Of a stretch of DNA of 64,000 nt, positions 1 through 64,000 are shown in pieces. The notes under the pieces are model-generated. The model ran no database searches. It was not told the DNA's origin and saw nothing but the letters and a program-made list of their open reading frames with translations. Positions within the stretch are counted from its first letter, which is position 1. Each line of letters opens with the position of its first letter. The position numbers and the translations under genes are program-made. The DNA is taken from the NCBI RefSeq assembly GCF_900230285.1, contig NZ_OCNK01000005.1:186001-250000 (forward strand), in the 5' to 3' direction. The DNA is from Blastococcus haudaquaticus. Its GTDB lineage: Bacteria > Actinomycetota > Actinomycetes > Mycobacteriales > Geodermatophilaceae.

Positions 1-2
1 TC

Positions 3-443
3 TGGGTCGGGGGCGGGAGCGTGGCGAACCTGCTCGCCGTCTGGCGGGTGCACGGCCTGGACGAGATCTTCCGCGAGGTGTGGGAGGCCGGCGTCGTGCT
101 CGGCGGGGTGTCAGCGGGCTCCCTGTGCTGGCACGTCGGCGGCACCACCGACTCCTACGGGCCGGACCTCCGCCCGGTGACGAACGGCCTGGCGCTGATC
201 CCGACCTCCAACGGCGTGCACTACGACTCCGAGGAGCAGCGGCGCCCGCTCTACCACCGGCTGGTCGCCGACGGCACGCTCCCCGGCGGCCACGCCACCG
301 ACGACGGCGTCGGACTGGTCTACCGCGGGACCGAGCTGGTGGAGGCCGTGTCCGACCGTTCCGGAGCGGCCGCCTACCGCGTGGAGCGGGGGCCGGACGG
401 CGCCGCCGTCGAGACCCGCCTCGAACCGCGGCGTCTCGCCTGA
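3..443 (+). CDS. Peptidase E-like (family S51) serine peptidase, C-terminal part
   Basis: The reading frame is open from the left edge, so the gene starts outside the window and only about 146 C-terminal residues are visible. The segment reads [12 protein letters not shown], then a nucleophile elbow GGVSAGS whose serine codon lies at 111-113, then NGVHYDSE, which could supply the catalytic histidine. These are hallmarks of the peptidase E / cyanophycinase-like S51 family, cytoplasmic serine peptidases that often act on Asp-containing dipeptides. Family membership is fairly secure; the substrate is not. The start and any operon partner are unseen. lipB follows 22 bases downstream with its own promoter-like hexamer. 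Confidence 0.8.
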
Positions 444-452
444 GCGGCGGCT

Positions 453-458
453 TACGCT
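453..458 (+). promoter_or_regulatory. Putative -10 hexamer of a leaderless lipB mRNA
   Basis: TACGCT fits the actinobacterial TANNNT -10 consensus and is followed by exactly 7 bases and then a GTG codon at 466. In this geometry transcription would start at or next to the start codon. No Shine-Dalgarno sequence precedes it. The same spacing recurs at several other genes in the window. This is inference from pattern only. Confidence 0.5.
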
Positions 459-465
459 GATGGGC

Positions 466-1122
466 GTGAGCGAGCTGCGGATCATCCGGGCGGGGACCGT
501 TCCCTACGAGGACGCGTGGGCGCAGCAGCGCGAGCTGCACGCCCAGCGGGTGGCCGGCGAGGGTCCCGACACCCTCCTGCTGCTGGAGCACCCCCCGGTC
601 TACACCGCCGGCAAGCGGACCGAGCCGCACGAGCGCCCCTTCGACGGCACGCCGGTCATCGACGTCGACCGCGGCGGCAAGATCACCTGGCACGGCCCCG
701 GGCAGCTGGTCGGCTATCCGATCGTCGCCCTGACCGACCCCGTCGACGTCGTGGCCCACGTCCGCCGGCTGGAGGAGGCCCTGATCGAGGTGTGCGCCGG
801 CTTCGGTCTGGCGGCCGGCCGGGTGGCGGGACGCAGCGGCGTCTGGGTGCCGGCCGACGAACCGGGACAGGGCTTCCGGCCGGAGCGGAAGGTGGCCGCG
901 ATCGGCATCCGCGTGGCCCGGGGCGTCACGATGCACGGCTTCGCGCTCAACTGCGACCCGGACATGACGGCGTTCGGCAACATGATCCCGTGCGGGATCC
1001 CGGACGCCGGTGTGACGTCGCTGTCGGTCGAGCTCGGCCGGGACATCACCACGGCCGAGGCGATCGGCCCGGTCGAGGCGGCGATGACCCGGGTCCTCGC
1101 CGGCACGCCCGCTCCCGCATGA
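466..1122 (+). CDS. lipB: LipB octanoyltransferase
   Basis: LipB moves octanoyl groups from acyl carrier protein to lipoyl domains of cytoplasmic 2-oxoacid dehydrogenases and the glycine cleavage H protein; LipA then inserts sulfur. The 218-residue product has the family length. It shows [16 protein letters not shown], the [10 protein letters not shown] segment with the presumed catalytic lysine (about residue 142), and the ALNCDPD motif with the catalytic cysteine (about residue 163). I prefer the GTG at 466 because TACGCT lies 7 bases upstream; an ATG at 460 is an in-frame alternative. Its TGA overlaps the next start codon (ATGA). lipA lies about 8 kb downstream instead of adjacent as in M. 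tuberculosis. Confidence 0.95.
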
Positions 1123-1505
1123 CCCCGCTCCCCCGCAGCGAGTACGTCAGCCTCACCACCTTCCGGCGGACCGGTGTGCCCGTGGCGACGCCGGTGTGGG
1201 CCGCGCCGGACGGTGACTCGCTGGTCGTGTGGACCCGCGCCGACTCCGGAAAGGTGAAGCGGCTGCGTCACACCAGCCGGGTGACCGTCGCGCCCAGCGA
1301 CATCCGCGGCCGCGTACAAGGCCCCGCTGTCGACGGCACGGCGGAGCTCCTGCCCACCGCCGCGCACGCGCAGGCGCGGGCTGCCCTCCGTCGCGCCTAC
1401 GGGCTAAAGTTCACGCTCGGCGACACGACCTCGCGGCTGTGGCACCGCGCGCTCCGCCGTCCCGGCCGACGGCACGAGCTGATCCGCATCTCCCCCGCGA
1501 CCTGA
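1119..1505 (+). CDS. PPOX-class, probably F420-dependent, oxidoreductase
   Basis: A 128-residue split-barrel protein of the pyridoxamine 5'-phosphate oxidase-like superfamily. The N-terminus ([25 protein letters not shown]), the [15 protein letters not shown] segment and [14 protein letters not shown] are typical of the actinobacterial subgroup annotated as PPOX-class F420-dependent enzymes. The cofactor is inferred from family membership. The ATG overlaps the lipB stop by 4 bases, so the two are probably translationally coupled, although no functional link with lipoylation is known. It is convergent with leuS, with 10 bases between the stop codons. Confidence 0.8.
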
Positions 1506-1515
1506 ACGGTCGCCG

Positions 1516-4407
1516 TCACCCGAGGACGAAGTTGACCAGACGTCCGGGGACGGCGACGACGCGGCGCACGGTGGCGCCGTCCAGGTAGCCGGCGATCTTG
1601 TCGTCGGCCCGCGCCGCTGCCTCCAGGGCCGCGGCGTCGGCGTCCGCAGGCACGCTGACCTGCGACCGCACCTTGCCGTTCACCTGGACGGCGACCTGCA
1701 CGGTGTCCTCGACCAGCCATCGCTCGTCGGCCACCGGGAAGGCGTGCCAGGCGGACGACCCCTCGTGCCCCAGCCGGGTCCACAGCTCGTCAGCCAGGTG
1801 CGGCGCCAGCGGTGCCACCAGCAGGACCAGCGGCTCGACCACCGACCGCGGAACCGGCGACGAGGCCCCGTAGGCCTGGGTCAGGTGGTTGGTCAGCTCG
1901 GTGATGCGGGCGATCGCGATGTTGAACCGCAGCGTGGAGAACCCGTCGCGCACGCCGGCGATGGTCCGGTGCAGCGCGCGGAGCGTCTCCTCACCCGGCT
2001 CGACGTCCTCGGCCGCGCGGACCTGGCCGGTCTGCTCGTCGACGACGACCCGCCAGATGCGCTGCAGCAGGCGCTGCGAGCCGACGACGGCCTTGGTCTC
2101 CCACGGCCGCGACTGGTCCAGCGGCCCGGTCGACATCTCGTACACCCGGAAGGTGTCGGCCCCGTACGCGCCGATCATCTCGTCCGGCGTGACCATGTTC
2201 TTGAGGCTCTTGCCGATCTTCCCGTACTCCCGGTTGACCGGCTTGCCCTCGTAGAGGAACTGGCCGTCCTTCTCCACCACCTCGGCCGCGGGCACGTAGA
2301 AGCCGCGCTCGTCGGTGTAGGCGAAGGCGGAGATGTAGCCCTGGTTGACCAGGCGGCGGAAGGGCTCCTCGCTGGACACGTGGCCCAGGTCGTGCAGGAC
2401 CTTGTGCCAGAACCGGGCGTACAGCAGGTGCAGGACGGCGTGCTCGACGCCGCCGACGTACAGGTCGACACCGCCGACGTCGCCCGGCTCGCGCGGGCCC
2501 AGCCAGTACTTCTCCAGCTCCGGGTCGACCATCCGCTCGTCGTCGGCGGGGTCCAGGTAGCGCAGGTAGTACCAGCACGAGCCCGCCCAGTTGGGCATGG
2601 TGTTGGTCTCGCGGCGGTACTTCTTCGGGCCGTCGCCCAGGTCCAGCTCGACCGTCGTCCACTCGGTGGCCCGGGACAGCGGTGGCTCAGGTGCGGAGTC
2701 GGCGTCGTCGTCGGCGAAGGTCTTCGGTGAGTAGTCGTCGACCTCGGGCAGCAGCACCGGCAGCATCGACGTCGGGACGGGGATCGGCAGGTCGTTCTCG
2801 TCGTAGACGATCGGGAACGGCTCGCCCCAGTAGCGCTGCCGGCTGAACAGCCAGTCGCGCAGCTTGTAGGTGGTCGTCGCCTCGCCGTGCCCGTGCTGCA
2901 CCAGCCACTCGGTGATGCGCGCGATGGCATCCGCCTTCTCGAGGCCGTCCAGCGAGATCTCGTCGTTGGCGGAGTTGATCATGGGGCCGCTGCCGGTGTA
3001 CGCACCGCCCGCGAAGTCCTCCGGCGGCTGCACGGTGCGCACGACCGGGAGCCCGAAGACCTCCGCGAACTCGAAGTCACGGGTGTCCTCCCCCGGCACG
3101 GCCATGATCGCGCCGGTGCCGTAGCCGGTCAGCACGTAGTCGGCGATGAACACCGGCAGCTCGCGCCCGTTGACCGGGTTGACGGCGGTGACGCCCAGCC
3201 ACACGCCGGTCTTCTCCCGGCCGGCGTCCTGACGGTCCAGCTCCGACCGGCGGGAGGCCTGCCGCTGGTACGCGGCGACCGCCTCGCGGGGGGTGGCCGC
3301 TCCCCCGGTCCAGCGGGGGTCGGTGCCGTCGGGCCAGGCGTCCGCCGTCAGTGTCGCGACCAGCGGGTGCTCCGGTGCCAGCACCATGTACGTGGCGCCG
3401 AACAGCGTGTCCGGCCGGGTCGTGAACACCTCGACGGTCTCGGCGCCGGCAGCGAACCGGACTTTCGCGCCGTTGGATCGGCCGATCCAGTTGCGCTGCA
3501 TGAGCCTCAGCGAGTCCGACCAGTCCATGCGGTCCAGGTCGTCGATCAGCCGGTCCGCGTAGGCGGTGATCCGCATCATCCACTGCTTGAGCGGCCGCCG
3601 GAACACGGGGAAGTTGCCGCGCTCGGAGCGGCCGTCGGCGGTGACCTCCTCGTTGGACAGCACGGTGCCCAGCCCCGGGCACCAGTTCACCGGCGCCTCG
3701 TTGAGGTAGGCCAGCCGGTGCGCGTCGACGACGGTGCGGCGCGCGACGTCGTCCAGCTCGGCCCAGGGCAGCCCGGAGGGATTGGTGCCCGCGGTGGGCG
3801 TGCGCGTCCCGGCGTCCAGCTCGGCGACCAGGTCCTCGATCGGGCGGGCCTTGCCGGCGGACTCGTCGAACCAGGAGCCGAACAGCTGCAGGAAGATCCA
3901 CTGGGTCCACTTGTAGTAGCCCGGGTCGATCGTGGCGAAGCTGCGGCGGTCGTCGTGGTCGACGCCCAGGCGGCGCAGCTGCGCCTTGATGGCCGCGATG
4001 TTGGCCTCGGTCGTGACCCGCGGGTGCTGCCCGGTCTGGACGGCGTACTGCTCGGCGGGCAGGCCGAAGGCGTCGTAGCCCATCGGGTGCAGGACGTTGT
4101 CGCCGTCCATGCGGCGGAACCGGCTGGTGACATCGGTGCCCAGGTAGCCCAGCGGGTGGCCGACGTGCAGCCCGGCACCCGAGGGATACGGGAACATGTC
4201 CATCAGGAAGTACTTCGGCCGGTCGGCCACCCGCTCGAAGCCCTCGCTCAGCCGGCCGGTCGGGTTGGGCGTGTGGAAGGTGCCCTCGGCCTCCCAGCGG
4301 TCCTGCCAGGCGAGCTCGATCTGCTGGGCCAGCGCGGGCGTGTAGCGGTGCGGGGGAACGTCACCCGTGTGCTGCTCGACGTCGGGCTGGTCGGCGGTCT
4401 GGCTCAT
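1516..4407 (-). CDS. leuS: Leucyl-tRNA synthetase
   Basis: Class I aminoacyl-tRNA synthetase that charges tRNA-Leu in the cytoplasm. The product is 963 residues, normal for bacterial LeuRS plus a short N-terminal extension. The HIGH-type motif appears as HVGH at residues 81-84 inside [16 protein letters not shown]. The KMSKS-type motif appears as KIGKS near residue 730 ([14 protein letters not shown]). Between them are the CP1 editing domain ([19 protein letters not shown]) and the WEWD-region equivalents ([10 protein letters not shown]). The gene stands alone, transcribed away from the GGDEF-EAL gene. About 100-135 bases upstream is a leader peptide with three consecutive leucine codons plus two hairpins, described separately, which suggests transcription attenuation. 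Confidence 0.98.
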
Positions 4408-4452
4408 CGCTGGTGCTCCCGGGTGATCGCAACGCTCGTACCGACGGCGAAC

Positions 4453-4480
4453 ATGAAGAAACCCCTCACGCAGGAGGGGT
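4453..4480 (-). terminator. Attenuator terminator in the leuS leader
   Basis: Read on the minus strand, ACCCCTC pairs with GAGGGGT around the 6-base loop CTGCGT, and the stem runs straight into TTTCTTC. This is a compact intrinsic terminator, with arms at 4474-4480 and 4461-4467, placed between a leucine-rich leader ORF and leuS. The 3' arm contains TGAGGG, which can also pair with CCCTCA from the upstream hairpin, so an antiterminator conformation is possible. Confidence 0.7.
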
Positions 4481-4482
4481 CG

Positions 4483-4515
4483 CCGTGCTGTCTGAGGGTC
4501 TCAGCGTCAGCACGG
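4483..4515 (-). other. Pause/antiterminator hairpin of the leuS leader
   Basis: An inverted repeat with outer arms CCGTGCTG and CAGCACGG and inner arms CTGAG and CTCAG, with small bulges. Its 5' arm on the minus strand lies within the last codons of the leader ORF, so a ribosome stalled on the Leu codons (4522-4530) would open this stem and free CCCTCA to pair with the terminator arm. The structure is read directly; the switching mechanism is inferred. Confidence 0.6.
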
Positions 4516-4542
4516 CCGGTGAAGCAGGAGCCGCCCGGTCAC
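4507..4542 (-). CDS. leuS leader peptide (MTGRLLLHRPC)
   Basis: An 11-codon ORF starting at GTG (4542) and ending TGA (4509-4507), preceded by AGG about 8 bases upstream of the start. It encodes M-T-G-R-L-L-L-H-R-P-C, with three consecutive leucine codons (CTC CTG CTT) read by different tRNA-Leu species. It is followed by a hairpin overlapping its stop codon and then by a terminator before leuS. This is the classical layout of ribosome-mediated attenuation, and the codons match the amino acid handled by the downstream enzyme. Charged tRNA-Leu shortage would stall the ribosome and permit read-through into leuS. It is too short for routine gene callers. Confidence 0.65.
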   Translation of the reverse strand: MTGRLLLHRPC

Positions 4543-4678
4543 CCCGGCAGCCTACCGCGACGCGCCGTCCCGGGATCTCGCCGGGCAGGGTGCGCCCCGC
4601 CGTCCGGGCTTCACCCCTCCGCCTGTATTCGCCCGCATTCGGCTCCGGTACCGGCGACCGGACGCCGATGACATCCCC

Positions 4679-6976
4679 GTGACGACGCAGCAGCCGACGA
4701 CGTACCGGGACGGTGTGCGGACCTCGCGCGTCCTGCTCGTGCTGTCCGTGGCCGCCGTCGCGCTCTATGCGACCGGTCTCGGCCCCCGCCCGGACGGCCT
4801 GGGCTGGGACCGCTTCTACGACGTGGTCCTCTACAACTCCGCCTACGTGCCCGCCGCGGCGCTGTGCTGGCGGGCCGCCCGGCGGGTCCCGCAGGAGCGC
4901 ACGGCCTGGCGGGCGCTGTGCATCGCCCTGGTCCTCAGCGCCTCCGCGAACACGATCCGCACCCTCGGCGCCGGCATCGACGGCGCGGCCAACTCGTCGG
5001 CCACCGTGGATGCCCTGTCCCTCGCCGCCTACCTGACCCTGTACGGGACGCTGGTCGGGCTCATCCGCGCCCGCGTGCCGCGCTTCCACCCGAGCATGTG
5101 GCTGGACGGGATCATCGGTGCCCTCGGCGCGACGGCGGTCGGCGTGGCCTTCCTGCTGGGTCCGTACCTGGACGCCGCGCCGGGGCGGGAGCCGGTCCCG
5201 CTGATCCAGCTGGGGATGCCCGCCACGGACCTGCTGCTGATGGCGCTGCTGGTCGCCGTCGGCTCGATCCTCGGCGTCCGGCTCGACCGCACGCTCGTCA
5301 TCGTCGCCTCGGCCCTGGCGCTGATGATGGTGGGCGACCTCGTCCTCTTCGCCCGGACCGTCCTCGGCACCTACGTCGACGGCACCCCGCTGGAACTGAC
5401 CTGGCTGGCCGCGATCTGCCTGGTCGCGACGGCGGCGCACCTCGCCCGGCCCCGCCCGCAGCCGCGGGCCGACGCCGAGGGCAGCCGGACCCGCCTCGGC
5501 TGGCGCCTGCTGGCGCTCCCGCTGGCCTGCAACGTCGCCAGCCTGGTCGTCCTCGCCCTGGGCTGGGGCGACGAGCTGCCCGCGGCCGCCGCGTGGCTGG
5601 CGATCGGCTGCGTCCTCGCGGCGATCGCGCGCACCGGCATCACCTTCCGGGAGGTCAGCGCGTTCAACGAGGTCAGCGAGCAGGCCCGCACCGACGAGCT
5701 GACCGGCCTGGCCAACCGCCGGGCGCTGCTGGAGAGGACCGAGCGGGTACTCGCGTCGGCCACGGCCCGTACCCCCGCCGCCCTGCTGCTGCTGGACCTC
5801 GACGGGTTCAAGGAGGTTAACGACAGCCTCGGCCACACGGCCGGCGACCAGCTGCTGCGCCAGATCGGGCCGCGGCTGCTGCCCGCGCTGCGCCCGGGCG
5901 AGGTCCTCGCCCGGCTGGGCGGCGACGAGTTCGCCGTCCTGCTCCCCGAGGCGTCGCTCGACGAGGCCCAGGACCGCGCCGAGCGCCTCCGCATGCTGGT
6001 GCTCCAGCCGTTCGCGGTCGAGGACATCCGGCTGCACGTCGGCGTCAGCATCGGCGTCGCGACCGCGCCCGTCCCGGCGGCCACCGTGCAGGAGATGCTG
6101 CGCTGCGCCGACGTGGCCATGTACGCGGCCAAGGCCGCGCGCGAAGGCGTGCACGTGTACGTCCCCGATCCGCACGGCGGCAGCGGCGACCGGCTGCGCA
6201 CCATGGAGGAGCTCCGCACGGCGCTGCAGGTGGACGACCAGCTCGTCGTCCACCTGCAGCCGCAGATCGACCTCGCCGACGGGCGTCCCGTCGGCGTCGA
6301 GGCCCTCGTGCGCTGGGCACACCCCACGCGCGGGCTGCTCTACCCCGGCGACCTGCTGCCGGCCGCCGAGCAGGCCGGCCTGCTCCGTCCGCTCACGGCC
6401 ACCGTCCTCGAGCTGGCGCTGACCGCGGCGGCGCGCTGGTGGCCGACCGACGCCGTGCCGGTCTCGGTCAACCTCGCCGCGGCGAACGTCACCGACCTCG
6501 ACCTCCCCAGCAAGGTGCTGGCCGCCCTGCGCCGGCACGGGCTGCCCCCGGCCGCCCTCACCCTGGAGCTGGTCGAGGACACCCTCATGGCCGACCCCGA
6601 GCGCGGGCGGCAGGTGCTCGCCGAGCTGCGCCACCTCGGCGTGCGGACGTCCATCGACGACTACGGCACCGGCTACAGCTCGCTGGCCTACCTCCGTCAC
6701 CTGCCCGCCGACGAGCTCAAGCTCGACCGCAGCCTCACCGCCGACGTCGGCAGCGACTCCCGGGCCGGCGCGATCGTGGAGCACACGGCGGCGCTGGCCC
6801 ACGCGCTCGGCCTGCGGTTGGTCGCCGAGGGCGTGGAGGACGACGCGACCGGCGAGGCGCTGCGGCGGCTGGGGTGCGACATCGCGCAGGGCTACGCGAT
6901 CGCCCGCCCGATGCCGGTTCCCGAGTTCCTCGACTGGCTCGCGCGGTCGCGGCGACCGGAGCGCATCCGGCGCTGA
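4679..6976 (+). CDS. Membrane GGDEF-EAL protein (cyclic di-GMP turnover)
   Basis: A 765-residue protein starting GTG. Residues about 15-325 hold roughly eight hydrophobic segments, a membrane sensor region without a recognised name. A GGDEF domain follows (DELTGLANRRALLE near 337; LARLGGDEFAVLL near 413), then an EAL domain (GVEALVRWAHP near 540; DDYGTGYSSLAYL near 659). GGDEF domains make cyclic di-GMP and EAL domains hydrolyse it. Both catalytic signatures are intact, so it may be bifunctional, with direction set by the membrane sensor. It is divergent from leuS. The 271 bases between the two genes hold the leuS attenuator; I see no convincing promoter for this gene. Confidence 0.93.
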   Translation: MTTQQPTTYRDGVRTSRVLLVLSVAAVALYATGLGPRPDGLGWDRFYDVVLYNSAYVPAAALCWRAARRVPQERTAWRALCIALVLSASANTIRTLGAGIDGAANSSATVDALSLAAYLTLYGTLVGLIRARVPRFHPSMWLDGIIGALGATAVGVAFLLGPYLDAAPGREPVPLIQLGMPATDLLLMALLVAVGSILGVRLDRTLVIVASALALMMVGDLVLFARTVLGTYVDGTPLELTWLAAICLVATAAHLARPRPQPRADAEGSRTRLGWRLLALPLACNVASLVVLALGWGDELPAAAAWLAIGCVLAAIARTGITFREVSAFNEVSEQARTDELTGLANRRALLERTERVLASATARTPAALLLLDLDGFKEVNDSLGHTAGDQLLRQIGPRLLPALRPGEVLARLGGDEFAVLLPEASLDEAQDRAERLRMLVLQPFAVEDIRLHVGVSIGVATAPVPAATVQEMLRCADVAMYAAKAAREGVHVYVPDPHGGSGDRLRTMEELRTALQVDDQLVVHLQPQIDLADGRPVGVEALVRWAHPTRGLLYPGDLLPAAEQAGLLRPLTATVLELALTAAARWWPTDAVPVSVNLAAANVTDLDLPSKVLAALRRHGLPPAALTLELVEDTLMADPERGRQVLAELRHLGVRTSIDDYGTGYSSLAYLRHLPADELKLDRSLTADVGSDSRAGAIVEHTAALAHALGLRLVAEGVEDDATGEALRRLGCDIAQGYAIARPMPVPEFLDWLARSRRPERIRR

Positions 6977-6983
6977 CGCGGGC

Positions 6984-7913
6984 TCACCGCAGCTGGGGCG
7001 CCACCTCGCTCGCCACCAGGTCCAGGTGGTCGAGGTCGGCCAGATCGAGCACCTGCAGGTACACCCGCTCGGCTCCGGCCTCGGCGTAACGGCCCAGGGT
7101 GTCGACGGCCTCGGCTGGGCTTCCGGCGACACCGTGCTCGCGAAGCTCCTCCACCTCCCGCCCGATCGCGGCGGCCCGGCGGGCGAGCTCGGCCTCGTCC
7201 TTGCCCACGCAGAGCACCAGGGCCGAGCTGTAGACCATGGACGAGGGGTCGCGGCCGGCTTCCTCGCACGCCTCGCGGACACCGGCGAACAGGCGGGCGT
7301 TGTCACCGGCCGACATGAACGGCACGTTGAACTCGCTGGCGTAGCGGGCCGCCAGACGAGGGGTGCGCTTCTTGCCGGCGCCGCCGACCAGGACCGGGAT
7401 GCCGCCCTCCTGGACGGGCTTGGGCAGCGCCGGCGAGCCGGAGACCCGGTAGTGCTCCCCTGCGAAGTCGAAGGTCTCCCCCGACGGCGTGCTCCAGAGC
7501 CCGGTGATGACGGCGAGCTGCTCCTCGTAGCGGTCGAACCGCTCCCCCAGCGACGGGAACGGGATGCCGTAGGCGCTGTGCTCCTGCTCGAACCAGCCGG
7601 AGCCGATCCCGAGCTCCACCCGGCCGCCGCTCATCTGGTCGACCTGCGCGACGGAGATGGCCAGCGGGCCGGGGAGCCGGAAGGTGCCCGCCGTCATCAG
7701 GGTGCCCAGCCGGATCCGGCTGGTCTCGCGGGCGAGGCCGGCCAGCGTGACCCAGGCATCGGTCGGGCCGGGCAGCCCGTCGCCGCCCATCGTCAGGTAG
7801 TGGTCGGACCGGAAGAAGGCGTCGAAGCCGGTCTCCTCGGTGCGCCGGGCGACGGCCAGGAGGTCGTCGTACGTGGCGCCCATCTGGGGCTCGGTGAAGA
7901 TCCGCAGCAGCAC
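6984..7913 (-). CDS. LLM-class (luciferase-like), probably F420-dependent oxidoreductase
   Basis: A 309-residue (beta/alpha)8 bacterial-luciferase-like protein. Typical segments are GFDAFFRSDHYL, RIRLGTLMTAGTFRLPGPLA, QVDQMSGGRVELGIGSGWFEQEH and the C-terminal DLADLDHLDLVASEVAPQLR. The family uses reduced flavin or F420; the actinobacterial subgroup with this N-terminus (LRIFTEPQMGATYDDLLAVA) is usually annotated as F420-dependent. The substrate is unknown. It is convergent with the GGDEF-EAL gene, with 7 bases between the stops. The GTG start has TAGCGT 6 bases upstream on its strand, suggesting a leaderless mRNA. Confidence 0.88.
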   Translation of the reverse strand: MLLRIFTEPQMGATYDDLLAVARRTEETGFDAFFRSDHYLTMGGDGLPGPTDAWVTLAGLARETSRIRLGTLMTAGTFRLPGPLAISVAQVDQMSGGRVELGIGSGWFEQEHSAYGIPFPSLGERFDRYEEQLAVITGLWSTPSGETFDFAGEHYRVSGSPALPKPVQEGGIPVLVGGAGKKRTPRLAARYASEFNVPFMSAGDNARLFAGVREACEEAGRDPSSMVYSSALVLCVGKDEAELARRAAAIGREVEELREHGVAGSPAEAVDTLGRYAEAGAERVYLQVLDLADLDHLDLVASEVAPQLR

Positions 7914-7919
7914 GCCCCG

Positions 7920-7925
7920 ACGCTA
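7920..7925 (-). promoter_or_regulatory. Putative -10 hexamer of the LLM oxidoreductase gene
   Basis: On the minus strand TAGCGT is followed by 6 bases and the GTG start at 7913. It fits TANNNT with near-leaderless spacing. Confidence 0.4.
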
Positions 7926-8025
7926 GCCAGCACCGGTCGCTCCCGCTGACCGAACCCTCGGGGGTGTGCTCGCAGCCGGGACCGGGCAGGATGATCGCGA
8001 GACGATCTACTCGGAGGTGCAGCTC

Positions 8026-9135
8026 GTGTTCCGCAAGAAGACGCGTGGTCAGGTCATCGGCGCCGAGCTCCAGGAGGCTTTCGCCCACATCGGGGTGGCG
8101 GCCACCGAGGCAGGCGCCCTCGCCGCTGAGCAGTTGGGCCCGCGCGTCGTCGCGGCCCGCGACGCCGCCGGCCCAGCGCTCGACGCTGCGCAGACAGCCG
8201 TCGCGCTGAAGGTGGCCCCCAAGGTGGCCGCCGCCGTGGCAGCGGCGGCTCCGGCGGTCGCCACCGCCCGCGAGACGATCGCGCCGCGGGTGGAGGCGGC
8301 CCGTGAGGCCATCGCGCCCCGGGTCGAGGCGGCTCGCGAGGCAGCCGCGCCGCGGGTCGCCGCGGCGCAGGTCGCGGCGGCCAAGGCCGCGGCCGATCTG
8401 GCGCCCCGGGTCGAGGCGGCCCAGAAGGCAGCGCAGAAGGCGCTCAAGGACGACGTCGTCCCCCGGCTCGAGGCCGCCCAGGTCGCTGCGGCCGCCTACG
8501 CCGTCCCGCGGGTGGCCGCCGCCCGCGACGCAGTGACGCCGGCGCTGGAGAGCGCCCGCGACACCCTGGCCGCCGGGGTCGACAGCGCCCGCAGCGAGCT
8601 GGACGCGCGGCGCGCCGAGTTCGTGGCCGCGGCGGAGAAGTCCACCCGCAAGGCCCGCAAGACGGCGAAGAAGGCCCGCAAGCAGGCCGTCAAGAAGCAC
8701 CGGGAGTTCGAGAAGTCGGCGCTGGCCACGGCGAAGACCGTGAAGCGCAAGGTCGGCATCGAGCCGGAGCCGCGCCGCCGCTGGCCGTGGGTGTTCCTGG
8801 CCCTCGCCGTGGGTACGGCTGTGTTCGCCCTGCTCCGTCGCAAGCAGGACGACGCCTGGACCCCCGCCCCCGCGGGCGACGGTCCGGTGCCCAGCTACCG
8901 AGAGGACCCCGTGCCCAGCTCCGACAGCACCTCCGGCAAGACCGTGTCCACCGCCGACACCACCGGTGACTCCGCTCCGGCCGAGTCCGACATGGGCGTG
9001 CGCGACGCGCAGCTCGTGGACGGCGACGGCCCGGACAGCGCCACCGTGAACGGCTCGGACGCCCCGGAGCCCTTCACCTCCGGTGGCGGCGCCACCGAGG
9101 GCCCGACCGCGGGACCGGCCGACCGACAGGTCTGA
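8026..9135 (+). CDS. Alanine-rich 11-residue-repeat membrane protein, function unknown
   Basis: I do not recognise a named family. The GTG at 8026 is chosen because GGAGG lies at 8013-8017, 8 bases upstream; a longer upstream frame lacks such a site. The 369-residue product has a long Ala/Arg/Glu-rich helical region (residues about 20-205) with repeated 11-residue units such as [11 protein letters not shown] and [12 protein letters not shown] Lys/Arg-rich coiled segment follows ([21 protein letters not shown]), then one membrane helix ([18 protein letters not shown]) and an acidic Ser/Thr/Gly-rich tail of about 90 residues. Eleven-residue repeats of this type form amphipathic helices in lipid-binding proteins, so membrane or lipid association is plausible but unproven. 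A strong terminator follows. Confidence 0.75.
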
Positions 9136-9157
9136 CCGAGTTCCTCGTCACGTCCGA

Positions 9158-9187
9158 CGCCCCCGTTGCTCCTGAGCAACGGGGGCG
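9158..9187 (+). terminator. Intrinsic terminator downstream of the repeat membrane protein
   Basis: A perfect 14-base-pair stem (arms 9158-9171 and 9174-9187, CGCCCCCGTTGCTC and its complement) with a 2-base loop, followed by TCGTTCGT. It separates the upstream gene from lipA. Confidence 0.8.
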
Positions 9188-9202
9188 TCGTTCGTCCGGG
9201 AG

Positions 9203-9208
9203 TACCGT
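9203..9208 (+). promoter_or_regulatory. Putative -10 hexamer of a leaderless lipA mRNA
   Basis: TACCGT fits TANNNT and is followed by exactly 7 bases and the ATG at 9216. It lies 16 bases after the terminator stem, so lipA probably has its own promoter. Confidence 0.55.
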
Positions 9209-9215
9209 GGAGATC

Positions 9216-10190
9216 ATGAGTGAGACGGCCGCTCCGGCGCATTCTTCGGGATCTCCGCTCGAGCCGGCCGGCCGGAAACTGCTGCGCCTCGAGGTGCGCA
9301 ACAGCCAGGTGCCGATCGAGCGCAAGCCCGAGTGGATCAAGACCCGGTTGAAGACCGGCCCGGAGTACACCGAGCTCAAGTCGCTCGTGCGTCGCGAGGG
9401 CCTGCACACCGTCTGCGAAGAGGCCGGCTGCCCCAACATCTACGAATGCTGGGAGGACCGGGAGGCCACGTTCCTCATCGGCGGCGACCAGTGCACACGG
9501 CGGTGCGACTTCTGCCAGATCGACACCGGCAAGCCCGCCGACTTCGACGCCGACGAGCCGCGGCGCGTCGCCGAGAGCGTCGCCACGATGGGCCTGAAGT
9601 ACGCCACGGTGACCGGCGTCGCGCGCGACGACCTCCCCGACGGCGGTGCATGGCTCTACGCCGAGACCGTGCGGCAGATCCACGCCCAGCTCCCCGGCTG
9701 CGGTGTCGAGCTGCTCATCCCCGACTTCAACGCCGACCCGGCCCAGCTGGCCGAGGTCTTCTCCTCCCGCCCCGAGGTGCTGGCGCACAACGTCGAGACC
9801 GTGCCGCGGATCTTCAAGCGCATCCGGCCCGGGTTCCGGTTCGACCGCTCCCTCGCCGTGATCACCGCCGCCCGCGAGGCAGGCCTGGTGACCAAGTCCA
9901 ACCTCATCCTCGGGATGGGCGAGGAGCCACACGAGGTCGTGGAGACCATGCAGGCCCTGCACGACGCCGGGTGCGACCTGCTCACCATCACGCAGTACCT
10001 CCGTCCGTCGCCGCGGCACCACCCCGTCGTCCGCTGGGTGAAGCCCGACGAGTTCGTCGGGTTCCAGGCCGAGGCGGAGCGCATCGGCTTCCCGGGCGTG
10101 CTGGCCGGTCCCCTGGTGCGCAGCTCCTACCGCGCCGGCCGGCTCTACCAGCAGGCCGTCGAGGCCCGCGGCCTCACCCGGCAGGGCTGA
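9216..10190 (+). CDS. lipA: Lipoyl synthase (radical SAM)
   Basis: LipA inserts two sulfur atoms into protein-bound octanoyl chains. The 324-residue product carries the radical-SAM cysteines C93, C97 and C100 (CTRRCDFC) and the auxiliary-cluster cysteines C67, C72 and C78 ([12 protein letters not shown]). It also has the C-terminal RSSYRAG motif whose serine ligates the auxiliary cluster in known LipA structures. The start is set at ATG 9216, which has a TANNNT hexamer 7 bases upstream; an in-frame GTG at 9207 would add three residues but would overlap that hexamer. The DUF4191 gene follows, as in M. tuberculosis. Confidence 0.97.
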
Positions 10191-10239
10191 CTCCGGACGT
10201 CCGCGCCGGTAGGTACGGGGTGTGCGCCCCGGACGCCCG

Positions 10240-10245
10240 TATCGT
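10240..10245 (+). promoter_or_regulatory. Putative -10 hexamer of the DUF4191 gene
   Basis: TATCGT is followed by 7 bases (a G-rich run) and the ATG at 10253. It matches the leaderless geometry seen for lipB and lipA. Confidence 0.5.
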
Positions 10246-10252
10246 GGGGGGC

Positions 10253-11098
10253 ATGGCACGCAGCAAGCCCACAGACGCGACCGCTCCGAGCGGCAAGGCC
10301 GGCACCGGGCCCCAGAGCGGTGGGCGAGGTCGCTCGGGCTCGACGGCCGCCTCGGTGGCCCAGGGTGGCGGCAAGCCGCCGAAGCTCGACAAGAACGGGC
10401 AGCCGAAGGTGGGCCGGCTGAAGAAGCTGACCGGCCAGGCCCGCATGATCAAGCAGGCCTACACGCTGACGCGCAAGAACGACCCCAAGCTGCCCTGGAT
10501 CATGCTGATCTGGTTCGTGGCGGTGGCCGCCGTCGTCGAGCTCATCGGCATCCTGCTGAGCTCGCCGTTCATCTTCCTGCCGCTGGCGCTGGTCTCCGGT
10601 GCCCTCGCCGCCCTCATCGTGTTCGGCCGCCGGGCCCAGGGGTCGGCGTACCGGCAGGTCGAGGGGCAGCCCGGCGCGGCAGCATGGGTGCTCGAGGGCA
10701 TGCGCGGTGACTGGCGGGTCACCTCCGGTGTCGCCGGCACCCAGCAGATGGACGCCGTCCACCGGGTGCTGGGCCGGCCCGGCGTGATCCTGGTCGCCGA
10801 GGGCGTCCCCGGCCGGGTCCGCGGCCTGCTCGCCCAGGAGAAGAAGAAGGTCGCCCGGGTGGTCGGCGACGCCCCGATCTACGACATCGTCGTCGGTGAC
10901 GACGAGGGGCAGATCCCGCTGCGCAAGCTGAGCGCGCACGTGATGAAGCTCCCGCGCAACCTGTCCGCGGCCGAGGTCAACGCGCTCGGCCGGCGGATGA
11001 GCGCCCTGGGTGGCGCCCGCATGCCCGTCCCCGGCGGGCCGATGCCCGGTGGCAAGCAGATGTCGATCAGCCAGCGGCAGGTCCGCCGGCGCGGCTGA
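10253..11098 (+). CDS. DUF4191-family integral membrane protein
   Basis: A 281-residue protein. The first 75 residues are basic and disordered (GGKPPKLDKNGQPKVGRLKKL). Two membrane helices follow near residues 82-125 (IMLIWFVAVAAVVELIGILL, then PFIFLPLALVSGALAALIVF). A cytoplasmic domain ends in a Gly/Pro/Met-rich tail. This matches the actinobacterial DUF4191 family, encoded next to lipA in M. tuberculosis (Rv2219). Function is unknown; conserved neighbourhood with lipA and glnA suggests a housekeeping role. A bidirectional terminator separates it from the convergent RDD gene. Confidence 0.88.
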   Translation: MARSKPTDATAPSGKAGTGPQSGGRGRSGSTAASVAQGGGKPPKLDKNGQPKVGRLKKLTGQARMIKQAYTLTRKNDPKLPWIMLIWFVAVAAVVELIGILLSSPFIFLPLALVSGALAALIVFGRRAQGSAYRQVEGQPGAAAWVLEGMRGDWRVTSGVAGTQQMDAVHRVLGRPGVILVAEGVPGRVRGLLAQEKKKVARVVGDAPIYDIVVGDDEGQIPLRKLSAHVMKLPRNLSAAEVNALGRRMSALGGARMPVPGGPMPGGKQMSISQRQVRRRG

Positions 11099-11110
11099 AC
11101 CGATGGCGCG

Positions 11111-11146
11111 AGGAAGGCCCAGTCCGGTTCCGGGCTGGGCCTTCCT
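11111..11146. terminator. Bidirectional terminator between the DUF4191 and RDD genes
   Basis: A 12-base-pair stem (AGGAAGGCCCAG at 11111-11122 with its complement at 11135-11146) and a 12-base loop, placed between convergent genes. TCGTC follows on the plus strand. Confidence 0.75.
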
Positions 11147-11151
11147 CGTCC

Positions 11152-11571
11152 TCAGCCCCTGACGACGGCGGTGTCGGTGAGCCGGTCGTGCAGGCCCCGC
11201 CCGTCGGCGTCGACCAGCAGGGCCGGGACCAGCAGGCACAGCAGGGCGGTGCGGACCACGGCCCGCCACGGGGCCAGGCGCTGACCCGGCCGCGGGTGCG
11301 CCAGCCGGAGGCCCAGCAGCCGCATGCCGGGGGTCTGCCCGACGAGCACGAGCGTCACGACAGTGATGACGGCGAAGGCGGCCAGCGCCCAGTTGCCCGG
11401 CAGGTCCGGTGCGGTGAACAACCCGGCGACCAGGGCGGATCCCACCGCGTCGACGACGAAGGCGACGACGCGGGTGCTGAAGGAGGCCAGCGATCCGGGG
11501 CCCTCCGCCGGTAGCCCCAGAGAGGCGCCGCGGACGCGGTCCTGAGAGGGTGGCTGCACATCACTCACCAT
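11152..11571 (-). CDS. RDD-family membrane protein
   Basis: A 139-residue protein with an RDD-type domain: an N-terminal helix beginning ASFSTRVVAFVVDAVGSALVAG, a second helix (ALAAFAVITVVTLVLVGQTPGMRLLGLRL), and the C-terminal LVDADGRGLHDRLTDTAVV, where HDR is the conserved late motif. The role is unknown; the M. tuberculosis orthologue position is Rv2219A, between Rv2219 and glnA1. The ATG at 11571 is preferred over an upstream in-frame start because TACGCT lies 7 bases upstream on its strand. It is divergent from glnA. Confidence 0.85.
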   Translation of the reverse strand: MVSDVQPPSQDRVRGASLGLPAEGPGSLASFSTRVVAFVVDAVGSALVAGLFTAPDLPGNWALAAFAVITVVTLVLVGQTPGMRLLGLRLAHPRPGQRLAPWRAVVRTALLCLLVPALLVDADGRGLHDRLTDTAVVRG

Positions 11572-11578
11572 GCACGCC

Positions 11579-11584
11579 AGCGTA
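11579..11584 (-). promoter_or_regulatory. Putative -10 hexamer of the RDD gene
   Basis: On the minus strand TACGCT is followed by exactly 7 bases and ATG at 11571, the same leaderless spacing as lipA. It settles the start codon choice for the RDD gene. Confidence 0.5.
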
Positions 11585-11647
11585 AGACGCGGTTCGAGCA
11601 GTGCCCGGGGCACCGGAGCGGCCGCCCGGCGACACGCCGGGATCGTT

Positions 11648-11685
11648 GTTACCGCCCCGAAACACTCGGGACACGGGAGGGCAAC
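11648..11685 (+). promoter_or_regulatory. Four-box GlnR operator upstream of glnA
   Basis: Four pentamers GTTAC (11648), GAAAC (11659), GACAC (11670) and GCAAC (11681) occur with exactly 6 bases between neighbours, giving an 11-base repeat on one face of the helix. The published actinobacterial GlnR consensus is gTnAC-n6-GaAAc repeated twice. The match ends 50 bases before the glnA ATG. A TAACTT hexamer at 11696-11701 could be the -10, placing the operator at roughly -60 to -23. GlnR is the nitrogen-status regulator of glnA in Streptomyces and mycobacteria. Confidence 0.75.
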
Positions 11686-11735
11686 TCCCCGCTCGTAACT
11701 TTCGGTTCGGTAGTCCGCCCAATCCCGGAGGATCG

Positions 11736-13169
<1,434 letters not shown>

Positions 13170-13201
13170 TGCTCGACATCTGATCGCGACGGCTGACACG
13201 A

Positions 13202-13232
13202 CGGCCCCCGACCTCAGCGAGGTCGGGGGCCG
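13202..13232. terminator. Terminator between glnA and the minus-strand small gene
   Basis: A 13-base-pair stem (CGGCCCCCGACCT at 13202-13214 and its complement at 13220-13232) with a 5-base loop. It sits between convergent genes and lacks a long U-tract, which is common in this GC range. Confidence 0.7.
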
Positions 13233-13247
13233 CCGTGCGTCCCGGGC

Positions 13248-13587
13248 TCAGACGTGGTCGAGCAGGAACCGCACCACCGTCCAGCCACCGATCGCGAGGC
13301 ACGCGACCAGGACGAGGAAGACGGCGAAGCAGCCACCCATCGCGAGCCGGTGGGACCACGAGGTGGGCCCGGGAGGCGGCGACGGCGCGAGTGGCTTCGG
13401 CAGCGGCCGGCGCAGCCACTCGGCGGCATGCTCCTGCGAGCAGAAGTCGCCCACCCAGTACAGGAGTTCACCCTGCTCCTCGCGCGTGAGGTCGACCCGC
13501 AGTTCTCCCCCGGCCGCCGTCCGCCTCCTCGCACGGCTGACCGCACAGCTCGCAGCGGTCCGCCTGCTCGGTCTCGGTCTCGGTCTA
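13248..13587 (-). pseudogene. Small zinc-ribbon membrane protein gene with apparent frameshift and lost start
   Basis: One frame reads LRVDLTREEQGELLYWVGDFCSQEHAAEWLRRPLP and ends in a membrane helix (MGGCFAVFLVLVACLAIGGWTVVRFLL). Just upstream, in another frame, lies TETETEQADRCELCGQPCEEADGG, a CxxC pair that would complete a zinc ribbon with FCSxxH. Removing one base from the C5 run at 13507-13511 joins the two halves perfectly. The joined frame then begins directly after a TAG (13585-13587) that stands where a start codon would give M-T-E-T-E. Alternatively the intact ORF 13248-13625 from a GTG is real, with a basic low-complexity N-terminus. I favour a decayed or mis-sequenced gene; no specific function is recognised. 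Confidence 0.5.
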
Positions 13588-13887
13588 CGAGGAGGCGCCC
13601 TCGGTGGCTCGCCGTGCGGGCTCACCCCATTTCCGGGAGGCGCCGCGCGTCACATCGTGGCGAGGAATGTCACCGGAGGTTGCCCGCGTTGACACGAGCA
13701 GGCAACCGGGTCCTTCGTAGACTCGGATGCGTGCCCGCGGAGGCACGGCCGCCCACGAGCGCGACCCGCACAGCCGCGGGACGCGCCGGCCGGTTCCGGC
13801 GACGCCGCCGGTTCGCAGAGCTGCGAACCCAGGCCTGCGCCCGCTCACCAGACCTGAACGTACGCACCACACAGAGGACGAGTCATC

Positions 13888-14307
13888 ATGACGTCAGTAC
13901 GACCCGCCACGCTCGAGGACAACGGCGACCGCTTCCCCGGCGCCGTCCCCGCCAGCAGCACCCTCCGCACGCCGGGGGCCGATGAGCGCCTGGTGCGCAT
14001 GCATGCGGCCTACGTCTCGAAGGCCAACGCCCTCGTCGAGGCCGGTCGCGAGGACCTCACCTCCGAGCTGGCCGACGCCTTCGACGCCGAGTCCGCCTCC
14101 GCGATCCACACCGCCGACGTGCACCACGGCGGCCGGCGCAGCGCCGGCCGGGGCACGCCCACCCGCAGCCGGGACGACCGGGGGCCCGGCCGGACGACCC
14201 GCCTGGGCCGGCTGACCCGCGAGTCGCTGCAGCGGTTCGACCGCTACACCCTCGACGTCTTCAACGCCGGCTCGCCCTACCGCGCGAGGGACGACCGCTC
14301 GGCCTGA
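13888..14307 (+). CDS. Hypothetical basic protein
   Basis: A 139-residue soluble protein not recognised as any named family. A central helical segment (DERLVRMHAAYVSKANALVEAGREDLTSELADAFDAESA) is followed by an Arg/Gly-rich linker and a short helix (LGRLTRESLQRFDRYTLDVFNAG). No signal peptide or membrane helix is present. The ATG is preceded by a weak GAGG. Upstream, TAGACT at 13718-13723 with a GTG 7 bases later (13731) may mark a promoter or a leaderless upstream ORF. The 3' end overlaps the convergent membrane-protein gene by 31 bases. Confidence 0.6.
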   Translation: MTSVRPATLEDNGDRFPGAVPASSTLRTPGADERLVRMHAAYVSKANALVEAGREDLTSELADAFDAESASAIHTADVHHGGRRSAGRGTPTRSRDDRGPGRTTRLGRLTRESLQRFDRYTLDVFNAGSPYRARDDRSA

Positions 14308-14978
14308 GCCGGCAGGGCGCCGTCGGTCGCCGACAGCTTCCGGTCGACCAGCCGGAACGCCAGCAGGAAGGCCAGCGCCAGCAGGACCACGAACGCGAGG
14401 TTGCGCAAGGCGGTCCCGTAGCCGTGGACGGCCACGGACATGAAGTCGTAGGGGTACCAGTCGGTGACGGGGCCCTGGGCGAGGATCCAGGCGATCCAGA
14501 GGATCGGCCAGACGAGCGCCCGGGCCACGACGCCTGCGGTGATCCGCGGGCGCGGACCGAACACCAGCCAGCCGAGCAGGGTCATCACCGGCGACACGTA
14601 GTGCTCCCCCGCGTTGGTCCAGGCGTCGATGCCCTGCGGGTCGTAGAGCGGCGCGAGCACCACCGCGTACACCAGCCCGGTGATCGTGATCCCGAGCAGT
14701 GAGGCCAGCCGGACCACCCGCCAGAGCGGACCGTCGTGGCCCGGGTCGCGCACCAGCGGCAGGACGGCGGCCAGCACCAACAGGTTGCTCTGGATCGTGA
14801 AGTAGCTGAAGAAGCGGACGATCCGGGTGACGATGCTGGTCGCCGGGTCGGCGGGATCGACGACGTTCTGCACGAACTCGATCGAGACCGAGACCGCGAC
14901 GACGGCGAACAGCGCGGCCCACCAGGCACGGGCGAGGCGGGAACGGTCCTGCCGGGTCTCGGTCACGGCGGGCATCAT
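14277..14978 (-). CDS. Pr6Pr-type integral membrane protein
   Basis: A 233-residue protein with six predicted membrane helices. Features typical of bacterial Pr6Pr / FAR-17a-AIG1-like proteins are the first loop (RFFSYFTIQSNLLVLAAVLPLV), EHYVSPVMTLLGWLVFGPR and the WYPYDF segment with HGYGTALRN near the end. Eukaryotic AIG1 relatives hydrolyse hydroxy fatty acid esters, but the bacterial members are uncharacterised. It overlaps the 3' end of the convergent upstream-strand gene by 31 bases, which is unusual for the window. Confidence 0.8.
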   Translation of the reverse strand: MMPAVTETRQDRSRLARAWWAALFAVVAVSVSIEFVQNVVDPADPATSIVTRIVRFFSYFTIQSNLLVLAAVLPLVRDPGHDGPLWRVVRLASLLGITITGLVYAVVLAPLYDPQGIDAWTNAGEHYVSPVMTLLGWLVFGPRPRITAGVVARALVWPILWIAWILAQGPVTDWYPYDFMSVAVHGYGTALRNLAFVVLLALAFLLAFRLVDRKLSATDGALPAQAERSSLAR

Positions 14979-15008
14979 GCCCGGCCGCTGATGATCAACC
15001 GCCGCCGG

Positions 15009-15737
15009 TCAGCCGTAGCGCGCCACGAAGTTCGCCAGCATCCGCCCGGGCTCGGTGATGACGGCCGGGGTGAGACGGCCGATCAGCTCGTCGCGCTCCT
15101 CGGGCGGAAAGTATCCGGCGTGCTGGTACACGTGCACCCGCGTGACGATGCCGGCGACGTCGAGCTCGGGGTGGAACTGGGTGGCGTAGAGGTTCTGCTT
15201 GATCCGGAACATCTGCACCGGGCAGTCGGCCGAGCTGGCCAGGAGCACGGCGCCGGGCGGCAGCACGCGGCACGCCTCCTTGTGCCCGACGAAGGCATCG
15301 AACTCCGGCGCCATGCCGTCGAGCAGGGGGTCGGCCAGCCCCTCGTCGGTGAGCCGGATCCGCACCGCGGAGATGGGCTCGGCGTAGGTCCGATCGATGA
15401 TCCCGCCCTGGTGCACGCCGAGGGTCCCGACGCCGTAGCAGGCGCCGAAGAACGGGAAGTCGCGCGCCACGATCTCGTCGAGCAGCGCCGACAGCTCTCG
15501 CTCCACCCGGTGCTGCACGGCCGACTTCTCCGTCGGAGGGTCGCTGGAGTTGAACGGCCCGCCCCCGACGAGGACGCCGGCGTAGTCGTCCAGCCGGATG
15601 GCAGGCAGGGGTCCGGCCTCCATGCGTACCCGCCGCAGCCGCTCGGGCGGTAGACCGGAGAAGCGCAGGAAGGCCTCGTACTCGCCGTCGGCGGCGACGT
15701 CCTCGCCGCGCGAGGAGAGGAGGAGGAAGGGCCGCAC
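15009..15737 (-). CDS. Class I glutamine amidotransferase-like protein
   Basis: A 242-residue GATase1 domain. The nucleophile is in FFGACYGVGTLG, and the His-x-Glu pair is in TQFHPELDV. GMAPEFDAFVGHKEA resembles the GuaA-type glutaminase family that often occurs as stand-alone proteins. No synthetase partner is adjacent, so the amide acceptor is unknown. The GTG at 15737 is chosen because TAGGCT lies exactly 7 bases upstream on its strand; the longer frame upstream is Arg/Gly-rich and not convincing. Confidence 0.82.
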   Translation of the reverse strand: MRPFLLLSSRGEDVAADGEYEAFLRFSGLPPERLRRVRMEAGPLPAIRLDDYAGVLVGGGPFNSSDPPTEKSAVQHRVERELSALLDEIVARDFPFFGACYGVGTLGVHQGGIIDRTYAEPISAVRIRLTDEGLADPLLDGMAPEFDAFVGHKEACRVLPPGAVLLASSADCPVQMFRIKQNLYATQFHPELDVAGIVTRVHVYQHAGYFPPEERDELIGRLTPAVITEPGRMLANFVARYG

Positions 15738-15744
15738 GACGGGA

Positions 15745-15750
15745 AGCCTA
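15745..15750 (-). promoter_or_regulatory. Putative -10 hexamer of the GATase gene
   Basis: Minus-strand TAGGCT followed by 7 bases and GTG at 15737, a leaderless arrangement. Confidence 0.45.
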
Positions 15751-15766
15751 GGCGGGCCGCGCAGCG

Positions 15767-16072
15767 CTACTCCGCAGCGGCGATCAGCGCCCGCAGGGCG
15801 GCGAGCTCCTGCTCCAGCGCGGCCTGCCCGGCGGCGGTGATCGTGACCCACGTCCGTGGCCGCCCCCGGCCGGTCTCCCGGCGGCTGCTGATGAACGCCG
15901 CGTCCTCCAGGACCTTGAGGTGGCGGTTGAGGTTGCCGTCGGTGAGGTGCAGCTCGTTCCTGATCGACGCGAACTCGATTCCGACGCCGCTCCGCAGCAG
16001 CGCGAGGATGCCGAGTCGGGAGCGCTGGTGCACGGTGTCGTCCAGGCCGACCGTGGGGTGGGGGTCGGTCAC
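15767..16072 (-). CDS. Winged-helix transcriptional regulator
   Basis: A 101-residue MarR/ArsR-like winged-helix protein. LGILALLRSGVGIEFASIRNELHLTDGNLNRHLKVLEDAAFISSRR is the helix-turn-helix and RGRPRTWVTITAAGQAALEQELAALRALI the wing plus C-terminal helix. Its GTG start overlaps the stop of the membrane gene upstream (GTGA), so the two are cotranslated. Such small regulators usually control their own operon, and a perfect palindrome lies just upstream of the operon's first gene. The ligand is unknown; the membrane partner may modulate it. Confidence 0.85.
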   Translation of the reverse strand: MTDPHPTVGLDDTVHQRSRLGILALLRSGVGIEFASIRNELHLTDGNLNRHLKVLEDAAFISSRRETGRGRPRTWVTITAAGQAALEQELAALRALIAAAE

Positions 16073-16650
16073 CGGGCCCGGGCCGGGTCCGCGCGCACGA
16101 GTTCCACCACCGCTGCTCCGCCGGCCACCACGCCGACCACGAGCGCGAGGACCAGATAGCTGTCCGCCGCGTCGGTGAGCGTCACGGCGACCACCGCGCC
16201 GAGGACGGCGAGGGCGATCACGGCCGTGGACACCGAGCGCCACGCCGCGGCGAAGACCGCGAACCCCATGCCGAGGATGAGCCAGGGCGCCATGTCCCAC
16301 GATCCGGCGGCCAGCCGGACGACGAGGAGCGAGCCGATCAGCATGGCCACCCCGGTGGCCAGCACCACCAGACCGACCCGATCGGGTGCGCGTACTCCCC
16401 GACTGGCGAAGAACCAGCCGCTCGCGACCGCCGCCACCGGCGTCATGACGGTCCAGTACCAGCCCGCCCCGTTGTCCTGGTCCAGGAGCAGCGCCACCGG
16501 GACCGAGGCGAGCACGGCGAGCGCAGTGACGATCTGGGGGAACCACACCGGCGACGCCAGCCGCCAGCCCCGCTCCCCCAGAGCCTCCGCGTCACCGATC
16601 AATCGGCGCGCGGCTTCGACGTCCCCGTTGACGTTCGTCGCAGGATTCAT
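16069..16650 (-). CDS. Membrane protein co-encoded with the winged-helix regulator
   Basis: A 193-residue protein: a short cytoplasmic N-terminus (VEAARRLIGDAEALGERGWR), then about six hydrophobic helices, ending in a basic tail. I do not recognise a specific family. Coupling to a winged-helix regulator by a GTGA overlap resembles widespread HTH plus membrane-protein pairs in actinobacteria. The start ATG is 6 bases downstream of the presumed operator, so binding there would block transcription or ribosome entry. Confidence 0.7.
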   Translation of the reverse strand: MNPATNVNGDVEAARRLIGDAEALGERGWRLASPVWFPQIVTALAVLASVPVALLLDQDNGAGWYWTVMTPVAAVASGWFFASRGVRAPDRVGLVVLATGVAMLIGSLLVVRLAAGSWDMAPWLILGMGFAVFAAAWRSVSTAVIALAVLGAVVAVTLTDAADSYLVLALVVGVVAGGAAVVELVRADPARAR

Positions 16651-16656
16651 GCACTC

Positions 16657-16673
16657 ACTTTGCGCTGCAAAGT
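16657..16673 (-). promoter_or_regulatory. Palindromic operator ACTTTGC-n3-GCAAAGT
   Basis: A perfect 7-3-7 inverted repeat directly upstream of the ATG at 16650, in front of a winged-helix-regulator operon. Size and symmetry suit a dimer of the encoded regulator, so autoregulation is likely. AT-rich half sites stand out from the local GC background. Confidence 0.6.
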
Positions 16674-16708
16674 CGCGGCGGTCAAGACCGGTGCGGCCGG
16701 GTCACCGG

Positions 16709-17833
16709 TCAGCCCCAGACCTCCTCGGCGGTCTCCACGATCAGGGCCAGCTTCGCGATCTGCTCGTCCCGGGTCAGGGAGTTGCCCTCGACGGTGGAGG
16801 AGAAGCCGCACTGCCCGGACAGGGCCAGCTGCTCCAGCGGGACGAACGCCGCCGCCTCGTCGATGCGCCGCTTGAGGTCGTCCTTGCGCTCCAGCTCCGG
16901 CCGCTTCGTCGTCACCAGGCCGAGGACGACGCGCTTGCCCGGCGGCACGAACCGCAGCGGCTCGAAGCCCCCGGACCGGTCGTCGTCGTACTCGAGGAAG
17001 AACCCGTCGACCTCCAGCCCGCCGAACAGCGCCTCGGCGACGAAGTCGTACCCGCCCTCGGCGACCCAGGAGGAACGGAAGTTGCCCCGGCACAGGTGCG
17101 TGGTGACCGTCAGCGAGTCCGGCCGGCCGGTCAGCGACGCGTTGATCTGCCGGATGTAGCGCTCGTGCAGGTGGTCGGCGTCCCGCCCCTGCGCGGCCAG
17201 CTCGGCGCGCTGCTGCGGATCGTTGAGGTAGGCGAGGCTCGTGTCGTCGAACTGCAGGTAGGTGCAGCCCTGCGCCGCGATGCCCTGCACCTGCTGGCCG
17301 TAGGCGGCCGACAGCGCGGCCCAGAACTCGTCCTCGTCCGCGTAGACGGCCGGATCGATGGCGGCCGCTCCCCCGCGGTAGTGGACCATCGACGGCGACG
17401 GGATCGTCAGCTTCGGCGTCTGCCCCTCCGCCACGACCGACTGCAGGTACGCGAGGTCCTCGCCGAAGATCGGCCGCTCGATGCCCAGCGGGCCGTCCAC
17501 GTGCAGCCCCGCCGGGGTGTAGTCCAGGCTCCCGTCGGCGTTCTTGAAGTGGACGACGATGTTCTGGTCGGTGACCTTCGTGATGCCGTCGATCGCGTAG
17601 ATGAAGTCCATGTGCCACGAGGCGCGGCGGAACTCCCCGTCGGTCGCCGTCCGCAGCCCCACGTCGGCCTGCATCCGGACGACGTCGGCGATCGCCTCGT
17701 CCTCGATGCCCCGCAGCTCCGCGTCGTCGATCTCGCCGGCGGCGTGCCGGGCGCGGGCGTCCAGCAGGTTCTTGGGACGGAGCAGGCTGCCGACGTGGTC
17801 GGCGCGGAACGGCGGGCCGGAGGAATCGGTCAT
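16709..17833 (-). CDS. MetE C-terminal-domain-like methyltransferase
   Basis: A 374-residue protein resembling the catalytic half of cobalamin-independent methionine synthase (YxjG/YxjH-type). It opens FRADHVGSLLRP. Zinc-ligand motifs are visible: THLCRGN (His and Cys), a Glu in FFLEYDDDRSG, and SGQCGFSS (Cys). The N-terminal MetE half is absent, as usual in this subfamily, which transfers methyl groups from alternative donors to thiols; the true substrates are uncertain. It stands alone between a membrane operon and a DUF1353 gene. Confidence 0.85.
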   Translation of the reverse strand: MTDSSGPPFRADHVGSLLRPKNLLDARARHAAGEIDDAELRGIEDEAIADVVRMQADVGLRTATDGEFRRASWHMDFIYAIDGITKVTDQNIVVHFKNADGSLDYTPAGLHVDGPLGIERPIFGEDLAYLQSVVAEGQTPKLTIPSPSMVHYRGGAAAIDPAVYADEDEFWAALSAAYGQQVQGIAAQGCTYLQFDDTSLAYLNDPQQRAELAAQGRDADHLHERYIRQINASLTGRPDSLTVTTHLCRGNFRSSWVAEGGYDFVAEALFGGLEVDGFFLEYDDDRSGGFEPLRFVPPGKRVVLGLVTTKRPELERKDDLKRRIDEAAAFVPLEQLALSGQCGFSSTVEGNSLTRDEQIAKLALIVETAEEVWG

Positions 17834-17876
17834 GCCAGGCAGCTTGGCGCAGCGGTCGACGTGGCGCAGCCTCTTC

Positions 17877-18419
17877 TCACCTCATGGAAGGCAGCACCAG
17901 TTCCTCTGGGCGGGCGGGGACGAACCGGGCCACCAGCCGTTCGGCCACCGTGTAGACGGCGAGGGCCGGGAGGATGGCGAGGGCGGGTGGGAGCACGAGC
18001 GGGGCGGCCACCACCGAGATCGTCAGCACGCCGGGAGCGCCCACCAGCCAGCCCTGGCAACGCCGCTCGTCGGTCAGCGCACCCCACCGCACACCGGTCC
18101 ACATCAGCCAGCGCCGCAGCACCGGCACCCCGCTCTCCCGCAGGACCCGGCGAAAGATGCCATCGGCGTCCCGAGACGTGACCACCCGCGTGCGCAGACC
18201 CTCGGTGATCAGCCAGTCGTGCAGGATCGCGGCCAGCGTGTAGGCGCCGAACCGCGGGACCAGCCAGGTGACCACCCGCGGCACGGTCGCGAAGTCGGTG
18301 CGGAAGCCGGCCGGCACGACGAACCGGTCCCGGCGTCCGAGGTAGACCAGCTCGTCCACCAAGGCCCACCGGTGGGCGTCGACGCGGCGGACGGTCAGCA
18401 GACCTGGTTCGAAAGGCAC
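17877..18419 (-). CDS. DUF1353-domain membrane protein
   Basis: A 180-residue protein with an N-terminal DUF1353 segment (FVVPAGFRTDFATVPRVVTWLVPRFGAYTLAAILHDWLIT). This family also occurs in phage genomes and has an unknown role, though peptidase-like motifs have been suggested. Two hydrophobic helices (APGVLTISVVAAPLVLPPALAILPALAVY) make the C-terminus membrane-bound. The GTG at 18419 is a best guess; no good ribosome site is seen, and the frame stays open further upstream. It lies 58 bases downstream of the secreted beta-propeller gene on the same strand, possibly cotranscribed. Confidence 0.65.
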   Translation of the reverse strand: MPFEPGLLTVRRVDAHRWALVDELVYLGRRDRFVVPAGFRTDFATVPRVVTWLVPRFGAYTLAAILHDWLITEGLRTRVVTSRDADGIFRRVLRESGVPVLRRWLMWTGVRWGALTDERRCQGWLVGAPGVLTISVVAAPLVLPPALAILPALAVYTVAERLVARFVPARPEELVLPSMR

Positions 18420-18477
18420 GGCGGACCCGGTGCCCGCACCGGTCGGCGGTGAACCGCCGCCCGGCGCGGCCCGACGC

Positions 18478-19779
18478 TCAGCGGTGGCCGCCGCGCGGCC
18501 GCTGCAGGGCGAAGACGGAGATGGAGCCGTCGTCCTCGTTGCTGGCGAGGAACAGGCCCTGCGCCGGCAGCGCCAGCAGTCCTTCCGGAGCGTCCCCGGT
18601 GGGCAGCACCTGCCGCAGCTCGGGGCGGGTCTCCCGGTCGATGTCGTAGACGACGACGGCGTCCCCGCGCTCGGCACCGATGAAGGCGTACGTGTCGCCG
18701 CCGAACCGGGCGACCTCCGCCCCCTCGAACTCCGCACCCTTGTCGTCACTGCGACCGTCCGGGTAGGCGCCGGCGGCGGCGAGCGCCTGCTCGGCGGACC
18801 CTCCCGCGGTGAACAGCACCGCGCCGTCGGGGCGGAACACCGTCCACCCGCGGCCACCACTCGGCTCTGCGGCGAGATCGCCCTCGTCGGCGGTGATCAG
18901 GTTGCCGCCGGGAGTCCACTGGACGGCGTCGGGCTCACGCGGGGCGACGAGGGCGTCGTCGAACGCGACCACGTCGTCGTCCACGATGTCGGCGTCGGTG
19001 CGGCTGACCGTGCCGGCGGAGAAGGAGTGCACCACCCGCCGCTTCGCCAGGTCCACCAGCGCCACTGCGTTGTTCTCCTGCAAGGTGACCGCCGCGACGT
19101 TGCGCCGGTCGACGTCCACGAACTCCGGCTCGGGGTCCGTGGGATAGGCCATGCCGGGCAGGTTCGTCAGCGCGACGCGCGACTCGGTCCACGCCCGGAC
19201 CTGTCCGCGCAGCTCCACCACGGAGAGGTAGCCCGCGGGCGGCTGGGGCAGCCCGCCCTCGATCCCGCCCACCACGAGCTCCTCGTCCCGCTGGTTCTCG
19301 ATGGCGAGCGCGGCGTACCGGCCGTCCGGCGAGAGGGCGACGGAGTCCGGCTGCCCGCCGAGGTCGATCGTCCGGACGATCTGCCTGCTGCGCAGCTCGA
19401 CGACCGCGAGCACACCCGACGGGGCGGTCAGGTCCGTGGTGGTGTCGACGCCCACGAGCGCGTAGCGGCCGTCCTTGGTGACCGTCACCGATGTCGGCGA
19501 GCCCCCGACGGCGATGACGCCGAGCTGGCGCGGACGGTCGGGGCGCGAGATGTCTACCAGTCCGACCTGGCGCAGCGCCGAGTCGGTGTAGAGCACCGTT
19601 CGGCCGTCCGGCGTCGCCGCGAGAATCTCCGCGACCTCGCCGGCGACGTCGAAGGTCGCGATCGACGCGAAGGAGCTGGGCCGGTCCCGGTCATCGTGAG
19701 CCGCGGCGGGGCCGGCAGCGCCGACGAGGAGGGCCGCGGCGAGGACGCCGGCGACGGGAAGGACGGGACGACGGAGCAC
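18478..19779 (-). CDS. Secreted beta-propeller protein (choice-of-anchor/YVTN-like)
   Basis: A 433-residue protein with a Sec signal peptide (MLRRPVLPVAGVLAAALLVGAAGPAAAHDD, cleavage after AHA-type site near residue 27). The mature part carries repeated blades: TPDGRTVLYTDSALRQVGLVDIS, TKDGRYALVGVD, SPDGRYAALAIENQ, and PDAVQWTPGGNLITADEGD. The last resembles alkaline-phosphatase/esterase-like secreted propellers, but no catalytic residues are evident. Exported binding or scaffold protein is the safest reading. It follows the molybdenum hydroxylase operon by 117 bases on the same strand; a functional link is not shown. Confidence 0.75.
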   Translation of the reverse strand: MLRRPVLPVAGVLAAALLVGAAGPAAAHDDRDRPSSFASIATFDVAGEVAEILAATPDGRTVLYTDSALRQVGLVDISRPDRPRQLGVIAVGGSPTSVTVTKDGRYALVGVDTTTDLTAPSGVLAVVELRSRQIVRTIDLGGQPDSVALSPDGRYAALAIENQRDEELVVGGIEGGLPQPPAGYLSVVELRGQVRAWTESRVALTNLPGMAYPTDPEPEFVDVDRRNVAAVTLQENNAVALVDLAKRRVVHSFSAGTVSRTDADIVDDDVVAFDDALVAPREPDAVQWTPGGNLITADEGDLAAEPSGGRGWTVFRPDGAVLFTAGGSAEQALAAAGAYPDGRSDDKGAEFEGAEVARFGGDTYAFIGAERGDAVVVYDIDRETRPELRQVLPTGDAPEGLLALPAQGLFLASNEDDGSISVFALQRPRGGHR

Positions 19780-19896
19780 AGGTCACCTCAGGGTGGGAGC
19801 GGATCGTGGCGCGCTCACCCTGGTGCGGTCCGCCGACCTCCCGACGGCGCGCAGGAGAACAACCGGGGTCCCGGCGGTGATCTCCAGGTTGCGCGG

Positions 19897-22233
19897 TCAG
19901 GTGCCGGTGATGTGCTCCGGACGGATCGGCACCCGGCGCAGGGGCCTGCCGCACGCGGCCCGGACGGCGGCGGCGACGGCGGGACCCGACGAGATCGTCG
20001 GCGGCTCCCCCACCCCCCGGACGCCGTACGGCGCGTGCGGATCGGCGTACTCCAGCACCTTCACCTGCATGGGCGGCATGTCGAGGATCGTCGGGATGAG
20101 GTAGTCGGTGAACGACGGGTTCCGCACGTGCCCGTCGGTCACCACGATCTCCTCCATCAGCGCCAGGCCCATGCCCTGCGCCGACCCGCCGTGGATCTGG
20201 CCGACGACGGCGTCGGGGTTGATCGCCTTGCCGACGTCCTGCGCGGTGTCCAGCGCGACCACCTTCACCAGGCCGAGCTCGACGTCGACGTCGACGACGG
20301 CACGGTGCGCGGAGAAGGCGAACTGCACGTGGGCGTCACCCTGCCCGGTCTCCGGGTCGATCGCGTGGGTGGGCCGGTGGCGGTACTCCCTCGTCTCCTC
20401 GACCGCGTCCTCGCCGAGCACCTCCGCCAGTCCGGTCAGCACCTCGCCCGAGGCGCCGACGATCTTCTCGCCGTCCAGTCGCAGCTGGGACACCTCGCGG
20501 CCGAGCGACGCGGCAGCCCGCGCCAGGACGACGTCCCGCACCGCGACGCAGGCCGCCTGCACCGCTCCCCCGGTGACGTAGGTCTGCCGTGACGCCGACG
20601 TCGACCCCCCGGAGCCGACGGCGGTGTTCTTCGGATGGACGACGACCCGCTCGACGCCGAGCTCGGTGCGGCAGATCTGCTGCTCGACGGTGATCAGGCC
20701 CTGCCCCACCTCGGCGGCCGCGGTGTGCACGGTGGCCACCGCCTCGCCACCGGTCATCTCCAACCGGACGCGCGCCGTCGAGTAGTCGTCGAAGCCCTCG
20801 GAGAACCCGATGTTCTTGTAGGTCACCGCGTAGCCGACCCCCCGGACCACGCCCTCGCCGTGCGTGGTGTTCCCGACCGAGCCGGGCAGCGCCCGTAGGT
20901 CGGCGTCCGCGTCCCGCTGTGGCGGCAGCGGCAGGTCGGCCACGATCTGCAGCAGCTCCGCCACCGGCGCCGCCGAGTCGATGAGCTGCCCGGTGATGTT
21001 GCGGTCGCCCTCGCGCATGCCGTTGCGCTGCCGGACGGTCACCGGATCGAGGCCGACGGCGTCGGCTAGTTCGTCCATGAGCGCCTCGTGGGCGAACGCC
21101 GCCTGCACGCAGCCGAAGCCGCGCATGGCGCCGCAGGGCGGGTTGTTCGTGAACACCCCGTAGGCGTCGACCGCGACGTTCGGGATCCGGTAGGGGCCCA
21201 GGCCGAGCGTGCCGGCGTTGCCCACGACGGCGGCGGTGGACGACGCGTAGGCGCCGCCGTCCAGGAGGACCCTCGCCCGCGCGTACACCAGCGTGCCGTC
21301 GCGCTCGGCGCCGAACTCGTAGGTGAGCCAGGCCGGGTGCCGGTGCACGTGCCCGAAGAAGGACTCCTCGCGGCTGTAGCTCATCTTCACCGGCTTCCCG
21401 GTGCGCAGGGCCAGCAGCGAGGCGTGCACGTGGACCGAGAGGTCCTCCCGCCCGCCGAACGCGCCCCCGACCCCGGCGAGGTGCAGCCGCACCTTCTCCG
21501 GCGGCATCCCGAGGGCCAGGCACATCTGCCGCTGGTCGACGTGCAGCCACTGGGTGGCCACGTAGAGATCGACGCCGCCGTCCTCGGCCGGTACCGCGAG
21601 CCCCGACTCCGGGCCCAGGAAGGCCTGGTCCTGCATGCCGACCTCGACGTCGAGGGAGACGACCACCGGCGCGGTCACCGACTGGTCGCCCCGACGCAGC
21701 TGCAGGTGCCGGACCAGGTTGCCGGGGCGGTGCACGGCCGGGGCGTCGTCGTCCATGGCGTGCCGCGGGTCGGTGACGGCGGGCAGCACCTCGTACTCGA
21801 CCCGGATCCGCGCGGCCGCCCGACGGGCGGTCTCCGGGTGGTCGGCCGCCACGAGCGCGACAGGTTCCCCCTCGTACCGGACGAACTCCACGGCCAGCAC
21901 CGGCTGGTCGGCGTGCTCGAGCCCGAAGGCGTTCTCGCCGGGGACGTCATCGGCGGTGAGCACCGCGGTGACGCCCGGGACCGTCAGCGCCTCCGTGATG
22001 TCGATGCCGCGGATGCGGGCGTGCGGGTGCGGACTGCGCAGCGTCACCCCCCAGACCATGTCGTCGTGCCAGAGGTCGCTGGCGTACGCGAACTCGCCGG
22101 TGACCTTGAGCGTCCCGTCAGGGCGGAGCGGGCTGTCGCCGATCCGCCCCGGCGTGGTGGTCGCCGTCGTCGCGGGACGGGTGCCGGCGTCGGTGCTCAC
22201 GGAGGGGCCGGAGTGGCCACTTCGGCCCCTCAT
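19897..22233 (-). CDS. Xanthine dehydrogenase-family molybdopterin-binding subunit
   Basis: The large catalytic subunit of a molybdenum hydroxylase (778 residues). Motifs include GVTAVLTADDVPG, GEPVALVAADHPETARRAA, MQDQAFLGPESGLA, GVGGAFGGREDLSVH, CGAMRGFGCVQAAFAHE and the late VGEPPTISSGPAVAAAVRAA with the proton-abstracting glutamate of the family. The substrate may be a purine or another N-heterocycle. The ATG at 22233 overlaps the stop of the iron-sulfur subunit (ATGA), supporting this start over a GTG at 22200. It is the third gene of a FAD, 2Fe-2S, Mo-cofactor operon. Confidence 0.92.
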   Translation of the reverse strand: MRGRSGHSGPSVSTDAGTRPATTATTTPGRIGDSPLRPDGTLKVTGEFAYASDLWHDDMVWGVTLRSPHPHARIRGIDITEALTVPGVTAVLTADDVPGENAFGLEHADQPVLAVEFVRYEGEPVALVAADHPETARRAAARIRVEYEVLPAVTDPRHAMDDDAPAVHRPGNLVRHLQLRRGDQSVTAPVVVSLDVEVGMQDQAFLGPESGLAVPAEDGGVDLYVATQWLHVDQRQMCLALGMPPEKVRLHLAGVGGAFGGREDLSVHVHASLLALRTGKPVKMSYSREESFFGHVHRHPAWLTYEFGAERDGTLVYARARVLLDGGAYASSTAAVVGNAGTLGLGPYRIPNVAVDAYGVFTNNPPCGAMRGFGCVQAAFAHEALMDELADAVGLDPVTVRQRNGMREGDRNITGQLIDSAAPVAELLQIVADLPLPPQRDADADLRALPGSVGNTTHGEGVVRGVGYAVTYKNIGFSEGFDDYSTARVRLEMTGGEAVATVHTAAAEVGQGLITVEQQICRTELGVERVVVHPKNTAVGSGGSTSASRQTYVTGGAVQAACVAVRDVVLARAAASLGREVSQLRLDGEKIVGASGEVLTGLAEVLGEDAVEETREYRHRPTHAIDPETGQGDAHVQFAFSAHRAVVDVDVELGLVKVVALDTAQDVGKAINPDAVVGQIHGGSAQGMGLALMEEIVVTDGHVRNPSFTDYLIPTILDMPPMQVKVLEYADPHAPYGVRGVGEPPTISSGPAVAAAVRAACGRPLRRVPIRPEHITGT

Positions 22234-22700
22234 GGCCGGGCCTGCCGGGCAGCGGCCAGGCGGACCGCGTCGAGGATCTTCTCGTAGCCGGTGCAGCGGC
22301 AGAGGTTGCCGGCCAGCGCCTCCCGGATCTCCAGGTCGGACGGGTCGGGCACCCGTTCCAGAAGGTCGTGGGCGGCGACGAGGAGACCCGGCGTGCAGAA
22401 CCCGCACTGGACGGCGCCCGCCTCGACGAACGCCTCCTGCACCGGGTGCAGCTCCCCCTCGGTGGCCAGCCCCTCGACCGTGGTCACCTCCCGGCCGATC
22501 GCCTGCCCGGCCGCGACCAGGCAGGCGCAGACCGGCTCCCCGTCGAGGTAGACCGTGCAGGACCCGCACTCCCCCTGCTCGCAGGCGTTCTTCGACCCGG
22601 GCAGGCCCATCCGCTCGCGCAGCACGTAGAGCAGGCTCTCGCCCGCCCACACATCGTCGACCTCGTGCTCGGTCCCGTTCACGGTGGTGGTGATGCGCAT
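22230..22700 (-). CDS. Molybdenum hydroxylase (2Fe-2S) subunit
   Basis: A 156-residue subunit with both expected clusters: the plant-ferredoxin type near residues 40-62 (CEQGECGSCTVYLDGEPVCAC) and the alpha-helical type (VQCGFCTPGLLVAAHDLL, then AGNLCRCTGYEKI). It passes electrons from the Mo site to FAD. It starts 2 bases after the FAD-subunit stop and overlaps the Mo subunit by 4 bases. Confidence 0.95.
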   Translation of the reverse strand: MRITTTVNGTEHEVDDVWAGESLLYVLRERMGLPGSKNACEQGECGSCTVYLDGEPVCACLVAAGQAIGREVTTVEGLATEGELHPVQEAFVEAGAVQCGFCTPGLLVAAHDLLERVPDPSDLEIREALAGNLCRCTGYEKILDAVRLAAARQARP

Positions 22701-22702
22701 GC

Positions 22703-23626
22703 TCAGGCCGCCTTCCGCAGGTCCTGCTGGTACTCGGCCCAGGCCCAGGTCACCGAGCGCCGCGCCATCACCGCGAGGGAGTGCCGCCGGTAGGCAGCGC
22801 TCCCCCGGACGTCGTCGATGGGGGACGCCGCGGCGGCCACCCGCTCGCCGAAAGCGCGGGCCAGGCCGTCCGGCAGGTCGCCCCGGGACTCCCAGAGGCC
22901 GGCGGACTCCAGTTCGCCGGCCAGGAACTCCTCAGCCTCCGGCGCCCGGCGCGGCGTGGGTGCGGCCGAGCCGATCCCGGTGCCGACCGCCCGACGGTCG
23001 GGGTGCAGCGCGCAGGCGAACGCCGACACCGCGATGACCATCGCGTTGCGCGTCCCCACCTTGCAGAACTGCTGCGGCCCCACCGCCTCCGGCACCAGCA
23101 CCGCCGCGATCAGCTCGTCCGGCTCCAGCGCGTTGCGCTTCACCCCGGTGAAGAACTCCGCCGCCGGGATCCGGCGCACGCCCCGGGCGGCCGACTCGAC
23201 CTCGACCACGGCACCGGCCGCCAGCAGCGGCGGGTGGGCGTCGCCCGCCGGTGACGCCGACCCGAGGTTGCCGCCGACGGTGCCCCGGATCCGGATCTGC
23301 GGGGACCCGACCGTGCGGGCGGCCATCGCCAGCCCGGGCAGCCGGGCGCCCAGGTCGTCGATGATCCGGGAGTACGGCACGCCGGCACCCAGCCGGACCG
23401 TGCTGCCACCCACCCCACCGGTGGCACCCACCCCACCGGTGCCGTCCTCGACCGTCCACTCCCGGAGCTCCGGCACCCGCCCCAGATCCAGCAGCGCGCC
23501 GGGACGCCTGCGGTCGAAGTTCAGGTCCACCATGACGTCGGTACCGCCGGCGATCGGGACGGCGTCCGACCGCTCGGCCCGTACGGCGAGGGCGTCGGCC
23601 CACGACGTCGGTTGCAGGAAGTCCAT
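22703..23626 (-). CDS. Molybdenum hydroxylase FAD-binding subunit
   Basis: A 307-residue FAD-binding subunit, first gene of the operon. It shows the PIAGGTDVMVDL FAD-loop and the second motif SPQIRIRGTVGGNLGSASPAGD. GGAGG precedes the ATG. Near residues 60-75 a Gly/Thr-rich insertion (GTGGVGATGGVGG) is built from a short near-perfect DNA duplication, so length variation is likely there. Confidence 0.93.
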   Translation of the reverse strand: MDFLQPTSWADALAVRAERSDAVPIAGGTDVMVDLNFDRRRPGALLDLGRVPELREWTVEDGTGGVGATGGVGGSTVRLGAGVPYSRIIDDLGARLPGLAMAARTVGSPQIRIRGTVGGNLGSASPAGDAHPPLLAAGAVVEVESAARGVRRIPAAEFFTGVKRNALEPDELIAAVLVPEAVGPQQFCKVGTRNAMVIAVSAFACALHPDRRAVGTGIGSAAPTPRRAPEAEEFLAGELESAGLWESRGDLPDGLARAFGERVAAAASPIDDVRGSAAYRRHSLAVMARRSVTWAWAEYQQDLRKAA

Positions 23627-23855
23627 CGATCCTCCTCGCCGCGCACCGGCAGTCTTCCTGGAGACAACCGCGCCGGACCGGGCGTGGCAAGGGCGCCGCG
23701 ACCTCTGTTACCCGACTGCCGGTCAACCTGCCCCGCGTATGTGACGCCGTTGTTTCCGCTGGATCGACAGGCGACGGCCGGTCCGTGCGCCGAGGGCGGC
23801 CTACCCGTCCGGGGGCACTTCCCGCGCGGCGGACGGGCCCCCGTGTCCGGACGCC

Positions 23856-23861
23856 TACGAT
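23856..23861 (+). promoter_or_regulatory. Putative -10 hexamer (TACGAT) feeding a leaderless mini-ORF
   Basis: TACGAT fits TANNNT and is followed by exactly 7 bases and GTG at 23869, the start of a 7-codon ORF that overlaps the next gene. I see little else in the 262-base gap upstream. Confidence 0.55.
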
Positions 23862-23868
23862 CTCGCCC

Positions 23869-23892
23869 GTGCGTCAGGAGAGGATCGCGTGA
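23869..23892 (+). CDS. Leaderless 7-residue upstream ORF (MRQERIA)
   Basis: GTG at 23869 lies 7 bases after TACGAT, so the mRNA should begin at or next to this codon. The ORF runs seven codons and its TGA (23890-23892) overlaps the GTG start of the membrane protein gene in a GTGA. Its codons contain the AGGAGAGG ribosome site of that gene (23876-23883). Translation of one should therefore couple to the other. No particular amino acid is enriched, so classical attenuation is not suggested. Confidence 0.45.
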   Translation: MRQERIA

Positions 23893-25763
23893 CCGAGGTC
23901 GTGGAGGCGCCCACGGCGCCGCACGTGGTCGCCGAGACGCAGGGGTCGACGAGGTCCCCCGAGCCGCGTCCCCGGCGCCGGCTGTCGCCGTCGCACCGGG
24001 TCCAGCTGGCCGCAGCGGTCCTGATCGTGGGGCAACTGCTGGTGCGCGGCTGGATCGCTCTCGCAGGCGCGCTTTCGCAGGACGACCTCGTCGTCGCCGG
24101 CCGCTCGGCCCGGCTGCCGCTCTTCTCGGCGGAGTTCCTCTTCCCTGACGCCGACCGCTTCGCCCCGCTGGCCGACCTGCTCACCGCCGCGCTCACCCGG
24201 ATGGCTCCCCTCGAGTACTGGCCGATGGCTGCGGCCCTCGTCGTCCTGCAGGCGCTGGCCTTGCTCGCCGTGCTCCGCCTGCTGCGGTTGCTCCTGGGCG
24301 ACCGCCCGGTCCTCCTGCTCCCCCTCGCGCTCTACCTGTTCTCGCCCCTGTCCCTCGCCGCGTTCGACAACTGGTCCGCCGCGGTGACCGCGGTGCCGTT
24401 CCAGGCCGGCCTGGCCTGGGTCTGCGGCGACGCCCTCGCCCTGCACCGCACCGGGCGGCGGATCCGGTACGCCGTGTCGGGCACCCTCGCCTTCGGCATC
24501 GCGCTCTCCTTCGGTGAGCAGGCCGTGGTGATCCCGGCGGTCGCGGCGATCCCGGTGGTCGCGTTCACCGTCCTCGCCGTCGTCCTCCGCCAGTCCGGCG
24601 AGACGACACCCGTCCTGGCGACCGCCCGCCGGGGGCTGTGGCTGTGGATCGGCCTGGCAGCGACGTCCGCCGCGCTGGTGTGGCGGTCCGGCTCCGCGGT
24701 GCTGCCGCGCACCGTCCCGGACGACCAGTCCGGGACACTGGCCACCGCGGTCGACGCCGTGGGCACGACCCTCACCGACGGCATCCTGCCCGCGCTCCTG
24801 GGCGGGCCGCTGTTCTGGCGCGACTTCGGGACCTGGGCCGATCCGCCGACCGCGCTCGTCGCGGCCGCCGTGGTCGTCGTCGCCGTCGCGGGCTGGCTGG
24901 CGCGGCGGCGGGAGGGAGGCGGCCTGGTCTGGCTGCTGCTCGCCGGCTACATCCTCCTCAGCGTGCTGGTGCTCGTCGTCGGCCGGCTCACCAGCGGCGC
25001 GACGGCCGAGTTCGCGCTCGACCTGCGTTCCTTCGCCGACATCGCGCTCGTGACCGCGATCGCGGTCGCGCTCCTGGTTCGCGCACCGGTGCGGGACGGG
25101 ACCCGGACGGGGTTCCTCGACCGCACCGAACGCCGGGACGCCGCGGTCCTGCTGACGATCTTCTTCGTCGGGCTCAGCCTGTGGTCGACGGCGAGCTACG
25201 ACCAGACCCGGAACACCCAGCCGGCACGCGACTACCTGGCCACCGCGCAGCGCAGCCTGCTGACCGCCGAGGCACCCGTCCTCGACCACGCCGTCGCGAG
25301 CTCCGTCGTCTGGGGGCTGTCCGCTCCCTACAACCGGGTCTCGTGGGTCTTCGCCCCGGCGGGCGTCCGGACGTCGGCCAGCACGGACGACCCGAAGGTG
25401 CTGGGCGCGGGTGGCCACCTCGTCGACGCCCGGGTGGCCGGCGGATACGCGTCAGTGCCGGGCCCCGAGCCCGCGTGCGGTCACCGTGTCCGCCCCCTCG
25501 GGACGACGGACGTCCCCCTGGCCGATCCGGCCGGGGAGGCCGACTGGACGGTCCAGCTGAACTACCTCGCCGGCAGCGACGGCTGGATCCTCGTCTCGCT
25601 CGGGAGCGGGGAGGGAGAGGTGGCCCCGGTGCGCAAGGGCGTCAACGCCGTCTACCTGTCGCTGCGCGGGGAGGGCGACCGGCTGCGCGTCAGCGGTGAG
25701 ACGCCGGGCATGGCGCTGTGCATCGACCGTGCGATGGTCGGCGTCCTCGAGGCCGCGGACTGA
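23889..25763 (+). CDS. Polytopic membrane protein, GT-C-like topology
   Basis: A 624-residue protein with a short cytoplasmic N-terminus, about 10-12 membrane helices to residue 430 and a globular extracellular C-terminal domain of about 190 residues. The first outer loop (AGALSQDDLVVAGRSARLPLF) carries a DD pair placed as in GT-C glycosyltransferases, but I see no decisive catalytic motif. Plausible roles are cell-envelope glycan transfer or lipid-linked sugar handling. AGGAGAGG lies 5 bases before the GTG, inside an overlapping mini-ORF. It is convergent with the SDR gene. Confidence 0.7.
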   Translation: MTEVVEAPTAPHVVAETQGSTRSPEPRPRRRLSPSHRVQLAAAVLIVGQLLVRGWIALAGALSQDDLVVAGRSARLPLFSAEFLFPDADRFAPLADLLTAALTRMAPLEYWPMAAALVVLQALALLAVLRLLRLLLGDRPVLLLPLALYLFSPLSLAAFDNWSAAVTAVPFQAGLAWVCGDALALHRTGRRIRYAVSGTLAFGIALSFGEQAVVIPAVAAIPVVAFTVLAVVLRQSGETTPVLATARRGLWLWIGLAATSAALVWRSGSAVLPRTVPDDQSGTLATAVDAVGTTLTDGILPALLGGPLFWRDFGTWADPPTALVAAAVVVVAVAGWLARRREGGGLVWLLLAGYILLSVLVLVVGRLTSGATAEFALDLRSFADIALVTAIAVALLVRAPVRDGTRTGFLDRTERRDAAVLLTIFFVGLSLWSTASYDQTRNTQPARDYLATAQRSLLTAEAPVLDHAVASSVVWGLSAPYNRVSWVFAPAGVRTSASTDDPKVLGAGGHLVDARVAGGYASVPGPEPACGHRVRPLGTTDVPLADPAGEADWTVQLNYLAGSDGWILVSLGSGEGEVAPVRKGVNAVYLSLRGEGDRLRVSGETPGMALCIDRAMVGVLEAAD

Positions 25764-25793
25764 CCGGACCGACGGGGTGCGCGACCGGGACCC

Positions 25794-26639
25794 TCAGCGG
25801 GTGCGCCGCTCCACGGACCGGGCGGCCAGGCGACGGATCCCCCCGGACCGCGCCGAGAGGACCCGGTCCAGGGTCCGGCCGATCGGCGGCAGCTCCCCGA
25901 GGCGGGCCAGTCCGGCCCACCGCGGGACGGCGACCGTGCGGGAACCGCGGGCGTCGAGGCACCGGGCGATCTGCTCGCCGACCCGGTCGGGCGCGATGCC
26001 CCGGGAGAGCCGACCGGCGGCATCGGCGTCGGACTCGGGCGGGTGCCCGTGCCCGCGGGCCAGCCACTCGGTCTCGACGAAGAACGGGTTCACCGTGTGC
26101 ACCCGCACCCCGCGAGCGGTGACCTCGCGGCGCAGACCCTTGACGAACCCGTGCACCCCGGCCTTGGTGGCCGAGTAGACGGTCAGCGGGGGCACCTGCG
26201 ACCAGGCCGCCGCCGAGGACACCGCCACCACGTCGGCCCGGCCGTGCTCGCGCGCCGAGGTGAGCAGGTGCGGCAACGCGAGCCGGGTCAGTTCGATGAC
26301 GCCGGTGAGGTTGAGGGCCACGATCCCCTCGACCACCTCTCCGGGCATGTCCTCGAGCAGACCGGCCCAGCCCAGCCCCGCGTTGAGGACGATCCCGTCG
26401 AGGGACCTGTGCTCCGCGAGGACCCGCTCGAGCAACCGGGCCCGATCGGCGGCGTCCGCGACGTCGGCCACCACCGTGCTGACCCCGGGCAGGCTGCCGA
26501 CGGCCTCGTCCAGCCGGTCCCCGCCCCGGGCGCAGGTCACCACCCGGTAGCCCTCTCCGGCGAGCCGGGTGACCGTCGAGCGGCCGATACCGGCGCTGCC
26601 GCCGGTGACGAGGACGACGCGGTTCTCCGGAGCGGTCAT
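25794..26639 (-). CDS. Short-chain dehydrogenase/reductase
   Basis: A 281-residue classical SDR. The cofactor motif is [14 protein letters not shown], the NAG segment is [10 protein letters not shown], and the catalytic Ser, Tyr and Lys appear in AVSSAAAW and VYSATKAG. Substrate unknown; membership of the lipid/steroid-type SDRs with a C-terminal extension is likely. It stands alone, divergent from the haem-oxygenase-like gene across 62 bases. Confidence 0.9.
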
Positions 26640-26701
26640 GGCTGCCTACTACCCACGGGCGACATCACATTCCCGAGGGCATCGAAGCCGGCTCACCGGG
26701 C

Positions 26702-27727
26702 ATGATCGGAACCATGCGCCTGCCCGAACCCCGTGGCCCGCTGAGCCAATCGCTCTGCCGCGACCTGCTCGACCGCACCTCGCCGTCCGCCACCACGACC
26801 GAGCAGGCCGACCGCGTCGCCGCGGGCGGCTCGGACGCCCTCACCGACGAAGACCTGCAGATCAGCCTGGCGATCCTGTACGAGCTGCACTACCGCGGCT
26901 TCGACGGCGTCTCCGAGGACTGGGAGTGGGACCCGGCGCTGCTCAGCGTCCGCGCCGGGCTCGAGCGTCGCCACCTGGCCGCGCTGCGCGAGCTGGTCGG
27001 CCCGATCCAGGTGGGCGAGGACGCCATCGACCGCCAGCTCACCGCGCTCATCGCCGCCGACGACGGACCGTCGCTGTCCTCGTTCATGGCCAAGCAGGGC
27101 ACCCTCGACCAGTGGCGGGAGTACCTCACGCTGCGGTCGGTCTACCACCTCAAGGAGGCCGACCCGCACACCTTCGCCATCCCCCGGCTGTCCGGACGGG
27201 CGAAGGCGGCGATGGTGGAGATCCAGGCCGACGAGTACGGCGGCGGCAGCGCCGCACGCATGCACAGCGAGCTCTTCGCCGGGCTCATGACCTCCCTCGA
27301 CCTCGATGCGGCCTACGGGGCGCTGTGGGACGACGCTCCGGCCGTCGCGTTCGCCTCGGTGAACACCATGTCCCTCTTCGGCCTGCACCGACGGTGGCGC
27401 GGAGCTGCGCTCGGCCACCTGACCGCCGTCGAGATGACCTCGTCCGAGCCGAGCCGGCGCTACTCGGCCGGCCTTCGCCGGCTCGGCTACGACGCACGGG
27501 TGACCGTCTTCTACGACGAGCACGTGGAGGCCGACGCCGTCCACGAGCAGATCGCCTCGGTGGACATGTGCGGCTCGCTCGTCGCCGAGGAGCCGGAGCT
27601 CGCCGTCGACGTCCTGTTCGGCGCCGCCTGCTCGCTCGCCATGGACGGGCTGGCGGCCACCCAGCTGCTGGGTGCCTGGGAGACCGGCCACTCGGCGCTG
27701 CGCGGACAGGGCCGGCTCGCCGCCTGA
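26702..27727 (+). CDS. Iron-containing redox enzyme family (haem-oxygenase-like) protein
   Basis: A 341-residue helical protein of the haem-oxygenase-like diiron/redox superfamily. Candidate metal ligands are in [47 protein letters not shown] and the late [13 protein letters not shown]. Several relatives are non-haem diiron N-oxygenases or desaturases; the reaction here is unknown. Two in-frame ATGs (26702 and 26714) compete, the second with CGGA 5-8 bases upstream. The next gene on this strand is a chemoreceptor with its own sigma-28-like promoter, so they are probably separate units. Confidence 0.78.
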
Positions 27728-27763
27728 TCCCCCGGAGCGCTCCCCAGACCTGTTGCGTACGAC

Positions 27764-27790
27764 TGAAGTCGGGCGCTCCGATGCCGAAGA
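27764..27790 (+). promoter_or_regulatory. Sigma-28 (FliA/WhiG-type) promoter of the chemoreceptor gene
   Basis: TGAAGTCG (27764-27771), exactly 11 bases, then GCCGAAGA (27783-27790) parallels the flagellar sigma consensus TAAAGTTT-n11-GCCGATAA, with matches at 5 of 8 and 6 of 8 positions including GCCGA. The gene downstream encodes a chemoreceptor, the typical class of target. Start of transcription would lie about 35-40 bases before its ATG. Confidence 0.6.
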
Positions 27791-27834
27791 CCCCTCAGGC
27801 GGGAATCGGCGGTCTCGGAACAGCAGGAGTGCAT

Positions 27835-29391
27835 ATGTGGAGTCGTCAGGGCACAGCCGGACGAGTGTCGGTGGCCGCGACGGCTGCACCGAAGGACGTC
27901 GAGGCGCTGGAGCGGGTGATCGCCGCGCTGGGCACCGACGTCGGCGACGAGGTGGTCGCCCACGAGCGCATCCTGGGCAGCCTCGTCGGCTCGCTCGACC
28001 TCGCCTACGGCGCCGCCTGGCTGCCCGACGGCGAGGGTGACTTCACCATCCGGGTGACGCAGGGCGACCTCGCCCCGACCATGGCCGACGCCTGGACCGA
28101 CGGCACCGTCATGGTGTCCGGCGCCGGCTACGGCGGCCAGGCGCTCCGCGACCGGGTCCCCGTCCTCATGGACAGCGCATCGGACACCTCCGGCTGCCCC
28201 CGGTGGCGGACCGCCGCCGCCGCCGGCGCCCGGCAGGGCTGCTTCCTCCCCGTCGTCGAGGACGGCCGGGTGACCGCCGTACTGGAGTACTACAGCCGCC
28301 GGGAGCTGCCGTTCTTCGGTGGCCGCGCCGAGAAGTGGGACGCCATCGGCCGACTCGTCGGCCACGCCCGCCGGAGCGCCCTGGCCACCGCCCAGCTGCG
28401 GGAGAACCTCGACGACCGGCTGGCGGTCACCACCGTCGTCGGCAAGGTCGGCGAGGCACGGGACGAGGCGACCGCCCTGCGGACCGCGCTGGAGACGGTG
28501 CGCACGGCCTTCGGCTGGGCGTACGGCTCGTTCTGGGCGCTGGACGAGACGACGAACGTGCTGCGCTTCGACGTCGAGTCGGGCTCCGCGGGTGAGGAGT
28601 TCCGCAAGGTGACGCTCAGCGCCAGCTTCGCCGAGGGCGTCGGCCTCTCCGGCCGCGCGTGGCGTCAGCGGGACCTCGTCTTCGTCCGCGACCTGGCCCA
28701 GGTGACCGACTGCGTGCGAGCACCCGCCGCCCAGCGCGCCGGCGTGCGCTCCGGCGTCTGCTTCCCGATCACCGCCGGTGGCCGGGTCATCGGGACCATG
28801 GACTTCTTCACCACCGCGACCATCGAGCTGTCGGAGTCCCGCGGCTCGGCGCTGCGCAACGTGGCCCAGCTGGTCTCCCAGCGCCTGGACATCCTGCGCC
28901 GCGCGGAGGCCGACGCGGTCAACTCGCGCGCGCTGCTGGAGACGGTCGACCGGCTGCGTCAGGCCGCCGACGACGCGGGACGGGTGGCCGAGAAGGCCGT
29001 CGCCCAGGCGTCGTCGATGACGGCGGAGGTCGAGGCCCTCGGGACCGCCTCGGCCGCCGTCGACGACGTCATCCGCATCATCGGCTCCATCGCCGACCAG
29101 ACCAACCTGCTCGCTCTCAACGCCACCATCGAGGCGGCCCGCGCCGGCGAGCTCGGCCGCGGCTTCGCCGTCGTCGCCAGCGAGGTCAAGGACCTGGCCC
29201 GGGAGACCGCCGGCGCCACCCAGCGGGTCTCCGAGCAGGTGGCGGGCATCCAGTCCAGCAGCCGGTCGGTGTCGGCCGGCATCCACGCGACCAGCGAGGT
29301 CATCGGCGAACTGGACGCCGTCCAGGCGCGGATCGGCGAGGTGCTCGAGCAGCAGGTGGAGATGGCGAAGGCGTTCGACACCGGGCGCTGA
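27835..29391 (+). CDS. Soluble chemoreceptor (MCP) with two GAF-like domains
   Basis: A 518-residue protein with no membrane helix. Residues about 25-190 and 210-365 are two GAF-like sensory modules; [25 protein letters not shown] and [19 protein letters not shown] are their matching final strands. A short MCP signalling region follows, with the conserved hairpin tip [43 protein letters not shown] near residues 415-458. The signalling coiled coil is unusually short for a receptor that must bind CheA/CheW. AGGAG lies 5 bases before the ATG. A sigma-28-like promoter lies upstream. Cytoplasmic redox, light or small-ligand sensing is plausible. Confidence 0.9.
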
Positions 29392-29405
29392 CCCGGCGGG
29401 TCAGC
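29387..29405. terminator. Palindromic terminator containing both convergent stop codons
   Basis: GCTGACCC (29387-29394), loop GGC, then GGGTCAGC (29398-29405) is a perfect 8-base-pair hairpin. The TGA of the chemoreceptor gene and the TGA of the BASS gene each lie inside an arm. It probably ends transcription in both directions. Confidence 0.5.
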
Positions 29406-30285
29406 CCCGGGCGGCGACCTCGTCCACCCGACGGGTCGAGCGCGTGATCGCCCAGCCGAACGCCGCCGCCACCGGGAACATCAGCACGCCGTAGACGGCG
29501 GCGGGCACGGCGAGCTCCACGCTGCCGAGCACGCTGATGGCCACCGCGATGGCGAGGGTGCTGTTGTGGATGCCGATCTCGAAGGCGCTCGCGATCGCCT
29601 GCCGCTGCGTCACGCCCAGCGCGCGGGGCACCAGCAGACCCACCGTCAGGCTGAGCACGCAGAAGAGCACCGCCGGCAGCCCGATGTCGCGCAGGTAGCC
29701 GGTGATGTTCTCCCGCTCGGCGACCATCGTGCCCACGATCACCAGCGCGAGGACCACTGCCGACAGGATCCGCACCGGCTTGTCCATGCGGTCGGCGAAC
29801 TCCGGTGCGCGCCGGCGGATCAGCATCCCGATGGCCACCGGCACGAGGACCACGGCGGACACCTGCGCCGTCTTGCCGAACTGCAGGCCGAGGGAGCCGG
29901 CGTCGGCGGGCTCGAAGTACTCGATCGCCAGGTTGGTGATGACCGGCAGGGTCACGACGGCGATCAGCGAGTTCACCGCGGTCAGGGTGATGTTGAGGGC
30001 GACGTCGCCGCGGAACAGGTGGCTGAACAGGTTGGCCGTCGTGCCACCGGGCGAGGCGGCCAGCAGCAGCATGCCGACGGCCAGGATCGGCGGCAGGTCG
30101 AAGGCGAGGACCAGCCCGAAGCAGATCGCCGGCAGGACCAGCAGCTGCAGCAGCAGCGCGATGACCACCGCCTTCGGCTGCCGCCCCACCCGCCCGAAGT
30201 CGCCCGGGGTCAGGGACAGGCCGAGGCCCAGCATGACGATGGCCAGGGCCGCGGGCAACAGGACGGTGGCGAGCGGGGAATCCAC
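29401..30285 (-). CDS. Bile acid:sodium symporter (BASS) family transporter
   Basis: A 294-residue protein with about nine or ten membrane helices. Motifs include LLAASPGGTTANLFSHLFRGDVALNITLTAVNS (the conserved Na-binding crossover region) and FEIGIHNSTLAIAVAIS. BASS proteins import organic anions such as pyruvate, pantoate or bile acids with sodium; the substrate is not predictable here. The GTG has GGAG 6 bases upstream. It is convergent with the chemoreceptor. Confidence 0.9.
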   Translation of the reverse strand: MDSPLATVLLPAALAIVMLGLGLSLTPGDFGRVGRQPKAVVIALLLQLLVLPAICFGLVLAFDLPPILAVGMLLLAASPGGTTANLFSHLFRGDVALNITLTAVNSLIAVVTLPVITNLAIEYFEPADAGSLGLQFGKTAQVSAVVLVPVAIGMLIRRRAPEFADRMDKPVRILSAVVLALVIVGTMVAERENITGYLRDIGLPAVLFCVLSLTVGLLVPRALGVTQRQAIASAFEIGIHNSTLAIAVAISVLGSVELAVPAAVYGVLMFPVAAAFGWAITRSTRRVDEVAARG

Positions 30286-30408
30286 GGGGCGCTCCGATCA
30301 GGCGACGGACAGCCCGGCGGGCCGTCGAGCAGTACGTCGCGTGCATCCTGCGTCATCCAGGTCACATTGCCGATCACCGGACACGCCCGGGTGAATCGTC
30401 GTCGCCGG

Positions 30409-30726
30409 TCAGTCGCCGGTGGCGCGCGCTTCCCGGAGGAGCTGGGCAGCCGGACGTGGCCGGCTCGGGGCGCTGGGCGCCGAGAATCCGGAACGCTTGT
30501 GCGAGCCGTCGCAGAACGGCTTGATACCGGACTTCCCGCACCGGCACAGGGCGATGGTGTCCCGGCCGGGATCGATCTCGTTGCCGTCCTGGTCGAGGAG
30601 CCGGAAGTCCCCGCGCACGATCAGCGGACCGTCCCGGTACGGCGTGATCGTCGCGCCCGAACCCGCGTCAGGTCCGGGTTCGACGTCATCGGGCAGCTCG
30701 GGCTCGGCGGACAGGAAGGGCGACAC
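30409..30726 (-). CDS. CDGSH iron-sulfur domain protein
   Basis: A small protein (105 residues from the GTG at 30726) with one CDGSH motif, CRCGKSGIKPFCDGSH, which holds a redox-active 2Fe-2S cluster with three Cys and one His. An N-terminal beta-rich segment (GPLIVRGDFRLLDQDGNEID) matches bacterial homologues. Role unknown; electron transfer or cluster transfer is typical. The frame is open to a GTG at 30786, but the extra residues are Arg/Pro-rich and less likely. It lies just downstream of glnE on the same strand (80 bases). Confidence 0.8.
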   Translation of the reverse strand: MSPFLSAEPELPDDVEPGPDAGSGATITPYRDGPLIVRGDFRLLDQDGNEIDPGRDTIALCRCGKSGIKPFCDGSHKRSGFSAPSAPSRPRPAAQLLREARATGD

Positions 30727-30805
30727 GGTCCTGCACTGCCCCGGACCTCCGACCGGCACACGCCGGGCGGGGATCCCGGCCCGCACGGGTGACCGGTGGC
30801 GGTCT

Positions 30806-33800
30806 TCAGCCGTCGGTGGCCCGGCCGTAGAAGACGTGCTCGACGACGGAGCGGGCCTGCCGGGTCGTCCGGCGGTAGTCGTCGATGAACTGTCCCGGAT
30901 CGGTGTCCGGGCCGTAGCCGCAGGCCCGGGCGACGCCGGCCAGCTCCAGCCCGGGGCGCGGCAGCTGGTCGCTGGGACGCCCCCGCACCAGGAAGATCGC
31001 GTTGCGGGCCCGCGTGGCCAGCTCCCACGCCGCGCGGAGCACCTGGGCCTGCTCCGGGGTGAGGTGCCCGGCGTCGCCCAGCGCGCCGAGCGCCTCGACG
31101 GTCGGCTGCACCCGCAGCTCGCTCTCCCCGGCCGCGTGCTGCAGCTGGAGCAGCTGCACCGTCCACTCGACGTCGGCCAGACCGCCCCGCCCGAGCTTGG
31201 TGTGGGTGGCGGGGTCGGCCCCCCGGGGCAGCCGTTCGCGTTCCACGCGGGCCTTGATCCGCCGGATCTCGGCCACCTGCTCGTCGCTGAGGCCGTCCAC
31301 GGGGTAGCGGATCGGGTCGATCATCGCGACAAAGTCCTCGCCGAGCTGCCGGTCGCCGGCCACCGGGACGGCACGCACCAGTGCCTGGATCTCCCAGACC
31401 GACACCCAGCGCTCGTAGTACTCGCGGAACGCCGACAAGCTCCGGACCAGCGCCCCCTGGCGGCCCTCCGGGCGGAGATCGGCGTCGATCTCGAAGGCCG
31501 GGTCCGGCGCCGGCTCGCTCAGCAGACGCCGCAGCGTGTGGGCGACGGCGTTCGCGGTCGCCGTCGCCCTCGCCTCGTCGGCGCCCTCCCGCGGCCGGTG
31601 GACGAAGAGCACGTCGGCGTCCGAGCCGAAGCCCATCTCTCCCCCGCCCAGCCGGCCCATGCCGATGACGGCGAGGTCCGTGGGCATGTCCGCGACGTCC
31701 AGCCCCACCTCCAGCGCGTGCGCCCGCGTCGCGACGTCCAGTCCGACCTGCAGGGTGGCGGCCGCGATGTCGGTGAGCGCCTGACCCAGCCGGACGACGT
31801 CCAGCCTCCCGAGGAGGTCCGCCGCGGCGACCCGCAGCAGCTCCTGCCGGCGGAGCCCGCGCAGCACCCGGATGCCCGCCTGCGGATCCGGCGCCCGGCC
31901 GGCCGCCTGGCGCCAGGCGCCGGCCAGCGTCGCGACCCCGCGCGGCTCCAGCTGCTCGTCGTCGGCCAGGAGCCGGAGCGCCTCCGGGGTGCGGGTCAGC
32001 AGGGACGCCACGTACTGGCTGGAGCCCAGCAGCTGGGCGAGGCGTTCGGCGACCTGGCCCTCGTCACGCAGCAGCCGCAGGAACCACTGGTTGCCCCCGA
32101 GGGCCTCGCTGACCTGGCGGTAGGCCAGCAGGCCGGCGTCGGGGTTCGGGCACGCGGCGAAGGTCTGGAGCAGGACCGGCAGCAGGTACTTCTGCATCGA
32201 CGCCGAGCGGGACACCCCGCCGGTGAGCGCGGCCAGGTGCCGGAGCGCGCCGTCGGGGTCGGCGAAGCCGAGCGCGCGGAGCCAGTCCCCCGCCGCCTTC
32301 GACCCGAGGGCCAGGTGCTCGCCGGGGACCCGGGCGACCGCCGACAGCAGCGGGCGGTAGAAGAGCTTCTCGTGCAGCCGCCGCACCTCGCGGGTGTGCA
32401 GGGACAGCTCGGCGTCGAGGACGTCGGTGGCCTCGCCACGGTGGTCGGGCTTGTAGCCCAGCGAGCGGGCGAGCCACCGCAGCTGCTGCTCGTCGGTGGG
32501 CAGCAGGTGGGTGCGGCGCAGCCGCAGCAGCTGCAGGCGGTGCTCGACCGTGCGCAGGAAGCGGTAGGAGGCGATCAGCGTGGCGGCGTCCTCCCGGCCC
32601 ACGTAGCCACCGGCCGAGAGTGCCTGCAGCGCCGGCAGGGTGCCGCCGACCCGCAGCGTCGGATCGGCGCGTCCGTGCACCATCTGCAGGAGCTGGACGG
32701 CGAACTCGACGTCCCGGAGGCCGCCGCGGCCGAGCTTGAGCTCCCGCTCGGCCTGCGCGGGCGGGATGTTGGCCTCCACCCGCCGCCGCATGGCCTGCAC
32801 CTCGCCGACGAAGCCGGGCCGGTCGCCTGCCTTCCACACCAGCGGCCAGAGCGCGTCGACGTAGGCCAGCCCGAGGTCGGGGTCCCCGGCGACCGGCCGC
32901 ATCTTCAGCAGCGCCTGGAACTCCCACGTGCTCGCCCACTGCTGGTAGTAGGCCTCGTGCCCGGCGACGGTGCGGACCAGGGCGCCCGCCTTCCCTTCCG
33001 GCCGCAGCGCTGCATCGACCTCCCAGGCCGCCTCGTGGCAGATGCGCATCAGCGCCGCGGCGACCCGGGTCGCGCTGGACAGGGCCGCGCTCTCGGAATC
33101 GCTGGGGTCGACCGGCTCGGCCACGAAGACGACGTCCACGTCGCTGACGTAGTTGAGCTCCCGGCCACCGGTCTTGCCCAGGGCGATGACCGAGAGGCGG
33201 CAGGGCGCGGCCGATGCCGGCTGCTCGGCGACGGCGAGGGCGAGGCCGGCGGTCAGGACGGCCCCGGCGATGTCGGCCAGCTCCGCGGCGACGTCCTCGG
33301 TCGGGACGCCGTCGCCCAGGTCGCGCCCGGCGAGGGACAGGATCGCGCGGCGGTAGGCCAGCCGGAGCTCGCGGATGCGCTCGGGCGAGGCGTCGGGCGC
33401 GCCCTTGCCCAGTCGCACACCCCACGGCGGGTCGTCCGGGTCGGCGCCCACGGCGGTCAGCATCTGCCGGCGCAGGTCGTCCGGGGACGGCCGGTCGTGG
33501 CCGCGCGGCATGCCGTCGCCGTCCTCGTCGAGGACGGCCCAGTCGGCCGGGTGGGCGGCCAGGTGGTCGGCCAGCCCCGAGCTGGCGCCGAGCACGGCGA
33601 GCAGGCGGCCACGGAGCAGGCCGGAGCCGCGCAACCCGGCGAGCAGCGACGCTGCCGCGCCGCCGTGCGGGTCGGAGCTGTCGAGGGCCTCGACCAGCCG
33701 GTGCAGCGAGCGCAGGGCGAGGTCGGGGTCACCGGCGCGGGCCAGCGCGGCGACGACGGGGCCGGCCTCGGGATCGGCGGGCTCGTTGCGCTCCATGTCC

Positions 33801-33916
33801 CACAGGCCGAGCGCCGGGTCGGACAGGAGCAGCGCCGCGCGGGCGCCGTCCTCGAACCCGAAGCGGATCAGCCGCACGACCGCCCGGCGCGGGACCTCCG
33901 CCTCGGCAGCGGTCAT
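30806..33916 (-). CDS. glnE: GlnE bifunctional GS adenylyltransferase/deadenylase
   Basis: Adds and removes AMP on the conserved tyrosine of GlnA, tuning nitrogen assimilation. The 1036-residue protein has the two expected nucleotidyltransferase halves: GGRELNYVSDVDVVFV near residues 250-265 (deadenylase side) and GGGEMGFGSDADVLFV near 755 (adenylylase side). DAALRPEGKAGALVRT and DADLRPEGRQGALVRS are the paired downstream motifs. Its ATG overlaps the stop of the GATase upstream (ATGA), so the two are translationally coupled. glnA2 lies 3.5 kb upstream on the same strand, the order known from M. tuberculosis with extra genes inserted. Confidence 0.97.
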   Translation of the reverse strand: MTAAEAEVPRRAVVRLIRFGFEDGARAALLLSDPALGLWDMERNEPADPEAGPVVAALARAGDPDLALRSLHRLVEALDSSDPHGGAAASLLAGLRGSGLLRGRLLAVLGASSGLADHLAAHPADWAVLDEDGDGMPRGHDRPSPDDLRRQMLTAVGADPDDPPWGVRLGKGAPDASPERIRELRLAYRRAILSLAGRDLGDGVPTEDVAAELADIAGAVLTAGLALAVAEQPASAAPCRLSVIALGKTGGRELNYVSDVDVVFVAEPVDPSDSESAALSSATRVAAALMRICHEAAWEVDAALRPEGKAGALVRTVAGHEAYYQQWASTWEFQALLKMRPVAGDPDLGLAYVDALWPLVWKAGDRPGFVGEVQAMRRRVEANIPPAQAERELKLGRGGLRDVEFAVQLLQMVHGRADPTLRVGGTLPALQALSAGGYVGREDAATLIASYRFLRTVEHRLQLLRLRRTHLLPTDEQQLRWLARSLGYKPDHRGEATDVLDAELSLHTREVRRLHEKLFYRPLLSAVARVPGEHLALGSKAAGDWLRALGFADPDGALRHLAALTGGVSRSASMQKYLLPVLLQTFAACPNPDAGLLAYRQVSEALGGNQWFLRLLRDEGQVAERLAQLLGSSQYVASLLTRTPEALRLLADDEQLEPRGVATLAGAWRQAAGRAPDPQAGIRVLRGLRRQELLRVAAADLLGRLDVVRLGQALTDIAAATLQVGLDVATRAHALEVGLDVADMPTDLAVIGMGRLGGGEMGFGSDADVLFVHRPREGADEARATATANAVAHTLRRLLSEPAPDPAFEIDADLRPEGRQGALVRSLSAFREYYERWVSVWEIQALVRAVPVAGDRQLGEDFVAMIDPIRYPVDGLSDEQVAEIRRIKARVERERLPRGADPATHTKLGRGGLADVEWTVQLLQLQHAAGESELRVQPTVEALGALGDAGHLTPEQAQVLRAAWELATRARNAIFLVRGRPSDQLPRPGLELAGVARACGYGPDTDPGQFIDDYRRTTRQARSVVEHVFYGRATDG

Positions 33917-34653
33917 GCCGGCTGCTGGGCGCGCGTGCGGACCAGCTCGACGAACCGGCCGGCGAACGGGCGCCAGGCCTCCTCCACGTGCGGATGGGCC
34001 TCGTCGGAGAGGCGGCAGATCGTCTCGCGGTCGTACGGACTGGCGGCGACGCCCACCACGTCACGCTCGGCCCACTCGTGAATGATCTCCGGCGCCGTCT
34101 CGATGTGGAACTGGAGCCCGTAGACGTGCCGGCCGACCCGGAAGGCCTGGTGGGCGTACATCGGGCTGCTGGCCAGCAGCGTGGCGCCCGTGGGCAGCTC
34201 GGAGATCTCGTCGTGGTGGAACTGGAGCACGTCGGGGGTCAGCGGCAGCGGGGAGAACAACGGGTCGCCGTCCGCCGCGTCGCGCTTGGCGACGAGCGAG
34301 GCGCCCACCTCCGGGCCGTCGATGCCCTCGCGCACGCGCCCGCCACCGACCTGGGCCAGCAGCTGGGCGCCGAGGCAGATCGCCAGCGTGGGGAGGTCCG
34401 CATCCAGTGCCTGCCGGAGCAACCCGCGCACACCGACGAGCTCGGGGCTGGTTCCCTCGTCGTCCAGGGCGGACTGCGGACCGCCGAGGACGACCATCCC
34501 GTCGAACCCGTCGAACCCGTCGAGGCCGTCCGGCAGCTGGTCGCCGGAGCCGAGGCGCCGCTCGTCCAGCTCGGCACCGGCGTCCCGCAGCCACTCGCCG
34601 AGTCGCGCCGGCGGATCGGTCTCGTGCACGACGACGACGAGCAGACGGGCCAC
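33913..34653 (-). CDS. Type 1 glutamine amidotransferase-like protein coupled to glnE
   Basis: A 246-residue GATase1 domain with nucleophile in LAICLGAQLLAQ and His-x-Glu in YGLQFHIETAPE. It resembles stand-alone GMP-synthase-glutaminase-like or gamma-glutamyl-peptide-processing proteins. The last 4 bases overlap the glnE start, implying stoichiometric synthesis with a nitrogen-control enzyme. A 9-base tandem repeat gives DGFDGFDG near residue 48. The GTG at 34653 has TAACCT exactly 7 bases upstream, suggesting a leaderless operon mRNA. Confidence 0.85.
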   Translation of the reverse strand: MARLLVVVVHETDPPARLGEWLRDAGAELDERRLGSGDQLPDGLDGFDGFDGMVVLGGPQSALDDEGTSPELVGVRGLLRQALDADLPTLAICLGAQLLAQVGGGRVREGIDGPEVGASLVAKRDAADGDPLFSPLPLTPDVLQFHHDEISELPTGATLLASSPMYAHQAFRVGRHVYGLQFHIETAPEIIHEWAERDVVGVAASPYDRETICRLSDEAHPHVEEAWRPFAGRFVELVRTRAQQPA

Positions 34654-34660
34654 GCGGACG

Positions 34661-34666
34661 AGGTTA
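34661..34666 (-). promoter_or_regulatory. Putative -10 hexamer of the GATase-glnE operon
   Basis: Minus-strand TAACCT, 7 bases, then GTG at 34653. It fits the recurring leaderless geometry and would be the promoter for glnE. Confidence 0.5.
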
Positions 34667-34702
34667 GTTGACGGAGGATCGGAGCCCCCGCGCCTCGCAG
34701 GC

Positions 34703-36760
34703 TCACCAACCGGTCAGGGCGAGGAGGTCGGGCTCCAGCACCGGACCGACCGTGCGCATGTACATGTTCGTGACGTGCGAGTCGTCGCGGTACACCCGCA
34801 CGTTGCCGACGACGGACGGGCACTCGGTGCTCGTGCAGAAGTACGGCCGGGTGTCCAGCAGCTGCACGCCCGCCGGCAGGTCCGCCTCGAGCAGGGCGTC
34901 GTCGTAGATGTCGGCGGGCGACACCGTGCACTCCGGTGCCAGGTCCCCGAGCTCGGCCATGCAGTCCGGGACGTCCCGCTCGTGACGTGGGTTGTCCCGG
35001 AGACCGATGACCGGGATGTCGAGGTCGGAGAGCTGCTGCCACGCCTCGACGAACCCCTTCGGCAGCACCTCCCGCTCCCCCTCGGCGATGCGCGTGCCGA
35101 GCGCGAGGACGACGCCCGGGTTGACCGAGGCGATCCGCTCGACGATCCGCGACCGCCACTGCTCGCACTGCTCCAGCAGGGACCGGTCGGCCCGGAACTC
35201 TGACTCCGTCGACAGGTTGCACCCCGGGTTGATGAGGGCCACGAGCTGCCAGCCGCGGGAGTCGACCAGCTGCGCCACCGGGTGCAGCCAGTGCGCGACG
35301 TGCGAGTCGCCCACGAGCACGATGCGGCGCTCGGCATCGGCGGGCCCGCGCACGCAGCTGAAGGGCTCCAGCGGGGTCCCGCCGTCCTCGTCACCCTCCA
35401 GGACGCAGCGGCTGTCGGAGAGGCGGGCCCAGTCGTCGCGGATGACCGACAGGGGCGGGATGGCCTCGACGTCGCCCGCCTCCGCCATCAGCGCGGGTCG
35501 GAGCAGCGCCCGCGCGCCGGGGTAGTCCGGGTCGTCGGCAGCGGGCACGAAGCCGGCCAGCTCCCGGTCCAGCTGGGCAGTGGTGGTGGCCCCGGCGACG
35601 ACGAGGGGCGCGGCGCAGGCGATGACCAGGGCCACGGCCCAGGCCGGACGACGGGAGCGCAGCAGGTCCAGCGCCGGCCGCTCGGCCAGCCGGTAGGTGA
35701 CCGCCGCGAGCACGACGGCGGCCGCGATGACCGCCGTCCCGTCGACCAGGCTCGGCCGGCCCCCTCCGGTGCGGACCAGGTAGAGCACCAGGATCGGCCA
35801 GTGCCACAGGTAGATGCCGTACGACCGCCGGCCGACCCACTGCAGGGGCCGCAGCGACAGCAGTCGGTGCGCACCGTTCCGGCCGCCGGCATCCGCGGCG
35901 AACAGGATGAGGAGCGCGCAGAGGACCGGCCAGGCGGCCTGCCAGCCCGGGAACGTCCGTGCGCCGTCGAGCACCGCCCCGCACACGACGAGGCCCACGA
36001 CCCCCACCCAGCCCAGCACCGCCGCGAGCGTCCTGCCGGGACGCCGGTCCACCAGCAGCAGGCCGGCGAGCGCGCCCGCTCCGAGCTCCCACAGGCGGGG
36101 CAGCGACGCGAAGTAGGCGGCCTGCTGGTCGGCGCGCACGGCGACGAGGGCCCAGACGAAGGACGCGGCGGTGCCGGCCGCCACCAGCGCGATCGCCACG
36201 CGGCGGCCGTGCCGGAGCCGGCCGGTGGCCCGGAGCAGCAGCCCCACCGCGGCCACGACGAACGGGGCGGCCAGCAGCACCTGCACCTGGATCGACAGCG
36301 ACCAGAACTGCTGCATGGGGCTCGTGGCCGCGTTCAGGGCGGCGTAGCTGACCGACTCGTCCACGAGCCGCAGGTTCTCGGTGAAGGTGACCGACGAGAC
36401 GAGGTGGTCGACGACCTCGCGCCACCGGGTCCGGGGAGCCACCCACATCGCCGCGAGCACGGTGGCGGCCAGGACGACGAACGCCGCGGGCGCCAGGCGG
36501 GACAGCGAGCGGGCGATCGGTCGCACCGGGTTGAAGCCGTCGGTCCGGGCGAACCTCTCCCCCAGGGTGACCACGAGGAAGAAGCCCGTGAGCGTGAGGA
36601 AGACGTCCACGCCGCCGGAGACCCGGCCGCTGAAGACGTGGTAGACGACGACGAGCGCGACGGCCAGGGCACGCAGACCCTCGATCTCCGGCCGGCGTGC
36701 CCGTGACCCGGGCGGCGACGCCTGCGGCTGGGCAGCGACCGGCTCGGCCACGACCGTCAT
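34703..36760 (-). CDS. Membrane acyltransferase-3 with C-terminal SGNH domain
   Basis: A 685-residue OafA/OatA-like protein. About ten membrane helices carry the acyltransferase-3 motifs RRPEIEGLRALAVALVVVYH (catalytic His), QQFWSLSIQVQ and RRSYGIYLWHWPILVLY. The extracellular SGNH domain has VLVGDSHVAHWLHP (block I, Ser) and YRDDSHVTNMYM (block V, Asp-His). Such proteins O-acylate envelope polysaccharides or peptidoglycan. The ATG at 36760 is chosen because GGGAG lies 6 bases upstream. The 258 bases upstream contain two copies of a CGTCCACCCCCGC-like repeat but no other clear signal. Confidence 0.92.
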   Translation of the reverse strand: MTVVAEPVAAQPQASPPGSRARRPEIEGLRALAVALVVVYHVFSGRVSGGVDVFLTLTGFFLVVTLGERFARTDGFNPVRPIARSLSRLAPAAFVVLAATVLAAMWVAPRTRWREVVDHLVSSVTFTENLRLVDESVSYAALNAATSPMQQFWSLSIQVQVLLAAPFVVAAVGLLLRATGRLRHGRRVAIALVAAGTAASFVWALVAVRADQQAAYFASLPRLWELGAGALAGLLLVDRRPGRTLAAVLGWVGVVGLVVCGAVLDGARTFPGWQAAWPVLCALLILFAADAGGRNGAHRLLSLRPLQWVGRRSYGIYLWHWPILVLYLVRTGGGRPSLVDGTAVIAAAVVLAAVTYRLAERPALDLLRSRRPAWAVALVIACAAPLVVAGATTTAQLDRELAGFVPAADDPDYPGARALLRPALMAEAGDVEAIPPLSVIRDDWARLSDSRCVLEGDEDGGTPLEPFSCVRGPADAERRIVLVGDSHVAHWLHPVAQLVDSRGWQLVALINPGCNLSTESEFRADRSLLEQCEQWRSRIVERIASVNPGVVLALGTRIAEGEREVLPKGFVEAWQQLSDLDIPVIGLRDNPRHERDVPDCMAELGDLAPECTVSPADIYDDALLEADLPAGVQLLDTRPYFCTSTECPSVVGNVRVYRDDSHVTNMYMRTVGPVLEPDLLALTGW

Positions 36761-37018
36761 CGGGTGCTCCCGCACCCCGGCCGGCACCGCAGCACGTCGT
36801 CCACCCCCGCCTCGTCCACCCCCGCGCCGATCACCGGCGACGAAGACTACTGAGCGTCGGTGCCTGGTGAACGCGCCGCGCCGGGCACGTCACCCACCCG
36901 GATGGCCGCTGCTCCCTCGCCAGGGGCGGGACAGGACCCCGACACGAGCGGACGACTGTGCCCGAACCGTGGTCTAACTCGATGCATCACGCCGGTTGGC
37001 GCACAGTCGCAGTAGCGG

Positions 37019-37375
37019 TCAGTCGTCGACGTCCTCGACGAGGAAGTGGGCCACCGCCCGGCCCCCGTCGGTGACGACGACCTCGTCACCCGGACGGATC
37101 TCCTGGTGGGCGCCCAGGCCAGGCACCAACCACCGTCCCGTCGCGGGAGACGACGTCACGTCGGAGTCGAAGCCACGCACGAGGAAGGTGTCTGTCCGGG
37201 CGTCCTCGGCATGCCGGCGCACGAAGGCAGGCGCCGCGAAGGACTCCCGGTCCGGCCCCGGGCGCGGTGGCCCCGTCGTCCGCCCGCCTTCGTCACTCGG
37301 CAGCCACCGCACAGTGCCCCGGTACGGCCAGGTGTACGGCTCCTCGGCGGGATCCCGGCGCCGCCCGAGCCTCAC
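37019..37375 (-). CDS. Hypothetical protein coupled to glnA2
   Basis: A 118-residue protein not recognised as a named family. The GTG at 37375 overlaps the glnA2 stop in a GTGA. The N-terminal half is basic with YTWPYRGTVRWLPSDEGG; the C-terminal half is a probable small beta-rich domain (GRWLVPGLGAHQEIRPGDEVVVTDGGRAVAHFLVEDVDD). No membrane segment. Translational coupling to a glutamine synthetase is the only clue to its role. Confidence 0.65.
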   Translation of the reverse strand: MRLGRRRDPAEEPYTWPYRGTVRWLPSDEGGRTTGPPRPGPDRESFAAPAFVRRHAEDARTDTFLVRGFDSDVTSSPATGRWLVPGLGAHQEIRPGDEVVVTDGGRAVAHFLVEDVDD

Positions 37376-38712
37376 AGGCCGGGTAGATAGCGGCGCAGCT
37401 CGAAGGGCGTGACGTTCTGCCGGTAGGAGTTGAACTCCTCCCACTTGTTGCGCAGGAAGTGCTCGAAGACGTGCTCGCCCAGCGTCTCGGCGACCAGCTC
37501 GCTGCCCTGCATCGCGGACAGCGCCTCACCGAGGGAGACCGGGAGGTCCTCGTAGCCGGCCGCCCGGCGCTCGGTGTCGGTGAGCGACCAGACGTCGTCC
37601 TCGGCCTCGGGCGGCAGCTCGTAGCCCTTCTCGATCCCCCGGAGCCCGGCGGCGAGCAGCACGGCGAAGGTCAGGTACGGGTTGCAGGCCGAGTCGGGCG
37701 AGCGGATCTCCACGCGGGACGACTGCGCCTTGCTCGGCTTGTACGAGGGCAGCCGCACCAGCGCGGACCGGTTCGCCCGCCCCCAGGTGGCGGCGGTCGG
37801 CGCCTCGGTGCCCGCCAGCAGCCGGCGGTAGGAGTTCACCGTCTGGTTGGTGACGGCGGTGTACTCGCGGGCGTGGGTGAGCAGCCCGGCGATGAACTGC
37901 TTGCCGGTCGTGGACAGCCGCATCGGGTCCGCGGCGTCGTGGAAGGCGTTGCGGTCGCCCTCGAAGAGCGACACGTGCGTGTGCATCGCCGACCCGGCCA
38001 GCTCGGTGAAGGGCTTGGGCATGAACGTCGCGTGCACGCCCTGCGCGAGCGCGACCTCCCGCACCACGTGCCGCAGCGTCATGATGTTGTCCGCCATCGA
38101 CAGGGCGTCGGCGTAGCGGAGGTCGATCTCCTGCTGGCCCGGGGCGACCTCGTGGTGGCTGAACTCCACCGAGATGCCCATGGCCTCGAGCGCGAAGACC
38201 GCCTCGCGGCGGAAGTCGTGGGCCACGTTGTGCGTGGACAGGTCGAAGTAGCCGCCGTTGTCCGCGGGCTCCGGCGGCGTGCCGTCGGACGGCAGGTTCT
38301 TCAGCAGGAAGAACTCCACCTCGGGATGGGTGTAGAAGGTGAAGCCCATGTCGGCGGCCTTGGCCAGCGTGCGGCGCAGCACGTGCCGCGGGTCGGCCCA
38401 GGCAGGGGTCCCGTCGGGCAGCGTGATGTCGCAGAACATGCGGGCGGTGTCGCTGGGGCTGCCCTTGGTCGCCGGCATCACCTGGAAGGTGCCCGGATCG
38501 GGCTTGGCGAGCATGTCGGACTCGTAGACGCGGGCGAAGCCCTCGATCGCCGAGCCGTCGAAGCCGATGCCCTCGGCGAACGCCGCCTCGATCTCGGCCG
38601 GTGCCACCGCCACGGCCTTGAGGTAGCCCGAGACGTCGGTGAACCACAACCGGACGAACCGGATGTCGCGCTCTTCCAGGGTGCGCAGGACGAACTCCTG
38701 CTGTCGGTCCAT
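37372..38712 (-). CDS. glnA2: GlnA2-type glutamine synthetase
   Basis: A 446-residue class I glutamine synthetase, exactly the length of M. tuberculosis GlnA2, beginning MDRQQEFVLRTLEERDIRFVRLWFTDVSGYLK. Active-site segments present: EGIGFDGSAIEGF, PEVEFFLL, APGQQEIDLRY, MHTHVSLF and ANRSALVRLP. The region equivalent to the adenylylation loop reads YELPPEAEDDVW, without the GlnA-type tyrosine context, so GlnE control is unlikely. An upstream in-frame ATG at 38721 adds three residues. GTCAC-n6-GAAAC, a GlnR-like pair, lies just upstream. The role of GlnA2 enzymes in actinobacteria (glutamine or gamma-glutamyl amine synthesis) varies. Confidence 0.93.
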   Translation of the reverse strand: MDRQQEFVLRTLEERDIRFVRLWFTDVSGYLKAVAVAPAEIEAAFAEGIGFDGSAIEGFARVYESDMLAKPDPGTFQVMPATKGSPSDTARMFCDITLPDGTPAWADPRHVLRRTLAKAADMGFTFYTHPEVEFFLLKNLPSDGTPPEPADNGGYFDLSTHNVAHDFRREAVFALEAMGISVEFSHHEVAPGQQEIDLRYADALSMADNIMTLRHVVREVALAQGVHATFMPKPFTELAGSAMHTHVSLFEGDRNAFHDAADPMRLSTTGKQFIAGLLTHAREYTAVTNQTVNSYRRLLAGTEAPTAATWGRANRSALVRLPSYKPSKAQSSRVEIRSPDSACNPYLTFAVLLAAGLRGIEKGYELPPEAEDDVWSLTDTERRAAGYEDLPVSLGEALSAMQGSELVAETLGEHVFEHFLRNKWEEFNSYRQNVTPFELRRYLPGL

Positions 38713-38735
38713 GCTCGCCATGATCGCGTCCGCTC

Positions 38736-38751
38736 GTTTCCGGGATGTGAC
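38736..38751 (-). promoter_or_regulatory. GlnR-like two-box site upstream of glnA2
   Basis: On the minus strand GTCAC, 6 bases, GAAAC matches one half of the GlnR consensus exactly. Only 24 bases separate it from the chosen start codon, too close for the usual activator position, so it might repress, or the mRNA might start further downstream. Chance occurrence is possible for a 10-base signal. Confidence 0.45.
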
Positions 38752-38801
38752 AGCGTCTTCCGTTGCTCCCAGCCTGCCTCGTCAGGGGTTGCTGTGGGAG
38801 C

Positions 38802-39200
38802 TCAACGTCCCGGACGTCGCCGCGTGTTGCCCGCGTCGTCGTCCGCACGATGGGCGGCGGCAGCGAGGGCCGCCTCCAGCGCCACGAAGGCGCCGGTCGG
38901 CCAGAGCGGCAGCCGGCGCTCGACGGCGGCCCCGCAGAGCCGGGCCAGCGCCATCCCCGCGCTGGCGTCCCGGACGGCCGCCAGCACTCCGCGCCGCTCC
39001 CCCGGGGTGGCCCGGAGGATCGACACCGCGAACGCGAGCGGAATGCCGGCGTAGACCGCACGGACCTCGGTCCGGGCCTCCGGAGTGCCCGCGCTGCCGC
39101 CGAAGACCGCGGGCACGGCCGCCGGCAGCACTGCCGCGCCGGCGCCGATGGCGGCGTAGCCCGCGACGACGAAGCGTTCCAGGACGCGTCGCTCCCCCAC
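38802..39200 (-). CDS. DUF4345-family membrane protein
   Basis: A 132-residue protein with four hydrophobic helices: ERFVVAGYAAIGAGAAVLPAAV, TEVRAVYAGIPLAFAVSIL, GVLAAVRDASAGMALARL and PTGAFVALEAALAAAAH. The RAVYAGI segment and overall layout match DUF4345, a small uncharacterised membrane family. The GTG lies 2 bases after the stop of the L,D-transpeptidase gene, so they are likely cotranslated. Function unknown. Confidence 0.78.
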   Translation of the reverse strand: MGERRVLERFVVAGYAAIGAGAAVLPAAVPAVFGGSAGTPEARTEVRAVYAGIPLAFAVSILRATPGERRGVLAAVRDASAGMALARLCGAAVERRLPLWPTGAFVALEAALAAAAHRADDDAGNTRRRPGR

Positions 39201-39202
39201 GA

Positions 39203-40429
39203 TCAGGCCACCGGCGGGGCCAGCGCGGAGCCGGCCTGCCACTCCGGCCAGCTCTGGTTCCAGGCGCCGAAGCCGTCCCCGACGTCCAGCCTCGGGCCGG
39301 CGTTCACCACCTCGACGACGTCGCCCCGCCCGAAGTTCGCGTAGAACCAGCCGGCGTCGGCGACCGACACGTTGAGGCAGCCGTGGGAGACGTTGCGCCG
39401 GCCCTGGTCGCGCACCGACCAGGGGGCGCCGTGCACGAAGATCCCGGAGTTCGACAGCCGCGAGGCGTACTCCACCGGCGTCTCGTAGCCACCGGGGGCG
39501 TCGAGGGGGACGCCGTAGCTGGCCGAGCGCATCGTGTAGTTCCGCGACTGCTGCATGACGACGTAGGTGCCGGTCGGGGTCGGGCTGGACGACTTGCCCA
39601 GCGACGTCGGCATCGTGCGGACCAGCTGGTCGTCGACGTAGAGGCGCAGCACCAGCTCCGTGGCGTCCACCACCGCCACCTTCTTGGCGCCGATGTCGAA
39701 CTCCACGTGTGGACTGGCCTGGCCGCGGATGCCTCCGCCGACGTCCACCCCGTACACGTCCGCGTCGACGACGACGTGCGTGCCCGCCGGCCAGTACTGC
39801 TCGGGCCGGTACTGGACGGTGCGGTCGGACAGCCAGGACCACGCCCCGGCGACCGCCGGGGTCGTCGTCACCCGCAACCGTCGCTCCACCGCGGCGCGGT
39901 CGGTGACGTCCTCGTCGAAGGTGATCGACACGGGCTGGCCGACGCCGACAGTGCCGCTGTCCTCGGTCGGGAACACCGTGGGCATGGTGAGCGTGCGCGG
40001 GGAGACGGTGGAGATCGAGCCCGTAGCGGCGGTCGACGTGCCGCCGGCGTCCACCGCGGTGGCCGCCACCGTGTACGTGGTGCCGTAGTCCAGGTCCGCG
40101 GTGGCGACCCAGCGCGCGCCCGAAGGGTCGAGCGAGCCGGGCAGCACCGCCCCGTCCGGATCGGTGACCGTCACGTCGGTGAGCGTGCCGTGCCCTGCGG
40201 CGACGTGCAGCGGCGTCACCGGTGCGACGTCGACCGAGCCGAGCGGCGGATCGGTGCTGATCACCGCCGGCTCCACGACGTCCGGCTCCGAGGGAGCGGC
40301 CGACGTGGTCGCCGGAGCCGCCTGCTCGGTCGGGTCTGCGCCGCCGCAGCCGGACAGCGCCAGGACCGCGAGCACGGTGAGTACCGAGGGCAGGACGAAG
40401 GAGGACCGGGAGAGCCGGGCACCGGGCAT
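39203..40429 (-). CDS. L,D-transpeptidase lipoprotein with Ig-like domains
   Basis: A 408-residue exported lipoprotein. The signal peptide ends in lipobox LALSGC (Cys about 27). Two Ig-like domains follow (about 55-160 and 160-265), then a YkuD catalytic domain with HGAPWSVRDQG and the nucleophile motif SHGCLNVS near residue 346. It is similar in layout to mycobacterial Ldt enzymes that form 3-3 peptidoglycan cross-links and are inhibited by carbapenems. The ATG at 40429 is preceded by GAGG. It is divergent from nadE. Confidence 0.95.
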   Translation of the reverse strand: MPGARLSRSSFVLPSVLTVLAVLALSGCGGADPTEQAAPATTSAAPSEPDVVEPAVISTDPPLGSVDVAPVTPLHVAAGHGTLTDVTVTDPDGAVLPGSLDPSGARWVATADLDYGTTYTVAATAVDAGGTSTAATGSISTVSPRTLTMPTVFPTEDSGTVGVGQPVSITFDEDVTDRAAVERRLRVTTTPAVAGAWSWLSDRTVQYRPEQYWPAGTHVVVDADVYGVDVGGGIRGQASPHVEFDIGAKKVAVVDATELVLRLYVDDQLVRTMPTSLGKSSSPTPTGTYVVMQQSRNYTMRSASYGVPLDAPGGYETPVEYASRLSNSGIFVHGAPWSVRDQGRRNVSHGCLNVSVADAGWFYANFGRGDVVEVVNAGPRLDVGDGFGAWNQSWPEWQAGSALAPPVA

Positions 40430-40560
40430 GAGGGACCTCAGGTCTAGAGGGAACGACACGTTCAGTATCGGCCGGGGCGCCCCCGAGTGTGACAGGCCGC
40501 ACTCCGCCGGCGCCCGGCCCACCTGGCCGGGGGCATGCGACGACGGCGAGACTGTGCGGT

Positions 40561-42411
40561 GTGAACGATCAGCAGCCGCGGCAGTTGCGGGTCGGCCTGG
40601 CCCAGGTCGACACCCGCGTCGGCGACCTCGCGGGCAACGCCGAGCTGGTGACCACCTGGACGGCGAAGGCCGCAGGTGACGGCGTCCACCTCGTCGTCTT
40701 CCCCGAGATGACGCTGACCGGCTACCCGCCCGAGGACCTGGTGCTGCGGGAGTCCTTCGCCCGCGCCAGCGAGCGGGCCCTGACCGACCTCGCCCGCACT
40801 CTGGCGGAGCAGGGGCACGGCGACGTCGCCGTGGTCGTCGGCTACCTGGCCCACAGCTCCGACGGGGCGCCCGCGCCTGCCGGCGACGGCACCCCGGTCG
40901 AGCAGGAGGACGACGCCGAGCTGCCCGGGGACGCCAACCCGAGGACCGGCGATCCCCGCAACGCGGCGGCACTGCTGCACGGCGGGGAGGTGGTGGCCCG
41001 CTACTACAAGCGCCACCTGCCCAACTACGGCGTCTTCGACGAGGCGCGCTACTTCGTGCCCGGGACCGAGCTGCCGGTCGTGCGGCTGCACGGGGTGGAC
41101 GTCGCACTGACCATCTGCGAGGACCTCTGGGTCGAGGGCGGTCCGTGCGGCGTCGCCGGGCAGGCCGGCGTCGACCTCGTCGTCTCCCCCAACGCCTCCC
41201 CGTACGAGCGGGCGAAGGACGACCTGCGGCTGCCGATGGTGCGCCGGCGGGCCGCCGAGGCCCGCGCCACCGTCGTCTACTGCAACCAGATCGGCGGTCA
41301 GGACGAGCTGGTCTTCGACGGCGACTCGATGGCGGTCGCGCCCGACGGCACCCTGCTGGCCCGCGCACCGCAGTTCGTCGAGCACCTGCTCACCGTCGAC
41401 CTGGCGATCGACCCTGCCTCGGCGCCCGAGCGGCGCGACGGGCGCCTCGGCCCCATGACCGTCACCCGGCACGTCGTCTCCGACGAGCCGGTCGCCGCCT
41501 TCGAGGCGCGACCGGGCCAGGTCGTGTCGCCCCTGAGCGACTGCGAGGAGGTCTGGCGGGCGCTGGTCGTCGGCCTGCGCGACTTCATCGACAAGAACGG
41601 CATGCCCTCGGTGATCCTGGGGATGTCCGGGGGCATCGACTCGGCGCTGGTCGCCGCGCTCGCCGTCGACGCGCTGGGCGCCGACCGGGTGCACGGCGTC
41701 GGGCTGCCGTCGAAGTGGTCGAGCGACCACTCCCTGACCGACGCCCAGGACTCGGCGCAGCGGCTGGGCATGCACTACTCCGTCGTGCCGATCGCGCCGA
41801 TGGTCGACGCCTACGAGGCGTCCGTGGAGCTCTCCGGCGTCGCGGCCGAGAACCTGCAGGCCCGGGTGCGCGGCACCCTGCTCATGGGGCTGTCCAACCA
41901 GCACGGCCACCTGCTGCTGGCCACCAGCAACAAGAGCGAGGTGGCCGTGGGCTACTCGACGCTCTACGGCGACGCGGCGGGCGGTTTCGCCCCCATCAAG
42001 GACGTGCCGAAGACCCTGGTGTGGGACCTCGCCCGCTGGCGGAACGCCCACGCCCGCGACGTCGGCGAGACGGAGCCGATCCCGGAGAACTGCATCGACA
42101 AGCCGCCGTCGGCGGAGCTCGCCCCGGGCCAGAAGGACAGCGACTCGCTGCCCTCCTACGAGGAACTCGACGCCGTCATCGCCGACTACGTCGACCGCGA
42201 CCTCGGTATGGCGCAGCTGCTCGAACGGGGGCACGACGCGGAGGTCGTGGCCCGGGTCCTCCGCCTGGTGGACACCGCCGAGTTCAAGCGCCGGCAATCG
42301 GCACCCGGCACCAAGATCAGCCTGAAGGCGTTCGGCCGGGACCGCCGGCTGCCGATCACCAACCGCTGGCGGGAGACCCTGCCCAGCGTCCGCGAAGGAG
42401 CGGCATCGTGA
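40561..42411 (+). CDS. nadE: Glutamine-dependent NAD synthetase
   Basis: Converts deamido-NAD to NAD using ammonia from glutamine. The 616-residue protein combines a nitrilase-type glutaminase, with catalytic Glu49 (FPEMTLTG), Lys150 ([10 protein letters not shown]) and Cys186 (ICEDLW), and an ATP-binding synthetase whose PP-loop [10 protein letters not shown] starts near residue 354. The GTG is chosen for the [18 protein letters not shown] start. Its stop overlaps a 12-codon mini-ORF that leads into panB. It is divergent from the transpeptidase gene across 131 bases. Confidence 0.95.
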
Positions 42412-42446
42412 ACGAGCTCGCGAGTTCAGCAAGGGACAGAGCATGA
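42408..42446 (+). CDS. 12-residue bridging mini-ORF between nadE and panB ([12 protein letters not shown])
   Basis: The GTG overlaps the nadE stop (GTGA) and the TGA overlaps the panB start (ATGA), so the mini-ORF spans the whole intergenic gap in one frame. AAGGAG lies 8 bases before its GTG. panB has its own AAGGGA within it. It may simply keep ribosomes moving from nadE to panB, or be chance. The segment also contains an imperfect palindrome around CTCGCGAG. Confidence 0.35.
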
Positions 42447-43273
42447 CCGAATCGGTCGTCTACGGCGGGCAGTCCTCCGCCCGCGTGCGGATCCACCACC
42501 TGCAGCAGGCCAAGGAACGCGGCGAGAAGTGGGCGATGCTCACCGCCTACGACACCTACAGCGCCGCCATCTTCGAGGAGGCCGGCATCCCGGTCCTGCT
42601 CGTCGGCGACTCCTCGGGAAACGTCGTCCTCGGGTACTCGAGCACCGTGCCGGTGACCGTCGACGACCTCCTGCTGATGACCAAGGCCGTGACCCGCTCG
42701 ACGAACCGGGCGCTGATCGTGTCCGACCTGCCGTTCGGGTCCTACGAGTCGGGTCCGCAGCAGGCGTTCGACACCGCCGTCCGGTTCATGAAGGAGGGCG
42801 GTGCGCAGGCGGTCAAGCTCGAGGGCGGCGAGCGGGTCGCCCCGCAGATCCGGCTGCTGCACGACTCCGGCATCCCGGTGATGGCGCACATCGGCTTCAC
42901 GCCGCAGAGCGAGCACTCGCTGGGTGGCTTCCGGGTGCAGGGCCGGGGCACGGGAGCCGAGCAGCTGCTGGCCGACGCGCACGCCGTCCAGGAGGCGGGG
43001 GCGTTCGCCGTCGTCCTCGAGATGGTGCCGGCGACGATCGCCGGGCAGGTGACCAAGGAGCTGTCCATCCCCACGATCGGCATCGGCGCCGGCGTCGACT
43101 GCGACGCACAGGTCCTGGTGTGGCCGGACATGGCGGGGCTCAACGGCGGCCGGGTGCCGAAGTTCGTGAAGAAGTACGCCGACCTGCGCGGCGAGCTGCT
43201 GCGGGCCACCCGCGAGTTCGCCGACGAGGTGCACGGCGGCGTCTTCCCGGCGCCCGAGCACTCGTTCGACTGA
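42443..43273 (+). CDS. panB: 3-methyl-2-oxobutanoate hydroxymethyltransferase
   Basis: First committed step of pantothenate and coenzyme A synthesis; uses methylene-tetrahydrofolate. The 276-residue protein shows the family segments [26 protein letters not shown] (metal-binding Asp), [23 protein letters not shown] and [19 protein letters not shown]. It is normal length. AAGGGA lies about 7 bases upstream. Downstream of nadE, and positionally equivalent to M. tuberculosis panB near glnA2. Confidence 0.96.
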
Positions 43274-43407
43274 TCGCGCTCCGCTCCTCGGGCGTCCGTC
43301 CCACGCCGAGGCGTCGGCAGCACGAAGCCACCGGAGCGGGGGCCGAGTTCCCGACGGGGGTGACGGGACCCCTTGCCGAACGGGGGTCCGGGAACGACCC
43401 TCGCCGC

Positions 43408-44522
43408 ATGAGGGTGCTGTTCGTGGCGTCCCCGTTGATCGGGCACGTCCTGCCGCTCGTGCCGCTGGCGACGGCGTTCCGGGACGCCGGCCACGACGTC
43501 GTGCTGGCGACCGGTGGAGAAGGGGTCGGGGCGGCCGGCCCCTCGGGGCTCCCCGTCCGCGACGTCGCCCCGGGGTTCCGCACCGGGCCGCTGTTCGCGC
43601 GCATCATGCTGACCCATCCGCGGATCGCCCGGAGGGAGATGGCGGGGCGAGGTGGGACCGAGGGCGTCGGGCTGCTGTTCGCGGCGGTCGCCGAGCGGAT
43701 GGCCGAGGACCTCGTCCACCTCGTCGACGAGTGGCGGCCCGAGATCGTGGTGCACGAGCCGCTCGCGGCCGCCGCCTCGGTGGCCGCGGCCCGTCGTGGC
43801 CTGCCGGTGGTGCTCGTGGATCTCTCCCTCTACGACCCCGAGGAGCTCCTCGCGGCCACCGCCACCCGGCTGGCGACCGTGTCACGGCGCTACGGGGTCG
43901 ACGCGTTCCCCGTTCCGGCGGAGGTGCTCCGCACGGCTCCGCGCAGCGTCATCGGCCACCGACGCGGACGGCCCATGCGCTACGTCCCGGCGACCGCCGG
44001 CGGTGACCTGCCCGACGAACTCGGCCGGTCGGCCGGCCGGCCGTCCTGGTCACCCGGACGACCGTTCCCGGGCCGGGGCGGGACCTGCTGATGAGCCGGG
44101 CGGTCGACGCCGCGGCGGGCGCCGACGTCGACCTGCTCCTCGTCCGGCCCGACCGCCGGGTCGCCCGGCGCAACCTGCCGGCCAACGTGCGGACCGTCGG
44201 CTGGCTGCCGTTCGCCACCGTGCTGCCACACCTGTCCGGCATCGTGCACCACGGCGGCGCCGGGACGCTCATGACCGCCTTCTGCGCCGGGATCCCGCAA
44301 CTGGCCGTCCCGGGAGCGGGCGACCGCCGGACCCATGCCGAGCTCCTCGCCGCGCGCGGCGCGGGTCTGGCGGTGGAGGTCGCCGACCTCGGCGCCGGTG
44401 ACCTCCAGCGGCTCGTCACCGACCCCGCACTGGCCGTCGCCGCCCGCGAGGTGGCCGAGGAGATCGCGGCCATGCCCGAACCGGCGGAACTCGTGGAGCC
44501 ACTCGCCGCGCTCGCGCGGTGA
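43408..44522 (+). pseudogene. MGT-type glycosyltransferase split by a GGCC-tract frameshift
   Basis: Two ORFs cover one family. The first, 43408-44091, has the N-terminal donor/acceptor start MRVLFVASPLIGHVLPLVPLATAF. The second, 44091-44522, has the C-terminal signature VGWLPFATVLPHLSGIVHHGGAGTLMTAFCAGIPQLAVPGAGDR of macrolide-type (EryC3/MGT) glycosyltransferases. Adding one GGCC unit to the three at 44031-44042 (or any +1 shift) fuses them seamlessly, with RPAVLVTRTTVPGPGRDLLMSRA at the join. TGATG at the junction might permit re-initiation. Reads as a recent 4-base deletion, a phase-variable tract or a sequencing artefact. Native substrate unknown. Confidence 0.75.
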
Positions 44523-44668
44523 CGCCACCGTCGAGGCGAGCAGCACGCCGGCGGTCCGGCACCGGCAACGGCTCCGGTCAGCCGCCGACGGATGAGTTGC
44601 GGGTCTCCAGGGCGTCAGAACCTCCAGAACGCCCGAGAGCGTGATGCGCTCGAACCCGGAGGAGATCC

Positions 44669-45226
44669 ATGGCCAGGCTCATCTACTCGATGGTCAGCTC
44701 GCTCGACGGCTACGCCGAGGCGGCGGAGGGCGACCTCGGGACGGGCGCCGACGATCCGGAGGTGCACACCTTCATCAACGACCTCTTCCGCCCTGTCGGC
44801 ACGTACCTCTACGGCCGGCGGATGTACGAGACGATGGTCTACTGGGAGACGGCGCACACCGAGCCCGACCAGCCGCCGCACATCCTCCAGTACGCGCGCG
44901 ACTGGCAGGCGGCCGAGAAGATCGTCTACTCCACGACACTGGAGTCGGTGTCCAGCGAGCGGACCCGCATCGAGCGAAACTTCGATCCCGAGGCCGTGCG
45001 CCGGCTCAAGGCCGAGACCGAGCACGACCTGACGGTCGACGGGCCGACCCTCGCGGCCCAGGCGATCGCGGCCGGCCTGGTGGACGAGTACCACCTCTTC
45101 ATCACCACCAGCGTCGTCGGCGGCGGCACGCGGTTCTTCCCGGACGGCGTCCGGCTCGACCTCGACCTCGTCGAGGAGCGGTCGTTCGACAGCGGGCTGA
45201 TCTACGCGCGCTACCGCACCCGCTGA
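44669..45226 (+). CDS. Dihydrofolate reductase-like (RibD C-terminal) protein
   Basis: A 185-residue RibD_C/DHFR-fold protein (MARLIYSMVSSLDGYAE; LYGRRMYETMVYWE; TVDGPTLAAQAIAAGLVDEYHLFITTSVVGGGTRFFPDG). Many such actinobacterial proteins are uncharacterised NADPH reductases, and not folA. GGAGGAGATCC precedes the ATG closely, a strong ribosome site. It is monocistronic and convergent with the F420 reductase gene across a hairpin. Confidence 0.88.
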   Translation: MARLIYSMVSSLDGYAEAAEGDLGTGADDPEVHTFINDLFRPVGTYLYGRRMYETMVYWETAHTEPDQPPHILQYARDWQAAEKIVYSTTLESVSSERTRIERNFDPEAVRRLKAETEHDLTVDGPTLAAQAIAAGLVDEYHLFITTSVVGGGTRFFPDGVRLDLDLVEERSFDSGLIYARYRTR

Positions 45227-45230
45227 GCCT

Positions 45231-45251
45231 CGCCCGGTCCGCGGACGGGCG
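45231..45251. terminator. Hairpin between convergent DHFR-like and NpdG genes
   Basis: CGCCCGGTCC and GGACGGGCG pair with one bulged base around a 2-base loop. It sits in the 33-base gap between convergent stops. No U-tract. Confidence 0.45.
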
Positions 45252-45259
45252 TCGCCGGA

Positions 45260-45955
45260 TCAGACGTCGGTGATCCGCACGCCGGCGTGCACCTTGTACC
45301 GGCGGTTGACCGAGACCAGGTTGACGGTGAGCGCCTCGACCTGGCGCGCGTTGCGCAGCCGCCCCGCGTAGATGCCGCGCATGCCCGGCAGCCGGCTGGC
45401 CAGCGCCTGCACCGTGTCCATCGACGCCCGGTCGTCCCCCACCACCATGACGTCGCCGTCGAGCGTGGGCCGCGAGAGGTCCTCGAGCAGGACGGCGGAC
45501 AGATGGTGGAAGGCGCCGACCACGTGGCTGTCGGGGAGGAGCGCGGCGGCCTGCTGGGCGACGCTGCCCTCCTCGACGTCGAGGACGTAGGCGCCGAGCT
45601 CGTCGAAGCCCATCGGCACCACGCAGTCGACGACGATCTTCCCCGCCAGCGGCGTGGCCAGCTCGGCCAGCGTGGCGGCGTGCCCGGCGAACGGGACGGC
45701 GACGATCACCAGGTCGGCGGCACCGGCGACGTCGACGTTCGACCCGCCCTGGACCGATCCCCCGGTACCGCCGGCTGCGGTGGCGGCACGCTCGGCGACC
45801 TCGGCGGCGACCTCCGACGCGCGCTCGGCGTCGCGGCTGCCCAGCAGGATGCGCTGCCCGGCGGCGGCGAGCCGGACCGCGAGCCCGCGACCCTGCGGCC
45901 CCGTGCCCCCCAGCACCCCGACGACCAGTTCTTCCACCGTGCGACCGTCAGACAC
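45260..45955 (-). CDS. npdG: NADPH:F420 oxidoreductase (NpdG/Fno-like)
   Basis: A 231-residue Rossmann protein with VVGVLGGTGPQGRGLAVRLAAAGQRILLGSRD at the N-terminus and KIVVDCVVPMGFD, SHVVGAFHHLSA and RQVEALTVNLVSVNRRY segments characteristic of NADPH-dependent F420 reductases. It would transfer hydride between NADPH and F420, supplying F420H2 to the LLM and PPOX enzymes in this window. The assignment rests on family resemblance; no F420 biosynthesis gene is in view. Confidence 0.85.
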   Translation of the reverse strand: MSDGRTVEELVVGVLGGTGPQGRGLAVRLAAAGQRILLGSRDAERASEVAAEVAERAATAAGGTGGSVQGGSNVDVAGAADLVIVAVPFAGHAATLAELATPLAGKIVVDCVVPMGFDELGAYVLDVEEGSVAQQAAALLPDSHVVGAFHHLSAVLLEDLSRPTLDGDVMVVGDDRASMDTVQALASRLPGMRGIYAGRLRNARQVEALTVNLVSVNRRYKVHAGVRITDV

Positions 45956-46058
45956 CAGAGACCCCCCATCGGCCCGGACCGCCCGGCGCCACCCCCGCGA
46001 TCATCCCCCGGGCGGACGACGCGACTCTCACCCGGGCGGGCTCAGCGGGTGAACGGCG

Positions 46059-46241
46059 TCAGTCGCCTTCCCACTTCCGGTCGGCCTCGTCGAGTTGCTC
46101 GTTGCGCTCGGCGACCGACTGCAGCGCGTGCTCCGCCTGCTCGCGGGTCTCGTACGGGCCCAGTCGATGGCGTTCGGCGCACCCGTCGCGCGTCTCGACG
46201 GTGTGGTGCTTGAGGCAGAAGAACCAGGGCCCCTGCGGCAT
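46059..46241 (-). CDS. Small conserved actinobacterial hypothetical protein
   Basis: A 60-residue protein, MPQGPWFFCLKHHTVETRDGCAERHRLGPYETREQAEHALQ, followed by an acidic helix ending RKWEGD. The layout (PWFFCLKHxxVE, a second Cys, LGPYxTREEAExAL) recurs in short actinobacterial hypotheticals and resembles a miniature SPOR-like fold with a possible CxxH metal site. Function unknown. Too short for many gene callers but consistent in composition. Confidence 0.7.
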   Translation of the reverse strand: MPQGPWFFCLKHHTVETRDGCAERHRLGPYETREQAEHALQSVAERNEQLDEADRKWEGD

Positions 46242-46306
46242 GTGCGCCTCCTCGGTGGCGATCGTCTCCGTCGCTGCCCAGCCTTCCACCGGCCGGACGG
46301 AGCTGC

Positions 46307-46792
46307 TCAGCCGTCCACCATCACCTGGTCGTGCCGGGCGTAGAAGGCGGTCATCTCCTCGGGCGTGAGCGTCCGGCCGCTGCGGCGCAGCTCGGCCATC
46401 TCGAGGAAGAACTTCTCGCGGGCGATGCCGGGTGCGAAGAGGATGAGGAACGAGGCCCACTCGTCGCCGTCGTTGCGGAACCCGTGCGCGCCGCCTTCGT
46501 GGACGAGCGCGTAGTCCCCGGGCCCGAAGGGGTCCCACGATCCCGCGTGGTAGACGGTGAGCTCGCCGGACAGGACGTAGAAGGACTCCGAGAACGTCGA
46601 GTGGACGTGCGGTGCGGCCCCGGGGCTGTGCGGCGCGACGTGGTACTCCACCAGCCCGTAGCGCCCCGCGGTGACCGAGCCGGGCGCGACCATGCGGAGC
46701 CTGCTCGTCGGGCCGTTGGACACCAGCGGGTGATCGGCGAGCGGGCGGACGTCGACGAGCGCGGGATCGACATGCGACATGCGGCCCACCAT
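46307..46792 (-). CDS. Cupin-domain protein
   Basis: A 161-residue single-domain cupin. Motif 1 is HVHSTFSESFYVLSGELTVYHAG (His, His, Glu ligands) and motif 2 is PGDYALVHEGGAHGFRN (His ligand). The C-terminal helix region ends HDQVMVDG. Metal-dependent dioxygenase, isomerase or sensor are all possible. AGGG lies 5 bases before the ATG at 46792; an in-frame ATG at 46780 is an alternative. It is divergent from the GGDEF gene across 103 bases. Confidence 0.85.
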   Translation of the reverse strand: MVGRMSHVDPALVDVRPLADHPLVSNGPTSRLRMVAPGSVTAGRYGLVEYHVAPHSPGAAPHVHSTFSESFYVLSGELTVYHAGSWDPFGPGDYALVHEGGAHGFRNDGDEWASFLILFAPGIAREKFFLEMAELRRSGRTLTPEEMTAFYARHDQVMVDG

Positions 46793-46895
46793 GACAGCCC
46801 TGAGCGGGGCCGGGCCACCCCTCGTGCGCCTGTGACCTGGAAGAACTATGCACCTAGACAGTTACAGAACTCCTCCGGTACGGCATCCTCCACTC

Positions 46896-48041
46896 ATGAT
46901 CGGCCGGGCGGACACCGAACTCGACCGCACCGTGACCGCGCCGGGTGCCTCTCCGACCGGCCGCGGACCGGAGCACCGGGTCGCCGCGTTCACGATCGCC
47001 ACGATGCTCGTCCTGGGCGCGCTGATGGGCGGGATCAACCTCTTCGTCGACGGCGTGCTCCACGAGGGCGCCGGTCGGTGGGTCTACGCCGCCACCATGG
47101 GGCTCCTGATCGCGATGGCCGTGCCGCTGGTGGTCAGGCAGCGGGCCGGGCGCTGGCACATGTTCGCGCTGGTGCTGCTGGGCGATCTCATCTACGTGGT
47201 CGTCGTGCTGTGCGTCCAGGACCCGGTCCGGTACGCGACCCCGCTCATGCTGCTGTTCCCGGCGTTCGCGGCGGCCTGGTTCCTCGGCCGCTGGGAGCTC
47301 GGGGTGAACATGGTGGCGACCACCCTCGCGTGCCTGGTCGGCTTGTGGCCGAGCTACGACAACCCCGTCGGCCTCGCCGTCCAGGTGGGAGTGAGCGCCG
47401 GGATGCTGAACGCCGCCGCCCTCAGCGTCTTCGTCCTGCGCCGCCGGGTGCAGCGGCTGCTGGTGGCCACCGAGAACCTCAGCCGACTCGACCCGCTCAC
47501 CGGCCTGTTCAACCGCCGGTTCCTCGAGGAGCAGGCGCCGCGACTGTGGCGGCAGGCCCGACGGGACGGCGTCCGCGTCACCGTGATGGTGCTCGACCTC
47601 GACCACTTCAAGCGGCTCAACGACGCGCACGGGCACGCGGCCGGGGACGCCGTCCTCCGCGCGGTCGCCCGGGCGCTGAGTGCTGCCGTCCGGCCCAGCG
47701 ACATCCTCGCCCGCACCGGGGGTGAGGAGCTCGTCGTCGTGGGACTGGTGGGCGACGGGGACGAGGCCGCCCACCTCGCGGAACGGCTCCGGTTCGCGGT
47801 CGCGAGCAGCCGGTCCGCCGAGGGTCATGCGGTGACCGCGTCCATCGGTGTCGCGCTGAGCCGGCCGGCGGACGGCGAGGATCCGGCGCAGGAGCTGTGG
47901 CGGCTCGTGGACCGCGCCGACGCGGCGATGTACGAGGCCAAGCAGCAGGGCCGCAACCAGGTCGTGGCCCGCTGCCGCCCCAGCGCGCGCCCTTCGGTCC
48001 CCGAGCAGCTACCCGTGCCGGCCGTCAGCGACGTCGCCTAG
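46896..48041 (+). CDS. Membrane diguanylate cyclase (GGDEF, variant GGEEL)
   Basis: A 381-residue protein with about six membrane helices (residues 28-180), a short coiled linker and a GGDEF domain (DPLTGLFNRRFLEE; DLDHFKRLNDAHGHAAGDAVLR; ILARTGGEELVVVG). The active loop reads GGEEL, a common active variant. No EAL domain, so it is probably a pure cyclic di-GMP synthase. The ATG at 46896 is a best guess; an earlier ATG at 46848 adds 16 unconvincing residues. Confidence 0.88.
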   Translation: MIGRADTELDRTVTAPGASPTGRGPEHRVAAFTIATMLVLGALMGGINLFVDGVLHEGAGRWVYAATMGLLIAMAVPLVVRQRAGRWHMFALVLLGDLIYVVVVLCVQDPVRYATPLMLLFPAFAAAWFLGRWELGVNMVATTLACLVGLWPSYDNPVGLAVQVGVSAGMLNAAALSVFVLRRRVQRLLVATENLSRLDPLTGLFNRRFLEEQAPRLWRQARRDGVRVTVMVLDLDHFKRLNDAHGHAAGDAVLRAVARALSAAVRPSDILARTGGEELVVVGLVGDGDEAAHLAERLRFAVASSRSAEGHAVTASIGVALSRPADGEDPAQELWRLVDRADAAMYEAKQQGRNQVVARCRPSARPSVPEQLPVPAVSDVA

Positions 48042-48112
48042 CAGGAGACCTGCCGGACCGGGTCTCCGAGCGACGAGGGGCAGGCGAGCCGGTTCTCTGC
48101 TTCGCTGTCGGC

Positions 48113-49426
48113 ATGACGCTGGTGGCGCCGGACCCCACGCGCACGGTCCCGCTGCCGCTGCGCGAGCAGGCCGACGTCCGTGACCGCTGGCTCACCCAGC
48201 GCCTGCTCGACGTCCTGCCCGGGCTGATGGACCGGGCCGGCATCGACCTGTGGCTGATCATCGGCCGGGAGGGCAACGAGGACCCGGTGCTGGCCACCCT
48301 CCTGCCCGCGACCTGGCTGTCCGCCCGTCGTCGCACGATGCTCGTGCTGCACCGCAGCGACGACGGCGTGACCGCCGTCGCGGTGTCCCGCTACCCCGTC
48401 GGGCAGTTCCTGCCGGCCTGGTCTCCGGAGGACGCCCACTGCGACCTGTCGACCGAGGAGTCGCAGTGGGCGGAGGTCCGCCGGATCGTGGAGCAGGCCG
48501 ACCCCCGGCGCATTGGCATCGACGTCTCCGGGACCTTCGCGCTGGCCGACGGGCTCTCCCACACCGAGCACGGCCGGCTGGTCGAGGCGCTGGGTCCCTA
48601 CGCCGACCGAATGGTCCCGGCCGAGGAGCTGGCCGTCGGCTGGCTGGAGACCCGGCTGCCGGAGGAGATCCGGGCGCTGCACGCGCTCAACCGCCTCGTG
48701 CACCAGGTCGTCGCCGAGGCGTACTCCCCCGCAGCCCTGACGCCCGGCACGACGACTGCGCTGGATCTCGCCTGGTGGCTCCGTCAGCGCTTCCACGACC
48801 TCGGGGTGGAGCCGTGGTTCCACCCCGTCGTCTCGCTGCAGCGGGCAGGGGTGCCGCTGGTGGAGGAACGCGGCGCGCTGCTCCCCGCCATGCTCTACGG
48901 CTCCGTCATCGAGCCCGGTGACCTGGTCCACTGCGACGTCGGGATCACCAGCCTCGGGCTGCGGACCGACACCCAGCGCAACGGCTACGTGCTGGCGCCC
49001 GGGGAGACCGAGGCGCCTGCGGGGCTGCGTGCGGCTATGCGCGCCGGGAACCGGATGCAGGACCTCACCGTCGCGGCGCTGACCGTCGGCCGGACGGGCA
49101 ACGAGGTGCTGGCGACCGCCCGGGCGGCGGCGGCCGCCGAGGGCATCGACGCCGACGTCTACTCCCACCCGGTGGGCTTCCACGGTCACGGCGCCGGTCC
49201 CGCGATCGGGCTGTGGGACGAGCAGCACGGCGTCCCAGGGGCCGGCGACTACCCCGTGCACACCGACACCGTGTACGCCCTCGAGCTCGCGGTGCGCCGG
49301 CCGGTGCCCGAGTGGGGCGGTCAGTGCGTCCGGATGGCGCTGGAGCAGGGCATCGCCCGCACCGGTGACGCCGTCGAGTACCTCGATGGGCGGCAGACCC
49401 AGCTGATCCTGATCCCGGGGGGCTGA
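48113..49426 (+). CDS. M24-family metallopeptidase (Xaa-Pro aminopeptidase-like)
   Basis: A 437-residue protein with a creatinase-type N-terminal domain (RAGIDLWLIIGREGNEDPVL) and a pita-bread M24 catalytic domain. Candidate metal ligands are in VHCDVGITSLGLRTDTQRNG (two Asp), FHGHGAGPAIG (His), ALELAVRRP (Glu) and RMALEQGIARTG (Glu). Cleaves Xaa-Pro bonds or is a related hydrolase. No signal peptide. It starts at ATG 48113, 71 bases after the GGDEF stop, and is convergent with the M1 peptidase gene. Confidence 0.87.
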   Translation: MTLVAPDPTRTVPLPLREQADVRDRWLTQRLLDVLPGLMDRAGIDLWLIIGREGNEDPVLATLLPATWLSARRRTMLVLHRSDDGVTAVAVSRYPVGQFLPAWSPEDAHCDLSTEESQWAEVRRIVEQADPRRIGIDVSGTFALADGLSHTEHGRLVEALGPYADRMVPAEELAVGWLETRLPEEIRALHALNRLVHQVVAEAYSPAALTPGTTTALDLAWWLRQRFHDLGVEPWFHPVVSLQRAGVPLVEERGALLPAMLYGSVIEPGDLVHCDVGITSLGLRTDTQRNGYVLAPGETEAPAGLRAAMRAGNRMQDLTVAALTVGRTGNEVLATARAAAAAEGIDADVYSHPVGFHGHGAGPAIGLWDEQHGVPGAGDYPVHTDTVYALELAVRRPVPEWGGQCVRMALEQGIARTGDAVEYLDGRQTQLILIPGG

Positions 49427-49436
49427 CCGCCGGTTG

Positions 49437-50837
<1,401 letters not shown>

Positions 50838-50863
50838 ATGACGCCAGGCTACGTTGGCCGGAA

Positions 50864-50892
50864 GAGGCTCCGGCGCAGGGCACCGGAGCCTC
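50864..50892 (-). terminator. Terminator of the chaB-like gene
   Basis: On the minus strand GAGGCTCCGG pairs with CCGGAGCCTC around a 9-base loop, just after the chaB-like stop and before the M1 gene start, followed by TTCC. Confidence 0.6.
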
Positions 50893-50898
50893 GCCGCG

Positions 50899-51330
50899 CT
50901 ACTTCTTCTTGCGGGCGTCCGCGGTCTTCTTGGTGTTCGCCTTCTGGATCGCGTCGACGAGCTGCTTTTTCTTCATCGCCGAGCGGCCGGAGATGTCGAG
51001 CTTCTTCGCCAGCTTGAGCAGGTGTTCCTTGGTGGCGTTGGCGTCGACCCCGCCCTTCGTCTCCCGGTCGGTGTTCTTCCCGCCGGCGGCCTGGGCGTCG
51101 GACGGCCCCTTCCGGCCACCGGCCTTCTTCTCCCAGTGGTCGCCCACCTTCTCGAAGCTGTGCTTGACCGCGGCCCAGGCCACCTGGTTCGCGCGCTTCT
51201 CGTCGCCGTACTCGTCGGCCGCGCTGTCGTGCGCCTTCGCGAACGTGCGCTGGGCCTTCTTGGGTGAGCGCTTCAACGTGCTGGGCAGCTCCGACAGCTT
51301 GGCGCTGCCGCTCTTCGTCGTCTTCGGCAT
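50899..51330 (-). CDS. ChaB-like protein with Rho-N/SAP-type C-terminus
   Basis: A 143-residue lysine-rich protein. The first 65 residues carry a ChaB-type fold (LPSTLKRSPKKAQRTFAKAHDSAADEYGDEKRANQVAWAAVKHSFEK). A second helical module (TKEHLLKLAKKLDISGRSAMKKKQLVDAIQKA) resembles Rho N-terminal or SAP nucleic-acid-binding domains. Often found as stress or plasmid-like small genes; DNA-associated role is inferred. GGAGAGG lies upstream of the ATG. Ends at a hairpin. Confidence 0.85.
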   Translation of the reverse strand: MPKTTKSGSAKLSELPSTLKRSPKKAQRTFAKAHDSAADEYGDEKRANQVAWAAVKHSFEKVGDHWEKKAGGRKGPSDAQAAGGKNTDRETKGGVDANATKEHLLKLAKKLDISGRSAMKKKQLVDAIQKANTKKTADARKKK

Positions 51331-51444
51331 GACCTCTCCTTCGTCGTTGGGCAGGCCTACCCCGGCGGTCGCCGATGATCACATCGGAGCACCCGAACGG
51401 GTCCGGCCCGTCGTCCGGGGCACCGGGGCAGACGGCCGGGGCCG

Positions 51445-51831
51445 CTATCCCTCGTCCAGGTACCCCGACCAGTGCGCCCGCTCGTCCTCGGTGAGCGGGC
51501 GGCTGGCGTCGGTGGCGAAGTCGAACATCACCAGGACGACGTCGGCGCGGATGGCCACCCGGCCGTCCTGCACCAGCTCCTGCCGCACGATGACCGACTT
51601 CGTCCCCAGGCGGGTCACCCAGCTGGTCACCACCGGCCGCTCACCGAGGCGGTAGTAGAGCTGCCGCAGGTAGTCGACCTCCAGCCGGGCGAGGATCGCC
51701 CCTCCTCCCCCGGACACGTCGACCATCGCCAGGCGTGCGTCCTCGATGAGGCTGAGCGCGCGGGCGTGGTTGACGTGCCCGAGGGAGTCGGGGTCGGACC
51801 ACCGGAGCTGGACGGCGTGCTCGTGCCGCAC
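51445..51831 (-). CDS. Acyl-CoA thioesterase (4HBT hot-dog fold)
   Basis: A 128-residue hot-dog thioesterase: RWSDPDSLGHVNHARALSLIEDARLAM with the catalytic Asp in DxxxHVNN-like context, then LARLEVDYLRQLYYRLGERPVVTSWV. Hydrolyses acyl-CoA thioesters; chain specificity unknown. The GTG starts 1 base after the stop of the upstream small gene, making a likely operon of thioesterase, hypothetical and DUF2795 proteins. Confidence 0.85.
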   Translation of the reverse strand: MRHEHAVQLRWSDPDSLGHVNHARALSLIEDARLAMVDVSGGGGAILARLEVDYLRQLYYRLGERPVVTSWVTRLGTKSVIVRQELVQDGRVAIRADVVLVMFDFATDASRPLTEDERAHWSGYLDEG

Positions 51832-51832
51832 G

Positions 51833-52084
51833 TCAGGGCTGGTCGGCGGTCTCCGCCGACTGGCGGTGCGCGCCCTGTGCGTCGTCCGGGTCGGCGTGAA
51901 TGGTGCGCTCCTCGGACTCGGCCAGGATGACCGCGGCCTGCACCTTCGGGTCGAGCTCCCCCTTCGCCGGGTCGGGGTGACCCTCGACCGACTGCTCCTC
52001 GGGGAGCAGCCGGGCGCGGGTCTGCACGTTGTGCTCGCTGACGTTCTCCCAGGCCTCGGGAGTCGGGTCCTTCATCGACGGCAT
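51833..52084 (-). CDS. Small acidic hypothetical protein
   Basis: An 83-residue polar protein with no membrane segment or recognised domain (MPSMKDPTPEAWENVSEHNVQTRARLLPEEQS; VQAAVILAESEERTIHADPD). The gap to the DUF2795 stop is 1 base and to the thioesterase start 1 base, so it belongs to that operon. Function unknown. Confidence 0.65.
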   Translation of the reverse strand: MPSMKDPTPEAWENVSEHNVQTRARLLPEEQSVEGHPDPAKGELDPKVQAAVILAESEERTIHADPDDAQGAHRQSAETADQP

Positions 52085-52085
52085 G

Positions 52086-52343
52086 TCAGAACCGCTGCTG
52101 CTCGGTGCCCAGTCCCAGGGCCTGCGCCACGTCCTGGACGTTCTCGAACTGCCGTCCTTCAGGAAGCCGGCGGAGCTGGGCGAGCACGGCGTCGGAGGGG
52201 GTGCCCTCCTGGGCCTTGGCGACGAGCGTGTCGCGGTCGGCGGGCCACACCTCCTTGCCGAGAGCCTCGGCGATGGCCGCGCGGCGCTCGATGTCGCCCT
52301 GGTCGGTGCCGGGCGAGGTGGCGGGCTGGTGCGGGTCGGTCAC
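52086..52343 (-). CDS. DUF2795-domain protein
   Basis: An 85-residue helical protein. The C-terminal half (TPSDAVLAQLRRLPEGRQFENVQDVAQALGLG) matches DUF2795, common in actinobacteria and often near stress genes. GTG start at 52343. Function unknown. First gene of the DUF2795-hypothetical-thioesterase group. Confidence 0.8.
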   Translation of the reverse strand: MTDPHQPATSPGTDQGDIERRAAIAEALGKEVWPADRDTLVAKAQEGTPSDAVLAQLRRLPEGRQFENVQDVAQALGLGTEQQRF

Positions 52344-52373
52344 GGGAAACGATCTCCTTCGGTCGGTACGGGG

Positions 52374-53504
52374 TCAGGAAGCCGACGCCGTGGAGGCGTC
52401 GGCGTACCGGAGGACGGCGGCCACGGTGGCCTCCTCCGGCATGGCGGAGAGGGGAACGACGACGACGCCGGCCGCGCTGGCCACGGCGGCGGCGAGAAGG
52501 GCACGGTCGGCGGGCACGATCTCACCATGGACGCCGAGGGCGTCCATGTCGTGCTGGTCCACGCCCAGCTCAGCAGGACCGCTGCCGACGAGCAGTGTGT
52601 CCTCCCCGGGGTCGTCCGCGAGCACGAGGGTCTCCACCTGGCCCTTCCGCAGCGCCTCGACGACCGGTTCGGTGCCGGTCACCGACAGGCCGTGGGCGCC
52701 CGCTGCCTCGAGCTGCTCGAGGACCGCCGAGATCTCGCGCCCCTCGTGCTCGGCGACCAGCTCCTCCGTGCGGCGGTCGACCGGCGCCCGGTCGGCCCCG
52801 GCGGCCCGGCCACCCTCGTCCATCGAGACGATCAGGTGCGACCACAGGTCGCTGGCCCGGTCGGTGAGGATCTGCCGGGCCCGGATGTCGCCGGCCACGA
52901 GGACGAACCGGGGCGAGAGGCGTCGCGCCATCGAGGAGATCTGCGTCGCGACCTCCTCGGCGTTGTGGATCCACTTGTTCTCGGCGTTGTGCTGGTAGCG
53001 GTGGTGCGCCCAGCCGCCGCCCTGGAACTTGCGGATCTGGAAGGTGTCGCCCTCGACGGTCTTCTCCTCGTCGACCTGACCGGGCAACCCCATGTAGGTG
53101 ATGTCGGCGCCCGTGCGGTCGGTGAGGACGACGATGTGCGGGATGCGGCCGGGCAGCTGGCGGAGCACCGGCAGGAGGTCGGCGTGCGGCCCCCACTCGG
53201 CGATCTCGCGTGCCGGCGCACCCCGCAGCGCCTGGTCCAGGACGACCGAACCGTCGGCGGCGACGACGACGGCACGGCCCTCGAGCGTGCCGGCCTCACC
53301 GCCGTCGTTGCCCTCCAGCAGACGGCCGCGGACGGCCTCGACGACCGTGTCGGGCGCCCCCTGCTCCGCCAGGCGCTCGGCGACGGCGCGCACCCGGAGG
53401 TCGAGCTCGGTGTCGGCGTTCTCGGTGGTGTGCCGGACGTCGGCGCAGACGGTGGCGAAGGGGCCGGCGGCAGCGAAGACGGGCTCCAGGAAGGACACGT
53501 CCAT
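52374..53504 (-). CDS. baeRF2-like (eRF1/Vms1-related, Rv2629-type) protein
   Basis: A 376-residue protein similar to actinobacterial Rv2629-type proteins, bacterial members of the archaeo-eukaryotic release-factor superfamily. Landmarks are VVVAADGSVVLDQALRG, IPHIVVLTDRTGADITY, FQGGGWAHHRYQHNAENKW (the conserved glycine/glutamine-like catalytic loop region), FVLVAGDIRARQILTDR and a final acidic beta-strand domain. Relatives such as Vms1/ANKZF1 release nascent chains from stalled ribosomes; such activity here is only inferred. The ATG at 53504 has no strong ribosome site. Confidence 0.8.
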   Translation of the reverse strand: MDVSFLEPVFAAAGPFATVCADVRHTTENADTELDLRVRAVAERLAEQGAPDTVVEAVRGRLLEGNDGGEAGTLEGRAVVVAADGSVVLDQALRGAPAREIAEWGPHADLLPVLRQLPGRIPHIVVLTDRTGADITYMGLPGQVDEEKTVEGDTFQIRKFQGGGWAHHRYQHNAENKWIHNAEEVATQISSMARRLSPRFVLVAGDIRARQILTDRASDLWSHLIVSMDEGGRAAGADRAPVDRRTEELVAEHEGREISAVLEQLEAAGAHGLSVTGTEPVVEALRKGQVETLVLADDPGEDTLLVGSGPAELGVDQHDMDALGVHGEIVPADRALLAAAVASAAGVVVVPLSAMPEEATVAAVLRYADASTASAS

Positions 53505-53659
53505 GGGGGTGGAGCAACTCCTCGGTCGATCGGTCAGGTGCCCTGCGCTGGACACTGTCGCCGCCTACCCACCGACCCGGTCCTCACACGCGGTGTCGGA
53601 CCGCCGGGAGCGGGTAGGCGGTCGAGGACCGACCCCGAGAACCGTCGAGAGGACGACCC

Positions 53660-53986
53660 GTGCCCGAGCGCGACCTGCCGCTGAAGGACTACGACCATCT
53701 GCCCGTGGGCTCGCTGACGTCCCGGATCCGCACGCTGGGTTCCGACGACCTGAAGGTGCTGCTGGAGTACGAGCGCGCGCACGCCAACCGGATCCAGGTC
53801 GTCAGCGCCATGCAGCACCGCCTGTCCGGCCTGGCCGACGGCGCCCAGCCCTCCGGCGGCGACCCGGCCGCGGGTGGGGCTCCCCCGGCCGCCGCAGCTG
53901 GGTCCCAGGTGTCCGAGGCGACCTCCGGACCGCCGGTCAACCCGCCGTCCCACGGCGACCCGACGAACCCGGCGCAGCCCCGCTGA
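53660..53986 (+). CDS. Small hypothetical protein with conserved helical N-terminus
   Basis: A 108-residue protein starting GTG with GAGAGG upstream. The N-terminal half (PERDLPLKDYDHLPVGSLTSRIRTLGSDDLKVLLEYERAHANRIQVVSAMQHRL) is helical and widely conserved in actinobacteria next to stress-type genes; the C-terminal half is Pro/Ala/Gly-rich and disordered. Function unknown. A strong bidirectional terminator follows. Confidence 0.7.
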   Translation: MPERDLPLKDYDHLPVGSLTSRIRTLGSDDLKVLLEYERAHANRIQVVSAMQHRLSGLADGAQPSGGDPAAGGAPPAAAAGSQVSEATSGPPVNPPSHGDPTNPAQPR

Positions 53987-54011
53987 CCCTCCGCGGGCTG
54001 TGAACGCGACC

Positions 54012-54044
54012 AACCCGTGGCCATCGACTCGATGGCCACGGGTT
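54012..54044. terminator. Bidirectional terminator between the small gene and the tad locus
   Basis: A perfect 15-base-pair stem (AACCCGTGGCCATCG and its complement) with a 3-base loop between convergent units. It marks the end of the tad operon. Confidence 0.75.
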
Positions 54045-54075
54045 CGTCGCTGTCGTCCGGTGGACGACGACGTGC

Positions 54076-54963
54076 TCAGCCGAAGACGCCCATGAGGTTC
54101 ATGACCGCCGGGCCCAGGATGACGATCAGCAGTGCCGGGAGGATGCAGACCATCAGCGGGAAGACCACCTTGACCGGGATCTCCATCGCCTTGGCCTCGG
54201 CCCGCTGCTTGCGCTTGTCCCGCAGGTCCTCCGCCTGCGAGCGCAGGACCTCGGCGATCGCGATCCCGTAGGAGTCGGCCTGGTTGATCGCGCCGACGAA
54301 GCGCTGCAGGTCGGTGACGTCCGTACGGCGGACGAGCGCCGCGTATGCCTCGCGGCGCGGCCGGCCGACGGTGACGTCCTGCAGGGTGCGGGTCAGTTCC
54401 TCCGCCAACGGGCCCTTGCCGTTGGCCGCCGCCCGGGCGAGGGCAGCCTCGAAGCCCAGCCCCGCCGCAACCGCCACCGTCATCTGGTCCAGCGTGTCGG
54501 GCAGCGCGAGCTGGATCGCCTCCTGCCGCTCCTTGCCGCGACCCCACAGCACGAGGTCGGGCGCGAAGTATCCGCCGCCCGAGGCGGCCGCCAGGAGCAG
54601 GAACGAGAAGAAGTTCGGTGCTGCGAGCACCACGAGCAGGCCGAGCGCCAGGCCGGTCACGCCCAGCACGATCTTCGCCCACAGCGCCCGCATCATGCTG
54701 TTGGTCCCCGAGTAGCCCGAGAGCTGGAGCAGCCGGCGGATGCGCGCCGCTGCCGCATCCGGAGTCAGCACGCGGAGCAGGGATCCCGACCCGGAGCCGC
54801 GGGACTCCAGGGTGCCCACCTCGATCACCGGGGTGAAGAGCCCGCGGGTGAGGTTGCGGCGGGCGATGGCGAGCGCCCGGCCCGAGCGGCTCAGGCCCGT
54901 CGCCGTCAGGTACGCCAGCGGGGCCATCACCAGGAGGACGGCGAGGTACATCGTCGCGGGCAT
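54076..54963 (-). CDS. tadC: TadC-like type II/IV secretion platform protein
   Basis: A 295-residue F-family (T2SSF) inner-membrane platform protein with helices near the N-terminus, about residues 95-145 and the C-terminus (PVKVVFPLMVCILPALLIVILGPAVMNL). LPDTLDQMTVAVAAGLGFEAALARAA is the conserved T2SSF core. Last gene of the tad operon; its ATG overlaps the TadB stop (TGATG). Confidence 0.92.
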   Translation of the reverse strand: MPATMYLAVLLVMAPLAYLTATGLSRSGRALAIARRNLTRGLFTPVIEVGTLESRGSGSGSLLRVLTPDAAAARIRRLLQLSGYSGTNSMMRALWAKIVLGVTGLALGLLVVLAAPNFFSFLLLAAASGGGYFAPDLVLWGRGKERQEAIQLALPDTLDQMTVAVAAGLGFEAALARAAANGKGPLAEELTRTLQDVTVGRPRREAYAALVRRTDVTDLQRFVGAINQADSYGIAIAEVLRSQAEDLRDKRKQRAEAKAMEIPVKVVFPLMVCILPALLIVILGPAVMNLMGVFG

Positions 54964-55901
54964 CAGAACTTCACCTTCACCGTGGATCGCAGCCAGAGAC
55001 CGCCGACGAGCAGCAGTCCGAGGGCCAGGGCGAGCAGGAGACGGCCGGTACCCGTGCCGGTCAGCGCACCGGTGTATCCGGGCGCCACGAACGACACGAG
55101 CAGGAACACGGCGAACGGCATGCTGATCAGCACGATGCCGGAGATCCGGCCCTCGGCGGACAGCGACCGCGCGTGCCGGCGCAGCTGGTTGCGCTCCCGG
55201 ATGGTGCCGCTGACCCGGTCGAGGATCTCCGCCAGGTTGCCGCCGACCTCGCGGTGGATCCCGATGGCCTGCACGACCCACTCGAAGTCCTGGCTGCCGG
55301 TGCGGTCGACGACCTCCTCGAGCGCGACGCCGAGGTCGCGCCCCACCCGGGTCTCGTTGACCACCCGGGCGAACTCCTCGGACGTGGGCGCCTCGGTGTC
55401 CTTGGAGACCGCGTCCACGGCGCGCAGGACGCTGTGACCGGCGCGCAGGCTGCTCGCCATCAGCTGCAGGGAGTCGTCGAGCTGGTCGGCGAACGCCGTC
55501 TGCCGCCGGGTGCGGAGCCGGTCGATGACGACCTTGGCCACGAGGGGAGCCAGCGCCGCGAGGAGCACCGCCAGCACCGGACCGCCGAGCACGGCTCCGA
55601 TACCGCCGGCGACCACAGCACCCACGCCGGTCACCACCACGAGGTCGGCCGGCTTCAGCGCGACACCGGCGCGCTCCAGGGCCGCCTCGAGCAGATGACG
55701 TCGGCCGGATCGGTCGATCAGCCGCTCGGCCAGCGCGTTCGCGTCCTCGGCCGCCCCGGCCAGCCGGGTAGCGGCAGGTGCGGCATCAGGATCGAGCCGC
55801 GACAGCGGCACCCGGCTGCGGTGCAGCCCGACCGCGAGCACGCCGGCGATGGCCAGTGCCCCGGCGACGGCCACGATCCCCACCACGACGAGGGCGGTCA
55901 T
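54963..55901 (-). CDS. tadB: TadB-like platform protein
   Basis: A 312-residue T2SSF-family protein with an N-terminal helix pair, the core FADQLDDSLQLMASSLRAGHSVLRAVDAV and two C-terminal helices. TadB and TadC form the inner-membrane base of the Flp pilus. The start overlaps the TadA stop (TGATG). Confidence 0.93.
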   Translation of the reverse strand: MTALVVVGIVAVAGALAIAGVLAVGLHRSRVPLSRLDPDAAPAATRLAGAAEDANALAERLIDRSGRRHLLEAALERAGVALKPADLVVVTGVGAVVAGGIGAVLGGPVLAVLLAALAPLVAKVVIDRLRTRRQTAFADQLDDSLQLMASSLRAGHSVLRAVDAVSKDTEAPTSEEFARVVNETRVGRDLGVALEEVVDRTGSQDFEWVVQAIGIHREVGGNLAEILDRVSGTIRERNQLRRHARSLSAEGRISGIVLISMPFAVFLLVSFVAPGYTGALTGTGTGRLLLALALGLLLVGGLWLRSTVKVKF

Positions 55902-57373
55902 CAGCGCCGCCCGGGAAGGGGACGCTCGGCCGTGGCGCCGAACACGCGCGAGGACAGCGAGATGCCCATGTCGGCGAACCTCTCCGCGAACCTCGGGCGC
56001 ACCCCGGTGGGGACCGCCTTGCCGAGGATGCGCCCGTTCAGGTCCGTCCCGGCCGAGTAGTCGAAGAGGAAGGCGTCCTGGAGGGTCACGGTCTCCCCCT
56101 CCAGGCCCTGCACCTCGGTCACGTGCGTGACCCGGCGGGTGCCGTCGCGCAGCCGGCTGATCTGGACGATGACGTCGACCGCCGAGGCCACCTGCTCGCG
56201 GACGGCGCGCAACGGGAGGTCCATGCCCGCCATGAGCACGAGGGTCTCCAGCCGGGCGACGGCGTCGCGGGGCGTGTTGGCGTGCACGGTGGCCAGCGAC
56301 CCGTCGTGCCCGGTGTTCATCGCCTGGAGCATGTCGAGGCTCTCGCCTCCGCGGACCTCACCGACGACGATGCGGTCCGGCCGCATGCGCAGCGCGTTGC
56401 GGACCAGATCGCGGATGGTGACGGCGCCGTTGCCCTCGATGTTGGCCGGGCGGGACTCCAGGCGGACGACGTGCTCCTGCTGCAGCTGCAGCTCGACGGC
56501 GTCCTCGATGGTGATGATCCGCTCGTTGGAGGGGATGAACGAGGAGAGCACGTTGAGCAGCGTCGTCTTGCCGGTACCGGTACCACCGGACACGACGATG
56601 TTCAGCCGGGCCTCGACGCACGCGCGCAGCAGCTCGGCCATCTCCGGCGAGAGGGTGCCGAAACCGATCAGGTCGGAGACCTGGAACGGCTTCGCGGCGA
56701 ACTTCCGGATGGTGAGCGAGGAACCGCCGAACGCCAGCGGCGGGATGATCGCGTTGACGCGGGAGCCATCGGCCAGTCGGGCGTCCACCAGCGGCGACGA
56801 CTCGTCGATCCGCCGTCCCACCCGGGAGACGATCCGCTCGATGACCCGGCGCAGGTGGTCCTCGGAGGAGAAGATCACCGGCGTCCGGGTGATCCGGCCG
56901 TTCCGCTCGGCGTAGACCGAGTCGTGGCCGTTCACCATGATCTCGCTGACCGTGGGGTCGTCGAGGAGCGGCTGCAGCGGGCCGTGCCCGAGCACCTCGG
57001 CGATCACGGCCTCGGTGAGCCGGCGACGGTCGTCCACCGACAGCGGGGTCTGCTCGTTGGCGATGACCCGCTGGAGCTCCGCGCGCACCAGCGCGTGCAG
57101 CTGTGCCTCCGGGAGCTCCGAGTCGGTGAGCTTGCTGCCCAGCCGCTCGAAGAGCGCCTGCGACGCCCGATCGGTCAGGCGGGTGAGCGCCTCCCCCGGA
57201 CCGGACGCCTCGGCCGTCGCCGGACGTGCCGGGGACCCTTCCTCGGGTGCAGCCGCCACCCGCGCCGCGAGGCTCTTGATCTCGTCGGCCTCGGCGGCGC
57301 GAGCCAGCCGGACCGGGTCCGCCCCGAGCGCCTGCTCGCCGCGCGCCTCGGCGATGCGGTCGATGAGGCTCAC
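55901..57373 (-). CDS. tadA: TadA/CpaF-type pilus assembly ATPase
   Basis: A 490-residue secretion ATPase. Walker A is VVSGGTGTGKTTLL near residue 263. Also visible are the Asp box ERIITIEDAVELQL, RPDRIVVGEVRGGESLDMLQAMNTGHDGSLATVHAN (Walker B and His box) and the N-terminal domain IMVNGHDSVYAERNG. Powers Flp pilus assembly. The GTG start overlaps the CpaE-like stop (GTGA). Confidence 0.95.
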   Translation of the reverse strand: MSLIDRIAEARGEQALGADPVRLARAAEADEIKSLAARVAAAPEEGSPARPATAEASGPGEALTRLTDRASQALFERLGSKLTDSELPEAQLHALVRAELQRVIANEQTPLSVDDRRRLTEAVIAEVLGHGPLQPLLDDPTVSEIMVNGHDSVYAERNGRITRTPVIFSSEDHLRRVIERIVSRVGRRIDESSPLVDARLADGSRVNAIIPPLAFGGSSLTIRKFAAKPFQVSDLIGFGTLSPEMAELLRACVEARLNIVVSGGTGTGKTTLLNVLSSFIPSNERIITIEDAVELQLQQEHVVRLESRPANIEGNGAVTIRDLVRNALRMRPDRIVVGEVRGGESLDMLQAMNTGHDGSLATVHANTPRDAVARLETLVLMAGMDLPLRAVREQVASAVDVIVQISRLRDGTRRVTHVTEVQGLEGETVTLQDAFLFDYSAGTDLNGRILGKAVPTGVRPRFAERFADMGISLSSRVFGATAERPLPGRR

Positions 57374-58563
57374 CGGAGCGAGACCTTCTGCGACAGCCGG
57401 CCGAGCAGGCCCACCGGGCGCTCGTCCGTCTCGGGCAGGAAGCGGGCCAGGAGGCCGCGGAGCCCGCGGGTGACCGGGTCGCGGTCACCGCTCTGCAGCA
57501 GCGGCACGCCGGTGTTCGTCGACATCGGCACGGCGGAGCTGCGCGGCAGGACGACGTCCAGCGGCTGACCGATCGTGGTCTCGACGTCGGCGAGGGAGAT
57601 GGTCCCGGCCGGGTCGTGCTCGTTGATCAGCAGGTGCAGGTCGGCCGGCACCAGGTTCAGCTCGCGCAGGACGTCCAGTTCCTTGCGGAGCCCGCGCACG
57701 CCCGGCACGTCCATGCTGCTCATCAGCACCAGGTCGGTCGCCCGCTCCAGCGCCACCAGCGTGTGGTCGGAGAGCCCGGGCGCGGTGTCCACGATGACGT
57801 GGCGGAACTCCCGGCTCAGCGTGTCCAGCAGGCGACCCACCTGCTCGGCGGTGACGGCGTCCCCCGACGCCGGCGAGTCGCTGCCGGCGACGACGTAGAG
57901 ACCGCTGGGGTGACGGCTCAGGAACGTCTTGAGCACCAGCGGGTCGGTGCTGGCAGCCCCGTGCACCGTGTCCGGGAGCGTGTACTCCGGGATCAGCGCG
58001 AGGGCGCTGGCGACGTCGCCGAACTGCATGTCGAGGTCGACGATCACCGTGGACCCCTGGCCGGCCTGCGCCAGGCCGACGGCCAGGTTGGTGGACACCG
58101 TGGTCTTGCCGACCCCGCCCTTGGGCGAGGCGACGACGATCAGCCGGTGGTCCGACCGCGGGCCGCTGACCTGCAGGTGCGCCTGCTGGCGCGCCTCGGC
58201 CAGCTCCGCCGCGCGCTTGAGGACGGCGGTCACGTCGGCCACGCCGGCGAGCGGGTTGAGGATGTCCCGGACGCCGGCGCGCATGGCGGTGACCCACAGG
58301 TCGGGATCGGCGTCGGCGACGACGACCACGCTGGTGGCGGGCCGGGCGACGTCGACGCCCTCCGTCAGCTCGAGGGCACGGGCCAGGGGCACGTCGGCGC
58401 CGAGGACGACGACGAAGGGGAAGCCGGCCTCCTCGATGCGGGCGAGGAGACCGCCGTCGGCGTCGAGCTGCTCGACGCCGAGGTGGACGAGGTCACCACC
58501 GGTGGCCTCGGCGAAGCACGCGTCGAGCTCGGCGCTGACGCCGATGAGAAGGACCTGGCTCAC
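57370..58563 (-). CDS. CpaE/TadZ-like MinD-family ATPase
   Basis: A 397-residue protein with an N-terminal receiver-like domain (VLLIGVSAELDACFAE; the later VVVVADADPDLWVTAMRAGVRDILNPL has the alpha4-beta5-alpha5 look) and a MinD/ParA-type ATPase. The deviant Walker A is ASPKGGVGKTTVSTNLA near residue 168, with VIVDLDMQFGDVA downstream. CpaE/TadZ proteins place the Tad machine at a pole. The GTG at 58563 overlaps the CpaB stop (GTGA). Confidence 0.9.
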   Translation of the reverse strand: MSQVLLIGVSAELDACFAEATGGDLVHLGVEQLDADGGLLARIEEAGFPFVVVLGADVPLARALELTEGVDVARPATSVVVVADADPDLWVTAMRAGVRDILNPLAGVADVTAVLKRAAELAEARQQAHLQVSGPRSDHRLIVVASPKGGVGKTTVSTNLAVGLAQAGQGSTVIVDLDMQFGDVASALALIPEYTLPDTVHGAASTDPLVLKTFLSRHPSGLYVVAGSDSPASGDAVTAEQVGRLLDTLSREFRHVIVDTAPGLSDHTLVALERATDLVLMSSMDVPGVRGLRKELDVLRELNLVPADLHLLINEHDPAGTISLADVETTIGQPLDVVLPRSSAVPMSTNTGVPLLQSGDRDPVTRGLRGLLARFLPETDERPVGLLGRLSQKVSLR

Positions 58564-59279
58564 TTGGTGTCTCCCGAGGTGGTGGTGATGGTGTCGTCCG
58601 CGACCGATCCGGTGAGGGACAGCCACACGGTCTGGGCCTCCATGCCGGCGACGACGTCGGGCACCTCGCCGGGCAGGAGCGCGAGGGTGACTGTCACGGT
58701 GGCGCCGAGGGTCTCGCCGAGCGAGCCCGAGCTGTCCGTGCCGAGGCTGGTACGTCCGCCGTCGACGCGGGTGATGGTGACGTCGCGATCCACGATGCGG
58801 GTCGTGGCGAGCACGCCCTCGGCGTTCGGGGTGGTGACGTAGACGGCGACGGTGTCGCCCTCACCGAGCGAGCCGCCGACGGCCCGCTGCGCGTCCAGCG
58901 TGATGCTGACCTGCTCCTTGCCGTCCTGCTTCGGGGCGGTGTTCTCCGCTCCGGCGACGGCGAAGCGGCCGGTGAGGACCTGCTCCCCCGGGAACAGCGT
59001 CGCCTTGGCCACGAGACCGTCGAGCTCCGTCAGATCGGTGACGGCGTCCGGCGCGACCAGGCGGGCCGGGACGTCGACGACCGAGACCATGGCCGACAAC
59101 TGGCCGGCCGGGGTGCCCTGCGCGATCTCGCGCTGGACGACCAGGGTCGGGACGGCCCGTTCGGCGGCCTGGGCCCGCTCGTCGGCGTCCCCGACGTAGT
59201 CCACCAGCAGCAGGGCGCCGGTCAGGGCGAGGACACCGGCCACGAGCATGGCCAGGATTCGACGTCGCATGGGAGTCAC
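58560..59279 (-). CDS. cpaB: CpaB-like SAF-domain pilus assembly protein
   Basis: A 239-residue protein with an N-terminal membrane anchor (RILAMLVAGVLALTGALLLVDYV), a SAF domain (TLVVQREIAQGTPAGQL; GLVAKATLFPGEQVLTGRF) and an RcpC-like region (VSITLDAQRAVGGSLGEGDTVAVYVT). The GTG at 59279 overlaps the upstream stop (GTGA); an ATG at 59270 is an alternative. Confidence 0.88.
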   Translation of the reverse strand: MTPMRRRILAMLVAGVLALTGALLLVDYVGDADERAQAAERAVPTLVVQREIAQGTPAGQLSAMVSVVDVPARLVAPDAVTDLTELDGLVAKATLFPGEQVLTGRFAVAGAENTAPKQDGKEQVSITLDAQRAVGGSLGEGDTVAVYVTTPNAEGVLATTRIVDRDVTITRVDGGRTSLGTDSSGSLGETLGATVTVTLALLPGEVPDVVAGMEAQTVWLSLTGSVADDTITTTSGDTK

Positions 59280-60292
59280 TGCGGATTCCGTTCCGTGAGG
59301 TAGACGGATCGAGCACCCAGGTCGGGAGCCGAAGACGTGTTGACGGGCGCGGTGGACATCTCGACGGAGGTGCCGAGCGTGCCGATGGCCTTGAAGCCGT
59401 GGTTCTCGGGGAGGCGGTCGAGCCACCACAGGATGATGAAGAGGATCAGGTCCCAGAAGTTCGAGATCCTGAACGAGCGTTCGTTGACCTTGACCTCACC
59501 GACGTCGAAGGCGACGAAGCCGTACACCTTCGGCGCCGCGGTGGCGGAGGCCTGCTCGAACACCGGGAGGTGCACCTGCTCCCCGATCACCCCGGCGAGC
59601 GGGAAGGAGAACCCCACGGGTCGGCAGGCGGGCGGGAAGTCCGTCCGCAGCGCCGGCACGTAGCGGGACAGCGTGGCACCGACGGACGTGGTGGTCTCGC
59701 ACTTCCCGGCGGTGGTCAGCCAGATGGACGCAGGCACCGCTGAGGCGCCGGTGCCGCACATCGCCGAGTCGCCCGGGTAGAGCGTGATCGACGCGCCGCG
59801 GACCATCTTGTCGTAGGCGCACTTCGAGATCGCCATGGGAATGGTCGAGGTGGCGTGGCTGATGCCGCTCCAGGCGGCGGTCGAGGTGGCCGTGGCGGTG
59901 CTGGACTCCACCCCGATCAGCGGAGCGAAGAAGTGCTCCTGCGTCGCCGACGTGGTGACGGTGATCGAGCGGCGGGCCAGGTCCACGTCGACGTCGGGCG
60001 TGGCGAGCGTGGCGGACAGCGAACCGGAGTTGGCCTCGGCCAGCGTCGTCGCCGTGGTCTCGGTGATGCCGCAGGCGTTCCAGGCGCAGTCGGTGGCGAT
60101 GGCCATCGCCGCCGCGTCGGCCCCGTTCTGGAGCGCCTGGCGCTCCGCGTGCACGGCCGCGACGTCGACGGCGATCGCACCGAAGCCCAGGAGGGGCACC
60201 AGCAGGAGGGCCACCATGACGGCGACCGCGCCGCGCTCGTCCCCCAGCCGGCGACGACTGCGGGCCAGCCGGCCCGTGATCAGCCCCCGCAT
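59276..60292 (-). CDS. TadG-like pseudopilin/pilus-associated membrane protein
   Basis: A 338-residue protein with the Tad-family N-terminus DERGAVAVMVALLLVPLLGFGAIAVDVAAVHAERQALQNGADAAAMA, one helix followed by a large secreted domain containing four to six cysteines. This matches TadG/Flp-associated proteins lacking a full VWA domain. It overlaps the preceding TadE-like gene by 13 bases. Confidence 0.85.
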   Translation of the reverse strand: MRGLITGRLARSRRRLGDERGAVAVMVALLLVPLLGFGAIAVDVAAVHAERQALQNGADAAAMAIATDCAWNACGITETTATTLAEANSGSLSATLATPDVDVDLARRSITVTTSATQEHFFAPLIGVESSTATATSTAAWSGISHATSTIPMAISKCAYDKMVRGASITLYPGDSAMCGTGASAVPASIWLTTAGKCETTTSVGATLSRYVPALRTDFPPACRPVGFSFPLAGVIGEQVHLPVFEQASATAAPKVYGFVAFDVGEVKVNERSFRISNFWDLILFIILWWLDRLPENHGFKAIGTLGTSVEMSTAPVNTSSAPDLGARSVYLTERNPQ

Positions 60293-60705
60293 CGCATGAC
60301 CGCCTCGCCGGAGAGGTCGACGCCGGCACCGTTGAGGAAGCCGGCGACGAAGGGCTGGTGATAGGCGACGGTCACGGTGACCGTGGCCGTGGAGGCGGCC
60401 CCGGTGCAGGTGGTCGGCGTGACCTGGATCTGCCCGAGTTCGAGACCGGTGGCGGCATTGCGGACGGCAGCGGTCGCTTCCGTCACGTCGTTGGTCAGCG
60501 CCATCACGCGGGCGCCCTCCCGGGCTGCGGCGGACAGCGTCGACTGCGAGTTGTAGACCTTGCTGAACTCGATGATGCCGAGGACCAGCAGGATCAGGAC
60601 GGGCGCGACGAGGGCGAACTCGACGGCCGCGGCACCTCGCTCGCCCAGGAGACGTGCGGCGACACGGCGGCGGTACTGCAGGTGTGCACGGGACCGAACG
60701 GACAC
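60280..60705 (-). CDS. TadE-like pseudopilin
   Basis: A 141-residue protein, ERGAAAVEFALVAPVLILLVLGIIEFSKVYNSQSTLSAAAREGARVMAL: a basic leader, a G-A-A-A-V-E-F prepilin-like processing region and one membrane helix. Processed by the prepilin peptidase in characterised systems. A GGAAGGAGC ribosome site precedes the ATG (minus strand). Confidence 0.9.
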   Translation of the reverse strand: MSVRSRAHLQYRRRVAARLLGERGAAAVEFALVAPVLILLVLGIIEFSKVYNSQSTLSAAAREGARVMALTNDVTEATAAVRNAATGLELGQIQVTPTTCTGAASTATVTVTVAYHQPFVAGFLNGAGVDLSGEAVMRCGG

Positions 60706-60825
60706 GTCGCGGCTCCTTCCTGGGCGGGGACTGGTGGGGTGATCACGCGGGGTGAGTGACGGCGGCGTGGCTCCGAGGAACCACGCCGCCGGCCACGACC
60801 CGGCGAACTGCTCGTTGCCGAGTGA

Positions 60826-61032
60826 TCACGTACCGGCGGGAGCGTCCGGCACGACGTCGGTGAAGAGCGCGGTGATCTCCTGACCGAACAGCGTCACGCC
60901 GGCGACGACGACGGCGGCGATGATGCCGACGAGGATCGCGTACTCGACGGCGCTGGCGCCCTTCTCCTCCGACTTGATGCGGTCGGAGACGGTGAAGGCC
61001 AGCGTCTGCAGAGCGGTGAACAGGTTGAGCAC
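60826..61032 (-). CDS. flp: Flp/Fap-family type IVb pilin
   Basis: A 68-residue major pilin with the type IVb processing region KGASAVEYAILVGIIAAVVVAGVTLFG (cleavage between Gly and Ala, Glu+5, Tyr+6 typical of Flp) and a short polar tail. AGGAG lies 6 bases before the GTG. The 250 bases upstream to the prepilin peptidase gene contain repeated GTAGG motifs and no clear promoter; this gap may hold the pilin promoter. The 120 bases downstream separate it from tadE. Confidence 0.93.
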   Translation of the reverse strand: MLNLFTALQTLAFTVSDRIKSEEKGASAVEYAILVGIIAAVVVAGVTLFGQEITALFTDVVPDAPAGT

Positions 61033-61282
61033 GGTGATCTCCTAGGAGGTCCGCCGTCGACTGATCGGGCCGTGGTGACCGGGGTCGCGGCTCCATCACG
61101 ATCGGGGCCTACCAGCGGTAATGGGAGACCTACGGGCTGTCGCGTAACCCGGAAGAGGGACCCCCGACCGGGGTCACCGATGGTGAGGAACGGCGCCGGA
61201 CGACCCGATCCGGTGACACTCCGTCGCTCGACCCGGTGACGGACAGTGATGGCTGAGCGTGCGCGAGCGGTTACCGGGGCGC

Positions 61283-61957
61283 TCAGTCCCCCGACAGGAG
61301 AACCGCGGCGAGAGCACCCACGAGCAGCGCCGGCCCGAAGGGCAGATCGGTCCGGCGACCGGCCCTCCGGAGCGCGAGCAGGACGAGCCCGACCACCGCC
61401 TGCAGCAGGAAGCCGAGGAGGAAGCCGAGGACGACGACCGGCCAGCCGAGCCACCCCAGGACCAGCCCCATCAGGGCGGCCAGCTTGACGTCGCCCATGC
61501 CCAGCCCGGACGGCGCGATCAGCGCGAGCACCAGGAGCACGCCGAAGCACAGCGCGCTCGCCAGGACCGCCCGGAGCAGGGCCGGCCACGCGTCGTCCGC
61601 GGCGGCGGCACCCACGAGCAGGAGTGCCGCGACGGCACCGCCGGGCAGCAGGACCCGGTTCGGCAGCAGCTGCTCGCGGAGGTCGATCACGCTCAGCAGG
61701 AGCCCGACGGCCGCGAACCACGCCCAGGCGGGTACGTCCGCCGACCAGCCGAACCGGAGGCCCAGCAGCGCGAGCAGGCCGGCGGCCACCACCTCGAGGA
61801 CCGGCGTCCGCACCGCGACGGGACCCGCCCCCAGGAGCTCCGCCGCCGGGGGCCGCTCCGGCCACGGGAACCGCCCGGCCAGGCGGTTGACCAGCGTGCC
61901 GACGACGACGCCCACGAATCCGAGCACGACGGCGGGCAGGACGGACACGGCGGTCAC
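61283..61957 (-). CDS. A24-family prepilin peptidase
   Basis: A 224-residue TadV/CpaA- or PilD-like aspartic prepilin peptidase with about seven membrane helices. The two catalytic aspartates fall in SVIDLREQLLPNRV and SGLGMGDVKL. The N-terminal cytoplasmic methylase-type region is reduced to a short loop (FPWPERPPAAELLG). It should process Flp and the TadE/G proteins. First gene of the tad-oriented cluster, 250 bases upstream of flp. Confidence 0.92.
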   Translation of the reverse strand: MTAVSVLPAVVLGFVGVVVGTLVNRLAGRFPWPERPPAAELLGAGPVAVRTPVLEVVAAGLLALLGLRFGWSADVPAWAWFAAVGLLLSVIDLREQLLPNRVLLPGGAVAALLLVGAAAADDAWPALLRAVLASALCFGVLLVLALIAPSGLGMGDVKLAALMGLVLGWLGWPVVVLGFLLGFLLQAVVGLVLLALRRAGRRTDLPFGPALLVGALAAVLLSGD

Positions 61958-62031
61958 CCTGGCACAGCGACGACCGGGAGCCGGGGACGTCCCCGCAGCA
62001 CGTCAGCCGGCCCGCGGACCATGATGGGAGC

Positions 62032-63084
62032 GTGACCGACCTCGACGCAGCCCAGACCGCTCCGGTGCGCTTCGGCCTCGTCGGCTACGGGTTCGGAGGG
62101 CGGTACTTCCACGCTCCCCTGCTCGGTTCCGCACCCGGGTGCGAGCTGCTCGGCGTGGTCACCACCTCGCCCGACCGCCGGGCACTGGTCGAGCAGGACT
62201 CGCCGGGTCGCGCGACGTTCGCCTCGCTCGAGGAGCTGCGGGCGGCGGGTGCCGAGGCGGTGGCGATCTCCACACCGGCCGGCACCCACAGCGAGCTCAC
62301 CGACCGGGCGCTCGAGCTCGGTCTCGCCGTCGTGTGCGACAAGCCGTTCGCCCTCGACGCCGGAGCGGCCCGCCGGTCCGTGGAGCTCGCCGATCAGCAC
62401 GGGCTGGCCCTCGCCCCGTACCAGAACCGGCGCTGGGACTCCGACTTCCTGACCGTCCGCCGGCTGGTCGACGACGGCACCCTCGGCGACGTCGTCCGCT
62501 TCGAGTCGCGGTTCGAGCGTCTCGATCCCGACGCCGGACCCGGCGCCTCCGGAGGCGGCACGCTGCTCGACTTCGGCAGCCATCTCGTCGACCAGGCACT
62601 GGCGCTGCTCGGGCCGGTGGCGTCGGTCTACGCCGAATGGCGGTTGCGCGAGAACGGCCTGGACGACGACGTGTTCGTGGCGCTCACCCACGCGAACGGC
62701 GCCCGGTCGCACCTGTGGGGCAGCTGGAGCCAGGCCGCTCCGGGGCCCCGGTTCCGGGTCACCGGCACGAAGGCGGGCTATGTGAACCGCACGCCCATGG
62801 ACGGGCAGGAGGAGCTGCTGCTGGCCGGCGCCACCCCGGCGACGCTGGGTCCGGACTGGGGTGACGAGGCGCCCGAGCGCTGGGGCAAGGTCTACCGGGG
62901 CACCGAGGGCCAGACCGTGCCGACCGAGAACGGCGCGTGGGACAGCTTCTACCCCGCGTTCGCCCGCGCCGTCCGCGGCGCCGGCCCTCTCCCGGTCGAC
63001 CCCCGCGACGCCATCGCGTCGATGGCGGTGCTGGACGCCGCGCGGCGCAGCGCCACCGAGGGGACCGTCATCGCCCTGGCCTGA
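62032..63084 (+). CDS. Gfo/Idh/MocA-family oxidoreductase
   Basis: A 350-residue NAD(P)-dependent sugar- or cyclitol-type oxidoreductase: RFGLVGYGFGGRYFHAPLL (dinucleotide motif), VCDKPFAL (EKP-type motif with D in place of E), YQNRRWDSDFLTVRRL and LLDFGSHLVDQAL (the conserved D...H). Substrate unknown. CATGAT lies 6 bases before the GTG, so its mRNA may be leaderless. It is convergent with cobU, with 3 bases between stops. Confidence 0.9.
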   Translation: MTDLDAAQTAPVRFGLVGYGFGGRYFHAPLLGSAPGCELLGVVTTSPDRRALVEQDSPGRATFASLEELRAAGAEAVAISTPAGTHSELTDRALELGLAVVCDKPFALDAGAARRSVELADQHGLALAPYQNRRWDSDFLTVRRLVDDGTLGDVVRFESRFERLDPDAGPGASGGGTLLDFGSHLVDQALALLGPVASVYAEWRLRENGLDDDVFVALTHANGARSHLWGSWSQAAPGPRFRVTGTKAGYVNRTPMDGQEELLLAGATPATLGPDWGDEAPERWGKVYRGTEGQTVPTENGAWDSFYPAFARAVRGAGPLPVDPRDAIASMAVLDAARRSATEGTVIALA

Positions 63085-63087
63085 CCG

Positions 63088-63645
63088 CTATCGCAGGCGT
63101 TGCGGCAGACCGGCGGTGACGAGCCAGACGCGGTCGGACGCGGCAGCGATGCGCGCGTTCAGGACACCGAGCTCGTCCCGGAAGCGGCGGCCGGACGGCG
63201 TGGCCGGCACGATGCCCGAGCCGACCTCGTTGCTGACGCCGACGACCCCCCGGCGAGTGCCCACCCAGGCCGCCACGAGTGCGTCGACGGCCTCGCGCAG
63301 CTTCGCGTCGGAGCCGGGCTGCCCGTCCCACACCTCGCACTCGTCCATGACGCGGGCCAGCCAGGTGGTCAGGCAGTCGACCAGGACGGGCGGACCCGGG
63401 GTGCCGAGGACGGCGACCAGGTCGAGCGTCTCGGTCGTCGTCCAACTGACCGGGCGGCGCGCGCGGTGCAGCGCCACCCGGTCGGCCCACTCGACGTCGT
63501 CCTCGGTGGGGCGCAGACCGCAGGCGACGTACTCGACCCGCGGCTCACGCATGAGGAGTCCCTCGGCGTAGGAGGACTTCCCGGAACGTGCGCCACCGAG
63601 GACCAGCACCCGCGGGGACCGACGACGGAACGGCAGGCGCGGCAC
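63088..63645 (-). CDS. cobU: Adenosylcobinamide kinase/guanylyltransferase
   Basis: CobU phosphorylates adenosylcobinamide and attaches GMP in cobalamin nucleotide-loop assembly. P-loop VLVLGGARSGKSSYAEGLL lies near residues 14-30; later motifs are VLVDCLTTWLARVM and GVVGVSNEVGSGIVP. The GTG at 63645 (185 residues) is preferred because TAGCGT lies exactly 7 bases upstream; a GTG at 63654 adds three residues. No other cobalamin gene is in view. Confidence 0.92.
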   Translation of the reverse strand: MPRLPFRRRSPRVLVLGGARSGKSSYAEGLLMREPRVEYVACGLRPTEDDVEWADRVALHRARRPVSWTTTETLDLVAVLGTPGPPVLVDCLTTWLARVMDECEVWDGQPGSDAKLREAVDALVAAWVGTRRGVVGVSNEVGSGIVPATPSGRRFRDELGVLNARIAAASDRVWLVTAGLPQRLR

Positions 63646-63652
63646 GCCGAAC

Positions 63653-63658
63653 ACGCTA
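63653..63658 (-). promoter_or_regulatory. Putative -10 hexamer of cobU
   Basis: Minus-strand TAGCGT followed by 7 bases and GTG at 63645. It overlaps the alternative start codon at 63654, which argues against that alternative. Confidence 0.5.
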
Positions 63659-63713
63659 GCCGGGGCGGGTCTCCGAACGGAGAGCCACCGGTCGACGCCG
63701 GAGCGCGCCGGGT

Positions 63714-64000
63714 TCAGCGGCGGCTCCGGGTCCGGACGCCGAGGATCCCCGGCCGGCGGATGACCAGCACGGCGTGCAGGCGGCGGACCGCCGCCCCGGC
63801 TCGCTCCCCCGGGCCCCGCGGAGCTGTGGCACGCAGGCGGGCCTCGACATGCGCGAGCCGTTCCTCCAGCTCGTGCATGTCCGCCGAGCCACTGTTCCCG
63901 GGGCTCGCGCTGCGCGGCTGGGCCGCGATCTCGGCGAGCCCTTCGGACAGACCGCTCATCAGCTTCGCGACGTCGCCGGGCAGCAGCCGGGCCGTGCCGA
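63714..64000 (-). CDS. Hypothetical protein, 3' part
   Basis: The frame is open at the right edge; an internal ATG at 63959 need not be the start. Visible sequence: GTARLLPGDVAKLMSGLSEGLAEIAAQ, a Ser/Gly linker, MHELEERLAHVEARLRATAPR (coiled-coil-like) and a basic tail. No family recognised. Confidence 0.55.
   Translation of the reverse strand, partial: GTARLLPGDVAKLMSGLSEGLAEIAAQPRSASPGNSGSADMHELEERLAHVEARLRATAPRGPGERAGAAVRRLHAVLVIRRPGILGVRTRSRR

Follow-up and report, generated by a model that had tools for sequence, protein, structure and literature searches.

The window analysed here is the whole 64,000-nt stretch of DNA from Blastococcus haudaquaticus, and coordinates are positions within it. 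The leucyl-tRNA synthetase gene leuS occupies 1516–4407 on the minus strand (ATG at 4407; NCBIfam TIGR00396 leuS_bact, E 2.2e-267), and the leader and hairpins that precede it are all on the same strand. An ORF with a GTG start at 4507–4542 encodes the leader peptide MTGRLLLHRPC, a peptide type shared with relatives, in 11 sense codons (GTG ACC GGG CGG CTC CTG CTT CAC CGG CCG TGC TGA). Its leucine run CTC CTG CTT (4522–4530), already reported in a first-pass annotation of this DNA, is plain in the sequence; the last of the three, CTT (4524–4522), is our proposed sensor codon and lies 8 nt 5′ of a hairpin designated H1, in keeping with the rule found in relatives. A putative −10 box, TAGGCT (4549–4554), ends 6 nt before the leader GTG. 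The 5′ arm of H1 (GCCGTGCTG, 4508–4516) starts within the last leader codons, includes two of the three stop-codon bases, and is assigned from pairing and double changes in the family alignment. Its 3′ arm (CAGCACGGC, 4482–4490), placed from the alignment and the H1–T gap, lies directly 5′ of the terminator hairpin T (GACCCCTC-CTGCGT-GAGGGGTT, 4460–4481), with no nucleotide between them. T was found by terminator scan and is paired in relatives. The terminator and its tail, TTTCTTC, are as first annotated, except that the 3′ end of the tail is at 4455 and not 4453.

The scan of the leader strand gave two overlapping terminator matches, against 0.1 (sd 0.3) in shuffled sequences. As a single sequence the leader folds with only mildly unusual stability (z −1.58; 15 of 200 shuffles equally stable), and no Rfam family, including the T-box core, reached its gathering score anywhere in the window. 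The sequence of the T hairpin occurs once in this genome, together with one site carrying a mismatch (L216, contig C5:62725–62742, minus strand). A 16-codon frame (4454–4404, minus strand) begins directly after the terminator tail; the GAGGGG of the terminator is a possible ribosome site for it, and it ends in a stop codon that overlaps the start of leuS (ATGA). The corresponding ATG after the terminator is in frame with leuS in some relatives, and the mini-ORF is present in some of ten loci inspected.

How general is this arrangement? DNA upstream of leuS was gathered from 198 loci, drawn from LeuS searches at the levels of genus, family and class, from fetched regions and from the best 80 loci among named genomes. 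A leader with a Leu run, followed by H1 and T at the same position, is found in the Geodermatophilaceae (typically MTGRLLLxRPC), in Streptomyces (MRAVRLLLSEPR), in a group with MRGLLLLIGPR, and in others. Some family leaders have fewer Leu codons, namely MTGRFLLHRPC (L005), MTGGLELFRPC (L014), MTGRLLPRPC (L122) and MRRFSLLPRPY (L183 and L184). Not every actinobacterium has the element: loci of Nocardia, Aeromicrobium and Mycolicibacterium (L040, L045, L050, L068) and others yielded no leader. Among the best 80 loci of named genomes, the non-actinobacterial ones have scattered LLL ORFs without the leader–H1–T layout, as judged by eye.

Two alignments were made. A1 comprises 62 distinct Geodermatophilaceae leaders, from which L122 is absent, having been missed by the search pattern, and A2 comprises 43 class-wide leaders in which Streptomyces loci align with that of the window; L037, L113 and L156 were left out of the alignments, and L081 was judged a chance ORF and excluded. 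In A1, 99.4% of the cells of H1 and T together are paired (99.3% for H1 alone and 99.6% for T alone). There are 14 double-change cells compared with 1.1 in shuffles (none of 500 reached 14), and within H1 double changes fall at three pairs. RNAalifold applied to A1 predicted exactly two helices, H1 and T. In A2, 96.4% of cells are paired, with 38 double-change cells against 12.8 in shuffles (0/500), and the number of pairs with a double change is five against 3.2 (22/500). Conservation across genomes, together with compensatory changes in H1 and T, shows that the element is real rather than a product of chance. The first-pass annotation had described a hairpin beginning inside the last leader codons, then a terminator, then leuS, had read these as a leucine leader-peptide attenuator, and had proposed looking in an alignment for conserved Leu codons and covarying stems; the layout is confirmed, and the presence of both lends support to that reading.

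A covariance model built on A2 (R1; trained on 43 sequences, 21 of them from Geodermatophilaceae) matches 54 of 54 Geodermatophilaceae genomes, representing 12 of 12 genera. Across the class, 180 of 394 genomes and 75 of 138 genera have a match at E ≤ 0.01, and at E ≤ 0.001 there are matches in 14 of 246 genomes sampled from the phylum, of which 13 are within the class and one (G534) outside. The class genomes lacking a match comprise 20 listed ones, all of a single family (f2) in the same order, and 194 more. Downstream of the class matches inspected, leuS was found in 88 of 90 (29 of the 30 best and 59 of 60 that we selected); the two exceptions, L219 and L295, sit on short contig ends. One genome (G272) has two R1 loci, L231 and L256, each followed by a leuS-like gene, with 46 and 67% identity to the N-terminal part of the LeuS of the window. 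Another family, f28, has 8-codon leaders such as MRRTLLLT at ten loci (L288, L291, L293, L294, L296, L299, L311, L316, L318 and L323), alongside longer ones. In these short leaders a TAG stop sits right where H1 begins, with the spacing from CTT to H1 the same as elsewhere, so that the stop seems to have shifted with the hairpin staying in place.

H1 and T could be located in 184 of 187 loci, corresponding to 135 distinct leaders when identical ones are counted once; there was no call in L113, L157 and L335, L319 was left out as lying at a contig end, and in L306 and L330 we placed the leader start at the start of the covariance model. In 133 of the 135 a TAnnnT motif ends 6 nt (85 leaders) or 7 nt (48 leaders) upstream of the start codon, compared with 10 occurrences in 6750 control positions (50 downstream positions per leader). 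A box so placed makes the leader start codon the probable start of transcription. In the window the start would thus probably be at or beside 4542, the GTG of the leader, and a start downstream of 4507, which would undo the attenuator reading, is unlikely from the position of the −10 box. We consider it highly probable that the leuS leader is leaderless. In agreement, the leuS leader peptide leuL2 of S. lividans, MRAVRLLLSEPR, was reported in 2021 from RNA-seq to be leaderless and accompanied by a terminator (PMC8079986).

In 129 of the 135 leaders the called start of H1 is in frame, and we designate as codon −8 the codon whose first base is 8 nt before H1. This is CTT in 114, CTC in 15 and CTG in none, counts that come from leaders related by descent and so are not independent events, as holds also for the spacings below; the remaining six leaders have CTT or CTC 7–10 nt before the called H1 start. 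CTT is rare in these genes. In leuS itself it makes up 0.4–0.6% of Leu codons, CTC being 4–9% and CTG 86–93%, and in the ORFs of the window it accounts for 10 of 1747 Leu codons, with 651 CTC, in a mechanical ORF set that may include false frames. The preference weakens in the 5′ direction, to CTC 69, CTG 37 and CTT 22 one codon away, and weaker again to CTG 46, CTC 45 and CTT 10 two codons away. CTT is retained even where the Leu run is shifted or broken (L126, L014, L330), and it lies 8 nt from H1 in 114 of the 123 leaders that contain one. The leader stop codon starts at +7 relative to H1 in 102 of the 135, at −2 in 15, at +10 in seven and elsewhere in the rest, and the H1 loop ranges from 3 to 41 nt. 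Since stop position and loop length both vary, the conserved quantity is the distance from the sensor codon to H1.

By the wobble rules CUU is read by anticodon GAG, with possible help from UAG. All 47 tRNA matches in this genome were read, and the tRNA-Leu anticodons are UAG, CAG, GAG, UAA and CAA, one of each, so that CUU should be decoded by tRNA-Leu(GAG). The choice of CTT or CTC, and never CTG, at codon −8 in spite of the rarity of CTT points to the same tRNA. We therefore think it probable, with good confidence, that the CUU/CUC codon is the sensor in the leuS leaders, and tRNA-Leu(GAG) would then be the isoacceptor sensed. CUU, CUC and CUA have been named as low-rate codons, of highly variable rate, in leucine-starved E. 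coli (PMC3783181), and selective-charging theory accounts for the choice of codons in leaders (PMC1183508). A literature search at the level of titles and the beginnings of abstracts returned no report of leader sensing fixed at one such codon. The principle of codon choice is thus known, and the codon −8 rule of leuS is new here.

Two further ideas were discarded. CUU is a slippery codon, and a ribosomal frameshift there was considered, but over 45 loci the spacing between the leader stop and the ATG of leuS, taken modulo 3, is distributed 17/15/13; no frame is kept, and so the idea was rejected. The T loop was considered as a sequence-specific site; CTGYGY was dominant in the first leaders, but many later ones have other loops.

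Textbook attenuators switch by means of two mutually exclusive hairpins. Applied to leuS, a ribosome on the Leu codons would cover the 5′ arm of H1, and the freed 3′ arm would pair with the loop and arm of T and prevent its formation, the candidate antiterminator having the core UCAGCRCGG:CCUGYGYGA, extended in the window by CCCTCA:TGAGGG. The leader, overlapping hairpin and terminator follow the textbook layout, and antiterminator hairpins have been stated for two Streptomyces leuS leaders (PMC1262725). Moreover, when 116 distinct sequences were folded with T forbidden, the 3′ arm of H1 often paired with the T loop. This promising candidate then failed both swap and shuffle controls. Arms and loops from the same leader pair with a mean of −6.48 kcal/mol, compared with −6.82 for swapped partners (1967 of 2000 permutations did at least as well) and −7.03 for shuffled arms, and in 18 representative leaders the leader's own T loop was indistinct from shuffled loops. 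The CCCTCA:TGAGGG helix, which the first-pass annotation had called a ready antiterminator, can indeed form in the window sequence; its proposed role is unsupported, and we reject it because it is not conserved in A1, where it is paired in 57.4% of cells, as against 39.9–51.4% in slid controls, with one double-change cell.

Folding calculations also weigh against an antiterminator. Losing T would cost a mean of 8.8 kcal/mol (range 1.3–14.4) over the 116 distinct sequences. We modelled the stalled ribosome by removing RNA up to an edge counted from the start of H1, with +5 as our estimate for a ribosome having codon −8 in its A site. At that edge, in equilibrium folds, the predicted probability of T, P(T), falls below 0.5 in none of the 135 leaders, and for edges from −2 to +15 the mean is at least 0.927 at each. 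The lowest values occur at +12 and +13, where seven of the 135 leaders are below 0.5, including that of the window (0.42 at +12, 0.01 at +13, 0.00 at +14 and 0.07 at +15). In the model this loss is the formation of CCCTCA:TGAGGG with the ribosome close to the stop codon rather than at the Leu codons. In prefix RNA ending before the 3′ arm of T, the 5′ arm of T is predicted to be unpaired to the extent of 0.87 when H1 may form, 0.70 when the ribosome sits on codon −8, and 0.53 when the spacer is shuffled, and covering the 5′ arm of H1 lowers the unpaired fraction by more than 0.2 in 54 of the 135. In these calculations, therefore, covering H1 costs the T 5′ arm some freedom, in the direction that the textbook scheme needs, yet less than random sequence would. 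Neither conservation, nor the swap and shuffle controls, nor equilibrium folding has revealed an antiterminator, while a kinetic one would be compatible with the folds. On balance we regard the mutually exclusive hairpin scheme as rather doubtful for leuS.

That the element is a ribosome-mediated transcription attenuator of leuS we hold with great confidence; leucine supply would control read-through into the gene, and leuS expression is very probably raised by it when leucine runs short. The manner in which the stalled ribosome acts is another matter. Our best explanation as a whole, a tentative one, is an attenuator in which the ribosome docks on H1. RNA polymerase would begin at the leader GTG, and a ribosome would load on the 5′ end of the RNA and translate behind the moving polymerase. 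With ample leucine it would clear the Leu codons, open H1 and leave at the stop, whereupon T would fold and transcription stop. A shortage of charged tRNA-Leu, and chiefly of the GAG isoacceptor decoding CUU and CUC, would hold the ribosome with CUU in its A site, 5 nt short of the base of H1. The folded H1 would shorten the RNA path to about 33 nt from the P site to the end of T, or about 40 nt with the polymerase on the U tract; docked on H1 and thus near RNA polymerase, the ribosome would block T, and transcription would read through into leuS.

The geometry of the leaders is consistent with this docking. The gap between H1 and T is 0 nt in 99, 1 nt in 31 and 2 nt in five of the 135 leaders. 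Downstream helices meet the ribosome at about +12 from the P site, as known from frameshift and toeprint work, and when CUU occupies the A site H1 begins close to this point, at nucleotide +12 counted from the P-site codon. With H1 folded out, the distance from the P site to the end of T is 33.2 nt (sd 2.2, range 29–43), of which 11 nt are fixed by the codon rule, so that only the gap and the length of T contribute to the small spread. With H1 unfolded the distance is 70.3 nt (sd 8.6), and from the stop codon it is 55.6 nt (sd 8.6). The U tract adds about 7 nt, giving a spacing of about 40 nt that lies in the coupled and not the collided range, a point against docking. Collided ribosome–polymerase conformations have been described at 37 nt or less, with structures extending up to 47 nt (PMC11711091), modelling has been cited in which collided complexes do not permit terminator hairpins (PMC10953045, PMC7858274), and with pyrL in vitro a trailing ribosome lowered termination from 21.5 to 9.9% (PMC10135430). 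From the spacing and this coupling work we infer that a stalled ribosome held close by folded H1 would block T. The parts of the element rest on strong evidence and the docking and blocking step on circumstantial evidence, and docking without an antiterminator is a proposal to which we give somewhat less than even weight.

The same close apposition could have another meaning, with H1 acting as a helper of the terminator, either stacked on T or as a pause hairpin, such that termination would be weakened by a ribosome on CTT melting the base of H1. This would require neither an antiterminator nor contact between ribosome and polymerase. It accords with the 0–2 nt gap in all 135 leaders and with the predicted pairing of H1, which is 0.92 with the ribosome edge at +3 and falls to 0.10 at +8. 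Against this, T alone is predicted to be stable without H1 at every edge, and a stall on either of the first two Leu codons would leave H1 whole. We consider a helper role improbable.

How does the docking proposal stand beside known systems? Attenuators of leuS, antiterminator included, were predicted in 2005 in S. avermitilis and S. coelicolor (PMC1262725). The first-pass annotation had called ribosome-mediated attenuation of leuS less well known than T-box control, a view to be qualified in that it has already been described in actinobacteria, in Streptomyces (PMC1262725, PMC8079986). Because attenuators of Streptomyces leuS had already been predicted or seen, the present leader belongs to a known kind. 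It shares with those of Streptomyces the gene, a short LLL leader, a hairpin over the leader end, a terminator and alignable loci, and the position of the window −10 box fits their leaderless start; they were published as classical with an antiterminator, whereas we find no conserved one. What is new here is the codon −8 rule, the H1–T junction, the missing antiterminator and the conservation of the layout, near to nucleotide level, in many actinobacteria.

The classical trp, his and leu attenuators of enterobacteria likewise have a leader peptide with cognate codons, an overlapping hairpin and an intrinsic terminator. Unlike them, the leuS leader is putatively leaderless, no exclusive antiterminator was found, and its two hairpins are adjacent and compatible. 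T-box leaders also make a synthetase gene depend on tRNA charging, but the leuS leader needs a translated ORF and has no T-box match. The leuS leader can also be likened to the pyrBI (pyrL) leader of E. coli, in which the nearness of the ribosome is proposed to block the terminator without an antiterminator, and with which the modelled leuS spacing is compatible. There UTP is sensed through polymerase pausing, whereas in leuS the ribosome would stall on Leu codons and the folded hairpin would bring it close. The ilvBNC leader of C. glutamicum is another near-leaderless branched-chain leader peptide with a terminator in an actinobacterium (PMC11857589). In contrast to the leuS leader, where no antiterminator was found, it has a three-hairpin model with an overlapping antiterminator backed by mutations, and this counts against our proposal of docking without one (PMC11857589). 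In S. coelicolor, mutations of leader codons in leuA are at odds with classical attenuation (PMC1262725), and in ilvB regulation stayed the same when candidate regulatory codons were changed (PMC1262725, citing its reference 22); the ilvB result speaks against any leader-codon model in S. coelicolor, docking included. Attenuation of ilvB1 has been described in M. tuberculosis (PMC13236596). If docking is correct, a stalled ribosome beside the polymerase would be a second way to make an amino-acid sensor from a terminator, and would offer a genetically tractable test of how ribosome–polymerase contact affects termination. Under the one-codon rule each of these leaders would report naturally on a single tRNA isoacceptor, and codon −8 together with the H1–T junction provides a handle for finding similar leaders in other genomes.

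The element is not restricted to leuS. Ten genomes have more than one R1 match, 21 matches in all, and one of the eleven extra matches (L256) is before a leuS. Seven extra loci were tested, of which four precede citramalate synthase (cimA) and have leaders with Ile codons, two precede acetolactate synthase (ilvB), and for the seventh (L265) no family was matched. The genome of the window has leaders of both types on the minus strand of contig C2. Its ilvB leader (L383) ends ...SLILVVA, with GTC at −8 and a gap of 1 nt between H1 and T; its cimA leader (L386) ends ...TIIIS, with ATC at −8 and no gap. In both, the G of the TAG stop is the first base of H1, and P(T) is at least 0.90 at the nine edges tested. 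They thus share the geometry of the leuS leader, a point in favour of docking. In other genomes seven of eight tested leaders of these types have an in-frame branched-chain codon at −8 (six ATC and one CTT) with a gap of 0, and the remaining one (L263) has an H1 call that starts out of frame. One ilvB-type leader (L260) is predicted to lose T at one edge, with P 0.04 at +10.

These leaders bear on a last alternative, that there is no leucine control at all and that the locus makes a conserved short terminated RNA, or has a housekeeping terminator, with an incidental Leu run. The Leu codons, the choice of codon at −8, the leaderless start and the spacing of H1 are nevertheless kept across the class, and the related leaders of cimA and ilvB have codons for Ile, Val or Leu, as suits the genes behind them; we regard an absence of control as very improbable. 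The leaders of cimA that combine Ile codons with H1 and T (L386, and also L257, L259, L262 and L263) are likely to be isoleucine attenuators built like that of leuS. A literature search combining citramalate synthase, leader peptide and attenuation returned, among the entries as listed, a single paper, on a methanogen. As a more speculative generalization, which may well prove wrong, leuS, ilvB and cimA could form an actinobacterial class of attenuators without an antiterminator, in which a hairpin set between the sensor codon (8 nt) and the terminator (0–2 nt) would bring the stalled ribosome against the polymerase, the sensor of leuS being one CUU/CUC codon and hence tRNA-Leu(GAG). Leaders resembling the cimA type are also present at L258, L261 and L264.
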